Shown here: piece by piece, positions 1 through 64,000 of the stretch
Position numbering within the stretch: the first letter of the stretch is position 1
Layout: the number at the start of each line of letters is the position of its first letter
Source of the DNA: Bacteroidia bacterium
GTDB lineage: Bacteria > Bacteroidota > Bacteroidia > Cytophagales > Cyclobacteriaceae
Direction of reading: 5' to 3'
DNA length: 64,000 nt
NCBI GenBank assembly: GCA_030425425.1
Contig: JAUIAO010000006.1
Coordinates: 115,188 to 179,187 of the forward strand
Notes under the pieces: model-generated
Database searches by the model: none
Seen by the model: the letters and a program-made list of their open reading frames with translations, nothing else
What the model was told of the DNA's origin: nothing
Translations under genes and position numbers: made by a program

Positions 1-515
1 GCGTCAGGAATAGAATTGATATCCAACCCGTAATCCGCCAATCGTTCAATGGTAGATTCATACAACAAGTCTGAGAATTCGTTGGTTTCCGGAGACATAA
101 ACGGAATCCTTTCTCCACCTGTGGCCGGATTAATAATCATTGGTGAAATACAGACATATTTGGTTCCCCGTTCAAAATTGACAGGTTTTTCTATTTCGGC
201 TATCTCTGGAGTAATATTCAATTCACCAATGGTAAGTTCTTTTTGTTCGAGAACAGCAGGAACCAGAACATCAATAAATTCCTTACTGGCCGATGAAATC
301 ACTATAGTTACCTTTCGGGAATTGAAATGCAGTCCTTTTCTTCCCAAACGAGTCTGACCTTTGATACCTGAAAAACTAAAAAAAGGATAATCTTTAAATT
401 TCCCGGCAGAAGACTCAGATAGTAACGGCTTAAAAGCCTTTGAGATTAAATACTGATGATGAAATGGAACTAATCCACCTCGGTTGTTCACATTAAAAGT
501 AATTCGTATCCTCAC
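1..515 (-). CDS. cas6: CRISPR-associated endoribonuclease Cas6 (N-terminal ~171 aa, truncated by window edge)
   Basis: Open frame on the minus strand from GTG at 515 with an in-frame TAA four codons upstream: VRIRITFNVNNRGGLVPFHHQYLISKAFKPLLSESSAGKFKDYPFFSFSGIKGQTRLGRKGLHFNSRKVTIVISSASKEFIDVLVPAVLEQ...CISPMIINPATGGERIPFMSP... Cas6 RAMP-like layout (N-terminal beta strand, 'FHHQYLIS' helix, 'FSFSGI', 'ISS..eFi', 'ISPMII'). Not in the supplied ORF track (GTG start, edge-truncated). Confidence 0.8.
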   Translation of the reverse strand, partial: MRIRITFNVNNRGGLVPFHHQYLISKAFKPLLSESSAGKFKDYPFFSFSGIKGQTRLGRKGLHFNSRKVTIVISSASKEFIDVLVPAVLEQKELTIGELNITPEIAEIEKPVNFERGTKYVCISPMIINPATGGERIPFMSPETNEFSDLLYESTIERLADYGLDINSIPD

Positions 516-591
516 GTAGTAGCTTTAAAAATATGTAACTGATTTTGAAACGACTTTCTGGCTGCTTTTGTTTTCAAACTTCTATACCAAC

Positions 592-1689
592 TTACACATT
601 AAATCTGAAATGCATAATATCTCCATCTTCTACCACGTACTCTTTCCCTTCAATAGCTAGTTTTCCAGCTTCTTTACATGCTGTTTCCGACCCGAATTTT
701 TGATAGTTTTCCAACTTTATCACTTCTGCCTTAATAAAACCTCTCTCAAAATCCGTGTGGATCACTCCTGCTGCTTGTGGTGCTTTCCACCCTCTCTCGA
801 TAGTCCAGGCCCTTACCTCCTGCACGCCAGCTGTAAAATAAGTAATCAAATCTAAAAGTTCATAGGCAGCCTTGATCAAACGATTCAACCCTGACTCTTC
901 CAGACCATATTCTTCCAGAAACAATGCTTTATCATCTTCATCGTCAAATTCTGCAATCTGAGCTTCCAATGCCGCGCAAACTCTCACGACCTGAGCATTT
1001 TCATTGGCAACAGCTTTTTCAAGAGTTTCGCTATACTGATTTCCAGCATTGATATTCTCCTCTTCTACATTAGCTACATAAATGATCGGCTTGACAGTGA
1101 GTAACTGTAGAGGTTGAATAGTTTTAGTTTCTTCTTTCTCAAGCTCCAGTGATCTAACGTTTTTACCTTCCTCCAGGTGTTTTTTCACCTTTAGCAATAC
1201 TTCCAGCTCCTTCTTTGAATCCTTATCACCACTTTTGGCTGTTTTCTCTACTCTACTAATTCTTTTATCAACTGAATCCAGATCTTTGAATTGCAATTCA
1301 GTATCGATTACTTCTTTGTCAGAAACAGGGTCTACTTTCCCATCTACATGTACGATGTTGTCATTTTCAAAACATCTGATTACATGAATAATGGCATCTG
1401 TTTCTCTAATATTTGCCAAAAATTGATTTCCCAGACCTTCGCCTTTACTCGCCCCTTTTACTAATCCGGCAATATCTACAAACTCAATAACTGTCGGCAC
1501 CACTTTCTGTGGATTGACGAGCTTTTCCAAAATATTCAAACGCTCATCCGGAACGGTAATTACTCCCACATTTGGCTCAATTGTACAAAATGGAAAATTT
1601 GCTGCCTCTGCTTTGGCATTGGAAAGTGCATTAAAAAGTGTGGATTTTCCAACATTAGGAAGCCCCACAATACCACACCTTAATCCCAT
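592..1689 (-). CDS. ychF: Redox-regulated ATPase YchF (Obg-like GTPase family)
   Basis: 365 aa, [15 protein letters not shown]-loop, C-terminal TGS-like domain. Confidence 0.97.
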
Positions 1690-1691
1690 AG

Positions 1692-2792
1692 TTAATTTTT
1701 GATTTTAAATACTTGATATTGATTGAATCCGATATACACTTCAGAAGCGGTAACTCTCAAAACCGTATATACGGGTATTGCTGCGATCATCCCTGCTATT
1801 CCAGCGACAGTCGCGCCCACAAAAATAATGACAAATATTTCTAATGGATGAGCTTTTACGCTTTTGGAGAATATAAGTGGTTGCAATAAAATATTGTCTG
1901 TAGCCTGCACCACTGCAAATACACTAAAAACTTTCGCCACGATGATGAGCAAATCGTTATCAAAAGTGAAATGACCACTCGTACTTACAGCAACCAATAT
2001 TCCAAAAGTACTTCCCAATAATGGGCCTAAATACGGAATTAAATTGGCTGTAGCCGCGAATAGTGCAATAGTCAATGCATAATTGACTCCTACAATTGTG
2101 AGTCCAATAGAAGCAATGGAGAAAATGGCCAGCATTTGCAGTAAAATCCCTACCAGGTAATTGGACAAGAGCTTTTCGATTTTATTAATAGCAGCAATAA
2201 AGACCTCAAAATATTGATTGGGAACGAGGGAAATAATCTGTCGCTTGAAGATGCCGCTTTCGTACAATAAGAAAAAGGTGATAAATGTAACAGCCAATAC
2301 CCCGATAAAAATATTACCCGTGAAAGAAATCAACTGATTCAGGACAGAGGTCAAGTTGATCCTACTAATGAAGTCAAATACGCTTTCTTTTGTAGCATCC
2401 ACCATAAAGCCAGGAGGTCGTGCAGACAGATTATTGCTAATGAGTAAGTCCTCCAGATACTTGATAGGAGTGACGAGCGAATCCAAAGCTTTACTAATAT
2501 CTATACCTGAGAGCACTTGTACCTGCTCAGAGATTAGTGGGATAAATAGCACTACAAAAAGAGATAAAAACGCGATTACGATTACAAATGAGATAAGAAT
2601 AGCTACTGTCACAGGGATTTTTAATCCGGCAATCGCAAATCTGCTGATCTGATAGGTGAGTGGCCGAAGAATAGTGGCCAGTATAATGGAGATGGTCAGA
2701 TAAACAAAAATATTGGTAAAATACCAGACACTTACTGTCACCAGCAGTATAAGTGATAAAATAACCAATATTGCGACAATCCTTCGTTGCAT
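1692..2792 (-). CDS. AI-2E family transporter
   Basis: 366 aa polytopic membrane protein with typical PxxGxxxG motif ([12 protein letters not shown]). Confidence 0.88.
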
Positions 2793-2806
2793 AGCTACAA
2801 AAACAA

Positions 2807-2828
2807 AAAGCCCTCAACTGAGAGCTTT
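2807..2828 (-). terminator. Intrinsic terminator downstream of the DUF3276 gene
   Basis: aaagccctcaactgagagcttt hairpin; on the minus strand followed by a T-rich run. Confidence 0.55.
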
Positions 2829-2850
2829 CAAATCTATTTTTTAAAGGTTT

Positions 2851-3192
2851 TTAATCCCATTTCAAATCTGAATCTTCTTCACTGATTCCGGTGGATTCAT
2901 CATCCTCTCTATCAAACTCACTAAAATCTACATCAGGAAGGAGTTCTGTTTTCACATGATTGACTGTATCATTTAGGGCCTCTACGAATTTGTTGAAATC
3001 CTCTTTGTAAAGGAAGATCTTGTGCTTTTCATAAAAGTAACCATCATCTTTAAACCTCCGCTTGCTCTCAGTGATCGTTAGATAATAATCATTGGATCTC
3101 GTGGACTTTACATCAAAAAAATAAGTCCTCTTACCTGCCCTTACTCTCTCAGAATAAATTTCGTCTCTCCCTTTATCCTTGTTCTCTTCCAC
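2851..3192 (-). CDS. PUR-alpha-like DNA/RNA-binding protein, DUF3276 family
   Basis: 113 aa; IYSERVRAGKRTYFFDVKSTRSNDYYLTITESKRR pattern. Confidence 0.9.
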   Translation of the reverse strand: MEENKDKGRDEIYSERVRAGKRTYFFDVKSTRSNDYYLTITESKRRFKDDGYFYEKHKIFLYKEDFNKFVEALNDTVNHVKTELLPDVDFSEFDREDDESTGISEEDSDLKWD

Positions 3193-3365
3193 AATTCTTC
3201 GTTTTTGTACGTTTTAAAAATTATTTAGATCGTACTGATCTTTAAATCGCGGTTAAATATAGCATTTATAATTTGACAAATGCAAACAGGTAATTTTACG
3301 GTAATAAGAAAAAACACCCTTTCTTTGATCAACAGTAAACGACGACCATACATAAATCAACTACT

Positions 3366-4268
3366 ATGAGCCTAAAACTGGCTGATATTAAGCAATTTGA
3401 AAACCTTGACCTGCTCGCCAAGCAACTGGTGGAAGGATTTATCACAGGACTGCACAAATCTCCATACCATGGTTTTTCTGTAGAATTTGCAGAGCATAAG
3501 CTTTACAACTATGGAGAGAGTACTAAAAACATTGATTGGAAAGTTTTTGCACGCACAGACAGGATTTATACGAAACAGTTTGAAGAGGAAACCAACCTCA
3601 GAGCGATGATTTTGCTGGACATCTCCAATTCGATGCATTATCCGGCGCCTGAAAAAACTAAACTCAAATTCGCCATATCGTGTGCCGCTGCACTCGCATA
3701 CTTATTGACATCTCAAAGAGATGCTGTGGGCTTAACAACCTTCAGCGACTTGATTAACTATCAATCGCCTATTAAGTCTACAAAAAATCACCTGAATTTA
3801 TTGATCAACGAATTGTCAGAAACTCTGGAAAGGGAAGGTCAACCTGCCACCAATATCCCGGATGTTCTCCACGAGATTGCCGATAAAATCCACAAGAGAT
3901 CTTTGGTGATTTTATTCTCAGACATGTTTCAGCAGCAAAACGATCTGGAAGAAATCTTTCATGCTTTGCAGCATTTGAAACACAACAAACACGAAATACT
4001 TATTTTTCATGTCACAGATCATCAAACAGAACTAGCTTTTGACTTTGAAGATCGCCCCCATCAATTTATTGATCTGGAAACTAAAGAAGTAATTAAACTC
4101 AATCCGCGCGATGTTAGAGAACAGTTTCAGGCAAACATGAATGCGCTGTATAAAGAATTAAAACTAAAGTGCGGTGCTTATAAGATTGATTTAGTAGAAG
4201 CTGACGTTTCCGATTCTTTTGACAAAGTTTTAGGGGCATATTTGATAAAAAGAAAGAGAATGAAATAA
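3366..4268 (+). CDS. DUF58 domain-containing protein (vWA-like)
   Basis: 300 aa; HKSPYHGFSVEFAEHKLYNYGES..DWKVFARTDRIYTKQFEEETN, DISNSM MIDAS-like motif. Confidence 0.93.
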   Translation: MSLKLADIKQFENLDLLAKQLVEGFITGLHKSPYHGFSVEFAEHKLYNYGESTKNIDWKVFARTDRIYTKQFEEETNLRAMILLDISNSMHYPAPEKTKLKFAISCAAALAYLLTSQRDAVGLTTFSDLINYQSPIKSTKNHLNLLINELSETLEREGQPATNIPDVLHEIADKIHKRSLVILFSDMFQQQNDLEEIFHALQHLKHNKHEILIFHVTDHQTELAFDFEDRPHQFIDLETKEVIKLNPRDVREQFQANMNALYKELKLKCGAYKIDLVEADVSDSFDKVLGAYLIKRKRMK

Positions 4269-4272
4269 ACGA

Positions 4273-4297
4273 AAAAAGCGGGACAAGCCCGCTTTTG
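4273..4297. terminator. Bidirectional terminator between convergent genes
   Basis: aaaagcggg-acaag-cccgctttt inverted repeat. Confidence 0.75.
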
Positions 4298-4324
4298 AAA
4301 TTATTGTAAAGAAAAAACTACAGG

Positions 4325-4678
<354 letters not shown>

Positions 4679-4753
4679 TTATTTAAGTAGTTCTACAACA
4701 GGTAACAAAATTATCTACAATAAGTTTGTAGCCAAATTGAATGGGAAATAAAA

Positions 4754-5755
4754 ATGACGATCGAAAACCGTATTCAAACATTTTCTAGCTTAGGCAAGCA
4801 ATTATCTAATCTTTCCAAAATAGAAATTGCAGAGTTGAGTCGTAGGGCGCAAGCTGATAATCAGTGGTTTACACCTCAGAGTGTAGAAAAAGCTCTGCAC
4901 GGCCTGGCTTATATGTTGGGAGAAGATAAACTTCATCAATGGGTGAGTAGATATGATGAAATTCCTGTGGAAATTCCTAAAATTGTTGGAATCATCATGG
5001 CTGGGAATATTCCGTTGGTCGGTTTTCATGATCTCATGTGCGTGTTAATGTCAGGTCATTTCGCCGCTGTAAAAACCAGTTCGAGCGACACGTTTCTGAC
5101 TAAAACCATTATCGATTGGGTTCTGGAAATAGAGCCTCGTTTCAAAAAAAACATCGAAATCAGAGAACGATTAAATAATGTGGATGCCATCATAGCAACT
5201 GGAAGTGACAACACGGCCAGGCATTTTGAGTACTATTTTAAAGATATCCCCAGAATCATCCGTAAAAACAGAACTTCAATAGCCATAATAAATGGTTTGG
5301 AATCGAAGGAGGATTTACATAATCTGGGAAAAGACATTTTCACGTATTACGGGCTTGGTTGCCGCAATGTGTCCAAAGTATTGGTTCCTAAAAACTATGA
5401 CCCAAAACCATTTTTTGAAGCTATTGAGGACTTTAGCGAAATCACCAACAATCACAAGTACCAAAACAATTACGATTATCATAAATCAATCTTATTGGTA
5501 AATGGCACAGAACATCTCGATAATGGCTTTTTACTATGGCAGCCTTCGGACCAACTGGTCTCTCCTATTTCTGTGCTGTTTGTAGAGGAATATGAAAGTG
5601 ATGCAGAATTAGATTGGAAAATTAGTAGCAACTCAGAGAAGTTACAATGCATTGTAGGACACGGACGTATTCCTTTTGGCAAAGCTCAATCTCCCGAGGT
5701 TTGGGATTACGCGGATAATGTGGATACAATGGAATTCTTGAAGAAGCTTTCTTAA
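4754..5755 (+). CDS. Acyl-CoA reductase (LuxC-like)
   Basis: 333 aa; IIMAGNIPLVGFHDLMCVLMSGH, KTSSSDTFL. Confidence 0.85.
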   Translation: MTIENRIQTFSSLGKQLSNLSKIEIAELSRRAQADNQWFTPQSVEKALHGLAYMLGEDKLHQWVSRYDEIPVEIPKIVGIIMAGNIPLVGFHDLMCVLMSGHFAAVKTSSSDTFLTKTIIDWVLEIEPRFKKNIEIRERLNNVDAIIATGSDNTARHFEYYFKDIPRIIRKNRTSIAIINGLESKEDLHNLGKDIFTYYGLGCRNVSKVLVPKNYDPKPFFEAIEDFSEITNNHKYQNNYDYHKSILLVNGTEHLDNGFLLWQPSDQLVSPISVLFVEEYESDAELDWKISSNSEKLQCIVGHGRIPFGKAQSPEVWDYADNVDTMEFLKKLS

Positions 5756-5808
5756 GTCATGTATCAATATCCTTGTTTAACTTAATACTAAGACCTAGAC
5801 CAGAAAGA

Positions 5809-6261
5809 TTATTTCTTATTCTTAAGGGACCAAATACTTAATATCGACTCCATTAATTCCAAAAATGTCTGTGCTGATGTTTCCTCATGGAGGTTATTAT
5901 TCAGGCACAGCTTCAAAGAATTAAAACCTTCCAAACCATCCAATTCATCGGGCTGCATATACCAGGCACCCATAGACCATTTTGAAAATACCCGAAAATC
6001 TGAAACTCCTTTGTAGAAAAAACTGATCTCGTGTCTGGTGTCATTTTTTATCTTTTCAAACAATGACTCTAACTCTTCCAAACCTTCACCTTCAATATAT
6101 TGTATAAAACTATTCTCAGTAGCAAGAAGCATTCCCGTAAACCCTTTATCGATGTTGTTCGGATGAGCTGTGCTCGCAATTTCCTGGGTTATCTCTTCAT
6201 TGACAGGATAATAGGAGTGACTATGATAAATGATAAAATGGATAGTTTTCTTGGAGAACAT
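5809..6261 (-). CDS. BLUF-domain blue-light sensor protein
   Basis: 150 aa; IIYHSHS (Tyr), NNIDKGFTGMLLATENSFIQYIEG (Asn/Gln), FSKWSMGAW. Confidence 0.85.
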   Translation of the reverse strand: MFSKKTIHFIIYHSHSYYPVNEEITQEIASTAHPNNIDKGFTGMLLATENSFIQYIEGEGLEELESLFEKIKNDTRHEISFFYKGVSDFRVFSKWSMGAWYMQPDELDGLEGFNSLKLCLNNNLHEETSAQTFLELMESILSIWSLKNKK

Positions 6262-6630
6262 GAATATAATCTGGTTGGTTGTAAATCATTATTAGGGTAA
6301 ACCCTCTGTGTTATCATTCCAAATGTAGAACAATTTACAAAAGTGAAGGGAGTCATTTTTTTATATGACAATAGCCCAAGTGTTGATAACTAATGGCTTC
6401 AATCCATAATATTCTCTGACAATCCTGTGACTTGATTCTCAGAAAATAAGGTTTGTCAGTCAGCTATATGTTCAATAATTCATGACTGATACTTTGTGTA
6501 ATGATTGAATTTTTTGGTTTCAATAATTAAATGAATTTAAAATCTCACAACACAAGTGAATATTGATAAAAAGAATAAAATAAAAATCAACATTCATTAA
6601 ATTTATTGAAATTTTTATCTGGAGACTTTC

Positions 6631-6990
6631 ATGAGTGTACAATTCATCGACCACAAAGGAGTAAGCATTCTTTACACAGACCTGTCCAAAAAATCCAAAG
6701 ACGAAAATATGGAGGTAATGGAGCAAGCCAAGAAAATAATTGGGATGAGGCCTGAAAAATCAGTTCTGGTCATATTGAATGTAGAGGGAATGAGATACAG
6801 TAAGGAATTTCTAGACAAGATGAAGGCCATAGGAAAGGCAAATGAACCATATGTGAAAGCAACAGCCATTTTAGGTCTGACTGCAGTCACTAAATTAATC
6901 GCCAAAGGTGTGGCGCAATTTACAGGCAGAAAATCAGGCTTTTTTGACGGAGAACAGGAAGCTCTTGATTGGCTCGTAGAGCAATACTAA
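6631..6990 (+). CDS. Small SpoIIAA/STAS-like conserved protein
   Basis: 119 aa alpha/beta protein; pattern recognition only. Confidence 0.5.
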   Translation: MSVQFIDHKGVSILYTDLSKKSKDENMEVMEQAKKIIGMRPEKSVLVILNVEGMRYSKEFLDKMKAIGKANEPYVKATAILGLTAVTKLIAKGVAQFTGRKSGFFDGEQEALDWLVEQY

Positions 6991-7210
6991 AATTGAATAT
7001 TCTACCCCAATTCGATTCATACTTTTTCAACCTGACAGTACTCCAACCAAAGTAAATTGCTATTTGCTATAATCCAATATTGTTTATAAGTCCTATTTGA
7101 TTTTATGAGAAAATGGCAATTGCCAAACTGGCTATAAAGATTGTCACTATAGCTGCGTTTTTGAAATTCCTCTAATCAATTTTAAAAAAGGAAATAACAT
7201 CCGAAAAATC

Positions 7211-7246
7211 AAAAAGCTGTCCAAATCAATGATAAGAACAGCCTTC
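7211..7246 (-). terminator. Terminator-like hairpin downstream of small lipoprotein gene
   Basis: gctgt...acagc stem; minus-strand T run; shares a 22-nt exact segment with the hairpin at 7553-7586. Confidence 0.5.
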
Positions 7247-7283
7247 TTAGCAATAAAAATCAAATAATAGGGAACAAAGTCAT

Positions 7284-7484
7284 TTAAGGTTCTGGGACAA
7301 TTCGGCAATCATAACCATTATCCTCCATATCTCTTTTCCAATCTCTAGCTTCTCCTGAGGTATCGAAACAGGCTCCTCTAGTGCTTGAACTAGATGAAGT
7401 GGATTTTTCACATTCATAGCATTTTGAACAACTCGATATGAATAACACAACAGCAAAAAATGACACAATTTTGATCTTTCTCAC
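7284..7484 (-). CDS. Small putative lipoprotein
   Basis: 66 aa; signal peptide and lipobox FISSCSK, Cys- and Ser-rich. Confidence 0.5.
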   Translation of the reverse strand: MRKIKIVSFFAVVLFISSCSKCYECEKSTSSSSSTRGACFDTSGEARDWKRDMEDNGYDCRIVPEP

Positions 7485-7552
7485 AAAAAGTAGTTACACA
7501 TGAATAATATTTAAAGTTATATGAAAAGTCTAACAATAAGATCTACAGTTCA

Positions 7553-7586
7553 CAAAAAAAGCTGTCCAAATCAATGAACAGCTTTC
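7553..7586 (-). terminator. Intrinsic terminator of aconitase gene
   Basis: aaaaaaagctgtccaaatcaatgaacagcttt; stem plus T7 on the minus strand. Confidence 0.7.
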
Positions 7587-7609
7587 AAATTTTAACATCT
7601 CAGGAATGA

Positions 7610-9877
7610 TTATCCCTCATTCTGCTTTTTGATCAGGTTCAATGCGGAACCAGCTTTGAACCACTCTACTTGTCCGGCGTTATAAGTATGATTTACTTTA
7701 ATCGCATCGGTAGTACCATTGGCATGATTGATTTCTATGGTGAGTGATTTGCCCGGTGCAAAATCTGTCAAATCCACAAAATCAAAAGTATCATCCTCCT
7801 GTATCAGATCATAATCATTCTCATTATCAAATGTCAAAGCAAGCATTCCCTGCTTTTTCAGATTGGTTTCATGAATTCTTGCAAATGATTTTACCAAAAC
7901 AGCTCTGACACCAAGATGACGAGGCTGCATAGCGGCGTGCTCTCTTGAAGATCCCTCACCATAATTATGATCACCTACAACAATTGTTGGTATACCTTCG
8001 GCTTTATATGCTCGCTGAACATCTGGTACACCACCAAATTCTCCGGTTAGCTGATTTTTCACCTTATCAGTCTCCCCATTGAAGGCATTCACAGCTCCGG
8101 TGAGCGTATTATTCGAGATATTATCAAGATGACCTCTGAATCTCAACCATGGTCCTGCCATAGAGATATGATCTGTAGTACATTTCCCCTGAGCTTTGAT
8201 GAGCAGTTTCGCACCCGTGATATTTTTCCCATCCCAAGGATCAAAACCCTCAAGCAATTGTAGACGCTTAGAATCTGATTTTACAACAACCTCCACATCA
8301 GACCCATCTGCCGCCGGAGCTACATAACCCGAATCTTCAACATCAAATCCCTTTTCTGGAAGCTCCCAACCAGTAGGTGGATCCAATTTCACTTGCTCAC
8401 CCTTATCATTGGTCAGAGTGTCAGTAATTGGGTTGAAACCCAAATCGCCAGAAATAGCTATAGCCGCAACCATTTCAGGGGAAGTTACAAAGGCATGAGT
8501 ATTTGGATTACCATCAGCTCGTTTTGCAAAATTTCTATTGAAAGAATGAACGATGGTGTTTTTTTCTTTCTTATCAGCACCGGCTCTGTCCCACTGACCG
8601 ATACAAGGTCCACAGGCATTTGTGAATATTTTCGTGCCTAATTTTTCAAAGGATTCCAATAATCCATCTCTCTCTACAGTAAACCTTACCTGCTCTGAAC
8701 CTGGATTTATCCCAAAATCCGCTTTAGGTTTTAAACCTTTTTCCACAGCCTGTCTGGCTATCGATTCGGCACGTGAAAGATCTTCATATGAGGAGTTAGT
8801 ACACGATCCTATAAGCCCCCATTCTACTTTCGTAGGCCAGTCGTTTTCAGCAGCTTTTTCTCTCATTTCTGCTATTGGTGTAGCCAGATCCGGAGTAAAA
8901 GGACCGTTTAAATGTGGAGAAAGTGTAGAAAGATCAATCTCAATCACCTGGTCAAAATATTTTTCTGGATTAGCATAAACTTCATCATCTCCGGTGAGAT
9001 GTTCTTTCACTCCATTGGCCAAATCCGCCACCTCGTCTCTGCCCGTAGCTCTGAGGTATCTTTCCATAGACTCATCATACCCGAATGTGGAAGTGGTTGC
9101 ACCGATTTCTGCTCCCATATTACAGATAGTTCCTTTACCTGTCGCCGACATACTTCGCGCACCTTCACCAAAATACTCCACGATCGCTCCCGTTCCCCCT
9201 TTTACAGTAAGAATACCAGCTACCTTCAGAATTACATCTTTTGGTGCCGTCCAACCATTGAGCTTACCAGTCAGCTTCACTCCTATTAACTTAGGAAATT
9301 TAAGCTCCCATGCCATTCCAGCCATTACATCCACGGCATCAGCACCTCCTACACCTACGGCAACCATACCAAGACCACCTGCGTTCACAGTATGTGAGTC
9401 GGTACCGATCATCATACCTCCTGGAAATGCATAGTTCTCAAGTACCACCTGATGGATGATTCCACCACCTGGTTTCCAAAAACCAATCCCATATTTATTA
9501 GAAACAGATTCCAGAAAGTTGAATACCTCGTTTGAGGTGTTTAGAGCATTTTGTAAATCGGCTGCTGCTCCGATTTTTGCCTGGATCAGGTGATCACAGT
9601 GAACAGTAGTGGGTACTGCCACATTATCCTTTCCAGCTTGCATAAATTGTAGCAGGGCCATTTGCGCTGTAGCGTCCTGACAGGCTATTCTGTCAGGAGC
9701 AAAATCTACATAAGACTCTCCACGTTTGTATGCTTCAGTAGGCTCACCTTCATACAGGTGGCTGTATAATATCTTCTCAGATAAGGTCAGCGGTTTACCG
9801 GTTATTTCCCTCGCTTTGTTTACTCTTTCGCCTATGCTTTCATAGACTTTTTTGATCATATCAATATCAAATGCCAT
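7610..9877 (-). CDS. Aconitate hydratase (mitochondrial/AcnA-type)
   Basis: 755 aa; [57 protein letters not shown]. Confidence 0.96.
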
Positions 9878-9975
9878 AGGAATATCTTTTTATTTTCTGA
9901 TTTACATCCAATTTAATATTAAAACTAAGTACTTAACGATAAGTTTAATAAAGAAAAAAATACCTATTGACTATA

Positions 9976-10005
9976 AAAAAGCCCGAATCGAATGATTCGG
10001 GCTTA
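9976..10005 (-). terminator. Intrinsic terminator of acnB
   Basis: aagcccgaatcgaatgattcgggctt inverted repeat with flanking A/T run. Confidence 0.8.
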
Positions 10006-10029
10006 AATATTTATGATTTGATCGTTCCC

Positions 10030-12810
10030 TTAAGAGTTACTTAGCAATTTGCTGGAAGGTTTGAACTTTGTAAGATCAATGCCTTCTACTGCACTTTCAT
10101 ATTCTGCTAGTTTTGGTGTTCTTCCCAAAATGGTAGAGAGCACCACTACCGGTGTAGAAGAAAGCAGAGATTCCCCTTTTTTCTCCTGAGAATCTTTTAC
10201 AACCCTTCCCTGAAATAGTCGGGTCGAAGTAGCCATTACGGTATCCCCAGGCTCAGCTTTCTCCTGATTACCCATACATAAGTTACACCCTGGGCGCTCC
10301 AGGTATAACATATTTTCATATTTCGTTCGTGCTGCAGCTTTTGGGTTCGTGTCGTCAAACTCGAATCCAGAGTATTTTTGAAGCACTTCCCAGTCTCCTT
10401 CAGCCTTCAATTCATCGACAATATTGTAAGTAGGAGGAGCTACAACTAATGGAGCTTTGAATTCTACCTTACCTTGTTGCTTCTCAACGTTTTTAAGCAT
10501 TTGAGCAAGTATTTTCATGTCTCCTTTATGAACCATACAAGAACCTACAAATCCCAGATCTACTGATTTTTCTCCTCCATAATATGACAGAGGTCGGATG
10601 GTATCATGAGTATATCGCTTGGAAACGTCCTCATTATTCACGTCCGGATCTGCAATCATTGGCTCCACAATCTCATCCAAATCGACTACTACCTCAGCAT
10701 AGTATTTTGCATTAGCATCAGGAGTAATGGCTGGTTTTTCGCCAGATCGGATCTCATCAATTCGATTATTAGCCTTGTCTATCAAGCCTTGGAGTACCTG
10801 CTTTTCATTATCCATACCCTTCTCAATCATGATCTGGATTCTGGATTTAGCGATTTCCAGGGATTCTATCAGAGTCTCGTCTTCAGAGATACAAATCGAT
10901 GCTTTAGCTTTCATTTCAGCAGTCCAATCAGTAAACGTAAATGCCTGATCAGCTGTCAAAGTACCAATATGTACTTCAATAACTCTACCTTGAAAAACAT
11001 TTTCACCACTGAATTGCTTCAACATTTGCTGCTGTGTAGCATGAACTACATCACGAAAATCCATGTATGATTTCATCTGTCCTTTGAAGGTAACCTTCAC
11101 AGAATCAGGAATTGGCATAGAAGCCTCTCCTGTAGCCAATGCTAGCGCCACAGTACCCGAGTCTGCACCAAAAGCTACTCCTTTTGACATTCTGGTATGA
11201 GAATCACCACCAATGATGATGGCCCAGTCGTCAATGGTAATATCATTTAATACCTTATGAATCACATCTGTCATAGCGTGATACCCATCTTTTGGATCAC
11301 GCGCTGTGATGAGCCCAAAGTCGTTCATAAACTTCATCAACTTTGGAATATTAGCTTGGGCCTTCTTATCCCAAACTGAAGCTGTGTGACAACCGGACTG
11401 ATATGCACCATCCACAATCGGAGAGATAGTAGTAGCCGCCATAGATTCCAGTTCCTGTGAAGTCATTAAACCAGTAGTGTCCTGAGAACCTACAATGTTT
11501 ACCTCTACGCGCACATCAGAACCAGCATGTAATGTTTTACCAGGAGTAGTTCCAACCGCATTTCTATTAAAAATCTTTTCTACAGCCGTGAGGCCCTGTC
11601 CTTCAATAGATATTTCTTTGGATGGTGCAAATACTTCAGGTGCAGTAATACCTAATGTTTGAGCCGCGAATGTTTGTAATTTCTTCCCAAATACTACTGC
11701 GTATGAACCCCCTGCTTTGATAAATTCCAGTTTCTGTGGAGTCAACGATGATGAAATATCTATCAATTCCTGATCTCCGTTGTAAAGTTTTTTGGTTTTT
11801 GTATTGATGGTCAAAACCGTACCTGTTGCCACAGAATATGCCTCTTCTAAGACAGGATCACCATTCTCGTCTACTACTACATTGCCCTCAGCATCGGTTT
11901 TTTTCACCCAGTTTTTGAGATCTATCCCGATTCCTCCGGTTACTCCAACTGTAGTAAGGAATATTGGAGAGATTCCATTTGTTCCTGCAATGATCGGTGC
12001 AATATTGATAAACGGAACATATGGACTTGCCTGTATTCCTGTCCAAAGTGCTACATTATTTACTCCTGACATCCGTGAGGATCCCACGCCCATAGTACCT
12101 TTCTCAGCGATCAGCATCACACGCTTATCAGGATGCTGCTCTTTTAATGCTTTTAGCTCTTCTTGTTTCTCCTTATTGTGTTCGAAAATACATTGACCGT
12201 GGAGTTCGCGATCAGACCTGGAATGTGCATCAGCTCCAGGTGAAAGCAAATCGGTAGATATATCTCCCTCTCCAGCAATGAATGTAACAACTTTGATCTC
12301 CTCTTGCACATCCGGGAGCTGAGTGAAAAACTCTGCATTCGCGTAGCTCTCTAGCAATTCCCTTGCTATTGTATTACCTGTTTCAAAGGCCTCTTTTAAT
12401 CGTGCATAATCCGCATCATACAAAAACACCTGAGTTTTTAACACCTTGGCAGATTCATTCGCTATTTCAGCATCATCACCCAGTGCCAAATCCAGCAATA
12501 CTTCTATAGAAGGGCCTCCTTTCATGTGAGAAAGTAATTCAAAAGCAAAAGAAGGTGTGATTTCTTCTACACTCTGCTCACCTAAAATGATTTCTTTCAG
12601 AAACCTGGCCTTAACACCCGCAGCGCTGGTAGTACCAGGCAAAGTATTGTAAATAAAAAAGTTCAGTGAATCCGCTCTGTTTGGATTGTTGGTATCTTTG
12701 ATAAGCTCAATTATTTCACTTAACAATTCAGCACCGTCTATTGGCTTAGGATGAAGCCCTTGCGCTTTTCGCTCTTCGATTTCCGCTAGGTAATCATTAT
12801 ACAGGTTCAT
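10030..12810 (-). CDS. acnB: Bifunctional aconitate hydratase 2 / 2-methylisocitrate dehydratase
   Basis: 926 aa; AcnB organisation with N-terminal HEAT-like region; GGDSHTRMSKGVAFGADSGTVALALATGEASMPIPDSV; PGCNLCMGNQ. Confidence 0.95.
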   Translation of the reverse strand: MNLYNDYLAEIEERKAQGLHPKPIDGAELLSEIIELIKDTNNPNRADSLNFFIYNTLPGTTSAAGVKARFLKEIILGEQSVEEITPSFAFELLSHMKGGPSIEVLLDLALGDDAEIANESAKVLKTQVFLYDADYARLKEAFETGNTIARELLESYANAEFFTQLPDVQEEIKVVTFIAGEGDISTDLLSPGADAHSRSDRELHGQCIFEHNKEKQEELKALKEQHPDKRVMLIAEKGTMGVGSSRMSGVNNVALWTGIQASPYVPFINIAPIIAGTNGISPIFLTTVGVTGGIGIDLKNWVKKTDAEGNVVVDENGDPVLEEAYSVATGTVLTINTKTKKLYNGDQELIDISSSLTPQKLEFIKAGGSYAVVFGKKLQTFAAQTLGITAPEVFAPSKEISIEGQGLTAVEKIFNRNAVGTTPGKTLHAGSDVRVEVNIVGSQDTTGLMTSQELESMAATTISPIVDGAYQSGCHTASVWDKKAQANIPKLMKFMNDFGLITARDPKDGYHAMTDVIHKVLNDITIDDWAIIIGGDSHTRMSKGVAFGADSGTVALALATGEASMPIPDSVKVTFKGQMKSYMDFRDVVHATQQQMLKQFSGENVFQGRVIEVHIGTLTADQAFTFTDWTAEMKAKASICISEDETLIESLEIAKSRIQIMIEKGMDNEKQVLQGLIDKANNRIDEIRSGEKPAITPDANAKYYAEVVVDLDEIVEPMIADPDVNNEDVSKRYTHDTIRPLSYYGGEKSVDLGFVGSCMVHKGDMKILAQMLKNVEKQQGKVEFKAPLVVAPPTYNIVDELKAEGDWEVLQKYSGFEFDDTNPKAAARTKYENMLYLERPGCNLCMGNQEKAEPGDTVMATSTRLFQGRVVKDSQEKKGESLLSSTPVVVLSTILGRTPKLAEYESAVEGIDLTKFKPSSKLLSNS

Positions 12811-13269
12811 AATAGAATATTTTCAGAATTTTAAGAAGGATTGTCTCAGGTACTCATATAAATAGTAGTACCATCGCAAAAAATTAACGAGCGCAAAGTT
12901 ATTTAAATAATAAAAATGACAGGAATCAATTTTATATTGATCTGAAAAAGCGGAAGATTCTCTTCCTTATCCCTCGTTTTAATTAGAATATTATTGAAAA
13001 AGAACAGAAAGCAACCCATTTTGGATTGCTTTCGAGGATACATGATCATTATATTCAAGCCTGTATGACAAATTGAATTGCCCCACTTCGTATTTGACTG
13101 ATTAATTACATAGCGGTGAAGCAAGGGCAACAGACTGATTCAAATACATTTCTTAATTCGGTTTACGACACGTTGGTAACCAGACCATCCAAAGAAAATT
13201 ATCAATTCGTTAATCTGCGGAATTCAATCTATTAATTATCTTCCAGCAAAAATCATCAACTTCACCTAT

Positions 13270-14352
13270 ATGTCAATTGTCTCCCAAAAGGTCAACCTCC
13301 AGAAAGTGGCTTACATCGTCCTCATCTTGATTGGAGTAGTGACCATGCTGGTTTATTCAGAGGAATATATCGTTCCATTCATCCTTGCTTTAATTGTTTG
13401 GTTTATTATTCATGAGCTTCGGGAGAACATTCAGCAAATTCCCTGGATGAAAAAAAACTGTCCCATGTGGCTTCAAAGTGCTATTGCCTTTGCAGTGATC
13501 AATATTGTCCTTTTCATATTTTTCGAATTATTATTCATGAGTATGTCATCCCTGATGAAGGGTATAGATAAATATGAAGTTAACCTCACCAGAACGCTGA
13601 ATGATATCAATACACTGGCGGGAATGGATATTACTTCTCAGATTTATGAGTTTGTTCAAAAAATGGATATTGCTGCTTTGGCTTCTCAGCTTGCAGACTC
13701 ACTTTCCTCTCTACTCGGCGATGCGTTCCTGATTTTGATTTATGTGTTATTCCTATTGATAGAAGAGAGTGTTTTCCCATATAAGCTCAAAGCCCTCTAC
13801 CCTGCAGAAAAACAACAGAAAAAAATCATTCAGCTCACCCATAAAATGGATCATTCCATCAGTAGGTATTTAACACTCAAAACTATCGTGAGCTTGATTA
13901 CCGGTGCATTGAGTTATTTCGTTTTATTATTATTTGATATAGATGCACCTATATTCTGGTCATTGCTCATCTTCATCCTCAATTATATCCCTACCATTGG
14001 ATCACTGATCGCCACCCTTTTTCCGGCGGCCTTCGCAGTGGTTCAGTTCGGAGAAATTGCTCCATTCCTTTATATCCTGATTGCTGTAGGTTTCATACAG
14101 GTTCTAGTAGGAAATGTAATAGAACCAAAAATGATGGGAAACTCTCTCAACATCAGCTCACTAGTAGTGATTTTATCTTTAACGATATGGGGTGCTATCT
14201 GGGGCGTAATGGGGATGATGCTCAGTGTCCCAATTACAGTAATGATGATAGTGGTATTTGAGGAAATTCCAGCGATGCGACCAGTGGCCATTTTATTATC
14301 AGAAAAAGGCAACCTCAACGTACTCAAAGATGAAGATGAGGAATCAAACTAA
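13270..14352 (+). CDS. AI-2E family transporter
   Basis: 360 aa polytopic protein; NYIPTIGSLIATLFPAAFA, VIEPKMMGNSLNISSLVVILSLTIWGAIWGVMGM. Confidence 0.92.
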   Translation: MSIVSQKVNLQKVAYIVLILIGVVTMLVYSEEYIVPFILALIVWFIIHELRENIQQIPWMKKNCPMWLQSAIAFAVINIVLFIFFELLFMSMSSLMKGIDKYEVNLTRTLNDINTLAGMDITSQIYEFVQKMDIAALASQLADSLSSLLGDAFLILIYVLFLLIEESVFPYKLKALYPAEKQQKKIIQLTHKMDHSISRYLTLKTIVSLITGALSYFVLLLFDIDAPIFWSLLIFILNYIPTIGSLIATLFPAAFAVVQFGEIAPFLYILIAVGFIQVLVGNVIEPKMMGNSLNISSLVVILSLTIWGAIWGVMGMMLSVPITVMMIVVFEEIPAMRPVAILLSEKGNLNVLKDEDEESN

Positions 14353-14403
14353 TTACTCAGAATATTGTTAATCGTAATAGTATAGAATACAAAAAACAAC
14401 ACT

Positions 14404-15186
14404 ATGAAATTTCAAAAATCACTAGTTGCATTATTTATCCTATCAGTAGTCGTTTACAGCTGCGGACCAGCCAAAAAAGGTGGCGAAGGAGAAAGTAAGA
14501 CTACCCAGGAAAAGAAATATAATGTCTACAAAGCTCCAGATTCCTACGAATTTCCGGAGGCACAATTGTATCTGGAAGGAAGTGGAAATGAACTGGATAC
14601 CGGAGAGACGATTTTCAAGTTTAAAGTTTCTAACTATGAACTTGGAGCCCAGACTCCAGATGCTACTGAACGAGGTTTAGCCAACTCAGGTAAAGGTCAG
14701 CATATACATTTCATTATGGATAATGACCCATATTCGGCACACTATGAACCTGAATTTTCGAAAAGATTAGATGAAGGCAATCATGTACTTCTTGCTTTTT
14801 TATCTCGGTCTTATCACGAGTCTGTGAAAAATCCAGATGCATTCATCGTTCAGGAATTTGTAGTGGGGTCACCGGAAGAATCTTCAAGCTTCGATGCTAC
14901 AGCTGAGCACATGTTTTACAGCAGGCCTAAAGGCACCTATGAAGGAAAAGATACAGAAAAACTCTTGCTCGATTTCTTCTTGTACAACACTACTTTGGCA
15001 GAGGACGGCAATAAAGTACGTGCGACAATCAACGGCGAAGAATACCTATTCACTGAGTGGGCGCCCTACTATATAGAGGGATTGGAGAAAGGAGAAGTTA
15101 CCATCAAACTAGAGCTAATTGATAATGAAGGAAACATTATCCCAGGACCGTACAATAGCGTAACAAGAAAAGTAACCTTGAAATAA
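14404..15186 (+). CDS. Conserved hypothetical lipoprotein
   Basis: 260 aa; lipobox VVYSCGPAKK; GQHIHFIMDNDPYSAHYEPEF...HVLLAFLSRSYHES. Confidence 0.75.
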   Translation: MKFQKSLVALFILSVVVYSCGPAKKGGEGESKTTQEKKYNVYKAPDSYEFPEAQLYLEGSGNELDTGETIFKFKVSNYELGAQTPDATERGLANSGKGQHIHFIMDNDPYSAHYEPEFSKRLDEGNHVLLAFLSRSYHESVKNPDAFIVQEFVVGSPEESSSFDATAEHMFYSRPKGTYEGKDTEKLLLDFFLYNTTLAEDGNKVRATINGEEYLFTEWAPYYIEGLEKGEVTIKLELIDNEGNIIPGPYNSVTRKVTLK

Positions 15187-15210
15187 CTCTCTGTAAGACA
15201 AATAATTAGT

Positions 15211-15247
15211 AGAAATCCCGGTCAAGTGATCGGGATTTCTTATTTTT
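15211..15247 (+). terminator. Intrinsic terminator
   Basis: agaaatcccggtcaagtgatcgggatttct followed by tattttt. Confidence 0.8.
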
Positions 15248-15276
15248 AAACACACCTAAAATTTATTTGTCTTATT

Positions 15277-15816
15277 ATGGAAACAGTACAACCAAAACTC
15301 AGTGAGCTGCTGGGGGAACACGGTTATTTGATTGTAAACCGTGGTGAAATGCTCACTGTAAAAAAGAAAAGCCCCACATTTATAGTCATGGCAGTATTAT
15401 CAATTCTTGCCGGCATTTTCACGTTCTACTTAAGCCTGGTGATGATTTTGGATTACAGAATCATTTTATTAGGATTTCTATTCATTGGTTTACCATTCAT
15501 CTACGAAAGATGGAAATACCCTAATCAAATCACCTTTGATGAAAATGAAAAGAGCCTAACATTAAAATCAGGATTGGCATACAGCCAAAAATTACGGTTT
15601 GATGATATCACTTCACTGGAAGTAGATGAATCCGTAGTAACAAGCGATACCAGTCCCTTTAAGGACGGATATCAGGATTTTATCTATGACTTCAAATTAA
15701 TCGTTGGAAGGACTAAACTCAAATTGATTAATGTGATGTTTCGAAAAGCAAGTGATGATGAGATCAAACAGATTGCTAGTTTCTTTTCAGAAAAACTTCA
15801 ATTGAAAACAAAGTAG
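15277..15816 (+). CDS. Hypothetical membrane protein
   Basis: 179 aa, two predicted TM segments near the N-terminus. Confidence 0.65.
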   Translation: METVQPKLSELLGEHGYLIVNRGEMLTVKKKSPTFIVMAVLSILAGIFTFYLSLVMILDYRIILLGFLFIGLPFIYERWKYPNQITFDENEKSLTLKSGLAYSQKLRFDDITSLEVDESVVTSDTSPFKDGYQDFIYDFKLIVGRTKLKLINVMFRKASDDEIKQIASFFSEKLQLKTK

Positions 15817-15835
15817 AGTCCCTCAGCTATAGACC

Positions 15836-16930
15836 TTAATCCACCCATTCAGCCACAAACAAATTCGTATCCCTTCCTCCTCCATTAAACCTATTTGAAG
15901 ACCACACCAAATACTTACCATCCGGACTAAACATTGGAAAAGAGTCAAAAACTTCATCATAAGTGATTCGCTCCAATCCTGTACCATCGATATTCACCAT
16001 ATACAGATTGAAAGGGAATCCTCTTTTAGCTTCATGATTGGATGAGAAAATCACTTTTTCACCTGAAGGATGAAAAAATGGTGCCCAATTTGCATTCCCC
16101 AATTCCGTGATCTTCTTCATGTCTGAACCATCGACATTGCAAATGTAAAGTTCCATTTCAGTGGGCTGTACCAATCCTTTTACCAACAAGTCCTTATAAA
16201 CCTTAATTTCTTCATCGGTTTTTGGTCGGGAAGACCTGAAAATCAACTTAGTCCCATCAGGAGAGAAAAATGCACCTCCGTCATATCCCAATTCGTCAGT
16301 AATCTGTATTACATCAGATCCGTCCAGCTTCATTGTGTACAATTCCAAATCTCCGGAGCGCATAGAGGTAAATACAATTCGATCACCTTTCGGAGAAACG
16401 GTTGCCTCGGCATCATATCCTTCTTTATCAGTGAGCTGAGCTACAATATTACCGCCCAAATCAGCAACAAAAATATCATAGTCCTCATAGATCGGCCACA
16501 CGTATTTTCCATCTACGGACCTTGGAGGATCTGCCGGACAAAGAGAATCACCAAGATGAGTAGATCCATATACGATCGTAGTATCTCCTGGAAGAAAATA
16601 AGAACAGGTAGTTCTTCCCTTTCCCGTGCTAATCAGAGGTAATTCCTGACCTCTTTTTGCATCGGCCACATTCATCAAAAAGATCTGATCACATGATACC
16701 CCCCATTCAGAGTAATCTGATTGAAATATTAGCTGATCTCCACCAAATGACCAATAAGCCTCTGCGTTGTTACCACCAAATGTTAATTGTCTAACATTTT
16801 TCAAGTGAATTTCCTTTTCATATTTCAGACTGTCTGATACCTCAGAGGATTCCGATTCAGTCGTCTTTTGACTCTTTGTATTGCACGAAAACACTAAAAC
16901 AGCGAAGAATATGTAAATAAGATGTCTCAT
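15836..16930 (-). CDS. TolB-like/PD40 beta-propeller lipoprotein
   Basis: 364 aa; repeated 'G..I.F.S.R.G...LY.M..DGS...Q.T' blades; lipobox LVFSCNT. Confidence 0.88.
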   Translation of the reverse strand: MRHLIYIFFAVLVFSCNTKSQKTTESESSEVSDSLKYEKEIHLKNVRQLTFGGNNAEAYWSFGGDQLIFQSDYSEWGVSCDQIFLMNVADAKRGQELPLISTGKGRTTCSYFLPGDTTIVYGSTHLGDSLCPADPPRSVDGKYVWPIYEDYDIFVADLGGNIVAQLTDKEGYDAEATVSPKGDRIVFTSMRSGDLELYTMKLDGSDVIQITDELGYDGGAFFSPDGTKLIFRSSRPKTDEEIKVYKDLLVKGLVQPTEMELYICNVDGSDMKKITELGNANWAPFFHPSGEKVIFSSNHEAKRGFPFNLYMVNIDGTGLERITYDEVFDSFPMFSPDGKYLVWSSNRFNGGGRDTNLFVAEWVD

Positions 16931-16971
16931 AGTTTTAATTTAGTCACAGCGAAACTAAACATACTTTTCGG

Positions 16972-18207
16972 ATGATGCGACTATACGTTTTTATAATCAT
17001 CTCACTTGTAATTGTGAGTTGTTCCAAACCAGAAATCACAAACCCCATTGATCAGCTAAAAGCAGATGTTGCTTTATTGGCCAGTGACTCTCTGGAAGGG
17101 CGTGAAGTTGGCACTATCGGAGAAGATAAGGCGGCAGCATATTTGGCCTCAAGACTTAAAAACTTAGGCTTAGAGCCGAAAGGAACAGATGGGTATTTAC
17201 AGGCTTTTTACGTGAATAAATCAAATAATCCCCATGAAAAAGAGTCTATTTCTTCAAAAGATTCTCTAGGTGGCATAGCAGGAGAAAATGTCATCGGATA
17301 CATCAATAACCCGGGGGATGAAATTATTATCCTTGGTGCTCATTTTGATCATCTGGGATACGGTGGTTTATCATCTCTCTATCGTGGAGATTCGGCCATA
17401 CACAATGGAGCAGATGATAATGCCAGTGGTACAGCAGCATTACTTTACCTGGCAGAAGAGTTATTGAAAAAACCAATTCAGAGGGATGTAATGATACTGG
17501 CATTCTCTGGAGAGGAAAAAGGACTTTGGGGTTCGAATTATTTTTCAAAGAACCCGACGATTGATCTCGAAAAAGTAGATTATATGATCAATATGGATAT
17601 GATCGGCCGATTAGATACTGCCAAAGGGATAGCCATACACGGAGTAGGAACAGCACCTAATTGGTCTGAGGAAATAGATCAGGCGAACACTTTTAATCTC
17701 AAAGTGATTAAAAAAGAATCTGGCGTAGGTCCTTCTGATCATACTTCCTTTTACCTACAAGATATTCCGGTACTTCATTATTTCACCGGACAGCATGAAG
17801 ATTACCACCGCCCAAGTGACGATGTGGATTTAATCAATTTTGAGGGAATCAAGACGGTTGCAGATCACATCCTCAATGTTGTCAGATCGCTGGAGGATCA
17901 ACCAAAATTAGCTTTTCAAAAGACCAAAGATGAAAGCAAATCCGGACCGAAATTTACTGTTACACTTGGTGTAGTTCCAGATTACATGTTTGATGGCAAG
18001 GGCGTGAGAATAGATGGTGTGAGTGAAGACAAACCAGCTCAAAAGGCGGGATTAGTAAAAGGAGATGTTGTGGTCCAGCTAGGAGATAGTACGGTTACAG
18101 ATATGATGAGCTATATGCGTGCTCTTTCCTCATTTAGCTCAGGTGACAAGACCGTAGTGAAAGTGAAAAGAGATAAGGAAGAGTTAGCATTTGATATCCA
18201 GTTTTAA
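16972..18207 (+). CDS. M28 family metallopeptidase with C-terminal PDZ domain
   Basis: 411 aa; LGAHFDHLG, HNGADDNASGTAALL, FSGEEKGLWGS; PDZ-like 'KAGLVKGDVVVQLGD'. Confidence 0.93.
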   Translation: MMRLYVFIIISLVIVSCSKPEITNPIDQLKADVALLASDSLEGREVGTIGEDKAAAYLASRLKNLGLEPKGTDGYLQAFYVNKSNNPHEKESISSKDSLGGIAGENVIGYINNPGDEIIILGAHFDHLGYGGLSSLYRGDSAIHNGADDNASGTAALLYLAEELLKKPIQRDVMILAFSGEEKGLWGSNYFSKNPTIDLEKVDYMINMDMIGRLDTAKGIAIHGVGTAPNWSEEIDQANTFNLKVIKKESGVGPSDHTSFYLQDIPVLHYFTGQHEDYHRPSDDVDLINFEGIKTVADHILNVVRSLEDQPKLAFQKTKDESKSGPKFTVTLGVVPDYMFDGKGVRIDGVSEDKPAQKAGLVKGDVVVQLGDSTVTDMMSYMRALSSFSSGDKTVVKVKRDKEELAFDIQF

Positions 18208-18902
18208 TGAAACTCACTGCCCTTCTTATTCCTCTCATTCTACTTTTATCCTGCGGTGAACAAACTCCAGCGGAGCGTATTGTCAATAAGCATCTGAAAG
18301 CTGTGGGAAAAACCAACAAAATCAAAACACTCGAAACTGCTGCAAAATGTAGCGGACCAGACGGCAACTATATCACAAAGACATCTTCCTCATTCAGAAG
18401 TGACTATGTGCTGTTCCAACAAGATTATAGCTATAAGTCGGCTTTTTATTCTGTCGTTTATTCAAAAGAAAAAGGATTTGGACTGGACTCTTCCTACATT
18501 TCACAAGGACCTTTGTCAACAACCGTCATTGCTGTATTAAAGGCACATGAATTTCATGAAATGATGATGCAACCTCAGACACGATACTTTTCGATGCAGC
18601 TTGGGGGTGACACAACGTTCTATGGACAAAAATGTCAGTACATTGATGCCGTGGATCATTTAGATCTACCTGTAAAGCTATATTTTGATAGCCAAACACA
18701 CTTAATGGCTGGAATCTCCCAGGCTAATCCTTTCAGCAAAGGCGAGGTTATAAGTGTTCATTTTTTAGAATGGACTAACCAAAATCAAATCAAATTATTT
18801 ACTCAGCTAGAAATCGATCAGGGAAAAAATGACCATTATGATTTTGATTATTTCGAAATAGAGTGGAACAATCCAGATTTTCGAAAATTGAAAGTAGAAT
18901 AA
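18207..18902 (+). CDS. Hypothetical lipoprotein (LolA/outer-membrane lipoprotein-sorting-like)
   Basis: 231 aa; lipobox LLLSCGEQ; start overlaps the upstream stop by 1 nt. Confidence 0.6.
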   Translation: MKLTALLIPLILLLSCGEQTPAERIVNKHLKAVGKTNKIKTLETAAKCSGPDGNYITKTSSSFRSDYVLFQQDYSYKSAFYSVVYSKEKGFGLDSSYISQGPLSTTVIAVLKAHEFHEMMMQPQTRYFSMQLGGDTTFYGQKCQYIDAVDHLDLPVKLYFDSQTHLMAGISQANPFSKGEVISVHFLEWTNQNQIKLFTQLEIDQGKNDHYDFDYFEIEWNNPDFRKLKVE

Positions 18903-18972
18903 AGCAAGTGGTTTCATAAGATTCCACCGGTCAGATTTTTTATAGTGGGCAAAATTTTTTAACTCCGATTAC

Positions 18973-20472
18973 ATGGCAACTCATAAAATTACCTTTGAGG
19001 AAAAAGAGATAACTACTCACGAAAACGAGCTTGTTTTAGACACATTGCTGAGGAATAACATATCAGTAAAGTTTTCCTGTCGGAATGGCACCTGCATGAC
19101 CTGCATGCTCAAGGTTACTGAAGGCACTCCCACTCCCGTCAGTCAGGCAGGAATTGCTCCTAATCTGAAAGAGAAAAACTATTTCAAGGCTTGTAAATGT
19201 ATACCTTCGGAAGACTTGAAAATTTCGAGACCTGAAGACGAGGACTATCTTTATGAAGCACATATTATCAGCCTTGACAAGCTGGATTCAAGCTCTTTCA
19301 AAATAGTTATAGAATCTTCTGAAGGGTTTGACTTTCACGCAGGGCAGCAAATGAAAGTACGTAGAAAAAGCTATCAAAATGCAGTCCCTTTCACTATTAC
19401 TAGTCTTCCTTATGAACCGTATATGGAGCTTGCATATTATGTGAAAGAGAATAGTGAAGAATTGAAAGCTCTAGAAAAGCTCAAAACAGGTGACAAGATT
19501 TTCGTGAACTCACCATCCGGTAATTTTCATTTTGACCCAAAAGAGGATAAGCCACTTTTAATTCTAACGAAAAATAACACTCTACATATTGTAAAAAGTG
19601 TTGTCAATGAAGCTATTAATCTATGGAGCTATGAAAAAACAATAGAAATCCTGCAAATAGGCAATGAGGATCAATTAGCCTTCGAAGATTTCCATTTGCC
19701 TACTCAGGTTAAGGTAGATTCTATTCCAGAATCTGATTTTTTCAACAACCCTAAGAATTACATTTCAAAATACTTATTACATTCTATCTATCTGGCCCTG
19801 AATGAGAGTAAAAATGAGATAATGCTTAGTACATTCTATTCATTAGGAGCACAATCCATTAGAGTCCTTAATCTATCGCCAAAAGTAGAAATCGAAAGCA
19901 TTTTTGAAACACAGAATTTTCCTCAACCTCCAGCTGAACCCGACCTTGAGCTTTGGGAATACTTGAACGAAAACAACCTGGTGCAAAAGATATTAACAGA
20001 GTTTTATGATATCGTATTCGAAGATGAGCGATTGGGTACGTTCTTTTCTCATGTTACCAAACAGCGATTGATTGAAAAACAATACAATTATCTTTTTGAG
20101 CAATTCACAGGAGAGCCAGTCTACTTTGGTCCAGACATGAGAAACGTTCACCACTGGATGGTGATCTCAGAAGATTTATTTGATTATAGGTCTGGAATTC
20201 TGGAGACTGTAATGCGGCAGAACCATCTTCCAGAAGCATACTTAAAAAAATGGATGGAAATAGAGGAACGAGTAAAAGAAAGAATAGTAAAAAGTAAACC
20301 CTGGAAAAGAATAATTAACAATGAATTGGTTGATCTGGAACAAATAGAAAAAACCAAGCTAGATTTCGGGGGAGTATGTGACAACTGCCACGAAGAAATA
20401 TTACCCGGAGAAGAAGTGATATATCATGTGAGACTAGGAAAAGTTTTTTGCCAAAAATGTCAGGGTCTTTGA
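18973..20472 (+). CDS. 2Fe-2S ferredoxin / FNR-like / truncated-globin / C-terminal zinc-ribbon fusion protein
   Basis: 499 aa; CRNGTCMTC..C (2Fe-2S), FNR-like beta-barrel, FYDIVFEDERLGTFFSHVTKQRL..KQ..YLFEQFTGEPVYFGPDMRNVHHWMVISEDLFDYR (trHb), CDNCHEEI...CQKC. Confidence 0.75.
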   Translation: MATHKITFEEKEITTHENELVLDTLLRNNISVKFSCRNGTCMTCMLKVTEGTPTPVSQAGIAPNLKEKNYFKACKCIPSEDLKISRPEDEDYLYEAHIISLDKLDSSSFKIVIESSEGFDFHAGQQMKVRRKSYQNAVPFTITSLPYEPYMELAYYVKENSEELKALEKLKTGDKIFVNSPSGNFHFDPKEDKPLLILTKNNTLHIVKSVVNEAINLWSYEKTIEILQIGNEDQLAFEDFHLPTQVKVDSIPESDFFNNPKNYISKYLLHSIYLALNESKNEIMLSTFYSLGAQSIRVLNLSPKVEIESIFETQNFPQPPAEPDLELWEYLNENNLVQKILTEFYDIVFEDERLGTFFSHVTKQRLIEKQYNYLFEQFTGEPVYFGPDMRNVHHWMVISEDLFDYRSGILETVMRQNHLPEAYLKKWMEIEERVKERIVKSKPWKRIINNELVDLEQIEKTKLDFGGVCDNCHEEILPGEEVIYHVRLGKVFCQKCQGL

Positions 20473-20687
20473 TAAATATATTAGATATAACCGTAAAGTT
20501 AGCGGTATAATAATATAATTTGCCGGATCATCTGTTATTATTCCCCTTCACCAAATTTAATTGTGCGAAGGACATTAATTTCATCAAATTCACATTAACA
20601 TCTTGTATTAATTGATTGTTTAAAACTTCTGTTATAAATTATCGTAAGACAAGACAACTAGCTTATTTTAACGTAACCTGCTATATT

Positions 20688-21038
20688 ATGAACACCTTAG
20701 AAAAGGCGTGCAAAGACTATGATAGTAACATCAAGACTAATGGTATTTGCGTCATCAACACCAACACTGGAGAAATTGAATTCTCAGAGAGTTTTACAGA
20801 TGAAACCAATCAAATTCTGAACAACAGCCTGTCCTCTGGCAAACTCAAGGATTTTAACAGTCAGTTCAATTCAATTTTCTACAAAAGAGGTTTTCCTTCG
20901 ATTATCAGAATTAAACATGATCATTACAGTGAATTCATCAAATTCTTGGATGTAAACCATATCATGTACTTCATACAAGAAAACACTTCAATCAACTATC
21001 CAAAAATTAAAATACAACTGACCAAACTTGCCGCCTAG
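20688..21038 (+). CDS. Small hypothetical protein, possibly profilin/roadblock-like fold
   Basis: 116 aa from ATG 20688; 'NGICVINTNTGEIEFSESF'; 17 nt upstream of the PP2C gene. Confidence 0.5.
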   Translation: MNTLEKACKDYDSNIKTNGICVINTNTGEIEFSESFTDETNQILNNSLSSGKLKDFNSQFNSIFYKRGFPSIIRIKHDHYSEFIKFLDVNHIMYFIQENTSINYPKIKIQLTKLAA

Positions 21039-21055
21039 GGAAAAGAACCGCTAAC

Positions 21056-22228
21056 ATGATTGGAACCGAATCTAACAAGATTTCATATATCTGTAGAGAA
21101 CTGAAAGCCAAGCACCCTGGCATTAAACTCACTATGGCTTATGAATGGAATAAACACATCGAAATCTATCATAATGAAATAGAAGAGGATATAAATTTCA
21201 ATGCTCTACGTATGTTTTGCGTAAAGAATATTGGTCCTAACAGTGAATCAAGCATGGATGAAGAAAGCATCCAGGTAGATTATGATGAATTCGGGACTCT
21301 TGTTTTCTTTAGGTTTGAGCAAAAGCGATGGTTAATCATTGCTACAGACAAAGCTAGTTTTCCGGTTATCAATTTGGCAATAAAGGACTTAGATAAATCA
21401 GCTGTTGAGTTTGACTTGAAGGAGATCGAGGCGAAGGAGATTGAAGAGCTAGAAACTACTCACAATTTTGTGACTACTGACGAAGAGGAGGAAGTACTTC
21501 TGGAAGATCCGAAGCTGATGGCTGCCAGAAGATTACAACTGAGTATCTTACCAGATGTCAAATTGTTGGACAATTATTTCCAAAAGCATTTCTTGTACTT
21601 TCAGCCGGAGGATGTTTTAAGTGGTGACTTCTACTGGATCAAAGATTTTGAAAAAAGTTTATATCTGGTGGTAGCGGATTGTACCGGGCATAGCATGGAG
21701 GGTGCCCTATCTACTATGACAGTCAGCACGATTTTGAACCAAAGAATTGCTGCTGGTAAAAAACCTCAAGAAATTATAGAAGACATCTATGAAGACATCA
21801 AAAAAAGCAGTACTCTGCAAGACGAAGGGTATTCCATAGGTGTAGAATTAGCAATTTGTAGATTTGAGAAGGAATCACACCAGGTAGATATTGTGACAAG
21901 CGGGGTTCCTGTACTATATATCGAGGGTGAAAAACATCATCACCTTCTAAGGATTAAAGGAACACAGGATCCGTCGTATAAGGACTTAAAATTGGATCAT
22001 ATTAATTTATATGCTGAACAAGGACATAAGCTGGTATTATTTACTGATGGCTTATCTGATCAATTTGATAGTAACGACAAGAAAAAATTAGGTAACGCCG
22101 GAGTGAAAAAAATGTTTATGTCGATGAACGGCAACTTTTCTTTCAGTAGATTTATTCAAGACTTAGACGACTGGAGGGGAGCAACTAAACCAATGGATGA
22201 CATTACTGTCATGGCCATAGAAATGTAA
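21056..22228 (+). CDS. SpoIIE/RsbU-type PP2C serine phosphatase with novel N-terminal domain
   Basis: 390 aa; SGDFYWIKDFEKSLYLVVADCTGHSMEGALSTM, LVLFTDGLSDQFD, MDDITVMAIEM. Confidence 0.9.
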   Translation: MIGTESNKISYICRELKAKHPGIKLTMAYEWNKHIEIYHNEIEEDINFNALRMFCVKNIGPNSESSMDEESIQVDYDEFGTLVFFRFEQKRWLIIATDKASFPVINLAIKDLDKSAVEFDLKEIEAKEIEELETTHNFVTTDEEEEVLLEDPKLMAARRLQLSILPDVKLLDNYFQKHFLYFQPEDVLSGDFYWIKDFEKSLYLVVADCTGHSMEGALSTMTVSTILNQRIAAGKKPQEIIEDIYEDIKKSSTLQDEGYSIGVELAICRFEKESHQVDIVTSGVPVLYIEGEKHHHLLRIKGTQDPSYKDLKLDHINLYAEQGHKLVLFTDGLSDQFDSNDKKKLGNAGVKKMFMSMNGNFSFSRFIQDLDDWRGATKPMDDITVMAIEM

Positions 22229-22254
22229 TTATTTAACACTAAAACCACTAACAA

Positions 22255-22650
22255 ATGGATTTAAAAGAAGCAATCGGCGCAGCAATTAAGGAAGTACCAA
22301 AAGCTGTAGCAGCAGGGGTAGTAGACATGGACTCAGGTATGCTACTAGACATTAAAACTACTTCCAGTCACCCGAATGAGGTTTTTGACCTTTTGGCTGC
22401 CGCTACCAAGGATATGTACGAAGGAGAAAACGTAACCAATGTGGAGAAGATTTTCAAAAAGGCTAGAGGAGTAAAAACAGATGAAAGATATTTTCAGGAG
22501 TTTGTGGTTTTCTCAACAAACCTTGTTCATTACTTCACACGTATTCCTTCAAAACCAGGAACTGTTTTCGCAGTGGTTTGTCAGGGAGATGCGAACGTAG
22601 GTTTGATTTTGGTTAAAGCGAGAGAGATTGCCAGAGCACTCAAATTCTGA
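22255..22650 (+). CDS. Roadblock/LC7-like protein
   Basis: 131 aa; 'VAAGVVDMDSGMLLDIKT' N-terminal pattern, helix, 'GTVFAVVCQGDANVGLILVKAREIARAL' C-terminal pattern. Confidence 0.6.
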   Translation: MDLKEAIGAAIKEVPKAVAAGVVDMDSGMLLDIKTTSSHPNEVFDLLAAATKDMYEGENVTNVEKIFKKARGVKTDERYFQEFVVFSTNLVHYFTRIPSKPGTVFAVVCQGDANVGLILVKAREIARALKF

Positions 22651-23317
22651 TAAGTATACTTATCAAATCACTTGTAGGATCGATGATAAGACTATCCTTG
22701 ATTCTATCAATATTTCGATATATACGAAAAACATCTTAGTTATTATTGGACCAGGAGGGAGTGGGAAATCTACCCTCCTGTCTATTTTTGAAGGGTATTA
22801 CAAAGAACATTGTGAAACTTCGCATAAAACCACACCATTTCCACCAGAGCAGACAGCCACACTAGCCCAGACCTCAAAACTTTCTTATATATTTTCTTAT
22901 TTGCTGTCAGGAGTAGCAGATCCGGAAGTGGCGATTAAGCACTACTGGCAGGGAACAAAGGTGAAAGATCTATTATTAACCAACATAGACACTCCGCCTG
23001 ATGAGCTTCCAGAATGGCTAAAACGTCTTTTCATTATTACTGATTTCATGGTACGTAATGAGGATAAAGAATTCTGGCTATTGGATGAACCCGAACAGCA
23101 AATGGGAGATCACATTCACCATCTTGCAAAACTCCTGATGGAGCAAAAAAAGAATAAAACTATCATCGTGGTAACACACAATATGGCGTTCACAGAGCTC
23201 ATAGCTGACCATGTTTTGTACATACATTATGGTAATCAACGAGCTTTTTTAACTTCTGAAGAGTTCTTTTCTTCTGAAGATGAGCGTATTAAATATATCA
23301 TTAAAATGGGATGCTAA
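22628..23317 (+). CDS. Orphan ABC-type ATPase with atypical signature region
   Basis: 229 aa from TTG 22628, overlapping the previous CDS; Walker A GPGGSGKST, Walker B EFWLLDEP, H-loop VVTHN; no LSGGQ. Confidence 0.8.
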   Translation: MPEHSNSDKYTYQITCRIDDKTILDSINISIYTKNILVIIGPGGSGKSTLLSIFEGYYKEHCETSHKTTPFPPEQTATLAQTSKLSYIFSYLLSGVADPEVAIKHYWQGTKVKDLLLTNIDTPPDELPEWLKRLFIITDFMVRNEDKEFWLLDEPEQQMGDHIHHLAKLLMEQKKNKTIIVVTHNMAFTELIADHVLYIHYGNQRAFLTSEEFFSSEDERIKYIIKMGC

Positions 23318-23773
23318 ATGATCAAAGGATTTAACTGGATACTACCAAACCAATTAGCTGGCTCAGGACGACCAGGGTTATACAATGAGGCTGAGGAAGA
23401 CATTGAGTTTATTCAGGAGTTCGGTTTCAATAAGGTGATCTCTCTTACTGAAGACGCATTGGAACCAATATTTTATGACAATGATTTTGAGGTGATTCAC
23501 TTCCCTATTTCAGACATGTACGTTCCAAGGTTACAACCCACTCAAGAGCTATGCACGCAGTTGAAAAAAGACATTCAGAATGGGCAGTCCATTCTTGTTC
23601 ATTGTAAAGCCGGACTGGGAAGAACCGGAACGATAGAAGCATGTATTCTTGTGGAACTGGGTCATACCGGTGATGATGCCATAGTAGAAGTAAGAAAAAA
23701 GAACTCCTGGGCTATCCAGAACTCTATTCAGGAAGGTTTCATTCGTGATTATCACAAGTTCATTCATAAGTAA
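23318..23773 (+). CDS. Dual-specificity / CDKN3-like protein phosphatase
   Basis: 151 aa; HCKAGLGRTGT (HCX5R) and upstream ISD general acid region; ATG directly abuts the previous stop. Confidence 0.88.
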   Translation: MIKGFNWILPNQLAGSGRPGLYNEAEEDIEFIQEFGFNKVISLTEDALEPIFYDNDFEVIHFPISDMYVPRLQPTQELCTQLKKDIQNGQSILVHCKAGLGRTGTIEACILVELGHTGDDAIVEVRKKNSWAIQNSIQEGFIRDYHKFIHK

Positions 23774-23780
23774 TCGCACA

Positions 23781-23808
23781 AAAAAACCTTCGATTTCTCG
23801 AAGGTTTT
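23781..23808. terminator. Bidirectional terminator closing the signalling cassette
   Basis: aaaaaaccttcgatttctcgaaggtttt inverted repeat between convergent genes. Confidence 0.8.
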
Positions 23809-23830
23809 CAATTTTAAAGTTTTATCGTAG

Positions 23831-25372
23831 TTATTCTACAAAAAGATCTGAAGGCTGGTCAATAACTACTTTCTTGACATTGAGCTTATATCCTTGTACT
23901 AGTTTATCTACATCAAACACTTCCTGTGGCAAACTCTCCTTTACCACATTTGAATAGGACATTGGCGAGGCTGTATTATTGAGCATGCTTGCTTTTAGTG
24001 GTTCTATTTCATCAGTATCAGTAATCATGGTTACATACATATTTTCCACCTGTAGATATTTGGCTGCTGCGTTATTTACCTCTTCCAACGTAAGATCTGC
24101 TAGTTCCTGGTCCATTTCGCTGATATAATCAGTCATTCCATAAAAACGGGAATCAAGTAAAAAACCAAGCTGTCTTTCGGGTGACTGAATGTAGAGCTTC
24201 ATATAACTGCGCAAAAACTGTTTGGTTAAATCAAATTCCTCCTGAGTTAGTCCATCAGTCTTCACACGCTCAATTTCGCTCAAGGCCATTCTCATAGCAA
24301 AGTGTGCATGTCCGATTTCGATATCTGACAATTCTGGGTATTGACTTTTGAGGCTCAGTGCAGTTTGTACTGGTCGAATCCATACAGCAAAGTAATTTTG
24401 ACTTCTTGGAAAACCTGTTCTCGGTAATTGGTTTCTACCTCCAGATTGGTACCATTCTATGTAGGTATAATCACCGTAGTTCATAGACCTTTGTTCTCTG
24501 ATCAACTGATAAAGTTTTGAATATGATTTTCGGTGCTCGCCCAGGTATGAATTTACTACCAACATGGCTGGCCAATCATCAGATGAACGATCGATATTCA
24601 AAGGATATCCGGTATAGATGGCAGTTCCGAGATTTTTAGGTTTAGGCACTAGCTGAACCTGAATTCCATCAGGCATATCAATTTCACCTATTTCTGGAAT
24701 TTCGGGAGCTTCATTGTTCATTTTATTGACATCTGCTTTGAGTTTTTGCACAAAATCAGATGGATAGTCTCCTGCTATTCCGATGGTCACATTCTTACTA
24801 GTGAAGTACTTTTGATAGTGACTTACTACATCTTCTCTGGTAATATTAGCCAATCCATTTGCTGTTCCATTTTTCATATAAGCGTACCTTGTACCAGCAA
24901 AAAGCTGAGCTTCGAGAGCCATTTTACTGAATTCCTCATCGGAATTCGCTTTAATGACTTCCTTCACATAAACTTCGGCATTTGATTTCACCCTGCTGAA
25001 GTCTTTTTCAGAGAATGCCGGAGAAAGCAATACCCCTCTAAAAACTTCATAAAAATCACTTAAGAAATCCTTATGGACTTCAAATGTGACGGTAGTCATC
25101 TCCTTATCAGTAAATGAATAATAATATGCTGCCATCGGATACAAAATATCGTCGATTTCAGATTTAGAGAGTTGCTCGCTTCCAGTCTCTGTTAGTAACG
25201 AAGCAGTTAGGTTAGTCAACCCTTCCTTACCAACCGGGTCGCAAATTGATCCGTTTCTGAAGCTATATTTCACTACAATCTTAGTAGAGGCCATTGGTAA
25301 CTCTACCACTTCCTGAGCTATTGAAAAAGTGCTCAGAAGAAACAATGCTATATATATAATTCTTTTCATCAC
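23831..25372 (-). CDS. M16 family peptidase (inactive-type subunit)
   Basis: 513 aa; M16 fold features, no HxxEH; 3' of an active M16 gene. Confidence 0.87.
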   Translation of the reverse strand: MMKRIIYIALFLLSTFSIAQEVVELPMASTKIVVKYSFRNGSICDPVGKEGLTNLTASLLTETGSEQLSKSEIDDILYPMAAYYYSFTDKEMTTVTFEVHKDFLSDFYEVFRGVLLSPAFSEKDFSRVKSNAEVYVKEVIKANSDEEFSKMALEAQLFAGTRYAYMKNGTANGLANITREDVVSHYQKYFTSKNVTIGIAGDYPSDFVQKLKADVNKMNNEAPEIPEIGEIDMPDGIQVQLVPKPKNLGTAIYTGYPLNIDRSSDDWPAMLVVNSYLGEHRKSYSKLYQLIREQRSMNYGDYTYIEWYQSGGRNQLPRTGFPRSQNYFAVWIRPVQTALSLKSQYPELSDIEIGHAHFAMRMALSEIERVKTDGLTQEEFDLTKQFLRSYMKLYIQSPERQLGFLLDSRFYGMTDYISEMDQELADLTLEEVNNAAAKYLQVENMYVTMITDTDEIEPLKASMLNNTASPMSYSNVVKESLPQEVFDVDKLVQGYKLNVKKVVIDQPSDLFVE

Positions 25373-25381
25373 TTTTTCAGT

Positions 25382-26761
25382 TTATAATTTCACATTGAGG
25401 CTTTCAGTAACTTCCAGCTCTTCATCAGGTGAGATGGTACCTACAGTAAGGTGTTCAGGTACAAAATACTTTTTTGCTACTTCCATGATATCTTCTGGCG
25501 TAACCGCATCATAGTTTGCATAAGCTTTGTTCACAGAAGCAGGATCACCAGTAAGCCATGTGTACCACGCCAGAGATTCTGCAATATCACTTGGATTATC
25601 TATGCCCATCGCATATTGATATTTGATGTGACTTTTAGTCTGCTGAAGCAATTGCTGATCTACCGGATTATTTTTAAGGTCACTAAGCACCTTATCTACC
25701 TCACTTTTCACGTAAGCCATGTCATCCTTGTTCACTAGCATGGTGTTTACAGACCATAATCCCGGATCTACAGTGCTCAGTGCTCCTGCTCCTAGTCTTC
25801 TTACCTTCTGCTCTTCAACTACCAGTTTTTTATAGATATCAGATTTCTCTGAGAAGGCGAGACTTGAAATCACCTCCAGCACAGCCATGTCTTTTTCATC
25901 AACCGAAAAGGCAGGGCCCTTGTAGCTTAAATTAAGTACTGGTGGGAAATTTGGTTCCTGAACATGTGCATATCTGGTTTCAGTTTGCTCGGGTTCCGTA
26001 GGAATTTCCTGTATAAATGAACCAGTTTCCCAATCTCCGAAGTATTTTTTTGCAAGCGAGTTTACCTTATCCTGGGTCACATCTCCTACCACCAGTATCG
26101 TACAGTATTCAGGTCGGTAGTATCGATCAAAAAACTCCAAAGAGTATTCATATTGATTGGGCATATCTACCACATCTTCCCAAAAGCCCATAGTCGTATG
26201 AGAATATGTATGATCTGTAAATGCAGTGTTATAAGTCTTTTCATATAGCTTCATATAAGGACTTGCATAGTTCTTTGTGTATTCCCCTTTCACTGCGCCG
26301 GCTTCTACCTTGAAGTCTTCTTCCGAATAGTTGAGGTTCATGAACCTGTCTGCTTCCAGCTCAAACATCTTATCGAGCATTTCAGCATTACCAGTCATAT
26401 GATAAACTGTACGATCCCACCAGGTATTGGCATTCGCAGCAGCACCAATTGCCTTGAGGGCTTCACCATATTCTGCTTTTGAGTAATTATCCGTACCGCG
26501 AAACATCATGTGCTCAAAAAAGTGGGCAAACCCTGATTTACCAGCTTCCACCTCATTTCTACTCCCCACTCTTACTACAATGTAAAATGACGCTAGCCCA
26601 GGACTATTATAGGGAACAGTCACTACATTCAGTCCATTTTCCATTTTCATTTGCTGAATGGGATAAGGAAATATCCCTTCCTCTTTGGTGGCTTCTTTTT
26701 GTGGGGAACAACCCAACAAGTGTAGAAAAACTGCCACCAGTATAATTCCTAGTTTTTTCAT
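25382..26761 (-). CDS. M16 family zinc metallopeptidase (catalytic subunit)
   Basis: 459 aa; GFAHFFEHMMFRGT (HxxEH), lipobox LLGCSP. Confidence 0.93.
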   Translation of the reverse strand: MKKLGIILVAVFLHLLGCSPQKEATKEEGIFPYPIQQMKMENGLNVVTVPYNSPGLASFYIVVRVGSRNEVEAGKSGFAHFFEHMMFRGTDNYSKAEYGEALKAIGAAANANTWWDRTVYHMTGNAEMLDKMFELEADRFMNLNYSEEDFKVEAGAVKGEYTKNYASPYMKLYEKTYNTAFTDHTYSHTTMGFWEDVVDMPNQYEYSLEFFDRYYRPEYCTILVVGDVTQDKVNSLAKKYFGDWETGSFIQEIPTEPEQTETRYAHVQEPNFPPVLNLSYKGPAFSVDEKDMAVLEVISSLAFSEKSDIYKKLVVEEQKVRRLGAGALSTVDPGLWSVNTMLVNKDDMAYVKSEVDKVLSDLKNNPVDQQLLQQTKSHIKYQYAMGIDNPSDIAESLAWYTWLTGDPASVNKAYANYDAVTPEDIMEVAKKYFVPEHLTVGTISPDEELEVTESLNVKL

Positions 26762-26871
26762 GCTAATGTGCTTTTTTCTTAAAATTAGGAGTTATCAAAA
26801 AATCAATCAAACTTGTATTTTAAGTGGTATTTATCTTTGTCAGACGGTTTGATCGTGATTTGAAAAAAGCA

Positions 26872-26904
26872 CAAAAAAAACCGCATCATTTCTGACACGG
26901 TTTT
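26872..26904 (-). terminator. Intrinsic terminator downstream of thioredoxin gene
   Basis: aaaccg..tttctgacacggttt with T8 on the minus strand. Confidence 0.65.
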
Positions 26905-26923
26905 CCTCTTCATACTGTGTACT

Positions 26924-27289
26924 TTATTCAGAAACTGAAGCTATCAATTCTTTTTCGATGATTTCTTCCAAAACGTGCTTAGGAAGTGCTCCTGCCTGCA
27001 TCATTGGTTGCTTGTCCATCGGGATAAACAAAATGCTAGGGATACTCCTAATCTGAAAAACAGCCGCAAGCTCCTGTTCTACCTCTGTATCTATCTTATA
27101 AATAGTGATTTCTGGATGTTCATTACTCAACTCCTCCAAAACAGGAGCAACCATTTTACATGGTCCACACCAATCTGCATAAAAATCTATAATAGCCGGC
27201 TTATTACCTTTGTATTTCCACTCCTTTTCTACTGAATAGTCAAAGACCTCTTCTTTGAACTTCTCTGCTGTTAGCATTACTGTTGCCAT
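26924..27289 (-). CDS. trxA: Thioredoxin
   Basis: 121 aa; DFYADWCGPCKMVAPVLEE. Confidence 0.93.
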   Translation of the reverse strand: MATVMLTAEKFKEEVFDYSVEKEWKYKGNKPAIIDFYADWCGPCKMVAPVLEELSNEHPEITIYKIDTEVEQELAAVFQIRSIPSILFIPMDKQPMMQAGALPKHVLEEIIEKELIASVSE

Positions 27290-27384
27290 GGTTTCTAAAG
27301 TTTTAATTCAATACAAATGTACGGATGAGATGACCTCAGGTGTGTAACCCTTGTTACGCTAACTTTGGGATGATGAAGAAGGAA

Positions 27385-27714
27385 TCACATCTCATGTTTT
27401 ACATGCTCTACCAACCTATCACAAACTGCATTTAATTCTGACGCCATATACTCGTCTCCTGTACTATTCAGTAAAGTCTGGGCAATACCACCGATACAGT
27501 CTATATAAAACCTCTTCATTTCATCTACTGGCATATCCTTTGACCAAAGATCAATTCTTAAGGTATTTTTGACTTTTTGATCCCACATGGAGAGACTTAT
27601 GGATTTTGTCTCGGAAGGGCCCGGCTGGTCTTTCTCATCTGCATCCCAAAATATCTTTTCAGGGATGTTCTGTTCGTCTAATTCTACGGTGAGTTTTATT
27701 TCTGATTTTTTCAT
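27385..27714 (-). CDS. gldC: Gliding motility protein GldC
   Basis: 109 aa; KSEIKLTVELDEQNIPEKIFWDADEKDQPGPSETKSISLSMWDQKVKNTLRIDLWSKDMPVDEMKRFYIDCIGG. Confidence 0.93.
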   Translation of the reverse strand: MKKSEIKLTVELDEQNIPEKIFWDADEKDQPGPSETKSISLSMWDQKVKNTLRIDLWSKDMPVDEMKRFYIDCIGGIAQTLLNSTGDEYMASELNAVCDRLVEHVKHEM

Positions 27715-28553
27715 TCAGGTAAACTATTTTGAAAGTCCACATAGTCAAATGAAGCGCTTGATTCATCTATTGCCGATTTATCACATCCTACCTCATCAGC
27801 TTTGGCATTAATGTCTTCCACTCGGTCTTTTGGATCTGGATGTGTACTAAAGAAAGTTGGTGTACTCCCGGTTGCATCTGCTTCTATCAATTTTTTAAAG
27901 AATGTATATGCACCATTGCACGCATATTCTGTATTGGCAAGGTATTCTACAGAATAGTCATCGGCCTCAGCTTCTGCATCTCTGCTGAATGCCAAAGTAG
28001 CCCCCGTGCCAGCAATCTGCGCAGCAATCTGGGCCAACTGAGAAGCATCTTCACCTAGTGCAATACTTAGCAATAACTGTATTCCATATTCACGCTGCAT
28101 GGCTTTCACACTATGCCTTCTATCCGCGTGAGCCAGCTCGTGTCCCATGACACCTGCCAGATCATCCGCTTTGTCCAGATATTTGATCAATCCAGTATAT
28201 ACATAGATGTAGCCTCCCGGAGTGGCAAATGCATTTAGTACATCATCATGAATGATATGAATTTTCCATGCAAAATCATCCTTGTGAACGATCTCTCCAG
28301 AGTTAAGTATTTGGTTTGTCATACCCTGCAGATATGCGTAAGCCTCAGGATATTCTGTTTCTGACAATATAGTAAACGAAGTATCCGAAGCAATCTGCTC
28401 AGATACTTGCAGGCCGAGTGCTTTATCATCTTCAATTGTAAACAACACCACTCCGTCTCCATCTCCACAAGACATCATAGCCGTAATTCCAATAATGAGC
28501 CCTAGAAGGACTGATAGTTTAATATTTCTCATATCATTCAATTTTAAACCCAC
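27711..28553 (-). CDS. M48 family metalloprotease (lipoprotein)
   Basis: 280 aa; GVMGHELAHADRRH; overlaps gldC start by 4 nt. Confidence 0.92.
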   Translation of the reverse strand: MGLKLNDMRNIKLSVLLGLIIGITAMMSCGDGDGVVLFTIEDDKALGLQVSEQIASDTSFTILSETEYPEAYAYLQGMTNQILNSGEIVHKDDFAWKIHIIHDDVLNAFATPGGYIYVYTGLIKYLDKADDLAGVMGHELAHADRRHSVKAMQREYGIQLLLSIALGEDASQLAQIAAQIAGTGATLAFSRDAEAEADDYSVEYLANTEYACNGAYTFFKKLIEADATGSTPTFFSTHPDPKDRVEDINAKADEVGCDKSAIDESSASFDYVDFQNSLPE

Positions 28554-28560
28554 AAACCTC

Positions 28561-29520
28561 TTATAAATTATGGTTCATAAGGATCTTGCGAGCATTCTCT
28601 TTGTCATTGCTTAGTTGTGCTTTTAATGCTTCGATATTCTCGAATTTCTGCTCTTTGCGTAATCTATCAACAAACTCGATAGTTAATCTTTCGTTATAAA
28701 TATCCTCTTCAAAATCAAAGATATTCACTTCTATTCGCCTTTCCTGCCCAGAAACTGTAGGTCTTAAGCCAATGTTCAACATCCCAAAATACTTAGAACC
28801 ATTCCAGGAAACATATACGGCATAGGAACCATCTGCAGGAATCAGCTTGTAGCTTTCAGGAACGTCTATGTTCGCCGTTGGGAATCCGATGCTTCTTCCG
28901 ATCCGATCACCCTCCATCACAAATCCCGACAAACAATAGTTTCTTCCCAGCAAGTCATTAGCGCTTTTGATTTCTCCAGAGGAAAGAGCTTCTCTAATAG
29001 CTGTGGAACTTACACCTATATGATCAACGTCTTGTCTGGAAATTTCCTCTGTTTCAAAACCATATTGGCCGGAATGCTCCATGAGATAGTCAAACCCTCC
29101 TTCCCTATTCTTACCGAATCGGTGATCATATCCAATAACAAGCTTTTTCGTATTTAGTTTATCGACAAGAATACTCTGAATGAATTCTTCAGAACTCAAC
29201 TCCGAAAACTGTTTGGTAAAAGGAATTTTAATGAGATAATCAATCCCTGTTTTTTCTAGTAAGATCGCCTTTTCCTCAAAAGTGGTTAATAGTCTGAGGG
29301 CATCCTGATCTTTTTTCAATACGAACCTCGGATGAGGCCAAAATGTCAAAACAGCGCTTTTACCATGATGAGCTTTGGCTACCTGTACAATTTCACGGAG
29401 AATTTTTTGATGCCCCACATGTACACCATCGAAGGTACCACTCGTAACTACTGCGTAAGCAGGAGCCTCAAAATTCGATAAATCATCAATTAACTTCATC
29501 CGACCGGACTTTCTCCACAA
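28561..29520 (-). CDS. ribF: Bifunctional riboflavin kinase/FAD synthetase
   Basis: 319 aa (start possibly 29499); SGTFDGVHVGHQKIL, GRSIGFPTANI. Confidence 0.95.
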   Translation of the reverse strand: MWRKSGRMKLIDDLSNFEAPAYAVVTSGTFDGVHVGHQKILREIVQVAKAHHGKSAVLTFWPHPRFVLKKDQDALRLLTTFEEKAILLEKTGIDYLIKIPFTKQFSELSSEEFIQSILVDKLNTKKLVIGYDHRFGKNREGGFDYLMEHSGQYGFETEEISRQDVDHIGVSSTAIREALSSGEIKSANDLLGRNYCLSGFVMEGDRIGRSIGFPTANIDVPESYKLIPADGSYAVYVSWNGSKYFGMLNIGLRPTVSGQERRIEVNIFDFEEDIYNERLTIEFVDRLRKEQKFENIEALKAQLSNDKENARKILMNHNL

Positions 29521-30169
29521 AACTGATCAAATCCTCCGCTTCATCCACAGAATAATCACCAATTTTGGTTCTTCTAAGACTTTTAAGATACCCTCCCACT
29601 CCCAATGATTCTCCAAAATCTCTTGCAATGCTTCGGATATAAGTTCCTTTGGAACAATCTATTCTAAATTGAACCTCATCATCGTTAAAAGATAGAATCT
29701 CAAAAGTTTTGATAGTAACTCGTCTTGGATCAATTTTTACCTCTTCATTCTTTCGAGCCATTTTATAAGCTCGTTTACCTCCTACTTTTACAGCAGAATG
29801 AGCTGGCGGTATCTGATCAATTTCGCCGGTAAAAGCTTCAGCCGCACGAGTAATATCAGTAATAGTCAGGTGCGAATAATCTCTTTCTGAGTCAAATTCG
29901 GTTTCTAAATCATAAGAAGGAGTAGTTTTCCCGATCCCAATGATTCCCTCATAGGTTTTATCCAACCCCTGCAATTCATTCAGCTTTTTAGTGAACTTAC
30001 CTGTGCCGATTAAAAGTAATCCTGTAGCTAGTGGATCCAGAGTCCCTGCATGCCCAATTTTCTTTACTTTTAAAGCATATCTCAACTTCTTCACTACGTC
30101 AAAAGAAGTCCAGGTGAGTGGTTTATCAATCAGAAGGATCTTGCCTTCACTGTACTGATTTACATCCAT
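29486..30169 (-). CDS. truB: tRNA pseudouridine(55) synthase TruB
   Basis: 227 aa; KIGHAGTLDPLATGLLLI. Confidence 0.96.
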   Translation of the reverse strand: MDVNQYSEGKILLIDKPLTWTSFDVVKKLRYALKVKKIGHAGTLDPLATGLLLIGTGKFTKKLNELQGLDKTYEGIIGIGKTTPSYDLETEFDSERDYSHLTITDITRAAEAFTGEIDQIPPAHSAVKVGGKRAYKMARKNEEVKIDPRRVTIKTFEILSFNDDEVQFRIDCSKGTYIRSIARDFGESLGVGGYLKSLRRTKIGDYSVDEAEDLISFVEKVRSDEVN

Positions 30170-30957
30170 AGATAACTACCTATTGCGATAAGCCCTACAA
30201 TCAGGCAATAAACTGCAAAATAAGTCAACTTACCTTTTTTCACGATTCCGATCATCCACTTGCAAGCAACATAACCGGAAAGAAATGATGCCAGGAATCC
30301 CACAATCATTGAGGTTGCAGATAAACCTGCGTATTGAGTTGGTGCCTCAAAATAGTCTTTCAACTTAAGCATGCTTGCTCCTAGTATAGGAACTAAAACC
30401 ATCAAAAAAGAAAAACGTGCTGCTTTGCTTTTTTCCACTCCCAATAAAAGTGCAGTTGCGATCGTACTCCCAGATCGTGAAATTCCAGGCAATACAGCAA
30501 TAGCCTGAGCTACTCCAATGATAAACGAGTGCATGAAGCCAACAGGTTTATCATTATCCTTTTTGAAATGGGTGAAGAACAATAATGCCGCTGTAAACAA
30601 CAACATACATCCCACCAAAATTAAATTTCCTGTAAATAATGCAGAAATTTGATCTTCAAAAAACACCCCAACAATCCCGACCGGGATCATAGAGATGATG
30701 ATCTTCACTGCGAATTTCCAGGACTCATTCCACTTAAAAGAAATAAGGCCCTTCAAAATATCAGCAATATCATTTCTAAAAACAATGATCGTACTTAGAG
30801 CAGTTGCAGCATGAACAATCACCGCAAACAATAAATTCTCTTCAGATTGGACTCCTAAAAGTACAGAACCTAGCTCCAGATGACCACTACTACTGACAGG
30901 TAAAAATTCTGTCAATCCTTGAATAATTCCAAGGATTAATGCTTCTATCCAAGACAT
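30160..30957 (-). CDS. uppP: Undecaprenyl-diphosphate phosphatase
   Basis: 265 aa; GIIQGLTEFLPVSSSGHL, PGISRSGSTIATALLLG. Confidence 0.96.
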   Translation of the reverse strand: MSWIEALILGIIQGLTEFLPVSSSGHLELGSVLLGVQSEENLLFAVIVHAATALSTIIVFRNDIADILKGLISFKWNESWKFAVKIIISMIPVGIVGVFFEDQISALFTGNLILVGCMLLFTAALLFFTHFKKDNDKPVGFMHSFIIGVAQAIAVLPGISRSGSTIATALLLGVEKSKAARFSFLMVLVPILGASMLKLKDYFEAPTQYAGLSATSMIVGFLASFLSGYVACKWMIGIVKKGKLTYFAVYCLIVGLIAIGSYLWM

Positions 30958-30962
30958 AAAAA

Positions 30963-31193
30963 TCAGTTTCCGTCAGTAGTTTCTGACTTTTTCGGATTGT
31001 AAAAAATAGCTACAAACTCAATGATAAATCCAAGCATCACTACGATTGGCCCAAGTGTAAGCCCCATGAAGCCAAAACCGTAAGGTTCTCCATCAGAGGC
31101 CATTATAAAAAATCCAATTATCAAGGTTAATACCCCAATAAGCATGATGATGTAGTTGGCCTTTTGAAAGGCGAATTTGCTTTTATCTGACAT
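30963..31193 (-). CDS. DUF3098 small membrane protein
   Basis: 76 aa between uppP and ftsX in the usual Bacteroidota order. Confidence 0.85.
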   Translation of the reverse strand: MSDKSKFAFQKANYIIMLIGVLTLIIGFFIMASDGEPYGFGFMGLTLGPIVVMLGFIIEFVAIFYNPKKSETTDGN

Positions 31194-31196
31194 AGT

Positions 31197-32087
31197 TTAA
31201 TAAAGTTCGTCTAATGACATTTTCAAATATTTCCTCACAGCTCGGAAAGTGCTAAAATAACCCACCAACATCCCTAATACTACAAGCGCCCCAAAAAGTA
31301 TCGTTAAACTTTGTGAATCTTGTAACTGAGAAAGGTCTTCTATTCTCAAATTGGCATAATAGAGAATGCCAAAAAGTAAAAGAGAAGAAATGGTACCAGC
31401 AATGAACCCGTATAGCACTGATCTGCTCAGAAACGGCCTTCTAATAAACGAGGATGTAGCTCCTACAAGCTGCATACTTCTGATTAAGAAACGTTGAGAA
31501 AATAGAGCCAACTTTATGGTATTATTGATCAAAATAACCACGACAACCAGCAGAATGATAAAAAAGCCAAGCAAAATAATACCTATCTTGGTGAGGTTAT
31601 CATTAATACTCTCTACCAAAGATTCTACATACGCCACTTCATACACTCCTCCCATTCGTTCGAGCTCTGCTTTGACCATTTTCAGGGAATCAGTAGCTTG
31701 ATAAACTGGATCAATATTCACCAGCAAAACATCTCGCAATGGATTTTCTCCAAGGAATTCCGTAAAATCCTCTCCTGTATCAGAAATAAATTGTTCGGCA
31801 GCTTGCTCTTTGGTAACTAATCTGATCTTAGGTTGATTATCTTCCTTCAAAACATAACTCTTGCTACCTATCGTTTTATTGATCCGGGTAATTTCACCTG
31901 TTCCGATTTGCTTATTCAAGAAAACCTGAATTTCAATATTCTCCTGAATTAACTTGGTGAGTTTATTGGCATGCAAAGCCATCAAACCGAATAGTCCAAT
32001 TACAAAGAGTGCCAGAGTGATACTAAAAGTAACACTGACAAACGGATAACTTCCTAATTTTCGTTTTTTACGGGTTTTCTGTTCCAT
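31197..32087 (-). CDS. ftsX: Cell division permease-like protein FtsX
   Basis: 296 aa; FtsX N-terminal TM, periplasmic loop, three C-terminal TMs. Confidence 0.92.
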   Translation of the reverse strand: MEQKTRKKRKLGSYPFVSVTFSITLALFVIGLFGLMALHANKLTKLIQENIEIQVFLNKQIGTGEITRINKTIGSKSYVLKEDNQPKIRLVTKEQAAEQFISDTGEDFTEFLGENPLRDVLLVNIDPVYQATDSLKMVKAELERMGGVYEVAYVESLVESINDNLTKIGIILLGFFIILLVVVVILINNTIKLALFSQRFLIRSMQLVGATSSFIRRPFLSRSVLYGFIAGTISSLLLFGILYYANLRIEDLSQLQDSQSLTILFGALVVLGMLVGYFSTFRAVRKYLKMSLDELY

Positions 32088-32126
32088 CCCGCCTCAAAAC
32101 TAAATAAGTATGTTGAACACTGGAAA

Positions 32127-33029
32127 TTACGGCTTATTGTTTCTCAAGATCTCAAGCTCATCGAGTAAGGAAGACTCGTTGATAGGCTCCAAATCCTGCA
32201 CCTCATCTGAGGGTCCTATCTGATAGTAAACCTCATTATGATACAAGTAGACGAGCTTTTGGGCTGACCTATTGATTTCTAACAATTCATAAGGAATACC
32301 CTGGAAATCTCCATACAAGAAGAGTTTGCCATCAAAATATTTGTACTGCAGAGAATTTTCTTTTTCTAACTTTTCGAATACTACGTCAATCACTTCCCCT
32401 GCTAAAGGCTCCGTGACTTTCAACTCGGTATTCTGTGGTGCCTCGAAATTTATATCATTATTTGAATGATTTTCTTCTTCCAAATCTCCCAATGTCGGTA
32501 CAGCGACTTGTGGAGAGAAACTTGGTTCAACCGCGACTTTTTCAACAGCGGTATTTTCTAAAACTACAGTTTTCGCTTCCTCTACAACATTCACCTTTGA
32601 AGATTCCTCCTCATATAAATTTAATGCTTCCGAGATTTCATTAGCATCTACTTCAGCATAGTCTAGATTTTGCGGATGGTCAGAATACCCGTCTAGATAT
32701 TGCACGTCACTATTATGGTCTGAGAAATAAAAATATGCCCCAATTCCAACAATTGAAGCCGTTACTACAGTTCCTACAGTTTTGATTAGAAAATTATTGG
32801 TGAAATGACCTGAAGAAAAAGGACTTGTTACGTCAATTGCATCCAAACGGGCTTTCAACTCTGCCTTGCGAACATTTTTTAGACCTTCTGCAACGAGTTG
32901 ATCAAAATCTACTTGCTCTTTCAGCGCTGGGTCTGAATCAAGCTTAGATTCGAAAGCTTTTAGTTCACTACCCGAAAGCTCATTTCTCAGGTATTTATCT
33001 ATATCAATATGGTCGGTAGATGGTTTCAT
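32127..33029 (-). CDS. Putative anti-sigma factor-like membrane protein
   Basis: 300 aa; DIDKYLRNELSGSELKAFESKLDSDPALKEQV N-terminal zinc-finger-less anti-sigma pattern, one TM; 1-nt overlap with sigma gene. Confidence 0.7.
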   Translation of the reverse strand: MKPSTDHIDIDKYLRNELSGSELKAFESKLDSDPALKEQVDFDQLVAEGLKNVRKAELKARLDAIDVTSPFSSGHFTNNFLIKTVGTVVTASIVGIGAYFYFSDHNSDVQYLDGYSDHPQNLDYAEVDANEISEALNLYEEESSKVNVVEEAKTVVLENTAVEKVAVEPSFSPQVAVPTLGDLEEENHSNNDINFEAPQNTELKVTEPLAGEVIDVVFEKLEKENSLQYKYFDGKLFLYGDFQGIPYELLEINRSAQKLVYLYHNEVYYQIGPSDEVQDLEPINESSLLDELEILRNNKP

Positions 33030-33568
33030 TAATCAAAGAAATCTGCTGTGCTATATCTGGATTTTATCAATTTATCTAGTTTCTTTTTACACTTATACTT
33101 TTTGGTTTTCGCTGTGTCTGTATTGGCAAAATTCATTCGTTCTGCAATTTCAGCCATGTTCATACCGTCAAAGTAGTAATATGTTAATATCCTCTTACAG
33201 GTATCTCCTAACTCTCCGATACACTGTACGACAATTTTATATTTTTCATTTTGTTCGTGCGTTTGATACTCTTCTTTATCAACCGCCTCGTTGCTTAATC
33301 TGCTTTTTCGATCCAATTCTTTTCTCCACTGATTGAGACATATACTGTAAAGAAAAGTACTGATCTTGGACGTAAGCACCAGATTACCACTTGCAGCTTT
33401 CTGCCAAAATGCCAACAACGACTCTTGATAGACATCTTTAGCTTCATCTTCAGTACCATTATTTTTCAAAACGATGTTTGTCATCATTCTATAGTACTTC
33501 TTGTAGAGGTAGTCTAAAGCACTCTCATCGCCACGAGCTATTTTATCCAGTATTTCACTATCCTTCAT
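33029..33568 (-). CDS. ECF-type RNA polymerase sigma factor
   Basis: 179 aa; region 2 'ALDYLYKKYYRMM...EDEAKDVYQESLLAFWQK', region 4 'MNMAEIAERMNF'. Confidence 0.92.
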   Translation of the reverse strand: MKDSEILDKIARGDESALDYLYKKYYRMMTNIVLKNNGTEDEAKDVYQESLLAFWQKAASGNLVLTSKISTFLYSICLNQWRKELDRKSRLSNEAVDKEEYQTHEQNEKYKIVVQCIGELGDTCKRILTYYYFDGMNMAEIAERMNFANTDTAKTKKYKCKKKLDKLIKSRYSTADFFD

Positions 33569-33666
33569 AGCTCCTGATCTTTCGCCTCGTTTCTAAATAC
33601 AACATCTATCTGGAAAGTAACCCCCATTGACTCTCAATTAATGTATTCAATGATTAAAAATATAAA

Positions 33667-34326
33667 TTAAACAGATATTTTGACTAAAACCTCATCAGCA
33701 ACGAGAACAACCCTTTCTCCTGATTTTGGTCTTATCGCATGACTCCCCGTAAAATCACCAAATGATGGCATCAGCGCATTTTTATCTCCAAAGTAAAAAC
33801 ACGGATATCGCTGTGATTGCCTTGCAGAATTTCTTAGAATATATGCGGGATGAATATGACCTGCTATATTATATCGTTCTGATATAATTGGTTCGTGAGT
33901 AAAATGAAATGGGCCAAGATGAAGCTCATCCAGAACTTCCAGTGAACTTTCCAGATAAAACTGATCACCAAGTATGTCATGGTTCCCGCGTATAAGCAAC
34001 ATCGGAAGTTTGACATGCTCGGCCCAAAATTGAAAATCAGTCCATTCATCATTCGGATCACTATGAAACAGATCGCCAAGAAAAACAATCTTTTCCGGCG
34101 TAAAAGTTTCAATTAGAGCATTGATTCGCTGAAGGTCGCCAACATGAACCTGTCGGGGAATTGGAATGCCATGTTTTCTGAAATGACCAGCCTTTCCCAG
34201 ATGCAAGTCTGACAAAATCAACATCTGCTGCTCTTGCCAGAACATACTTCGCTGTGGTGAAAGCATAAAATGCTGATCCAGAAGTGTGAATTCACACAGA
34301 CCCTCTACAACCTCAAGATTATTCAC
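33667..34326 (-). CDS. pdeM: Ligase-associated DNA damage response endonuclease PdeM (metallophosphoesterase)
   Basis: 219 aa; LSDLHLGKAGHFRKHGIPIPRQV, GDLFHS, RGNHD, AGHIHP. Confidence 0.9.
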   Translation of the reverse strand: MNNLEVVEGLCEFTLLDQHFMLSPQRSMFWQEQQMLILSDLHLGKAGHFRKHGIPIPRQVHVGDLQRINALIETFTPEKIVFLGDLFHSDPNDEWTDFQFWAEHVKLPMLLIRGNHDILGDQFYLESSLEVLDELHLGPFHFTHEPIISERYNIAGHIHPAYILRNSARQSQRYPCFYFGDKNALMPSFGDFTGSHAIRPKSGERVVLVADEVLVKISV

Positions 34327-34750
34327 CGTATGGCAGCCATGTTTGGGTTCGGTATAAAAACAATAGATAGCCTCTTACTTTCAGGTTGCCTTCCTCGTCG
34401 ATCCAAAGCTTGCAGTCATAAATACTTCCACTTTCCGGATCCAGAATTTCTCCTTCACTGTATTCATTGTCGGATGCATCAAACTCCATATCAGTGATAA
34501 TCTCCATTCCGATTATTTTCTGATTTTTTCTTTTCCCGGGACATTCGTCACAAATAGGGTCTTGCTCCTCCTCGGGACTTCTAAAAAGTTTGATGATGTT
34601 GCCGTAGTATTTTCCGTCACGTTCTTCAATTTTCACTACTGATCTTGGCATTCCGGTTTCATCATCGATGGTTTTCCATAATCCCACAATGCTCTGTGAA
34701 CTACATAAAAATGCAGACATTAAAAAGGCGATTGTAAATACGTGTTTCAT
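34319..34750 (-). CDS. DUF2147 domain-containing secreted protein
   Basis: 143 aa; GLWKTIDDETGMPRSVVKIEERDGKYYGNI, CDECPG. Confidence 0.9.
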   Translation of the reverse strand: MKHVFTIAFLMSAFLCSSQSIVGLWKTIDDETGMPRSVVKIEERDGKYYGNIIKLFRSPEEEQDPICDECPGKRKNQKIIGMEIITDMEFDASDNEYSEGEILDPESGSIYDCKLWIDEEGNLKVRGYLLFLYRTQTWLPYGE

Positions 34751-34792
34751 TTATTTGTTGTTTATCAAGTTTCCAAAAATAATCGATTGGAC

Positions 34793-37261
34793 TTATTTGT
34801 TAGCTTCCAATTCCAATTGTCGCTGTAGTTTAACAATCCGATCAGTAATCTGTTCGGAAGTAAGCTTCTGCCGACGTACTGTATCTACAAGAATTGGAAA
34901 AGCAAAAGGGGTCGGTTTTTTGGTGTGCTTCAATACAATCTTGTGCTGATTAATTCTTCTAACAGCTTCAAAAAGCCGGGAATGCTCCAATTGCATGTTC
35001 ATTACTTCTTCCATAGACTGGCGCACCAGCAGGTTGTCTTTATCATATTCTTCAAACACCTTAAAAATGATCCCAGAGGATGCCTGAAGATGTTTTGACT
35101 TAACATTTTTACCTGGATACCCCTGAAAAATCAACCCGGAAATGGTGGCAATATCACGGAATTGGCGCTGAGCCATCTCAGTCATATTGATAGATTCATA
35201 AACATCCTGCATCAATTCATCTTCAGAAAACAGATCCACCTCTAGCGCTTCTTCAATAGGTATTTCCTGATCAGAGAGTAACTCAAAACCATAATCATTC
35301 ATACTCATGGAAAAGGAGATTGGCAATATTCTACTAATCCGCAGTGCGGTGACGGCCGCCAGTACCTCATGTACAAACATCCCTTCAAAAGGATAAATAA
35401 ACACATGATGTCCAAATCTCGACTTGGTTTTTTCGATTAACAAGCTTTTTCTCGTGGGGATTTCTGACCAAGAGGACTGTAAGTCTAGAATAGGTTTTAT
35501 GGTCTGCATTTCTACATCATCAAATAACCCTTCCGCGGCTAATTCGAGTTTTTCTTTGATCTTCTCCGCGAGCATAGATGACAAAGGCAGTCTCCCTCCC
35601 ATCCATTGAGGAGTTATCCCGCTTTTTTTATTGGACATTTTCACCAAAACGGTCAGATCTTTGATTCTGACAAACTCCAGATTCCTGCCTGCAAACCAAA
35701 ACGTATTACCCGGGCTCAAACGGGAAATAAAACTTTCTTCGATGGTTCCGATGTGTCCACCAGATAGAAACTTCACTTTCAGTGCAGGGTCACCTACGAT
35801 GGTCCCTATTGAAAGCTTATGCCTGGTTGCTGCCTTTTTATTAATAATTTTATAAACTCCATCTTCATTGTAAACCCTGGCAAATTCATCATATTGCCCG
35901 AGCGTTTTACCTCCTGAAGTGATGAAATCTAAACACCAATTCCATTCTTCACCTGTTAACAATCGGTAACTGTAAGTCGTCTTAATTTCTTCGAGAATCT
36001 GTAAAGGCCTGAATCCTCCACTCACAGCCAGTGTGACCAAATACTGCACCAGCACATCCAGGCTTTTTTCAAGCGGCTTTCTGCTTTCAAAAGTTTTCTC
36101 TTCGATCGATTCCCTGAGCGCTGCTCCTTCCACCAGCTCCAGTGAATGTGTAGGTACAAAATATATCTTGCTCACTTCCCCCGGTCTGTGTCCACTTCGA
36201 CCAGCTCTTTGGAAGAATCTAGAAATCCCCTTGGGGCCACCGACCTGAATCACGGTATCCACCGGGCGAAAATCCACACCTAGATCGAGACTGGAAGTAC
36301 AAACAACCAGTTTCAGTTTTTCCTCGTGCAAAGCATCCTCTACCCACCCACGAATATCATGATCCATCGATCCATGATGCATGGCAATGGTACCTGCCAA
36401 CTGAGGTGCCTGATTCAAAATCGCCTGGTACCAAAGTTCCGTTTGTGACCTGGTATTGGTAAAAAGCAAAGTGGATTTACTTTGCTCAACGATCGGAATA
36501 ATCTTCGGCAATAGCTTAGTACCTAAATGTCCTGTCCAAGGGAATTTCTCTACTTCATCCGGTAAAATAGAAATGACCTCTACCTTCTTTTCGATTTCCG
36601 CCCTGATCACCACTCCAGCGATATTAAGGTCTTCACCTAAAATCACTCGCTTTGCTTGTGGCAAGTTTCCGATGGTGGCTGAAATGCCCCATATTTTCAA
36701 TCGGTGATCTGTTAAGCTTTTGAGTCGTGAAATTGCCAATTCAAGAGCAACACCACGTTTTGTTCCCAATATTTCATGCCATTCGTCTACAACTATGGCC
36801 TTAATGGATTTGAAAAAATTGGGATAATCACTTTGACTCAATAGCACATGAATGCTTTCAGGAGTAATAACGAGTGCCTGAGGTGCCTTTTTTTTCTGTT
36901 TTTGCCGTTCTGTGGTCGTAGTATCTCCCGTTCTGAGCCCGACACTCCACCGTAAATCCAAGTCATCACAAACCTGCTGCATAGCCCTCTGGATATCTTT
37001 GGCCAATGCTCTCAATGGTGTTACCCATAGTACTTGCACTTCCGGCAATACTTCTGAAGGTTCATGGTTTTTCAAAAACTCAAGAATACAGGGCATCCAC
37101 AGTGCATAGGTTTTACCACTCCCGGTAGGGGCGTTTAAGAGCCCGCTTTTTCCTTCCAAAAAGGCTTGCCATGCGTCGATTTGAAATTGATGTGGTGTCC
37201 ACTTCTTACTTTCAAACCACTGTAATGCGGGTAATAAATCTTTATTTAAACTTTGATCCAA
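34793..37261 (-). CDS. Ligase-associated DNA damage response DEXH-box helicase (Lhr-like)
   Basis: 822 aa; NAPTGSGKTYALWMP, VVDEWHEILGTKRGVALELA, QRAGRSGHRPG. Confidence 0.94.
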   Translation of the reverse strand: MDQSLNKDLLPALQWFESKKWTPHQFQIDAWQAFLEGKSGLLNAPTGSGKTYALWMPCILEFLKNHEPSEVLPEVQVLWVTPLRALAKDIQRAMQQVCDDLDLRWSVGLRTGDTTTTERQKQKKKAPQALVITPESIHVLLSQSDYPNFFKSIKAIVVDEWHEILGTKRGVALELAISRLKSLTDHRLKIWGISATIGNLPQAKRVILGEDLNIAGVVIRAEIEKKVEVISILPDEVEKFPWTGHLGTKLLPKIIPIVEQSKSTLLFTNTRSQTELWYQAILNQAPQLAGTIAMHHGSMDHDIRGWVEDALHEEKLKLVVCTSSLDLGVDFRPVDTVIQVGGPKGISRFFQRAGRSGHRPGEVSKIYFVPTHSLELVEGAALRESIEEKTFESRKPLEKSLDVLVQYLVTLAVSGGFRPLQILEEIKTTYSYRLLTGEEWNWCLDFITSGGKTLGQYDEFARVYNEDGVYKIINKKAATRHKLSIGTIVGDPALKVKFLSGGHIGTIEESFISRLSPGNTFWFAGRNLEFVRIKDLTVLVKMSNKKSGITPQWMGGRLPLSSMLAEKIKEKLELAAEGLFDDVEMQTIKPILDLQSSWSEIPTRKSLLIEKTKSRFGHHVFIYPFEGMFVHEVLAAVTALRISRILPISFSMSMNDYGFELLSDQEIPIEEALEVDLFSEDELMQDVYESINMTEMAQRQFRDIATISGLIFQGYPGKNVKSKHLQASSGIIFKVFEEYDKDNLLVRQSMEEVMNMQLEHSRLFEAVRRINQHKIVLKHTKKPTPFAFPILVDTVRRQKLTSEQITDRIVKLQRQLELEANK

Positions 37262-37628
37262 TTAGAGGTATTTCGTTTCGGCGCGACCAGAGAATGATCA
37301 GACTACTCACAAAAATAGCGAGTGCATAATAAAACAAAAGACCTCCATCTTCCATTACCTCAATACCCAGAGAAGTCAAATGAAAAAATATCGCTCCGGA
37401 AATCACTCCAAGTGACACCAGCGCACCATAGATTCTATAGCTATTCGTCAGCAGCAAGACACTCGCTATCAATTCTACTATCCCAGACCCAATTCTACCC
37501 CAGGGCTCCATACCCACTATGGAAAAAATATAGATACTTTCTTCACTTCCAGAGAATTTATAATATAAGGTCTGAAGTAATAAAAAGGCTGCTACGATGC
37601 TCAGGAGCCATTCTAGTTTGTTTTTCAT
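37242..37628 (-). CDS. DoxX family membrane protein
   Basis: 128 aa, 4 TM, overlaps helicase start. Confidence 0.75.
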   Translation of the reverse strand: MKNKLEWLLSIVAAFLLLQTLYYKFSGSEESIYIFSIVGMEPWGRIGSGIVELIASVLLLTNSYRIYGALVSLGVISGAIFFHLTSLGIEVMEDGGLLFYYALAIFVSSLIILWSRRNEIPLIGSKFK

Positions 37629-37690
37629 CTTAGGTCCGGTTAATCAAATAAGGAAGATAATAAACAATTGCTTGAGAAACGGACAAAAAG

Positions 37691-37729
37691 AAAGCCCCCG
37701 TGCAAGAGTAAATCCTTTCCGGGGGCTAA
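37691..37729. terminator. Possible terminator hairpin
   Basis: agccccc...gggggct inverted repeat, long loop. Confidence 0.4.
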
Positions 37730-37832
37730 TCACCAACCTAACCTAACTAAATTCTTAATTACTTAACGGCAAACTACTGAGTAAATTGTATGTTTATTTG
37801 ATTACTATAATCGTGCCAGAAAAACACTTCGA

Positions 37833-38234
37833 TTAATCATAAATCATTTTAGAGGATTCTTTTTCAGATAGTAATCGCTGAAAAATCTCTTGCACATGCT
37901 CAAAATCCCAGGGTTTGGAAATATAAGCATGAATACCGAATTCATCATTGGCATCTTTCAACTCCTCCTTTTTCACAAATCCACTGAGGATAATTCTTTT
38001 AATATTTTCGTCAAATCCATGTACCTGTCTTAAAAAATCTGTCCCGATCAACTCAGGCATGCGATGATCAGATACCACAATATCGATTTTATTGGACTGC
38101 ACTATTTCGAATCCTTCAATTGGATTATCAGCTGTTAGTACTTTGTATATTCGCCTAAAGACAGACTTGAAGCTTCTCAGGTTTGCTCGCTCATCGTCAA
38201 CATAAAGTACTGTAAAATCTTTGGTTGGTCTCAT
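37833..38234 (-). CDS. Stand-alone response regulator receiver
   Basis: 133 aa; VLYVDDERANL, VVSDHRMPELIG, ISKPWD. Confidence 0.92.
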   Translation of the reverse strand: MRPTKDFTVLYVDDERANLRSFKSVFRRIYKVLTADNPIEGFEIVQSNKIDIVVSDHRMPELIGTDFLRQVHGFDENIKRIILSGFVKKEELKDANDEFGIHAYISKPWDFEHVQEIFQRLLSEKESSKMIYD

Positions 38235-38341
38235 AAGGATAGATTAAAGGCAGCAATTTATAACAGTGATTTCATTTCTACTAAAATAAAGGATGATTGA
38301 GTTGATTCATTGTGTGAGTATGACGATTCAGTCTCTAATCA

Positions 38342-38722
38342 TCACATAGCGCTTCTCTGCCGAAGACTGTGTAGAAAAGAGTATCCTGACATAAAAAAAC
38401 CAAATACCAACCCTGTAACCGAGATGATATCATAGGTAGCTCGAGACCAATTCGTACCAAGATAGCGCTCAAACATATAGCCCGTAAATGATGGATTCAA
38501 ATGTGTTTCCCCCAATGCTCTTTTCACATCCCAGTGCCAATCTGTAAGTGGGCAATATCCAATAGTTCCCACAAACAACCCTATTAGCAACCATACTACC
38601 AGAATAGCCAATAAACCAATCAGGTGTATTTTACGTGTTCTTGGAAAAATCCAACCTGTCAACATAAAGACAATGAAAATAGAATGAAAAGCGGTAAAGA
38701 AAATATCTAAGTAGTATAACAT
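38342..38722 (-). CDS. DUF2784 membrane protein
   Basis: ORF extends to 38830 but ATG at 38722 (MLYYLDIFFTAFHS) is preferred; CPLTDWHWDVKRALGE. Confidence 0.8.
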   Translation of the reverse strand: MLYYLDIFFTAFHSIFIVFMLTGWIFPRTRKIHLIGLLAILVVWLLIGLFVGTIGYCPLTDWHWDVKRALGETHLNPSFTGYMFERYLGTNWSRATYDIISVTGLVFGFFMSGYSFLHSLRQRSAM

Positions 38723-38810
38723 GATTTTTGAAATTCTAAAATCATGCCAGACCGTAGTAAAGTCTTGCCAGATAGTTTGAAATCCTCGAATGAAAATCAC
38801 CTCTAAAAAA

Positions 38811-38845
38811 AAGATCCCCCTGGAAACCACTCCAGAGGGATCAAA
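38811..38845 (-). terminator. Intrinsic terminator
   Basis: gatccccctggaaaccactccagagggatc with A/T flank. Confidence 0.7.
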
Positions 38846-38867
38846 CTACAGTAACCACAAAAAACTC

Positions 38868-39266
38868 TTATGATAGATCGATGAATTCCTTGACCTCTTT
38901 TTTGATCAGGTCAGACTTGACCCTCAAAGCGGCTGGGGAAACATTGACTAATTTTTTCAGAGATTCATACAACTCTGTCTTCCTCTTATAGTTCTTTTCA
39001 AAAGTCTTAGGATCGATTTCCGGTTCATCAGCTTTTTTCAATACTGAAAGGGTTTTCTTATCTTCTTTCAGCTGCTGTTTCATGAGTGGCATCAACTCTT
39101 CTATGGTTTCTCTCGCCACATGGAAATTGCGCACTTCCATGGCTTTGTGCAGCTTATCTGACAGCATCTCGAATGATTCTTCATCACTTACTGAAACTGC
39201 TTGTGCAGAAAGCACAAATGTGAAAAACGATAAAATAAGTGCTAAAATTCGATTAGTTGATTTCAT
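38868..39266 (-). CDS. Hypothetical secreted protein
   Basis: Start MKSTNRILALILSFFTFVLSAQA (signal peptide) at 39266. Confidence 0.7.
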   Translation of the reverse strand: MKSTNRILALILSFFTFVLSAQAVSVSDEESFEMLSDKLHKAMEVRNFHVARETIEELMPLMKQQLKEDKKTLSVLKKADEPEIDPKTFEKNYKRKTELYESLKKLVNVSPAALRVKSDLIKKEVKEFIDLS

Positions 39267-39429
39267 AATAGTTGGGGATTGGCTTAGGCAAATATAGCAA
39301 TATTTTATTAACATCCTAATTTACAGACATTTAACTACCCTATATTAAACCTAACATTAAAACATAAACACCTAACTAGTCTAAACAAACTTCAAAACCT
39401 CTCACCATATTCTAGAGACATAAACACAA

Positions 39430-39464
39430 AAAAAGCCCCTTCAGATTGCTCTGAAGGGGCTTTT
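39430..39464 (-). terminator. Intrinsic terminator of hppA
   Basis: aaaagccccttcagattgctctgaaggggctttt. Confidence 0.85.
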
Positions 39465-39480
39465 AAGGGAACTTTTGGAA

Positions 39481-41829
39481 TTATTTAAGCTTCTCTATTT
39501 CAGCTTCCACCTTCTCCTTGGTTCCTTCTATAACTTTAGTTTCAACTTCATCACCTTCTGTGATAGTGATTTCAGCTTTCATGTTCTCACTTTCTTCTGA
39601 TGCCTCAATCTTCACTTGTATCTCTTTCGTCTCCACTACCTGCTCAATGACTTCACTTGTGGCAGATGACCCGTGTCCTCCCTGACCATAAATCTCTCCC
39701 AGGATCGGAGCAATAACTAATCCTACCAAGCAAGTCAATTTGATAAGTATATTCATGGATGGACCAGAAGTATCTTTGAAAGGATCACCCACGGTATCTC
39801 CGGTTACCGCTGCTTTGTGCGCTTCAGATCCTTTGTAAGTCATCTCACCATCTATCTCTACACCCGCTTCAAACGACTTTTTAGCGTTATCCCATGCACC
39901 ACCAGCATTGTTTTGGAAGATAGCCCAGAGCACACCTGATACAGCCACTCCGGCCATGTAACTTCCCAAAGCCTCAGGTCCCATCAGGAATCCAATCAAT
40001 AAAGGAGCAACGATAGTAATTGCACCTGGAAGCATCATTTCTCTGATAGCAGCTTTAGTAGAGATATCTACACATTTTCCATATTCTGGCTCACCAGTCC
40101 CTTCCATGATACCAGGAATCTCTTTGAATTGTCTTCTTACTTCTTTCACCATCTCCATTGCAGCTTTACCAACAGATCTCATAGCAAGAGCCGAGAAAAC
40201 TACAGGGACCATCCCACCGATGAACAGAGCTGCAAGCACATCTGCTTTGAAGATGTTAATCCCGTCAATACCCGTGAAGGTCACATAAGCAGCAAAAAGC
40301 GCAAGAGCTGTCAAAGCTGCAGATGCAATAGCAAAACCTTTACCCACAGCAGCTGTAGTATTACCTACCGAATCAAGAATATCTGTTCTCTCTCTAACTT
40401 CTTTTGGCAATTCGCTCATTTCAGCAATACCTCCTGCATTATCAGCGATTGGTCCAAATGCATCAATCGCCAACTGCATAGCTGTGGTCGCCATCATTGC
40501 AGAAGCTGCAATTCCTACACCATAGAATCCAGCCAGGGCATAAGCTCCCCAAATCGCTCCAGCAAAAAGAAGAATCGGACCGAAAGTAGAAATCATTCCT
40601 GTAGAAAGGCCAGCAATAATGTTTGTAGCCGCTCCAGTAGATGAATTATGAACAATATCCAAAACTGGCTTCTTGCCCAGTCCGGTATAGTACTCTGTCA
40701 TGTAAGAGATCGTTCCTCCTACAAATAATCCGATCAATACAGCGTAATACACATATCTGTAAGAGAAGGTCTTAATTCCCTCTCCGAAAAAGCTCATTGA
40801 AATGGTCTCTGGTAATAGATGCTGGATTACAAACCAACATGCGACAGCTGTCAGCAAAATAGATCCCCAGTTGCCTTTGTTTAATGCTCCCTGAACCTGT
40901 GATTCTTTGGCATTGTTGTCAGAGATTCTGATAAATAATGTACCAATGATCGAGAAGATAATTCCCAAACCTGCAATCACCAATGGCAATAAAATTGGTC
41001 CGATACCATTGAACGCATCGTCAATAGAACCACCCATGTCTCTGATCACATAATTCCCTAAAACCATTGAAGCCAAAACGGTAGCAACATAAGAACCGAA
41101 CAAATCGGCACCCATTCCAGCTACGTCACCTACATTATCACCTACATTATCAGCGATAGTTGCCGGGTTTCTAGGATCATCTTCAGGAATTCCCGCTTCT
41201 ACTTTTCCTACCAGATCAGCTCCTACATCCGCAGCTTTGGTATAGATACCACCACCTACTCTGGCAAATAATGCGATAGATTCTGCACCCAATGAAAATC
41301 CTGCCAATGCTTCAAGTACCATGGTCATGTCTTCATTATTGGTCCAGTCGCCTCCCATAAACCATTTGAAAAGCAGGATGAAAAGCATACTCAGGCCAAA
41401 TACGGCCAATCCTGCCACACCTAGTCCCATCACGGTACCACCAGTAAAACTCACTTTCAATGCTTCTGGCAAAGATGTTCTGGCAGCCTGTGTTGTCCTG
41501 ATGTTCGCAGCTGTAGCGATTCTCATTCCAATATTACCAGCAATGGCTGAAAAAACTGCTCCAATTACAAATGCTACTACGATAAACCAATGGGTGGTTT
41601 CTACTAAGCTTGAAATAACTCCCAATAAAGCCCCAGCGATTACTACGAAAATCGCTAAGACTTTATACTCCGCATGCAAAAATGCCAACGCCCCCTCACG
41701 GATGTGATTGGCGATAGACTCCATGTTACTTTCTCCTGTGTCTTGCTTATTTACCCATAGTGACTTGAAGATCATCACTACGATCCCGATCAATGCCAAT
41801 AAAGGCACTGCATAAAACAAATAGCTCAT
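39481..41829 (-). CDS. hppA: Membrane-bound (probably Na+-translocating, K+-dependent) pyrophosphatase
   Basis: 782 aa; [57 protein letters not shown]; extra charged C-terminal tail. Confidence 0.95.
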
Positions 41830-41981
41830 AATTGTGTATAGATTTTTAAAAAGATGTGCAAAGATAACCGACCTAATAAATTATAAAAATGTAAATCTGA
41901 CAGGTTTTAAACCATCTGATATTGCGGATTTTATAAAAGCCGAAAATTGTGGTGTTCGATCAGAAATTCTACAACTGCCAC

Positions 41982-42683
41982 CTATCCTTTCAATGGTCTT
42001 ACAGAACTCATTCCACCATCTACATGCAACACCTGACCTGTGACCCAGGAGCTCTCTGACGAGAGTAGATAAATTGCCGCTGAAGCAATATCCTCAGGCT
42101 GACCTACTCTTCCCAAAGGATGTCTGTCGGCTGAAGCATCTCTTTTCTGATCGGTGGATAGAAGTGATTTTGCCAATGGCGTATCTGTTAGACTCGGTGC
42201 TACAGCGTTTACTCGAATGCCTGATGGTGCCAACTCAGCTGCCAATGATTTAGTAAGACCCTCCACTGCTCCTTTTGATGCAGCTATAGTAGCATGAAAA
42301 CTCATCCCTTGAGAAACGGCAACAGTGCTAAACATCACAATGCTCGCACTTTTTGATGCCTTCAATGATTTCAAACAGCCCTTAATCACCTTCACGGCAC
42401 CCACTAAGTTGATTTCAAAGTCATGAGAAAAATCTGTCGGCTTCAGTGCCTGAAAAGGTTTCAAATTGATACTACCTGGACAATAAACGATCCCATGAAG
42501 CTCATCAGGAACAGCAGAAAGATCCAAAGAGTCACTGGTCACATCCAATTGGATATTTTGGACACCCTCTACCTCTGTTCGTGATGCGTTGATCACATGG
42601 TCTCCATTCTTGAGACAGGAATCTAGAATCGCCTTACCGATACCGCTACTTCCTCCTACTATTAAAATGTTCCTTTGACTCAT
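41982..42683 (-). CDS. SDR family oxidoreductase (non-canonical active site)
   Basis: 233 aa; GGSSGIGKAI Rossmann motif; 'HATIAASKGAVEGL' in place of YxxxK. Confidence 0.88.
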   Translation of the reverse strand: MSQRNILIVGGSSGIGKAILDSCLKNGDHVINASRTEVEGVQNIQLDVTSDSLDLSAVPDELHGIVYCPGSINLKPFQALKPTDFSHDFEINLVGAVKVIKGCLKSLKASKSASIVMFSTVAVSQGMSFHATIAASKGAVEGLTKSLAAELAPSGIRVNAVAPSLTDTPLAKSLLSTDQKRDASADRHPLGRVGQPEDIASAAIYLLSSESSWVTGQVLHVDGGMSSVRPLKG

Positions 42684-42694
42684 TCTCGTTGATC

Positions 42695-43396
42695 TTATTT
42701 CAGGTCAGTTTTTGAATTGATATAATTCAAGAATTCTGTTTTTACATCCTGACTTTTGAACTTGCCATCAAAATACGCCGTACCTGTCATACTATTGGTG
42801 TCGTTCACTCCTCTGGACGAAACACACATGTGTGTGGCATCAAGAACTACTGCCACATCTTCTGTTTGAAGAACTTCCTTTAGTTCATTGGCAATCTGCA
42901 CGGTCAACCTTTCCTGAACCTGGGGTCTTTTTGCATAATACTGTACTATCCGGTTGATCTTCGACAATCCAATTACCTTTCCGCTGGAAATATATGCCAC
43001 ATGTGCTTTACCATATATCGGCACGAAATGATGCTCACAGTGAGAGTAGAACGTGATATCCTTCTCCACCAGCATCTGATCATACCTGTATTTGTTCTCA
43101 AAAAGTTTGGCGATTGGTTTGTTCTTAGGATTCAATCCGCTGAATACCTCCTGAACGTACATTTTGGCCACTCTTCTTGGTGTTCCCTGCAGACTATCAT
43201 CGTCCAGATCCAATCCAAGGATCAGCATAATTTCCTTGAAATGCTTTTCAATCAATTCCATTTTGAGATCATCATCCATCTCAAACGCATCTGCTCTCAT
43301 AGGCGTATTATCTGCACTGCCTACATGATCCTCACCAAAATCATCAATATCTTCCATACTAAGCGGGGTATTCAACAAAGTTTCTTTCTGTTTCAT
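42695..43396 (-). CDS. folE: GTP cyclohydrolase I
   Basis: 233 aa; FYSHCEHHFVPIYGKAHVAYI, GLSKINRIVQYYAKRPQVQERL. Confidence 0.96.
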   Translation of the reverse strand: MKQKETLLNTPLSMEDIDDFGEDHVGSADNTPMRADAFEMDDDLKMELIEKHFKEIMLILGLDLDDDSLQGTPRRVAKMYVQEVFSGLNPKNKPIAKLFENKYRYDQMLVEKDITFYSHCEHHFVPIYGKAHVAYISSGKVIGLSKINRIVQYYAKRPQVQERLTVQIANELKEVLQTEDVAVVLDATHMCVSSRGVNDTNSMTGTAYFDGKFKSQDVKTEFLNYINSKTDLK

Positions 43397-43766
43397 AAAG
43401 CCTTATTTGTAAGTCTAATTTTTGATCAATCTTTTCCCGCAAAATGTTGTAAATCGCTATAGCGATGTTCTCTGCTGAAGGATTGACATTTTTAAATTCT
43501 TCTGTATCCAGGTTTAAATTCTTGTGATCAAACCGATCTAAAACATTTTCTTTGATCAGGTCGCTCAATATTTTCATATCGTACACGTACCCTGTGTTTG
43601 GGTCAGGCTCTCCTACCAGCTTCACAATCAAGTCATAATTGTGACCATGCCAATTGGGATTGTTGCATTTTCCAAAAACCTCCTCATTCCTGTCTGCGCT
43701 CCATTCGGGATTATTAAGACGATGTGCTGCGTTAAAATGTTCTTTCCGAAATACGGCTACTTTCAT
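43359..43766 (-). CDS. 6-pyruvoyltetrahydropterin synthase / 6-carboxytetrahydropterin synthase family
   Basis: 135 aa; VFGKCNNPNWHGHNYDLIVKLVGEPDPNTGYVYDM, FDHKNLNLD, YETERNFVEY. Confidence 0.93.
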   Translation of the reverse strand: MKVAVFRKEHFNAAHRLNNPEWSADRNEEVFGKCNNPNWHGHNYDLIVKLVGEPDPNTGYVYDMKILSDLIKENVLDRFDHKNLNLDTEEFKNVNPSAENIAIAIYNILREKIDQKLDLQIRLYETERNFVEYPA

Positions 43767-43873
43767 GTTCTGGTATTTTCGGCAAAATAGCCTTTAATTA
43801 ATCAATTACATGCAGAAACATAATGCAATCATATTTTGTTCAGAGTTTGACTTAAATAATTAAACAAAATAAC

Positions 43874-45310
43874 ATGGAAGATGTCGTTGTGGTGGGATCA
43901 GGGATGGGAGCGTTGACAGCTGCTGCACTTTTAGCGAAAGAAGGCCTCCAGCCTCTGATCATTGAACAAAATTGGATTCCTGGCGGATGCACCACTTCTT
44001 ACTGGCGTAAAGGATTTGTTTTTGAGGCAGGGGCCACCACGCTCGTTGGTCTGGACGAACACATGCCACTAAGACATCTATTGGAGCAAACTGGCATTGA
44101 ACTTCCGGTAAGGAAACTGGAGCTACCCATGCAAGTTCACCTGAAAGATGGACGCACGATCAATAGACATCAGGATATCAACGATTGGATCGAAGAGGCA
44201 GAGCATCACTTTGGAGGTAATCAAAAGGCATTTTGGAAAGCAGCTTATGAACTGAGTCAATGGGTTTGGGAGTCATCCACAAGATTCAAACACTTTCCGC
44301 CCTCCAGTGCTAACGAGTTAATTAAACTAGCCACGAAAGCAAGACCTAATGATGTTTGGAATGCAAGAAATGCATTTAGCAGAACTACAGATATCTTAAA
44401 AAAACATCAATTAACAGGTGATACCTTCAAGCAATTTGTAGATGAGCAACTGCTAATCACCGCTCAGAACAAAGCGGAAGAAGTAAACTTTCTGTTTGGG
44501 GCGGCAGCTCTCTGCTATACTAATTATGGGAATTACTACATTGATGGAGGTTTACAGAATTTGGTTCAGCCTATTATCAAATATATCGAACAAAAAGGCG
44601 GTAAAATCATCTACCGTGAAGGAGTGAAAAGTATTAGTAAAAAAGACATTAATTATAAAATTAGGACAACCAAGAATAGCTATCAGGCAAGAAAAGTAGT
44701 TTCCGGAATTCCGATTAATAACCTAAAGGAGCTTGCTCCTGACCTACTACCTAAAGCTCTGGATAAGAAGATTCTTGGACCGAATAAACTTTACAGTGCA
44801 TTTCAGATGGGGATTGCTTTTCGGTCAAACAAAGAATTCGAAAGCCTTCATCATCAGATTCATTTGGACAAACCCATGGCCGAAACTCACTCTAATAGCA
44901 TATTCGTAAGTCTGAGTCACCCGGAAGATGTATCTCGCTCAGATGAGAATGGTGTAAGAGTGGCCTCTATCAGTACGCACATTTCCGACCCCAAAACCTT
45001 TATAGATTCTCAAAAGGCCGAAGAATCAGTGGTACAAACAATGATTGACAAAGGAATAATCAAAAGCAGTTCGGACATTCTATACAGCCACTCAAGCGGG
45101 CCAAAATCCTGGCAAAAATGGACTGGCCGAGCACATGGGTTTGTCGGCGGCTTTCCCCAGTACTTTGATATCAAACCCTGGCAAATGATCAATGCAAAAA
45201 TTGCAGAAGGACTCTACAGCTGTGGTGATACCAACTATCCCGGACAGGGAATCCCGGGTGTAACTTTGAGTGGCATTATTGCCGCTCAGAAGATCCTAGA
45301 TGAGTTATAG
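43874..45310 (+). CDS. CrtI-like/carotenoid isomerase-like FAD-dependent oxidoreductase
   Basis: 478 aa; VVVGSGMGALTAAALLAKEGLQPLIIEQNWIPGGCTTSYWRKGFVFEAG; C-terminal GLYSCGDTNYPGQGIPGVTLSG. Confidence 0.9.
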   Translation: MEDVVVVGSGMGALTAAALLAKEGLQPLIIEQNWIPGGCTTSYWRKGFVFEAGATTLVGLDEHMPLRHLLEQTGIELPVRKLELPMQVHLKDGRTINRHQDINDWIEEAEHHFGGNQKAFWKAAYELSQWVWESSTRFKHFPPSSANELIKLATKARPNDVWNARNAFSRTTDILKKHQLTGDTFKQFVDEQLLITAQNKAEEVNFLFGAAALCYTNYGNYYIDGGLQNLVQPIIKYIEQKGGKIIYREGVKSISKKDINYKIRTTKNSYQARKVVSGIPINNLKELAPDLLPKALDKKILGPNKLYSAFQMGIAFRSNKEFESLHHQIHLDKPMAETHSNSIFVSLSHPEDVSRSDENGVRVASISTHISDPKTFIDSQKAEESVVQTMIDKGIIKSSSDILYSHSSGPKSWQKWTGRAHGFVGGFPQYFDIKPWQMINAKIAEGLYSCGDTNYPGQGIPGVTLSGIIAAQKILDEL

Positions 45311-45399
45311 TGTTTAACTTTTTATGATTCTGAAACACCTGAAATTGCACTTTAACACTATTTATTTATCCTTTTCAAATATTGTATTCGATGAATTTA

Positions 45400-45429
45400 T
45401 TGTTTTTTAAGATGAATGTACTAGTTTTG
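45400..45429 (+). promoter_or_regulatory. Putative Bacteroidota-type promoter upstream of cysH
   Basis: TTG (45400-45402), 19 nt spacer, TAGTTTTG (45422-45429) matching TAnnTTTG. Confidence 0.5.
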
Positions 45430-45434
45430 CTGAC

Positions 45435-45573
45435 GAAACTAAAACATCAGGATAATCTGACGGACTAAAACCAGTTAAGGTATGATACCTCAACTACTTA
45501 AAGATTAACTTGATATAGTTTGAAATGAAGTCTTTGTGGTTGGTTGAGTTCACATTGGCTTCATTTCTTTTTT
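45435..45573 (+). ncRNA. Candidate structured 5' leader / attenuator of cysH
   Basis: Hairpins tcaggataatctga and agttaaggtatgatacctcaact, followed by terminator-like hairpin gaaatgaag...cttcatttc+T6 65 nt before the cysH start. Confidence 0.4.
45522..45573 (+). terminator. Intrinsic terminator (possible attenuator) upstream of cysH
   Basis: gaaatgaag / cttcatttc 9-bp stem plus inner tgtg/caca, followed by tttttt. Confidence 0.65.
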
Positions 45574-45637
45574 CACGCCCGAAAGTATTCACCTCTTTTC
45601 TATAATTCTCGTATTCAGTTTTCTAATTTCGCATCCT

Positions 45638-46294
45638 ATGGAAATTGCTGAAATCAAGCATCAGATCAATCAATACCGTGCTGAAGGAAAAACAATCTTC
45701 ACCACGTCATCTTTTCAGACTCACAGTCTGGTAATGCTACATATTCTGAGCAAGATCGATACGACAATCCCTGTTTACTTCATGAATACGGGGTATCACT
45801 TTCCAGAAACTGTAGCATTTAAAGATCAGGTAGCCAATGAGTTTGGGCTAAATGTGAGAGAAGTAAAATCTGCTGTACCCAGGTATATGCAGAAAGATCA
45901 GGAAGGGAGACTGTTGTTCACCTCAGATCCGGATCACTGCTGCTTTTTGAACAAAACTGCTCCGACTGAAGAATTGCTGCGCACTTTCGATATCTGGATC
46001 AATGGTATACGAGCAGATCAGAGTGCCATCCGAAAAGCGATGCAGGTAGAACAACCCGCACCATTTGGCACTACCAGATTTCATCCTATGCTGGACTGGA
46101 ACATGCGGAAAATCTTTGCATACATCAGAGAGCATAATTTGCCACGACATCCACTAGATGCCAAAGGCTATACCAGTATAGGTTGCGAACCTTGTACCCG
46201 CAAACTTGATCCTGAAATGCAGGAAAGAGAAGCAAGATGGTATGGCATGAACAAAGTAGAGTGCGGTTTACACACAGATTTAGTAAAAAAATGA
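45638..46294 (+). CDS. cysH: Assimilatory APS/PAPS reductase with 4Fe-4S-type cysteine motif
   Basis: 218 aa; TTSSFQTHSLVMLHIL, PDHCCFLNKTAP, GCEPCTRKL, ECGLH. Confidence 0.9.
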   Translation: MEIAEIKHQINQYRAEGKTIFTTSSFQTHSLVMLHILSKIDTTIPVYFMNTGYHFPETVAFKDQVANEFGLNVREVKSAVPRYMQKDQEGRLLFTSDPDHCCFLNKTAPTEELLRTFDIWINGIRADQSAIRKAMQVEQPAPFGTTRFHPMLDWNMRKIFAYIREHNLPRHPLDAKGYTSIGCEPCTRKLDPEMQEREARWYGMNKVECGLHTDLVKK

Positions 46295-47211
46295 ATGTAT
46301 TAGTAACTGGAGGTGCTGGCTATATCGGTACCGAATTGATAGAAAAACTGTCGAATGATCCGTCAATCAACAATATTGTCATCTATGACAACCTGAGCCG
46401 TGGTGGTTTTTCATTGTTCCTGGGGCACAAGCTCAAACATCCTGAGAAAATCAAGTTTGTTGAGGCAGAACTATTGGATTCGCGAAAGCTCAAAAAAGCT
46501 CTCGAAGGTATAGATGTAGTTTACCACCTGGCAGCTAAAGTGACTACTCCGTTTGCTAATACGGATGCTCACTATTATGAGCAAGTGAATCACTGGGGAA
46601 CAGCTGAGCTGGTTTATGCCATAGAAGATAGTGATGTGAAACAGCTCATTTACACAAGTAGTGTAAGTATATACGGAGCGTCTTCAACGGAAATTGACGA
46701 AAACTCACAGCCCAACCCTCGAACTTTCTACGGGATCTCAAAACTCCGTGGTGAAGAGCATGTGCAGCGCCTGCAAAGCAAAATCAAAACTCACATCATC
46801 CGGTGTGGAAATGTTTATGGCTTTAGCAGAAGCATGCGATTCGATTCGGTTATCAACCGATGGATCTTTGAAAGTAATTTCAAAAACCAGATTTCCATAC
46901 ATGGGGATGGTAAGCAAAAACGTGCTTTCCTCAACATAGAAGTGCTAACCGATGCGCTCAACCAACTGATACACAAAGAGGTGCCTTCTGGCACATACAA
47001 CCTGGTGGAGCGAAATATGTCTATGATGGATATTGTGGATATCCTGAAGGCGATCAATCCTCCTTTGGAATTTATCTTCATCAATCAGCATCTTTCGCTA
47101 AAAACGATGGCTGTCAATACTGACCTGAAACTGAAAGAATATCTGGACATCAAGTCTATTGCGACGTTCGATGAAGAGGTGAAGGCTTTTGGTTCACAGT
47201 TCGCTTTTTAA
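46291..47211 (+). CDS. NAD-dependent epimerase/dehydratase (extended SDR)
   Basis: Starts at MNVLVTGGAGYIGTELIEKL; YGISKLRGE; ATGA overlap with cysH stop. Confidence 0.92.
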   Translation: MNVLVTGGAGYIGTELIEKLSNDPSINNIVIYDNLSRGGFSLFLGHKLKHPEKIKFVEAELLDSRKLKKALEGIDVVYHLAAKVTTPFANTDAHYYEQVNHWGTAELVYAIEDSDVKQLIYTSSVSIYGASSTEIDENSQPNPRTFYGISKLRGEEHVQRLQSKIKTHIIRCGNVYGFSRSMRFDSVINRWIFESNFKNQISIHGDGKQKRAFLNIEVLTDALNQLIHKEVPSGTYNLVERNMSMMDIVDILKAINPPLEFIFINQHLSLKTMAVNTDLKLKEYLDIKSIATFDEEVKAFGSQFAF

Positions 47212-47244
47212 GGAGCTATAAAAAAATCTTATTCTCTATTCTCA

Positions 47245-47271
47245 AGCCTGGCTCTGCCGGGCTTTTTTTTT
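47245..47271 (+). terminator. Intrinsic terminator
   Basis: agcctggctctgccgggcttttttttt. Confidence 0.85.
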
Positions 47272-47280
47272 GATTCGGGA

Positions 47281-47603
47281 ATCAAGTGTGAGAACCATAG
47301 GGTAGAAACTTGATAACCGATTAGTGAGGACACTAATCGGGGCGAGAATGGTTCCACTTATTCTACTCAGGCAGTAACATGCCCATCATTGGTGATGACA
47401 ACCGCAGAAGAAGGTAGAGATCACCTGTAACTACTCATGCATCCAAAGGTAAACAGAGAATTAAGATAGGTATCTTTCAAAAAGAAGATACATATCTTTA
47501 AATGTTATGGTACGTATCTTTTTCTTTGTTAGTGCCGTAGATCAAGGTTCTTTCACAAGTTGATGCGGGTGTTTCGTGCGGTAGTCAGAAGCTTCATTAC
47601 CGC
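47281..47603. other. Hairpin-rich non-coding region
   Basis: ccgattagtg-agga-cactaatcgg (47317-47340); tcaagt..acttga; gaaccat/atggttc; catca-ttgg-tgatg; gcggta..taccgc (47578-47603); no supported ORF. Confidence 0.4.
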
Positions 47604-47722
47604 ATGTGACCAGATATATATACTTGTGGTGTGGTGTTGAAGCTGAATAATGTTATCACCGAATCAGGTAGAAAAACTTTCTCCACACTGATAGGCAGTG
47701 AGCTGTTCTAAAAATAGACTTA

Positions 47723-48703
47723 TCACTTATGGCCTACCCTAATACACCCGTTTTGCCAGCCTTTTGGTAAGTACAAATCCATTCCTGTTGACTTTTCAAT
47801 ATCAATCAGATTGTTTCGTAGCTCAACACTTCTCAAACCGATTACTGATCTGTTTTCATTCACTTTGAGGAGTTCTGCAGGATTAGGAATCTTTCCGATA
47901 AACCCATAGGCCGTCGATTCATGATTATTTAAGGCTGCAATTCGCCAGTCCTCTATTTGTGCCAATTCATAGGGTGATATTTCACCCTGCTTCAATGCTT
48001 CAAATAATTTCCTCCTCATATGAGTATACAAAGTGTCTTTCGAATTGTAATTCACTGAAATGGAATTGTGATGACTTAAAATCACCGATCCCCATAGATT
48101 ATTCCCAATGAGTCGCTCACCGGGATAACCATATTGATTTAGTATTTGCTCCAGATTTTCCAGCTGCTGCTCGCTATGAGGCGCAAATTCTCTTTCTGCA
48201 TATCTCCTTTTAGACTTTTGTCCTATCCTGATAAAAGCTCCAAACGCCTTTTTCTGATCCTTCTTGAACATTTCATGGATTTGTTTTTTCAGCTGAAAGT
48301 CTAATCCTGAAAGGTACATTTTGTGGAGTGAATCATACTTCATAATGATCTCCTCCCATTCAGGTTGCTTTCTCAAAGGTCTTAAATGATCATTCTTTTT
48401 GATTCGCTTTAGTGTCCACCCAGCCTTGATCCCAAGCTTTAAGAACTTGAATCCTGACTCATAATTTCCTTGGTAGACACTAAGCACCGTAGCTACTTTG
48501 ATGTCTCTGAGAAATGAAAAGTCAAATTGGTTGAATAGCGATTCAAATTGAGCTATAGCAGAAGTATATTTTCCATCTGCAATCAGCTCTTCACATTCAA
48601 TCACTCTGGAATGGTAGTTCAGGTAGTTTTCCTGTGCATTGCTTTGAATTGGGGCAAAAAGGAAACTTAAGAAAATAAGAGTTAGAGGAAGTTTTATCAA
48701 CAA
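47723..48703 (-). CDS. Hypothetical secreted protein, DUF6624-like
   Basis: 326 aa, signal peptide, 'YGYPGERLIGNNLWGSVILSHHNS'. Confidence 0.6.
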   Translation of the reverse strand: MLIKLPLTLIFLSFLFAPIQSNAQENYLNYHSRVIECEELIADGKYTSAIAQFESLFNQFDFSFLRDIKVATVLSVYQGNYESGFKFLKLGIKAGWTLKRIKKNDHLRPLRKQPEWEEIIMKYDSLHKMYLSGLDFQLKKQIHEMFKKDQKKAFGAFIRIGQKSKRRYAEREFAPHSEQQLENLEQILNQYGYPGERLIGNNLWGSVILSHHNSISVNYNSKDTLYTHMRRKLFEALKQGEISPYELAQIEDWRIAALNNHESTAYGFIGKIPNPAELLKVNENRSVIGLRSVELRNNLIDIEKSTGMDLYLPKGWQNGCIRVGHK

Positions 48704-48755
48704 AGTGAAGAATGGTTCTTCTATTATACGTCTTTATACTAATCTCCGGTTAACC

Positions 48756-51518
48756 TTAATTCTTCAAAATCTTTGTGAAAAATTGTCCTGCACGCCCATC
48801 AATTGACATTAGATACATTCCCGGATTCAGCTGAGAGAGGTTCAATTTATTGTTTTCAAGGTTTTCTCTTGTGAACAGTAACTGTCCTTCCATAGTAAAA
48901 ATCTGGACTTTCTGAACCGGCAAACCTTGAATACGAACATGGTCTTCCACCGGATTAGGATATAGTTCCAATTTGTTCTTGGCTGTGCCGTGAAGGATGA
49001 TAGCTTCTTCATTCAGACTAAATACATCTTCATAAAACAGCTGCAATTCGCTATCTGAATCACATGCCTTGCATACCAAAGTACCATTCTCCGGATCAGC
49101 TTCAAAGCACTTTCGATTGGCTTTGTTTCTCAGTGCAAAATATCTGGCATCATCAAAGCTTGGCATTATTTCAAATACCTGTTCATCAGAAAGAGGATTG
49201 CCAGGCGTCTCTTGAATCCAATACAGATCCAATTCTGGCTGTAACATCATGTCAGAATGAGTGGCCAAAATCGCATACTCATTATTGGCTACTCGCTCAA
49301 AGTTCCAAGTCTGGTGAAGCTCATTGGACTTGTCTGCCAGCTGGACGATTTCTCCGGTTCCTTGTCCCACGGTAAATACCTGATCGTTGGCTTTGGATCT
49401 GATCACATATTCCATTTCCTCCAGAAAAATATCCTGACTAAATACTGCCGAGAGGTAAGGTGCGTCCGGCTGTGAAATAGCACCACATGAGCCAGAACCT
49501 CGAATAATCTCTGCACCACCTTCATAATTATCTTCTTCGAAAAGCAATAGAGAAGATGCCCAAGGGAGATCTACATCCGTGAGGTCGTCCAGAATATCGT
49601 ATTCTATCAGCTCTAGTCCGGTATAATTTCCATATGGTAATACCTTCAGATCATTGAGGCAGGCTTGTGCCACTCTTATGTTTGGTCTTGCTGGCATTTC
49701 CATGCCCTCTCCCAGGTAAAAGCTCGGATGAGGTGGCTGATTGTACCCTACATTCTGCCATGCAATAGCCAATCGATATTGTCTGTCATGCATGAGCGTT
49801 CGGATCTTGTGAGTGGTTTCATCGGTATTGACGAAGAGTATCAACGCTGTGCTTTCTGAGTTTCTCATCAAAATTTCCTCTCTCCAGTCACCAATCAAAT
49901 CTCCTGTCAGACACGGGTTCTCCTTAGTTCCATTGTTAGAAGAAGCTCCCTCGAATTGCCAGAGAGTTAGCAATCTATCAGAGCCGTAGTTGGCGTTGTA
50001 TTTATTCAGTACCGACCGATCTAAAATTTCTCTTTGCAAATCTGCGTCCCACCAAATACCAAAATTGAACGATCTACCGTTTCCTGCTGATTGTGGGTAG
50101 CTACCAGTAATAAAATTACCATCCTTGTCATACACACCAGATCCGTCAGATGACCAGACCTCATTACCAATTTTATCAGGAATAATATCCATGGTCAATC
50201 CTCGACCAATATCTCCGGTAGCTGGAATAGTCCACTGCATCTCCCCATTACCCGCATTTCTTACAGACATTCCAGGCACACCAGCGCCATCTGCAGTTTC
50301 GTGAACCATATAAAATTCCAGCCCACCTTCTTCCGGATCAATATCTGCGAGGTGCGTAGCATCCCCATGCCGCATTCGCGTATTGTAGAGACCTGTACCA
50401 TCATCATCTATTGCACAGGCTCCGTACATGATTTCATCTTTACCGTCATTATCCACGTCACCCACAGAGATGCTATGAGCTCCCTGCCCTTCATAGTCCG
50501 AATATCCCTCTTGGGAATCAAAAACCCAACGTGAAGAAAGCTCACCATCTCTAAAATCATAAGCTGCCAATACAGTCCGCGTGTAATATCCTCTACACAT
50601 CACCAAACTGGGACGGTTGCCATCCAGATAAGCGATAGTGGCTAAAAATCGATCTACACGATTACCATAAGAATCCCCCCAATCGCTCACATTTCCTCTC
50701 GCCGGAGTATAATCTACCGTAACCAGTTCTTCACCGGTCTGCCCGCGAAACACAGTCAAAAACTCAGGGCCGTCCAGAATATATCCAGCTGAATTTCGAT
50801 AATCAGCATTGGCATTCCCAATAACCTTTCCCTTGCTATCCGTAGTGCCATCAGCTGTTTTGCATGCTACTTCTGCTATGCCATCTCCATCCAAATCATA
50901 AACCATAAATGGATTGTAATGAGCTCCTGACCGGATATTGATTCCCAGATTGATGCGCCACAGGCTAGTTCCATCAAATTCCAATCCCTCCAAAATCGTA
51001 TTACCCGTGTAGCCGGAGTGCGCATTGTCGTGCGCATTATTTGGTTGCCACTTCAAGACTATTTCATATTCACCATCATTATCCAGATCACCAACACTCG
51101 CATCGTTGGCATGATAGACATAATTGAAGCCATCTGGAGTAGTCCCTCCTGCTGGTGGTGTGAGTGGGATTTTTTTGTAAAAATCACTCCACGGACTAGC
51201 CACAGCGCTGGTATCTATTGGCTCTTCATTGACATAAGCTACCACTTGATAATCATCGCTGGAAGAACTGGAAGAAGCAGTAAAAACAAGATTGGTACTA
51301 TTAATGATCAATTCTGTATTCACCTTTTCATCATTTCTAAAAAGGTCAAAACCTACATGATCAGGATCTGTACCCAGAAACCTCCATGCTGCAAATAACT
51401 GACCATTTCCCTTATCAACAACTACCAGTCCGCGATCAATATCTTCCATGATTGGCTGAGCACGCATCTGAAATGATATGATACATAAAAAAAGGAGGCA
51501 TGTAAGCTTTCTGTTCAT
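48756..51518 (-). CDS. Rhamnogalacturonan lyase (PL11-like) with ricin-like beta-trefoil region and T9SS sorting domain
   Basis: 920 aa; MEDIDRGLVVVDKGNGQLFAAWRFLGTD, NDASVGDLDNDGEYEIVLKW, VYDLDGDGIAEVACKTADG; C-terminal LELYPNPVEDHV. Confidence 0.93.
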   Translation of the reverse strand: MNRKLTCLLFLCIISFQMRAQPIMEDIDRGLVVVDKGNGQLFAAWRFLGTDPDHVGFDLFRNDEKVNTELIINSTNLVFTASSSSSSDDYQVVAYVNEEPIDTSAVASPWSDFYKKIPLTPPAGGTTPDGFNYVYHANDASVGDLDNDGEYEIVLKWQPNNAHDNAHSGYTGNTILEGLEFDGTSLWRINLGINIRSGAHYNPFMVYDLDGDGIAEVACKTADGTTDSKGKVIGNANADYRNSAGYILDGPEFLTVFRGQTGEELVTVDYTPARGNVSDWGDSYGNRVDRFLATIAYLDGNRPSLVMCRGYYTRTVLAAYDFRDGELSSRWVFDSQEGYSDYEGQGAHSISVGDVDNDGKDEIMYGACAIDDDGTGLYNTRMRHGDATHLADIDPEEGGLEFYMVHETADGAGVPGMSVRNAGNGEMQWTIPATGDIGRGLTMDIIPDKIGNEVWSSDGSGVYDKDGNFITGSYPQSAGNGRSFNFGIWWDADLQREILDRSVLNKYNANYGSDRLLTLWQFEGASSNNGTKENPCLTGDLIGDWREEILMRNSESTALILFVNTDETTHKIRTLMHDRQYRLAIAWQNVGYNQPPHPSFYLGEGMEMPARPNIRVAQACLNDLKVLPYGNYTGLELIEYDILDDLTDVDLPWASSLLLFEEDNYEGGAEIIRGSGSCGAISQPDAPYLSAVFSQDIFLEEMEYVIRSKANDQVFTVGQGTGEIVQLADKSNELHQTWNFERVANNEYAILATHSDMMLQPELDLYWIQETPGNPLSDEQVFEIMPSFDDARYFALRNKANRKCFEADPENGTLVCKACDSDSELQLFYEDVFSLNEEAIILHGTAKNKLELYPNPVEDHVRIQGLPVQKVQIFTMEGQLLFTRENLENNKLNLSQLNPGMYLMSIDGRAGQFFTKILKN

Positions 51519-51563
51519 TTTGAGTTGCTGATTTTATTTCAAATTAATTTTGGAGTTTTTAGA

Positions 51564-54341
51564 CTAATGCTTGATGATTTTTGATTCAAATTGTCCTTTA
51601 TTCGTTTCAGTCTTTACGAGATAGATACCAGCTTTAATTGAGGTTAAACTAATCTGATTGTTCTTCAGATTCTTAGCAGAGAGAATTAATTGCCCACCTT
51701 CGTTGTAAACATGCACTTGCTTTACTTCTGCACCCGTGAAGGTTAAAACATCTTCCACTGGATTAGGATATAAATTAAAACCAGAAGGAGAGTTTCCTAA
51801 AATAACTTTTTCAACTTCCTTGTATACATCTTCATAAAAAAGTTGGAGCTCACTGGAAGCATCACACTCCTTACAAAGCAATGTGCCGTTTTCAGGATCT
51901 ACTTCAAAACACTTCCCATTCGCTTTATTTTTAACTGCGAAAAACCGTGGATCTTGTTCATCCATCACTATCTCATATTTCTGATCATCAGTAACAGGAT
52001 CTTGCGAATCATCTTGTACCCAGTAAAGATCGAGCTCAGGTCGGATCAAAAGATCTGAGTGATTTGCAACTACAGCATATTCATTATTGGCTGTTCGCTC
52101 AAACCTCCAGGTCTGAAAAAGTTCATTATCCTGTTCACTTATCGATATAATTTCACCTGCCCCACTACCTACGGTGAGCAGTTGACCATTGGTTTTCGTT
52201 TTGATCGTATATTCTAAATCCTCAACAAAAATATCTCTGCTGATAATAGCTGATAAGTATGGACTGGAAGGTTGTGTAATCGCATAGCAATTTCCCGTAC
52301 CTCTTATGATCTGTGCTCCACCACCGAAATTATCTTCTTCGAAAAGCAGCATAGAAGTTCCTCTTTGCAAGTCCAGATCTGTGATATCATCCAACAAGTC
52401 ATTTTGGATCAATTCTAGACCATTGTAATTTCCATAAGGTACAAATCTGAGATCATTGAGACATGACTTGTATGTCCTCATATCGGGCACAGGAGGAGTA
52501 TCCATTCCACCTCCGAAATAAAATCCAAGGTTGGGAGGCTGATTATAAGTATTGTTTTGCCAGGCAATGGCCGATCTGTAATTTGGATCATGCATTAAAG
52601 TGTACATTCTTTGATCCGTGCTGTATGGGGATACAAAAACTATCATTTTTGTACTCGCACCATCTCTCAGTATTACTTCTTCTCGCCAGTCTCCTAAAAC
52701 ATCAGCCATCAGGCATGGATTGGCCTTTGAGCCATTATTGTATGTGGCATCCGCTATCCGCCAGAATGTAAGCAATCTATCTGTAGATTTTGTGTTTGAA
52801 TTCCATTTTGCGATGATGTCTCTGTCGTATATTTCACGCTGGACATCTCCATCCCACCATATTCCGAAATTATAAGAAACTCCTCCACCCACTCCTGTTG
52901 GAATATTCTGTGATATGAGTTCGCCAGTACAGCTACGAAGACCAGAGCCATCACTACCCCAAACTTCCATTCCATAAAATTCTGAATCTATATCGCCGGC
53001 CATGCACCTGCCAATATCTCCACTGGATGGATTCTTCCAGTATATAGTTCCGTCAGCTGCATTTCGGATTGATATACCCGGTATAGAAGTACCATTGGCG
53101 TGTTCCTGACAGCTGAAATATTCCAAGCCTGGTACATTAGGGTTGATATCTGCTAAATGCGCTGCATCACCATGGCCAAAATTGGTGGTATAAAGCCCCA
53201 TACCATTCTCGTCAATTGCCATTCCTCCATAGGTGATCTCATCTCTGCCATCTCCATCCAAATCTCCAGCAGCCAGGTTGTGATTTCCTTGCGCTGTATA
53301 TGCTGAAGGCGAATCATTGGGATCGCTATCCCATGCCCATTCCTGTGTGAGTTTTCCATCTCTGAAATGCCACGCCTCAAGTTTTATTCGATGATAGATC
53401 CCCCTGCTGATCACAAAGCTCGGATGGACTCCATCTGTATAGGCAACGGCCCACATACATTTAGTAGCTCTGTGGCCCAGCTGTGACAGATTCTGACCTA
53501 CCAGTCCCCACTGGTCTATTGGCTCACGGTCTATGTACATATCCCATGCAATCTCTCCACCTGTTTCTCCATCAAAAATCGAAATATAATCAGGTCCGTC
53601 TACTCTAAACCAAAAAGTGTTTTGAACAGCCGTAGAACGATAGTTTACCTGTCCGTCTGCATCCCGGTCTCCAATATTATTGCCCAGACCATCGATCATT
53701 CCGTCTGAAGTTCTGGTAGCTATTTCGGCTTTACCATCATTGTCTAAATCATAGACCAAGAAATTGACTTCTTGATTGTGTAATAAATTAGGGCCTAGAT
53801 TAATATCCCACATAAAAGTACCATCCAATTCATACGCTTGAAGATGATGATAATGACTAGACGAAGGATCTTCATTATTCGCTAGTCTTTTTACCACAAT
53901 CTCATATTCACCATCTCCATCCAGGTCACCAACAGAGGCATCGTTTATGTTGTGATTATTAAAAGTCCCATCAATCGGCTGGACAGGAATATCAAAATAC
54001 TCCCAGCCTCTTACACTAGCGGTTGCAGATTGCTCATGCTCCACTCCATCTATAATAGCTGCTACGCTGTATGATTCATCAGTGCTGATTTCATCCACAA
54101 AATTGGATACGGTGAGGTCTGATGCTATGATTGTAGTACCACGATATAGATTGTATGTAGCATCTTGTCTGTATTCATCTCCGGTAATTCGCCAACTAAC
54201 CAGGACAGAATTGTTACCGGTTCGCATAGCTATCAATCCCCTGTCCAGATCTTCCATGATGCGTTGAGAAAATCCAACGAAACTAAACAGCATGGCTCCC
54301 ACTAAAAGGAAGTATTTAAAAACAGAATAATTACTCTTCAT
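51564..54341 (-). CDS. Rhamnogalacturonan lyase-like (PL11-like) paralog with ricin-like region and T9SS sorting domain
   Basis: 925 aa; MEDLDRGLIAMRTGNNSVLVSWRITG, NDASVGDLDGDGEYEIVVKR; C-terminal FNLYPNPVEDVL. Confidence 0.92.
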   Translation of the reverse strand: MKSNYSVFKYFLLVGAMLFSFVGFSQRIMEDLDRGLIAMRTGNNSVLVSWRITGDEYRQDATYNLYRGTTIIASDLTVSNFVDEISTDESYSVAAIIDGVEHEQSATASVRGWEYFDIPVQPIDGTFNNHNINDASVGDLDGDGEYEIVVKRLANNEDPSSSHYHHLQAYELDGTFMWDINLGPNLLHNQEVNFLVYDLDNDGKAEIATRTSDGMIDGLGNNIGDRDADGQVNYRSTAVQNTFWFRVDGPDYISIFDGETGGEIAWDMYIDREPIDQWGLVGQNLSQLGHRATKCMWAVAYTDGVHPSFVISRGIYHRIKLEAWHFRDGKLTQEWAWDSDPNDSPSAYTAQGNHNLAAGDLDGDGRDEITYGGMAIDENGMGLYTTNFGHGDAAHLADINPNVPGLEYFSCQEHANGTSIPGISIRNAADGTIYWKNPSSGDIGRCMAGDIDSEFYGMEVWGSDGSGLRSCTGELISQNIPTGVGGGVSYNFGIWWDGDVQREIYDRDIIAKWNSNTKSTDRLLTFWRIADATYNNGSKANPCLMADVLGDWREEVILRDGASTKMIVFVSPYSTDQRMYTLMHDPNYRSAIAWQNNTYNQPPNLGFYFGGGMDTPPVPDMRTYKSCLNDLRFVPYGNYNGLELIQNDLLDDITDLDLQRGTSMLLFEEDNFGGGAQIIRGTGNCYAITQPSSPYLSAIISRDIFVEDLEYTIKTKTNGQLLTVGSGAGEIISISEQDNELFQTWRFERTANNEYAVVANHSDLLIRPELDLYWVQDDSQDPVTDDQKYEIVMDEQDPRFFAVKNKANGKCFEVDPENGTLLCKECDASSELQLFYEDVYKEVEKVILGNSPSGFNLYPNPVEDVLTFTGAEVKQVHVYNEGGQLILSAKNLKNNQISLTSIKAGIYLVKTETNKGQFESKIIKH

Positions 54342-54500
54342 TGTATGTTTTCAGCTTAATTGCCAAATGAGTTTTCAAGGATTGCAAATCAATTGATAGA
54401 CAACTACCACTAACCTCATTCTTAAAAAATTTCTTACTATATAGAAAGAGGTATATTATATATCTGCTACCAACACATGGGTATTTCTTTTTGAGAAAAA

Positions 54501-55964
54501 TCAATACACTCTTATGACCACTCTTTGATATCTTGTGAGGGAAGGCAATCCAGCATCAGATACTTCACATATGATATGAATCGTATCACCAATCTCTGCA
54601 TCATCAGGGACTTTGACAGTGGTTTTTGCTTTGAATGAAGAAGGCAAAGGAATACCTGAATAGGTTCCTGCCTCCTCATAGTACCACCAGGTAATGAAGA
54701 GCTCATCACAATCAGGATCTGATGATTCCGAGGCATCTAGTTCGATTTTTTCTCCTGGTTTTGCCTGAATTTCGAGTGGCGTATTTGTGAGTTTCACAAT
54801 CGGATGATGATTAGCGGAAGCATAATCCATCACACACCAGTCAGCCCGGGCAGCAAATTCGTTTTGCACATCATCCAGCCATCTCCAGATCGATTTGAAG
54901 TAGTTGTCACGAATGGCAACATCTGAAGGTGATGTCCAGTTTTCCATCATTTTCGACCAGCTGTTATGAATACTGATTTGACCATTAGGATGAGTATAAG
55001 CATCAGTCGGAGGAGTATCCATCCACACATTGTTGCGCACATTTACAAAGCGCCCTCCCCAGCCTCCAAATCCCGGATTTTCTGTACTCCTTAAACCCGT
55101 AGGAATCGCATATAAAAAAGCCGGTGTATCACCTTCGGCATTGAATGCGTCATTGTTAACCACATAATTATTACAAAGTGCTCCGTGCGCGGTTTTAATG
55201 TTGGTATTAACAAAATCCGCTCTGAAATATTCCTGCACATCGCCTGGTAAAACTTTATTCCAGATATAGGCCATACAGTCAAACTGATCCGCAATGATCA
55301 CTTGCATTCCCAGATGTTCCCAATTTGACCGAATGTATTCCTGATATGAAGGGTCCTGCTCCCAAATGAGATACAATTTCATTTTGGCCGCTACTTCTTC
55401 CATTCTTTCAGGGTGATCTTCCTGGATGATTTTCAATGCTCTGGAAATAGTGTTTACCCCTCCCCAGGCTTGTAAGTATATCGGTCTGGGATCAGAGCTA
55501 TCCAGCAAAACCTGAGCAATCCAATTGGCACCATCGGTGCGAATATCGTCTTCACCAATTGCACTGATATTCCCTACTTTCCTAACGCTCTTGAGATATT
55601 CCGGGGAAGGAAAATTGTCGTCATGTAATTTCAAATTGTTGTAAACCTGTCCGTAAAGGTCAATGTAATCACTGAGCCATTCTACCGGGTGTAGGGCATT
55701 CCATCCAGTACCTCCCTGCCAGTGGAATTGCGAACTACTGTTGATCATACCTTCGACTTCAAACTCATTGGACGTGAGGAGAAAGCGTACCATGGATGCC
55801 CGGTCATCAGCCTCTCCGTCTGTAGTCACAATGACGCGTGGTTTAGATTCCAGGCCAAATACAAATACGCATGTCAGGAATAAAATAGAGGTGATATAGA
55901 TCTTCAGATTCAGCATTTTTCTAAATAATTTTCTCAGGAGCATATCCGTCAATTTCCAATACAT
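54501..55964 (-). CDS. DUF1593 (nucleoside hydrolase-like) secreted protein
   Basis: 487 aa; PRVIVTTDGEADDRASMVRFLLTSNEFEVEGMINSSSQFHW. Confidence 0.88.
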   Translation of the reverse strand: MYWKLTDMLLRKLFRKMLNLKIYITSILFLTCVFVFGLESKPRVIVTTDGEADDRASMVRFLLTSNEFEVEGMINSSSQFHWQGGTGWNALHPVEWLSDYIDLYGQVYNNLKLHDDNFPSPEYLKSVRKVGNISAIGEDDIRTDGANWIAQVLLDSSDPRPIYLQAWGGVNTISRALKIIQEDHPERMEEVAAKMKLYLIWEQDPSYQEYIRSNWEHLGMQVIIADQFDCMAYIWNKVLPGDVQEYFRADFVNTNIKTAHGALCNNYVVNNDAFNAEGDTPAFLYAIPTGLRSTENPGFGGWGGRFVNVRNNVWMDTPPTDAYTHPNGQISIHNSWSKMMENWTSPSDVAIRDNYFKSIWRWLDDVQNEFAARADWCVMDYASANHHPIVKLTNTPLEIQAKPGEKIELDASESSDPDCDELFITWWYYEEAGTYSGIPLPSSFKAKTTVKVPDDAEIGDTIHIICEVSDAGLPSLTRYQRVVIRVY

Positions 55965-56066
55965 ACACTCCTATGAGTCATTCAGTGAAATCAATCATTC
56001 AATTATATTCTTCATAAATTGGTTCATTGATTCCCTCCCAAACCAATACCACAAGAATCTAAAGTG

Positions 56067-58409
56067 TTATTTATCGGCTATGATTTCCCATTTTCCAGAG
56101 CCAAGTCTCAATCGAATATACTCAGAATCTTCACCGAGATATTCCACATGTGATGATTTGGGCTTCCCTTTTTTCCAAATCAAATCACCATTCACTTTGA
56201 TGGTCTTCCAATCTTTAGTTTTCGGAATTCCAACAATGGCATTCGTGTTTTCAGGAGATACGAGTGTTATTTGATAAGAATCTGCCGTTATTTCATGCTT
56301 AGTGCTAATCAATCCATTCACAGAAGGTACTACCTGTGTTACTTGCTCCAAACTCCCCATTCGTGGCATTACTTCAAATTCTGTCCAGCCCGGCTTTGTA
56401 GGTGACAGACCAGCGATATTCTGAGAAAGTACCGTATTGGGGGCATTCCACCCATGGTTGATTGTTCCTTCTTTCAGTCCGCTCCACACCTCCCAGAGCG
56501 TATTGTATTCACTATTGACCATGTCCGAATATCGCGTTTTAATTCTCTGGAGACTTGCATCTGCTTTGTCCATTTTGACCATGGCTTCCAGTACATATTT
56601 TTCCATATATGGACTGGCAAACTGTTGACTATTCAAAACTTCCAGAATCCCCGCATAATGTTGAGGCTCCACCAAACCAGCATTTACAGCCATGGCATTC
56701 GCTCGGTCATCTGGGATTTGTAAATGTTCTGAAATGAAAAATTGATTTTCAGCCAACCAATATTCACTCACAAAATGATCTTCAATGGACTTCATTCTGC
56801 GAGCATATTCTGCTGTATCAGCATCAAATCCGCTCATTTGGGCCATCGGGATAGCCGCTTTTAGTGCCAGGTAATACCAGCAATTGTCCAAAATCTCTAT
56901 GTCAATATTCTTACCCCAGTCTGCCCAATCCCATGCTCCGCGCCTATGCTGCACCAGACCATTTTCATTCATCTTCCAAAGTGCCAGATACTTCCTCACC
57001 GCTGGATAAGCTTCTATGATAGTGGTGCTGTCATTGGTATTCATGAAATAATTCCAGAAACCATACCAGCCAATAGAAGCCAATATCTGCTGAGGCAACT
57101 CTGCCGACCACAGCACAGAAGGTGGAGAAAACATGGAGCTATCTGGTCTCTGCCAGTCCACTAAGGTATGAATGGCTTTTCGGATCAATCCATGTGCATT
57201 GGTATCCAATGTGTAAAAAACCTCTCCAGACTGATTGACCACATCGCCCCACCAGAGTGCGCGCTCACGATCCGGACAATCCATGAAATTGTCATACATA
57301 TTAATGTAGAGCGTGCGCCTTGCCATGCTCCACAGCGTATCATAAAATGGATCATTGCACGAAAACTGACCCTTAAACTCTGCCGGAAAACCTAACTCAC
57401 GATACTTCAAAGAAATGATTTCTACTCCTTCGGGAATCGTGTATAAGACTTCATTGCCAGTTGTCCACATGAGGGTTTCGAACTCCTGTTCTCCACTTTT
57501 GGTGATGTATTCTGACCGGAGACCTGGCCCTTCGCCAAAGTCATACCAGCCATCATATTGATCCGTCTGAATATTGATTACCTGCCCAGAATCAGCTTTT
57601 ATTTTGAGATAAGCAGACACCCGCATGTTGTACGGTAAAGTCGCACTTATCAATCCTCCGAGTGAAACGTGAGGAATCGATTTATCATTGGTAAAAGCTT
57701 TCAACCCAAAATCCTTGAACAAAGGGAATGGTCGTTTGACTAACTCATTCCATGGCGCTGAAGAAGCAGCGCCTTTGACTGTGGCTGTTTGCCAATTGGT
57801 ATTATCAAACGCATTGTTTTGCCAACCAGAAATGTCCTTCATTGCGTTGAAGCGAATATTGGATTCAGACATGCGCATATTGGGTTGCCCGCCTCCTTTT
57901 GACTGTTCATAGCCCGGATGAACTTTAATTTTCCAGGTAGCGTCAGAGATCAATTTTTGACTATTCAGATCGGCTTCAAAAAGAAATCCACCTTTGCCTG
58001 TATTGCGATGAGAAAACCCATCTTTTCCAAAATGCCAGACCAATGCCGCAATGGTATTCTTGCCTTCCACCAGGTAGGGAGCGATATCGATCACATCGTA
58101 GTAAGTGTTCTCTCGGAGGCTGTTTTTCAGCTGTCCTTCAAACACCACCAATTCTCCATTGATCCACAGCCAGTATTTTGATTCTGCGGATATGAATGTC
58201 ATGGCTCGGGTAGGAACCTCAGGCACCTCAAAGGACTTCCTAAAACACATCCATGTATTCTGAGGCCCATCGTCCTCCTGCCAAATCCAGTTGGCTGCTT
58301 CTGGCTTTTGTGCCATGATAGCACCGATTAACAACACTGAGCAAAACACCCATGTAAAAATCTTCTTAACTGGCATGGGAAAATAATTCAACCGGCTGCT
58401 TCTGGACAT
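56067..58409 (-). CDS. GH78-type alpha-L-rhamnosidase-like protein
   Basis: 780 aa; N-terminal carbohydrate-binding beta domains, DNFMDCPDRERALWWGDVVNQ (alpha/alpha barrel). Confidence 0.88.
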   Translation of the reverse strand: MSRSSRLNYFPMPVKKIFTWVFCSVLLIGAIMAQKPEAANWIWQEDDGPQNTWMCFRKSFEVPEVPTRAMTFISAESKYWLWINGELVVFEGQLKNSLRENTYYDVIDIAPYLVEGKNTIAALVWHFGKDGFSHRNTGKGGFLFEADLNSQKLISDATWKIKVHPGYEQSKGGGQPNMRMSESNIRFNAMKDISGWQNNAFDNTNWQTATVKGAASSAPWNELVKRPFPLFKDFGLKAFTNDKSIPHVSLGGLISATLPYNMRVSAYLKIKADSGQVINIQTDQYDGWYDFGEGPGLRSEYITKSGEQEFETLMWTTGNEVLYTIPEGVEIISLKYRELGFPAEFKGQFSCNDPFYDTLWSMARRTLYINMYDNFMDCPDRERALWWGDVVNQSGEVFYTLDTNAHGLIRKAIHTLVDWQRPDSSMFSPPSVLWSAELPQQILASIGWYGFWNYFMNTNDSTTIIEAYPAVRKYLALWKMNENGLVQHRRGAWDWADWGKNIDIEILDNCWYYLALKAAIPMAQMSGFDADTAEYARRMKSIEDHFVSEYWLAENQFFISEHLQIPDDRANAMAVNAGLVEPQHYAGILEVLNSQQFASPYMEKYVLEAMVKMDKADASLQRIKTRYSDMVNSEYNTLWEVWSGLKEGTINHGWNAPNTVLSQNIAGLSPTKPGWTEFEVMPRMGSLEQVTQVVPSVNGLISTKHEITADSYQITLVSPENTNAIVGIPKTKDWKTIKVNGDLIWKKGKPKSSHVEYLGEDSEYIRLRLGSGKWEIIADK

Positions 58410-58504
58410 TCCTTACCTTTTTAAAAGAAAGGTGGAAGTCTGAGAAACGATACAAGGAAAAATGCTTTGAGTATTACGCATGGAATAGTGTCCTCACCAT
58501 CCGT

Positions 58505-58534
58505 ACAAGTTTTGTTAAGACACAAACTTTGGTT
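58505..58534 (-). repeat. Copy 1 of repeated dyad element upstream of GH78 gene
   Basis: acaagttttgttaagacacaaactttggtt; near-identical to 60609-60638. Confidence 0.7.
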
Positions 58535-58587
58535 AGAGAAACAATGTGACTACTAGGAAACAGTAATTTTGCTCTCAAGGCTTCATT

Positions 58588-60267
58588 TCATCTCTCAAAT
58601 CCCTGATAGCTCACCCAATCAAAATCTGCATAATCTTTGGTTTTAGAACCATTAGAGGAGGCATAAACTCCCAAATAAGCACCTGTATATTTTTGGCTGA
58701 GAATATGATTTGATTTAGTTTGAAGGAATTGATAAAATTTTGATCCATCAAAAGAATATTCAAACGAATAGCTCTGATATTCGGACTGTATGCGAAAAGT
58801 GATTTCACCGTCAAAATTGGAAACAATGCCTTTCTTGAGCACTTTAGGTTTTAGACCTGGCTCGGCAAGTGTCAATTGAATAAACCACTCATTTCTCAGT
58901 CTGATCATTGTGAAAGTGAAATAATTATTATCTTTTTGAAAAAGGCTGATCCCAGCTTCTGATTTATTGGATTTTGGCTTAAAAGCCATTTTAGCCGAAT
59001 ATTCAAAATCAGTCTCTGTCTGACGGAAACCCATTAAACTGGCTCTACCTCGTTCCTGAATGACTTCAGGATTGGTGTACAACCTCAATTGACCTTTTGA
59101 TTTTTCGAGTGAATAAACTTTTGCGAGAGGAACACGCCGAAAATTCCATTTAAGGTTCAATTCATCACTATCAAAATTGTCAAAGAAAGATAAATCTCTA
59201 TGCTGAGATGTATTGTCAAATGGCACGGGTGTATTGCGCTCAACCTTGCCTGTCTGCGGTGCTACTACCGGCCAAAGGTATTTAGTCTCTTTCCACCAAA
59301 ATGGTTCTCGCTCCCATGTTACTGGCACTAAATGTGTTTCGCGCCCCATATTCGAGCTATGGCCTTCATCACCTCTTATGCCCAGCGCCACCATATACCA
59401 TCTCCCATCATTTAGCTCTACCAAATCCGCATGACCCGTACTATGCACCCAATTGTCGTATGAAAGATGCCTTGTAGTCAAAATCGGATTTCTATCGTTG
59501 GCAGCAAATGGACCTGTAATCGAATCACTAACCGCAATCATCACGGCATGATTGAAACTAGTGCCTCCCTCAGCTACCATCAGGTAATATCGATTGTCTT
59601 TTTTGTACATATGAGGCCCCTCGACCCATACACCACCACATGCACCACGCCACAGATAATGCCGTTTCCCCTCCAATTTCCAGTTTTCAATATCAATCTC
59701 CTGCAACCAAATCTCACCTTCTCCATCAAAATTTGGATTTTCCGGAGAATGAGTACCCACGTACCAAACTTTATCATTATCGAAGAAAATGTCCGGATCT
59801 ATGCCCGGAGCACCTTCCAATACATGAGGTGCTGACCAAGGACCTCCGGGATCTGTGGCAGTGATGATAAAGTTTACAAAATTAGTGGTTTGATCTGCTT
59901 CATGGTAATAAACATTCGTAGTAATGATATAAAACACTCCGTTATGATACCGAATAGTAGGGGCATGAATGCCACCATCAGATTGCACATCTACGAGATT
60001 CACTTCATTGTCACACTGGTCATGGCGATAAAGTCCATATCCGATTAGTTCCCAATTGATCAAGTCTTTGCTTCTGTGAATCGGAAGGCCAGGGAAATAC
60101 TCAAAAGAAGAGTTGACAATATAGAAAGTGTCCCCAACTTTGCAAATAGAAGGGTCTGGGTATCCACCCGGAATGATTGGATTCGTAAAAGTACTTTGCT
60201 GAGCAAACAGTTTAAATGATGTAATGAGCAGAAAAGTAACAATTAGAATTGTCTTGTTTTTAAACAT
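58588..60267 (-). CDS. GH43 family glycoside hydrolase
   Basis: 559 aa; GGYPDPSICKVGDTFYIVNSSFEYFPGLPIHRSKDLINWELIG. Confidence 0.93.
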   Translation of the reverse strand: MFKNKTILIVTFLLITSFKLFAQQSTFTNPIIPGGYPDPSICKVGDTFYIVNSSFEYFPGLPIHRSKDLINWELIGYGLYRHDQCDNEVNLVDVQSDGGIHAPTIRYHNGVFYIITTNVYYHEADQTTNFVNFIITATDPGGPWSAPHVLEGAPGIDPDIFFDNDKVWYVGTHSPENPNFDGEGEIWLQEIDIENWKLEGKRHYLWRGACGGVWVEGPHMYKKDNRYYLMVAEGGTSFNHAVMIAVSDSITGPFAANDRNPILTTRHLSYDNWVHSTGHADLVELNDGRWYMVALGIRGDEGHSSNMGRETHLVPVTWEREPFWWKETKYLWPVVAPQTGKVERNTPVPFDNTSQHRDLSFFDNFDSDELNLKWNFRRVPLAKVYSLEKSKGQLRLYTNPEVIQERGRASLMGFRQTETDFEYSAKMAFKPKSNKSEAGISLFQKDNNYFTFTMIRLRNEWFIQLTLAEPGLKPKVLKKGIVSNFDGEITFRIQSEYQSYSFEYSFDGSKFYQFLQTKSNHILSQKYTGAYLGVYASSNGSKTKDYADFDWVSYQGFER

Positions 60268-60608
60268 TTTGAGGTGCGTCTATAACAGATGCAAAATAAT
60301 GAATCCTTTAATATACTAACCCGAGGTAGATCAATCAAGTAGCTAACGGAGTTTGCTTTGCGAACATAATGGCTCTCGACCCAGATGGCGGGGGAATAAA
60401 ACCCAGTGATGTGATTTACACGGGATATGGATATTTCCGCTTCCTTAAACTTTATTAGCGGGTTTCACCATCGAACATTCTTAGGCCCTCTTCGTCTCAA
60501 TTAGTGACCGTCTTTATCGCCACTTGGTAAATTAATCTAATACCAAAGTACTTTCCTCAACGTTTAGTACATATTTTGAAGGATACAAGCCCTGGCTGTA
60601 GTTTCATT

Positions 60609-60638
60609 ACAAGTTTGTTAAGACACAAAACTTGGCTT
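60609..60638 (-). repeat. Copy 2 of repeated dyad element upstream of GH43 gene
   Basis: acaagtttgttaagacacaaaacttggctt. Confidence 0.7.
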
Positions 60639-60646
60639 GGAATTAT

Positions 60647-61036
60647 CTAACTCCTGAAATACGCTTTCATGGGTGTGAAATAGTGATCAACCCAGCCTTT
60701 CTTGTACTGTGTCTGTCCTTCTGGGATATTAGTGTGCTGAAGACAAAATTCGGTACCATCCGGCAACTCTTTAAGCTTTATGCTTAATATAGAATCCGCA
60801 TCCGCCTCATCAAACTCAGACGTTCGCCAGGATTGCACAATTTTCTGATTGGGAACAAGCTCCAAATTCTTTCCCCAGATGTAACCATCCCATGTAGAAA
60901 ATGAATCCCCTTCTCGTTCAGAGCATTCAGCCTCTCCTCCAGTCATCTGACCATGTACATCTCCATCCAACCAAGCCGCGTAAAGCTCTGTCGGTGAAAC
61001 CCTAAAGATTTCTGTTAATTCAAATGACTCTTTCAT
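60647..61036 (-). CDS. SRPBCC/AHSA1-like domain protein
   Basis: 129 aa; FRVSPTELYAAWLDGDVHGQMTGGEAECS...GYIWGKNLELVPNQKIVQSWRTSEF. Confidence 0.88.
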   Translation of the reverse strand: MKESFELTEIFRVSPTELYAAWLDGDVHGQMTGGEAECSEREGDSFSTWDGYIWGKNLELVPNQKIVQSWRTSEFDEADADSILSIKLKELPDGTEFCLQHTNIPEGQTQYKKGWVDHYFTPMKAYFRS

Positions 61037-61051
61037 TGAATAAATATATCA

Positions 61052-61080
61052 TAAAAAAAGGGCCCCTTTCGGAGCCCTTT
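61052..61080 (-). terminator. Intrinsic terminator of SSS symporter gene
   Basis: aaaaaaagggcccctttcggagcccttt. Confidence 0.75.
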
Positions 61081-61108
61081 GAATATTTAGCCAACACACT
61101 AGTGTGTA

Positions 61109-62992
61109 TTACATCCAGAAGTATGCGTAAAGCGCAACAATAATCACTACGATCCCCATTGCCCCTATCAGGAATGTGCCATCCGTTTTGAACAGCTCTG
61201 GCTGATAATGATATGCCTTTGGATCTTGTGTCTCCGATGTTGCATTGGTCTGGAAAATGATTCCCAGGAACGCCATCAAGAATACCATCATGAAAATAGA
61301 ATGGAACCCGATATCTCTCAGGCTCATGCCAAACAAGTCTGTTCCAAACAATAATCCAAGTACCAACGAAAGTGCAGACAATCCGAAGAAAATAGCTGCA
61401 GACTTTTTCAATCCTTTTTTCACCTGATCAGTCATCTCTTCAGCTTTGGTCTGATGAGAATCAGTAAGTGTAAGTACCACAGCGATGGTAATCAATACCA
61501 TACACACATACCCCATTCTAATAATGAATGGCAGGTCTGGAAGCATAATTTTCATAATAATACCAGCTGGTAATGTGGCGATAGTGGTCCATAGCGCTGA
61601 TCTGTAAGTAGCTCTTTTCCACAGAATACCCATACCAAACACCACTACCACACCCGGATAAATGAATCCTGTGTATTCCTGAATGTACTGGAATGCCTGA
61701 TCTAGTCCTCCTAGCAATGGTTTCGCAGAGATTACAGCGATTACCAACGCTACAAATGCCGTGATACGACCAATTGAAACCAATTGCTTTTGAGTGGCAT
61801 TTGGATTGATCATTTCTTTGTAAATATCAAGGGTAAAGATGGTAGAAGTAGAGTTCAGCATAGAAGCCAATGAAGATACTACAGCTGCGATCAGTGCAGC
61901 AAACGCCAAACCTCTAATTCCAACGGGAGCGAAGTTTCTCAACAACCAAGGATAAGCCTGATCGGCTTTATCAATTGTTCCCTGAAGTCCTTCTAATGAA
62001 TGTGAAAGATCAGGATGGTTGAACATCACATAAGCTGTGATACCAGGAACAACCACAATGATTGGAATCAAAATCTTTAAATATCCAGCGAAGATCAAAC
62101 CTCTCTTAGCTTCCTGTAAGTTCTTAGCAGCAAGACCTTTCTGAATGATATACTGGTTGAATCCCCAGTAACCAAGGTTTGTCAACCACATTGCACCAAA
62201 TATCACCGCCAAACCTGGCAGATCAATGAAAGGATCTTTCACTCCACCAGCTCCATCAGGAATAGTAGAAACTCCTTCTTTCAGGATCATGCTAAAGTGT
62301 AGATCTGAAGGAACCTCTCTTACTTTGTTCAATACGATCATGAATCCTTCTACAGCTCCGCCACCGTCACCAGCTACCGCTGAAAGGGCGAAGAAAGCAG
62401 TGATCAATCCACCACCTACAAGGAACACTACCTGAATCACATCTGTCCATGCTACGGCTTTCAAACCACCATAGATTGAGTAAATACCAGCAAAAATCAA
62501 CAATCCTGGTACGCCATAAGCTACAGGCCATCCAAGAATTTCTTCCATTGCCAATGCTCCCAACCATGCCACTGAAGTAAGGTTAACGAAGATGTAAACG
62601 AGCAACCAGAAGAATGAGAAGAAGAAACTCACACCTTTACCATATCGTTCCTTTGCAAACTGAGGCATGGTGTATATTTTCTTTTCGATCATCTGAGGAA
62701 GCAAAAACTTCGCAACCAAAATCAATGTTACTGCAGCTAACCACTCATAAGCTGCAATCCCGATTCCTAAAGCGAAACCAGAGCCGGACATTCCCATGAA
62801 GTGCTCAGCCGAAATATTGGCTGCAATCAGTGATGCACCAATGGCCCACCATGAAAGTGTGTTACCCGCAAGGAAGTAATCGTTTGCCGTCTTTTCCTCA
62901 CCCTTCTTATCACGAGATATAAAAAGCCCCATGAAAAGGATGATCACACAGTAAACCGCAAAAACGATGTAGTCAAGTGTTTGAAAACCCAT
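61109..62992 (-). CDS. Sodium/solute symporter (SSS/SGLT family)
   Basis: 627 aa; NDYFLAGNTLSWWAIGASLIAANISAEHFMGMSGSGFALGI. Confidence 0.95.
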   Translation of the reverse strand: MGFQTLDYIVFAVYCVIILFMGLFISRDKKGEEKTANDYFLAGNTLSWWAIGASLIAANISAEHFMGMSGSGFALGIGIAAYEWLAAVTLILVAKFLLPQMIEKKIYTMPQFAKERYGKGVSFFFSFFWLLVYIFVNLTSVAWLGALAMEEILGWPVAYGVPGLLIFAGIYSIYGGLKAVAWTDVIQVVFLVGGGLITAFFALSAVAGDGGGAVEGFMIVLNKVREVPSDLHFSMILKEGVSTIPDGAGGVKDPFIDLPGLAVIFGAMWLTNLGYWGFNQYIIQKGLAAKNLQEAKRGLIFAGYLKILIPIIVVVPGITAYVMFNHPDLSHSLEGLQGTIDKADQAYPWLLRNFAPVGIRGLAFAALIAAVVSSLASMLNSTSTIFTLDIYKEMINPNATQKQLVSIGRITAFVALVIAVISAKPLLGGLDQAFQYIQEYTGFIYPGVVVVFGMGILWKRATYRSALWTTIATLPAGIIMKIMLPDLPFIIRMGYVCMVLITIAVVLTLTDSHQTKAEEMTDQVKKGLKKSAAIFFGLSALSLVLGLLFGTDLFGMSLRDIGFHSIFMMVFLMAFLGIIFQTNATSETQDPKAYHYQPELFKTDGTFLIGAMGIVVIIVALYAYFWM

Positions 62993-63084
62993 TATAATTT
63001 ATTTAAAGGTTGATATTAATTTAAGGGAAAGCCTCTCGCTTTCACAAGAGGCCGAATTTAAAACCTAAATTTTACTATTCAAGA

Positions 63085-63741
63085 TTATTTGTTGCCTTTG
63101 GCATAATCAGCGAGGAATTTTTCCAATCCACTGTCTGTCAATGGGTGCTTCAATAGACCTGTGATTACATTCAATGGGCAGGTCACTACATCAGCACCGA
63201 TCTCTGCGCATTTGATCAAGTGCATGGTATGTCTTACTGATGCTGCCAATACTTCAGTTTCATAACCATAGTTGTCATAAATCTGAGCAATCTGATCGAT
63301 CAACTCTAATCCATCAAAACTGATATCATCCAGTCTACCGATGAAAGGCGATACATAGCTAGCTCCAGCCTTAGCCGCCAAAAGCGCCTGACCAGCACTG
63401 AATACCAATGTGCAGTTTGTTCTGATTCCTTCCTCGGTAAAAGTTTTGATAGCCTTCACACCATCTTTGATCATTGGCACTTTCACTACGATTTTATCGT
63501 CGATAGCCGCCAATTTCTTACCTTCCTCTACCATCTCAGCATAAGTTGTAGAGATTACTTCCGCACTTACATTGTCATCTACGATTTCGCAAATTTTCTT
63601 GTAGTGTGCCAGAATGTTTTCAGTTCCAGTGATTCCTTCTTTTGCCATCAACGAAGGATTGGTAGTTACACCATCCAAAACGCCTAAATCATAAGCTTCT
63701 TTGATGTCATCCAGATTGGCCGTGTCAATAAAGAATTTCAT
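63085..63741 (-). CDS. fsa: Fructose-6-phosphate aldolase / small transaldolase
   Basis: 218 aa; [45 protein letters not shown]. Confidence 0.94.
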
Positions 63742-63808
63742 AGTATTATATTTTCCGATTTAAAGGTATGATTTTTTACGTAATTTTTACGTTTATTATT
63801 TTTATTAA

Positions 63809-63839
63809 AAAAAGTACCTTCAATAAAGAAGGTACTTTT
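63809..63839 (-). terminator. Intrinsic terminator of transketolase gene
   Basis: aaaagtaccttcaataaagaaggtactttt. Confidence 0.8.
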
Positions 63840-63850
63840 CGATATTTTCA

Positions 63851-64000
63851 TTATTTCCCGAGGAATTTTTTAACCTCCTCATAAACTTGATTTCCAGTAT
63901 ATCCGAATTTCTCATCCAGTACTCCTGCCGGAGCTGAATATCCGAAATGCTCCAATCCTGAAACCATTCCATTCGCTCCTACGAGACCTGAAAGTGTTAC
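63851..64000 (-). CDS. Transketolase, C-terminal 49 aa (truncated by window edge)
   Basis: Minus-strand frame VTLSGLVGANGMVSGLEHFGYSAPAGVLDEKFGYTGNQVYEEVKKFLGK*. Confidence 0.85.
   Translation of the reverse strand, partial: VTLSGLVGANGMVSGLEHFGYSAPAGVLDEKFGYTGNQVYEEVKKFLGK

What the first reader, a model, noticed from the sequence alone, without database searches (positions are those of the whole stretch)
22628..23317. Permease-less ABC ATPase lacking the LSGGQ signature
The protein has a clean Walker A (GPGGSGKST), Q-loop (LAQ), Walker B (EFWLLDEP) and H-loop (VVTHN). Where LSGGQ should precede Walker B the sequence is DELPEWLKRLFIITDFMVRNEDKEFWLLDEP. Canonical ABC dimers sandwich ATP between Walker A and the opposing LSGGQ, so this protein may bind ATP but hydrolyse it differently, or act as a regulatory subunit. 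No membrane protein is encoded in the cassette.
Basis: partly seen in the sequence, partly recalled or inferred. Interest (0 to 1): 0.6.

Follow-up and report, generated by a model that had tools for sequence, protein, structure and literature searches.

The report
Soluble mini-ABC ATPase with Roadblock partner
A bacterial gene cassette encodes a stripped-down relative of transporter ATPases that has lost the part needed for normal ATP-driven pairing, always next to a Roadblock-like protein and two phosphatases, which suggests that a transporter engine has been turned into a soluble signalling switch.

Summary
The 229-aa protein keeps Walker A, Walker B with the catalytic Glu, and the H-loop His. 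The helix where LSGGQ should stand reads LPEWL. This is not decay of one copy. Four syntenic orthologues in three other genomes (same genus and family) lack LSGGQ too and have deleted the whole helical subdomain: Walker A to Walker B is 55-57 residues, against 107 here and 111-139 in 28 ordinary ABC ATPases of the same genome. The A-loop aromatic and the D-loop are also lost, while the nucleotide-binding core and a C-terminal MGC are invariant. All five cassettes have the order SpoIIE phosphatase, Roadblock-like protein, ABC-core ATPase, DSP phosphatase; no membrane protein was found in them. Sensors (Fe-S/flavin/globin proteins, PAS histidine kinases) lie beside several. Diverged Roadblock-like relatives sit with dynamins and a Ser/Thr kinase, or beside FGE-domain proteins. 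Best reading: a soluble, conservon-like signalling module in which an ABC-derived ATP switch replaces the Ras-like GTPase and the Roadblock-like protein regulates it. Anatomy and conservation are shown; the biochemistry is inferred. I found no report of such a pair in the library searched.

The parts
22628..23317 (+). ABC-core ATPase without signature motif (229 aa, TTG start overlapping the upstream gene by 23 nt, ends ..YIIKMGC)
22748..22774 (+). Walker A GPGGSGKST (residues 41-49); core invariant in all 5 orthologues
22868..22870 (+). Gln81, candidate Q-loop Gln (assignment uncertain; no clear equivalent in short orthologues)
22919..23056 (+). remnant helical subdomain (residues 98-143); absent from the four short orthologues
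23006..23020 (+). LPEWL (residues 127-131) at the position of LSGGQ
23069..23092 (+). Walker B plus catalytic Glu EFWLLDEP (148-155), followed by a non-canonical D-loop EQQMGD
23168..23182 (+). H-loop VVTHN (181-185)
23306..23314 (+). C-terminal Met-Gly-Cys, invariant in all five orthologues
22255..22650 (+). Roadblock/LC7-like protein (131 aa), the most conserved part of the cassette (64-71% identity to the four orthologues)
21056..22228 (+). SpoIIE/PP2C phosphatase (SiaA-like C-terminal half, metal-binding Asp motifs intact); N-terminal about 110 aa has marginal Roadblock-like similarity (P 2e-4 to 6e-3)
23318..23773 (+). dual-specificity phosphatase with intact HCKAGLGRT active site; starts on the base after the ATPase stop codon
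20616..21038 (+). small ORF upstream (140 aa from the listed TTG), no family found; possible cassette member
18973..20472 (+). 2Fe-2S ferredoxin / flavin-reductase-like / globin fusion protein; homologues adjoin the cassette in L023 (G911) and a Roadblock-like gene in L019 (G855)

Best explanation
The cassette encodes a soluble signal-transduction module built like an actinobacterial conservon, but with an ABC-derived ATPase core in place of the Ras-like GTPase. Shown: the ATPase keeps what is needed to bind nucleotide and polarise the attacking water (Walker A, Walker B Glu, H-loop His) and has lost what ABC proteins use to form the ATP-sandwich dimer (signature, D-loop, A-loop aromatic and, in four of five copies, the whole helical subdomain). 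Shown: it is always coupled to a Roadblock-like protein, a SpoIIE-type phosphatase and a DSP phosphatase, and no permease was found with it. Inferred: the ATPase works as a slow ATP/ADP switch rather than a transport motor. Inferred: the Roadblock-like protein, probably a dimer, binds the face vacated by the helical subdomain and sets the nucleotide state, as MglB/CvnB do for GTPases and as MlaB, a small alpha/beta protein, does when it binds the ABC ATPase MlaF. Inferred: inputs come from the neighbouring redox/gas-sensing ferredoxin-globin protein or PAS histidine kinase, and the two phosphatases reset or transmit phosphorylation of the module or its targets.
For: Syntenic orthologues in G060, G042 (two copies) and G911. 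The signature is absent in all; Walker A-B spacing is 55-57 in four, 107 here, 111-139 in 28 canonical ABC ATPases of the same genome. Walker A, DEP, TH and MGC are invariant in all five. The ATPase-profile search of five genomes places it only in these cassettes, one per orthologous Roadblock-like gene. No TM segments in the tested cassette proteins. Remote Roadblock homology P = 6e-5. Diverged Roadblock-like relatives: in Ruegeria plasmids, in operons with four dynamins and a Ser/Thr kinase; in G855, beside FGE-domain proteins, one with a possible P-loop NTPase region. Globin or H-NOX genes lie near the Roadblock-like gene in several loci. Precedents: MfpD/CvnB is a GAP in conservons (PMC13343842); a globin-Roadblock fusion sensor exists (PMC4476040); the small STAS protein MlaB binds the MlaF ABC ATPase (PMC7367683).
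Against: No biochemical data. The Roadblock assignment is remote; Pfam Robl_LC7 is not reached. Only five cassettes were found in about 1,100 sampled genomes, so co-occurrence rests on few cases. The sensor genes are not adjacent in every copy. The SpoIIE partner looks metal-site degenerate in L008, so the phosphatase step may not be universal. G855 has the Roadblock-like proteins without the ATPase, so the pair is not obligatory on the Roadblock side.
Confidence: 0.5

Rival explanations
1. The ATPase is a catalytically dead or near-dead ABC pseudo-enzyme that serves as an ATP-sensing scaffold for the Roadblock-like protein and the phosphatases; no hydrolysis cycle is needed.
For: Signature, D-loop, A-loop aromatic and clear Q-loop Gln are lost; the sequence outside the P-loop motifs diverges fast (about 24-44% identity).
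Against: The catalytic Glu after Walker B and the H-loop His are invariant in all five copies, which is not expected if hydrolysis were dispensable.
Confidence: 0.25
2. It is the NBD of an ordinary transporter whose permease is encoded elsewhere, with the ABC dimer completed by another, signature-bearing subunit (asymmetric heterodimer).
For: The genome has about 40 ABC_tran matches that score above this one, and heterodimeric NBDs with one degenerate site are common (general knowledge).
Against: Loss of the whole helical subdomain in four copies removes the surface where the permease's coupling helix docks; no TM protein was found in the cassettes; the fixed partners are soluble signalling proteins.
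Confidence: 0.08
3. It is a relative of AAA15/21-type ABC ATPases of defence systems, and the cassette is an anti-phage or conflict system.
For: Weak similarity to PADLOC mad3/AriA models; the DSP protein hits a Pfam family described as a polymorphic-toxin-system phosphatase; patchy distribution; G855 relatives neighbour FGE-domain proteins.
Against: The PADLOC hits cover the general P-loop or Walker B regions; no nuclease, toxin or effector is in any cassette; the other members are signalling phosphatases and sensors.
Confidence: 0.1
4. A sequencing, frameshift or gene-calling artefact, or a decaying pseudogene.
For: TTG start and an overlap with the upstream gene.
Against: Five intact copies, no internal stops, invariant catalytic motifs, 0-12 nt gaps to the DSP gene.
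Confidence: 0.02

Closest known systems
Actinobacterial conservon / G-protein system (CvnA histidine kinase, CvnB Roadblock, CvnC, CvnD Ras-like GTPase)
   Same: Small operon with a Roadblock-like protein, a P-loop NTPase and (in L017/L018) a PAS histidine kinase; soluble signalling logic
   Different: The NTPase is an ABC-type core, not a Ras-like GTPase; no CvnC recognised; two phosphatases instead; different phylum; Roadblock homology is remote
MglA-MglB polarity switch
   Same: Roadblock-fold regulator encoded beside a P-loop NTPase switch
   Different: ABC-type NTPase; the partner is not in Pfam Robl_LC7 by score
MlaF-MlaB (ABC ATPase bound by a small STAS protein)
   Same: An ABC ATPase bound by a small soluble alpha/beta protein; SpoIIE-type phosphatases classically act on STAS proteins
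   Different: MlaF is a full ABC NBD with LSGGQ and a permease; here there is neither, and the partner is Roadblock-like, not STAS
PstB / polar amino-acid transporter NBDs (closest fold and motif matches)
   Same: Walker A, Walker B, H-loop and overall ABC core (Foldseek top hit PstB 9k3s, TM 0.71)
   Different: No LSGGQ, no D-loop, remnant or no helical subdomain, no transporter
Sia system (SiaA PP2C phosphatase, SiaC)
   Same: The SpoIIE protein matches SiaA (70 bits); the own-genome paralogous locus L021 carries a SiaC-family protein
   Different: No SiaB/SiaD or SiaC in the window cassette; the SiaA equivalog cut-off (700 bits) is not met

Membership tests
ABC-type ATPase | Walker A, Walker B + Glu, H-loop in an ABC fold | tested here: met
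   (the fold model used canonical ABC rows, so it is partly circular)
ABC-type ATPase | LSGGQ signature in a helical subdomain | tested here: not met
   LPEWL here; subdomain deleted in four orthologues
ABC-type ATPase | D-loop (SALD) and A-loop aromatic for the sandwich dimer and adenine stacking | tested here: not met
ABC transporter | cognate transmembrane permease in the operon | tested here: not met
   no TM segment in the six window proteins or in the six proteins tested from other cassettes
Roadblock/LC7 | score over the Pfam Robl_LC7 cut-off | tested here: not met
   no hit
Roadblock/LC7 | profile-level homology over the whole domain to authentic Robl_LC7 proteins | tested here: met
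   hhalign P 6e-5, 112 columns; 100 shuffles min P 0.01
Conservon (cvnA-D) | Ras-like GTPase (CvnD) | tested here: not met
   the NTPase in the cassette is ABC-type
Conservon (cvnA-D) | Roadblock protein acts as GAP on the NTPase | not testable with these tools
   needs biochemistry
Sia system | SiaA equivalog score and SiaB/C/D partners | tested here: not met
   70 bits against a cut-off of 700; no SiaC in the window cassette

The most novel reading that the evidence does not exclude
A lineage of ABC ATPases has shed the helical/signature subdomain and become a stand-alone ATP switch regulated by a Roadblock-like dimer: an ATP-based counterpart of the Ras-MglB pair. The window protein preserves an intermediate state (subdomain kept, signature residues lost).
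Probability: 0.45. Interest if true: 0.78.

Novelty: new variant of a known kind. Interest (0 to 1): 0.62.

Why it matters
ABC ATPases are defined by head-to-tail dimers that sandwich ATP between Walker A and LSGGQ. A conserved family that has deleted the signature subdomain yet keeps the catalytic Glu and His would show that the ABC core can work without that dimer. Its fixed Roadblock-like partner would extend the Roadblock-NTPase regulatory principle from GTPases to an ABC ATPase, as predicted in general form when the superfamily was linked to NTPase regulation (Koonin and Aravind 2000, as cited in PMC4316618). It gives small soluble proteins with which to test this directly.

Tried and rejected
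Searching genomes with the ATPase alone found only the window copy at E <= 1e-12 or, in genome contigs, ordinary ABC ATPases, so the conserved Roadblock-like protein was used as the anchor. PF03029 in the own genome gave nothing relevant. Single-sequence AlphaFold of the ATPase failed (pLDDT 35); with nine rows including canonical ABC ATPases it reached pLDDT 76, but that alignment biases it towards the canonical fold and most of the 67-97 region stayed low, so it is used only as support. Viral contigs gave no relatives of the Roadblock-like protein. The small upstream ORFs of L017/L018 and window ORF 20616-21038 were tested as Roadblock-like and gave no significant similarity. A defence-system reading was considered and not favoured. 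A Roadblock tree left most forks unresolved, so the order of helical-subdomain loss is not proven. Literature searches for a Roadblock + ABC ATPase pair returned only unrelated uses of the word 'roadblock' among the papers listed, in the open-access library only.

Full report
WHAT IS THERE. The ORF at 22628-23317 (+) encodes 229 aa from a TTG start that overlaps the end of the preceding gene by 23 nt. Walker A (GPGGSGKST), Walker B with the catalytic Glu (EFWLLDEP) and an H-loop (VVTHN) are present as reported. The protein is an ABC-type ATPase: Pfam ABC_tran 34.2 bits, over its cut-off; its best phmmer hits in PDB are ABC proteins; a profile of five orthologues reaches 8.6e-30 against an ABC-F protein. 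At the signature position it reads LPEWLKRLFII, collinear with LSGGQxQRVAI in two alignments. An AlphaFold model made with canonical ABC rows (pLDDT 76, pTM 0.79) puts helix 129-143 just before the Walker B strand, and Foldseek returns PstB and other NBDs at TM about 0.7. That model is partly circular because the alignment held canonical ABC ATPases.

IT IS CONSERVED, NOT DECAY. Using the well-conserved neighbour (the Roadblock-like protein) as anchor, roughly 1,100 distinct genomes of the class were sampled. Four further cassettes turned up: G060 (L006/L018), G042 twice (L007/L016, L008/L017) and G911, same genus as the window (L023). All have the order SpoIIE phosphatase, Roadblock-like protein, ATPase, DSP phosphatase on one strand, with gaps of -23 to 12 nt between Roadblock-like gene, ATPase and DSP gene. 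The orthologous ATPases are only 171-175 aa. From the end of Walker A to DEP they have 55-57 residues; the window protein has 107; 28 ABC ATPases of the same genome have 111-139. So the short copies have no room for a helical subdomain. Invariant in all five: the G-x-x-GSGKS core, D153-E154-P155, T183-H184 and a C-terminal Met-Gly-Cys. Lost in all five: LSGGQ, the D-loop (SALD) and the A-loop aromatic. A clear Q-loop Gln is missing from the short copies and uncertain in the window. A profile search of G000, G042, G060, G911 and G855 at E <= 1e-18 found this ATPase only inside the five cassettes and not in G855. The Roadblock-like proteins of the four short-ATPase cassettes are 79-91% identical to each other and 64-71% to the window's. 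That fits the window copy branching before the subdomain was lost, but the tree does not resolve it.

THE PARTNERS. The 131-aa Roadblock-like protein is not reached by Pfam Robl_LC7. A profile of 11 homologues aligned by hhalign to authentic Robl_LC7 proteins from the same phylum gives P = 6e-5 over 112 columns; the lowest P in 100 column shuffles was 0.01. I take it as a remote Roadblock-fold protein. The SpoIIE protein has intact metal-binding motifs in the window; in L008 the first motif is degenerate (SGLLLW). Its N-terminal domain has marginal similarity to Roadblock proteins (P 2e-4 to 6e-3). The DSP phosphatase has an intact HCx5R site in all five copies. No cassette protein tested has a transmembrane segment.

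SURROUNDINGS. A 2Fe-2S / flavin-reductase-like / globin protein lies at 18973-20472. A Fer2-globin homologue (46% identity over the globin part) is directly downstream of the DSP gene in L023, and a full-length homologue (31%) adjoins a Roadblock-like gene in L019. L017 and L018 have a PAS histidine kinase upstream. The own-genome Roadblock-like paralogue (L009/L021) sits with H-NOX-like, SiaC-family, response-regulator and SpoIIE genes. In G855 two Roadblock-like genes lack the ATPase and lie beside FGE-domain proteins. In Ruegeria plasmids a 31-33% identical protein lies among four annotated dynamins and a Ser/Thr kinase. P-loop NTPases therefore recur next to this Roadblock-like family, though not always of the same class.

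HOW IT MOST LIKELY WORKS. Shown: nucleotide-binding and catalytic residues kept, dimer-sandwich residues lost, soluble partners fixed, no permease found. Inferred: the ATPase is a nucleotide switch whose state is set by the Roadblock-like protein, with sensing by the ferredoxin-globin or PAS-kinase neighbours and resetting by the phosphatases. Analogies: CvnB/MfpD as GAP in conservons (PMC13343842), a globin-Roadblock fusion (PMC4476040), and MlaB binding to the ABC ATPase MlaF (PMC7367683). The main rival is a non-hydrolysing ATP-sensing scaffold; the invariant Glu and His speak against it. No published report of a Roadblock + ABC ATPase pair was found in the open-access library, which does not hold most subscription journals.

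VERDICT. Observation confirmed; interpretation partly supported and extended. It is a new variant of a known kind (Roadblock-NTPase signalling module) with an unusual ABC-derived NTPase.

Noticed in passing
L024-L026 (Ruegeria plasmids NZ_CP081104, NZ_CP065362, NZ_CP045385), about 2.6-14.2 kb of each locus: A conserved operon of four annotated dynamin-family proteins, a Roadblock-like protein, a hypothetical protein without clear Pfam hits and a Ser/Thr kinase: a possible Roadblock-regulated dynamin system.
   Followed up: partly
L019 8409-10441 and L020 8636-10994 (G855): Roadblock-like genes without the ATPase, each downstream of an FGE-sulfatase-domain protein (DUF6787-FGE in L019; a possible STAND-like NTPase region plus FGE in L020).
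   Followed up: partly
L021 (G000:C70:32000-50000): Own-genome paralogous signalling locus: Roadblock-like + SpoIIE next to H-NOX-like, SiaC-family, response-regulator, histidine-kinase and globin-like genes, downstream of cytochrome oxidase genes.
   Followed up: partly
window 21056-21420 and equivalents in L006, L008, L009: The N-terminal domain of the SpoIIE phosphatases has marginal profile similarity to Roadblock proteins (P 2e-4 to 6e-3), so the cassette may hold more than one Roadblock-fold domain.
   Followed up: partly
window 23306-23314; L006, L007, L008, L023 ATPase C-termini: Invariant C-terminal Met-Gly-Cys in otherwise fast-diverging ATPases; a C-terminal Cys could be redox-active, modified or part of an interface.
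   Followed up: no
L008/L017 SpoIIE (L017 2454-3665): SpoIIE phosphatase with degenerate metal-binding motif (GDF to GLL), possibly a pseudophosphatase.
   Followed up: no
window 20616-21038; L017 2165-2461; L018 9619-9927: Small ORFs upstream of SpoIIE with no recognised family (the L017 and L018 ones resemble each other at the C-terminus).
   Followed up: partly
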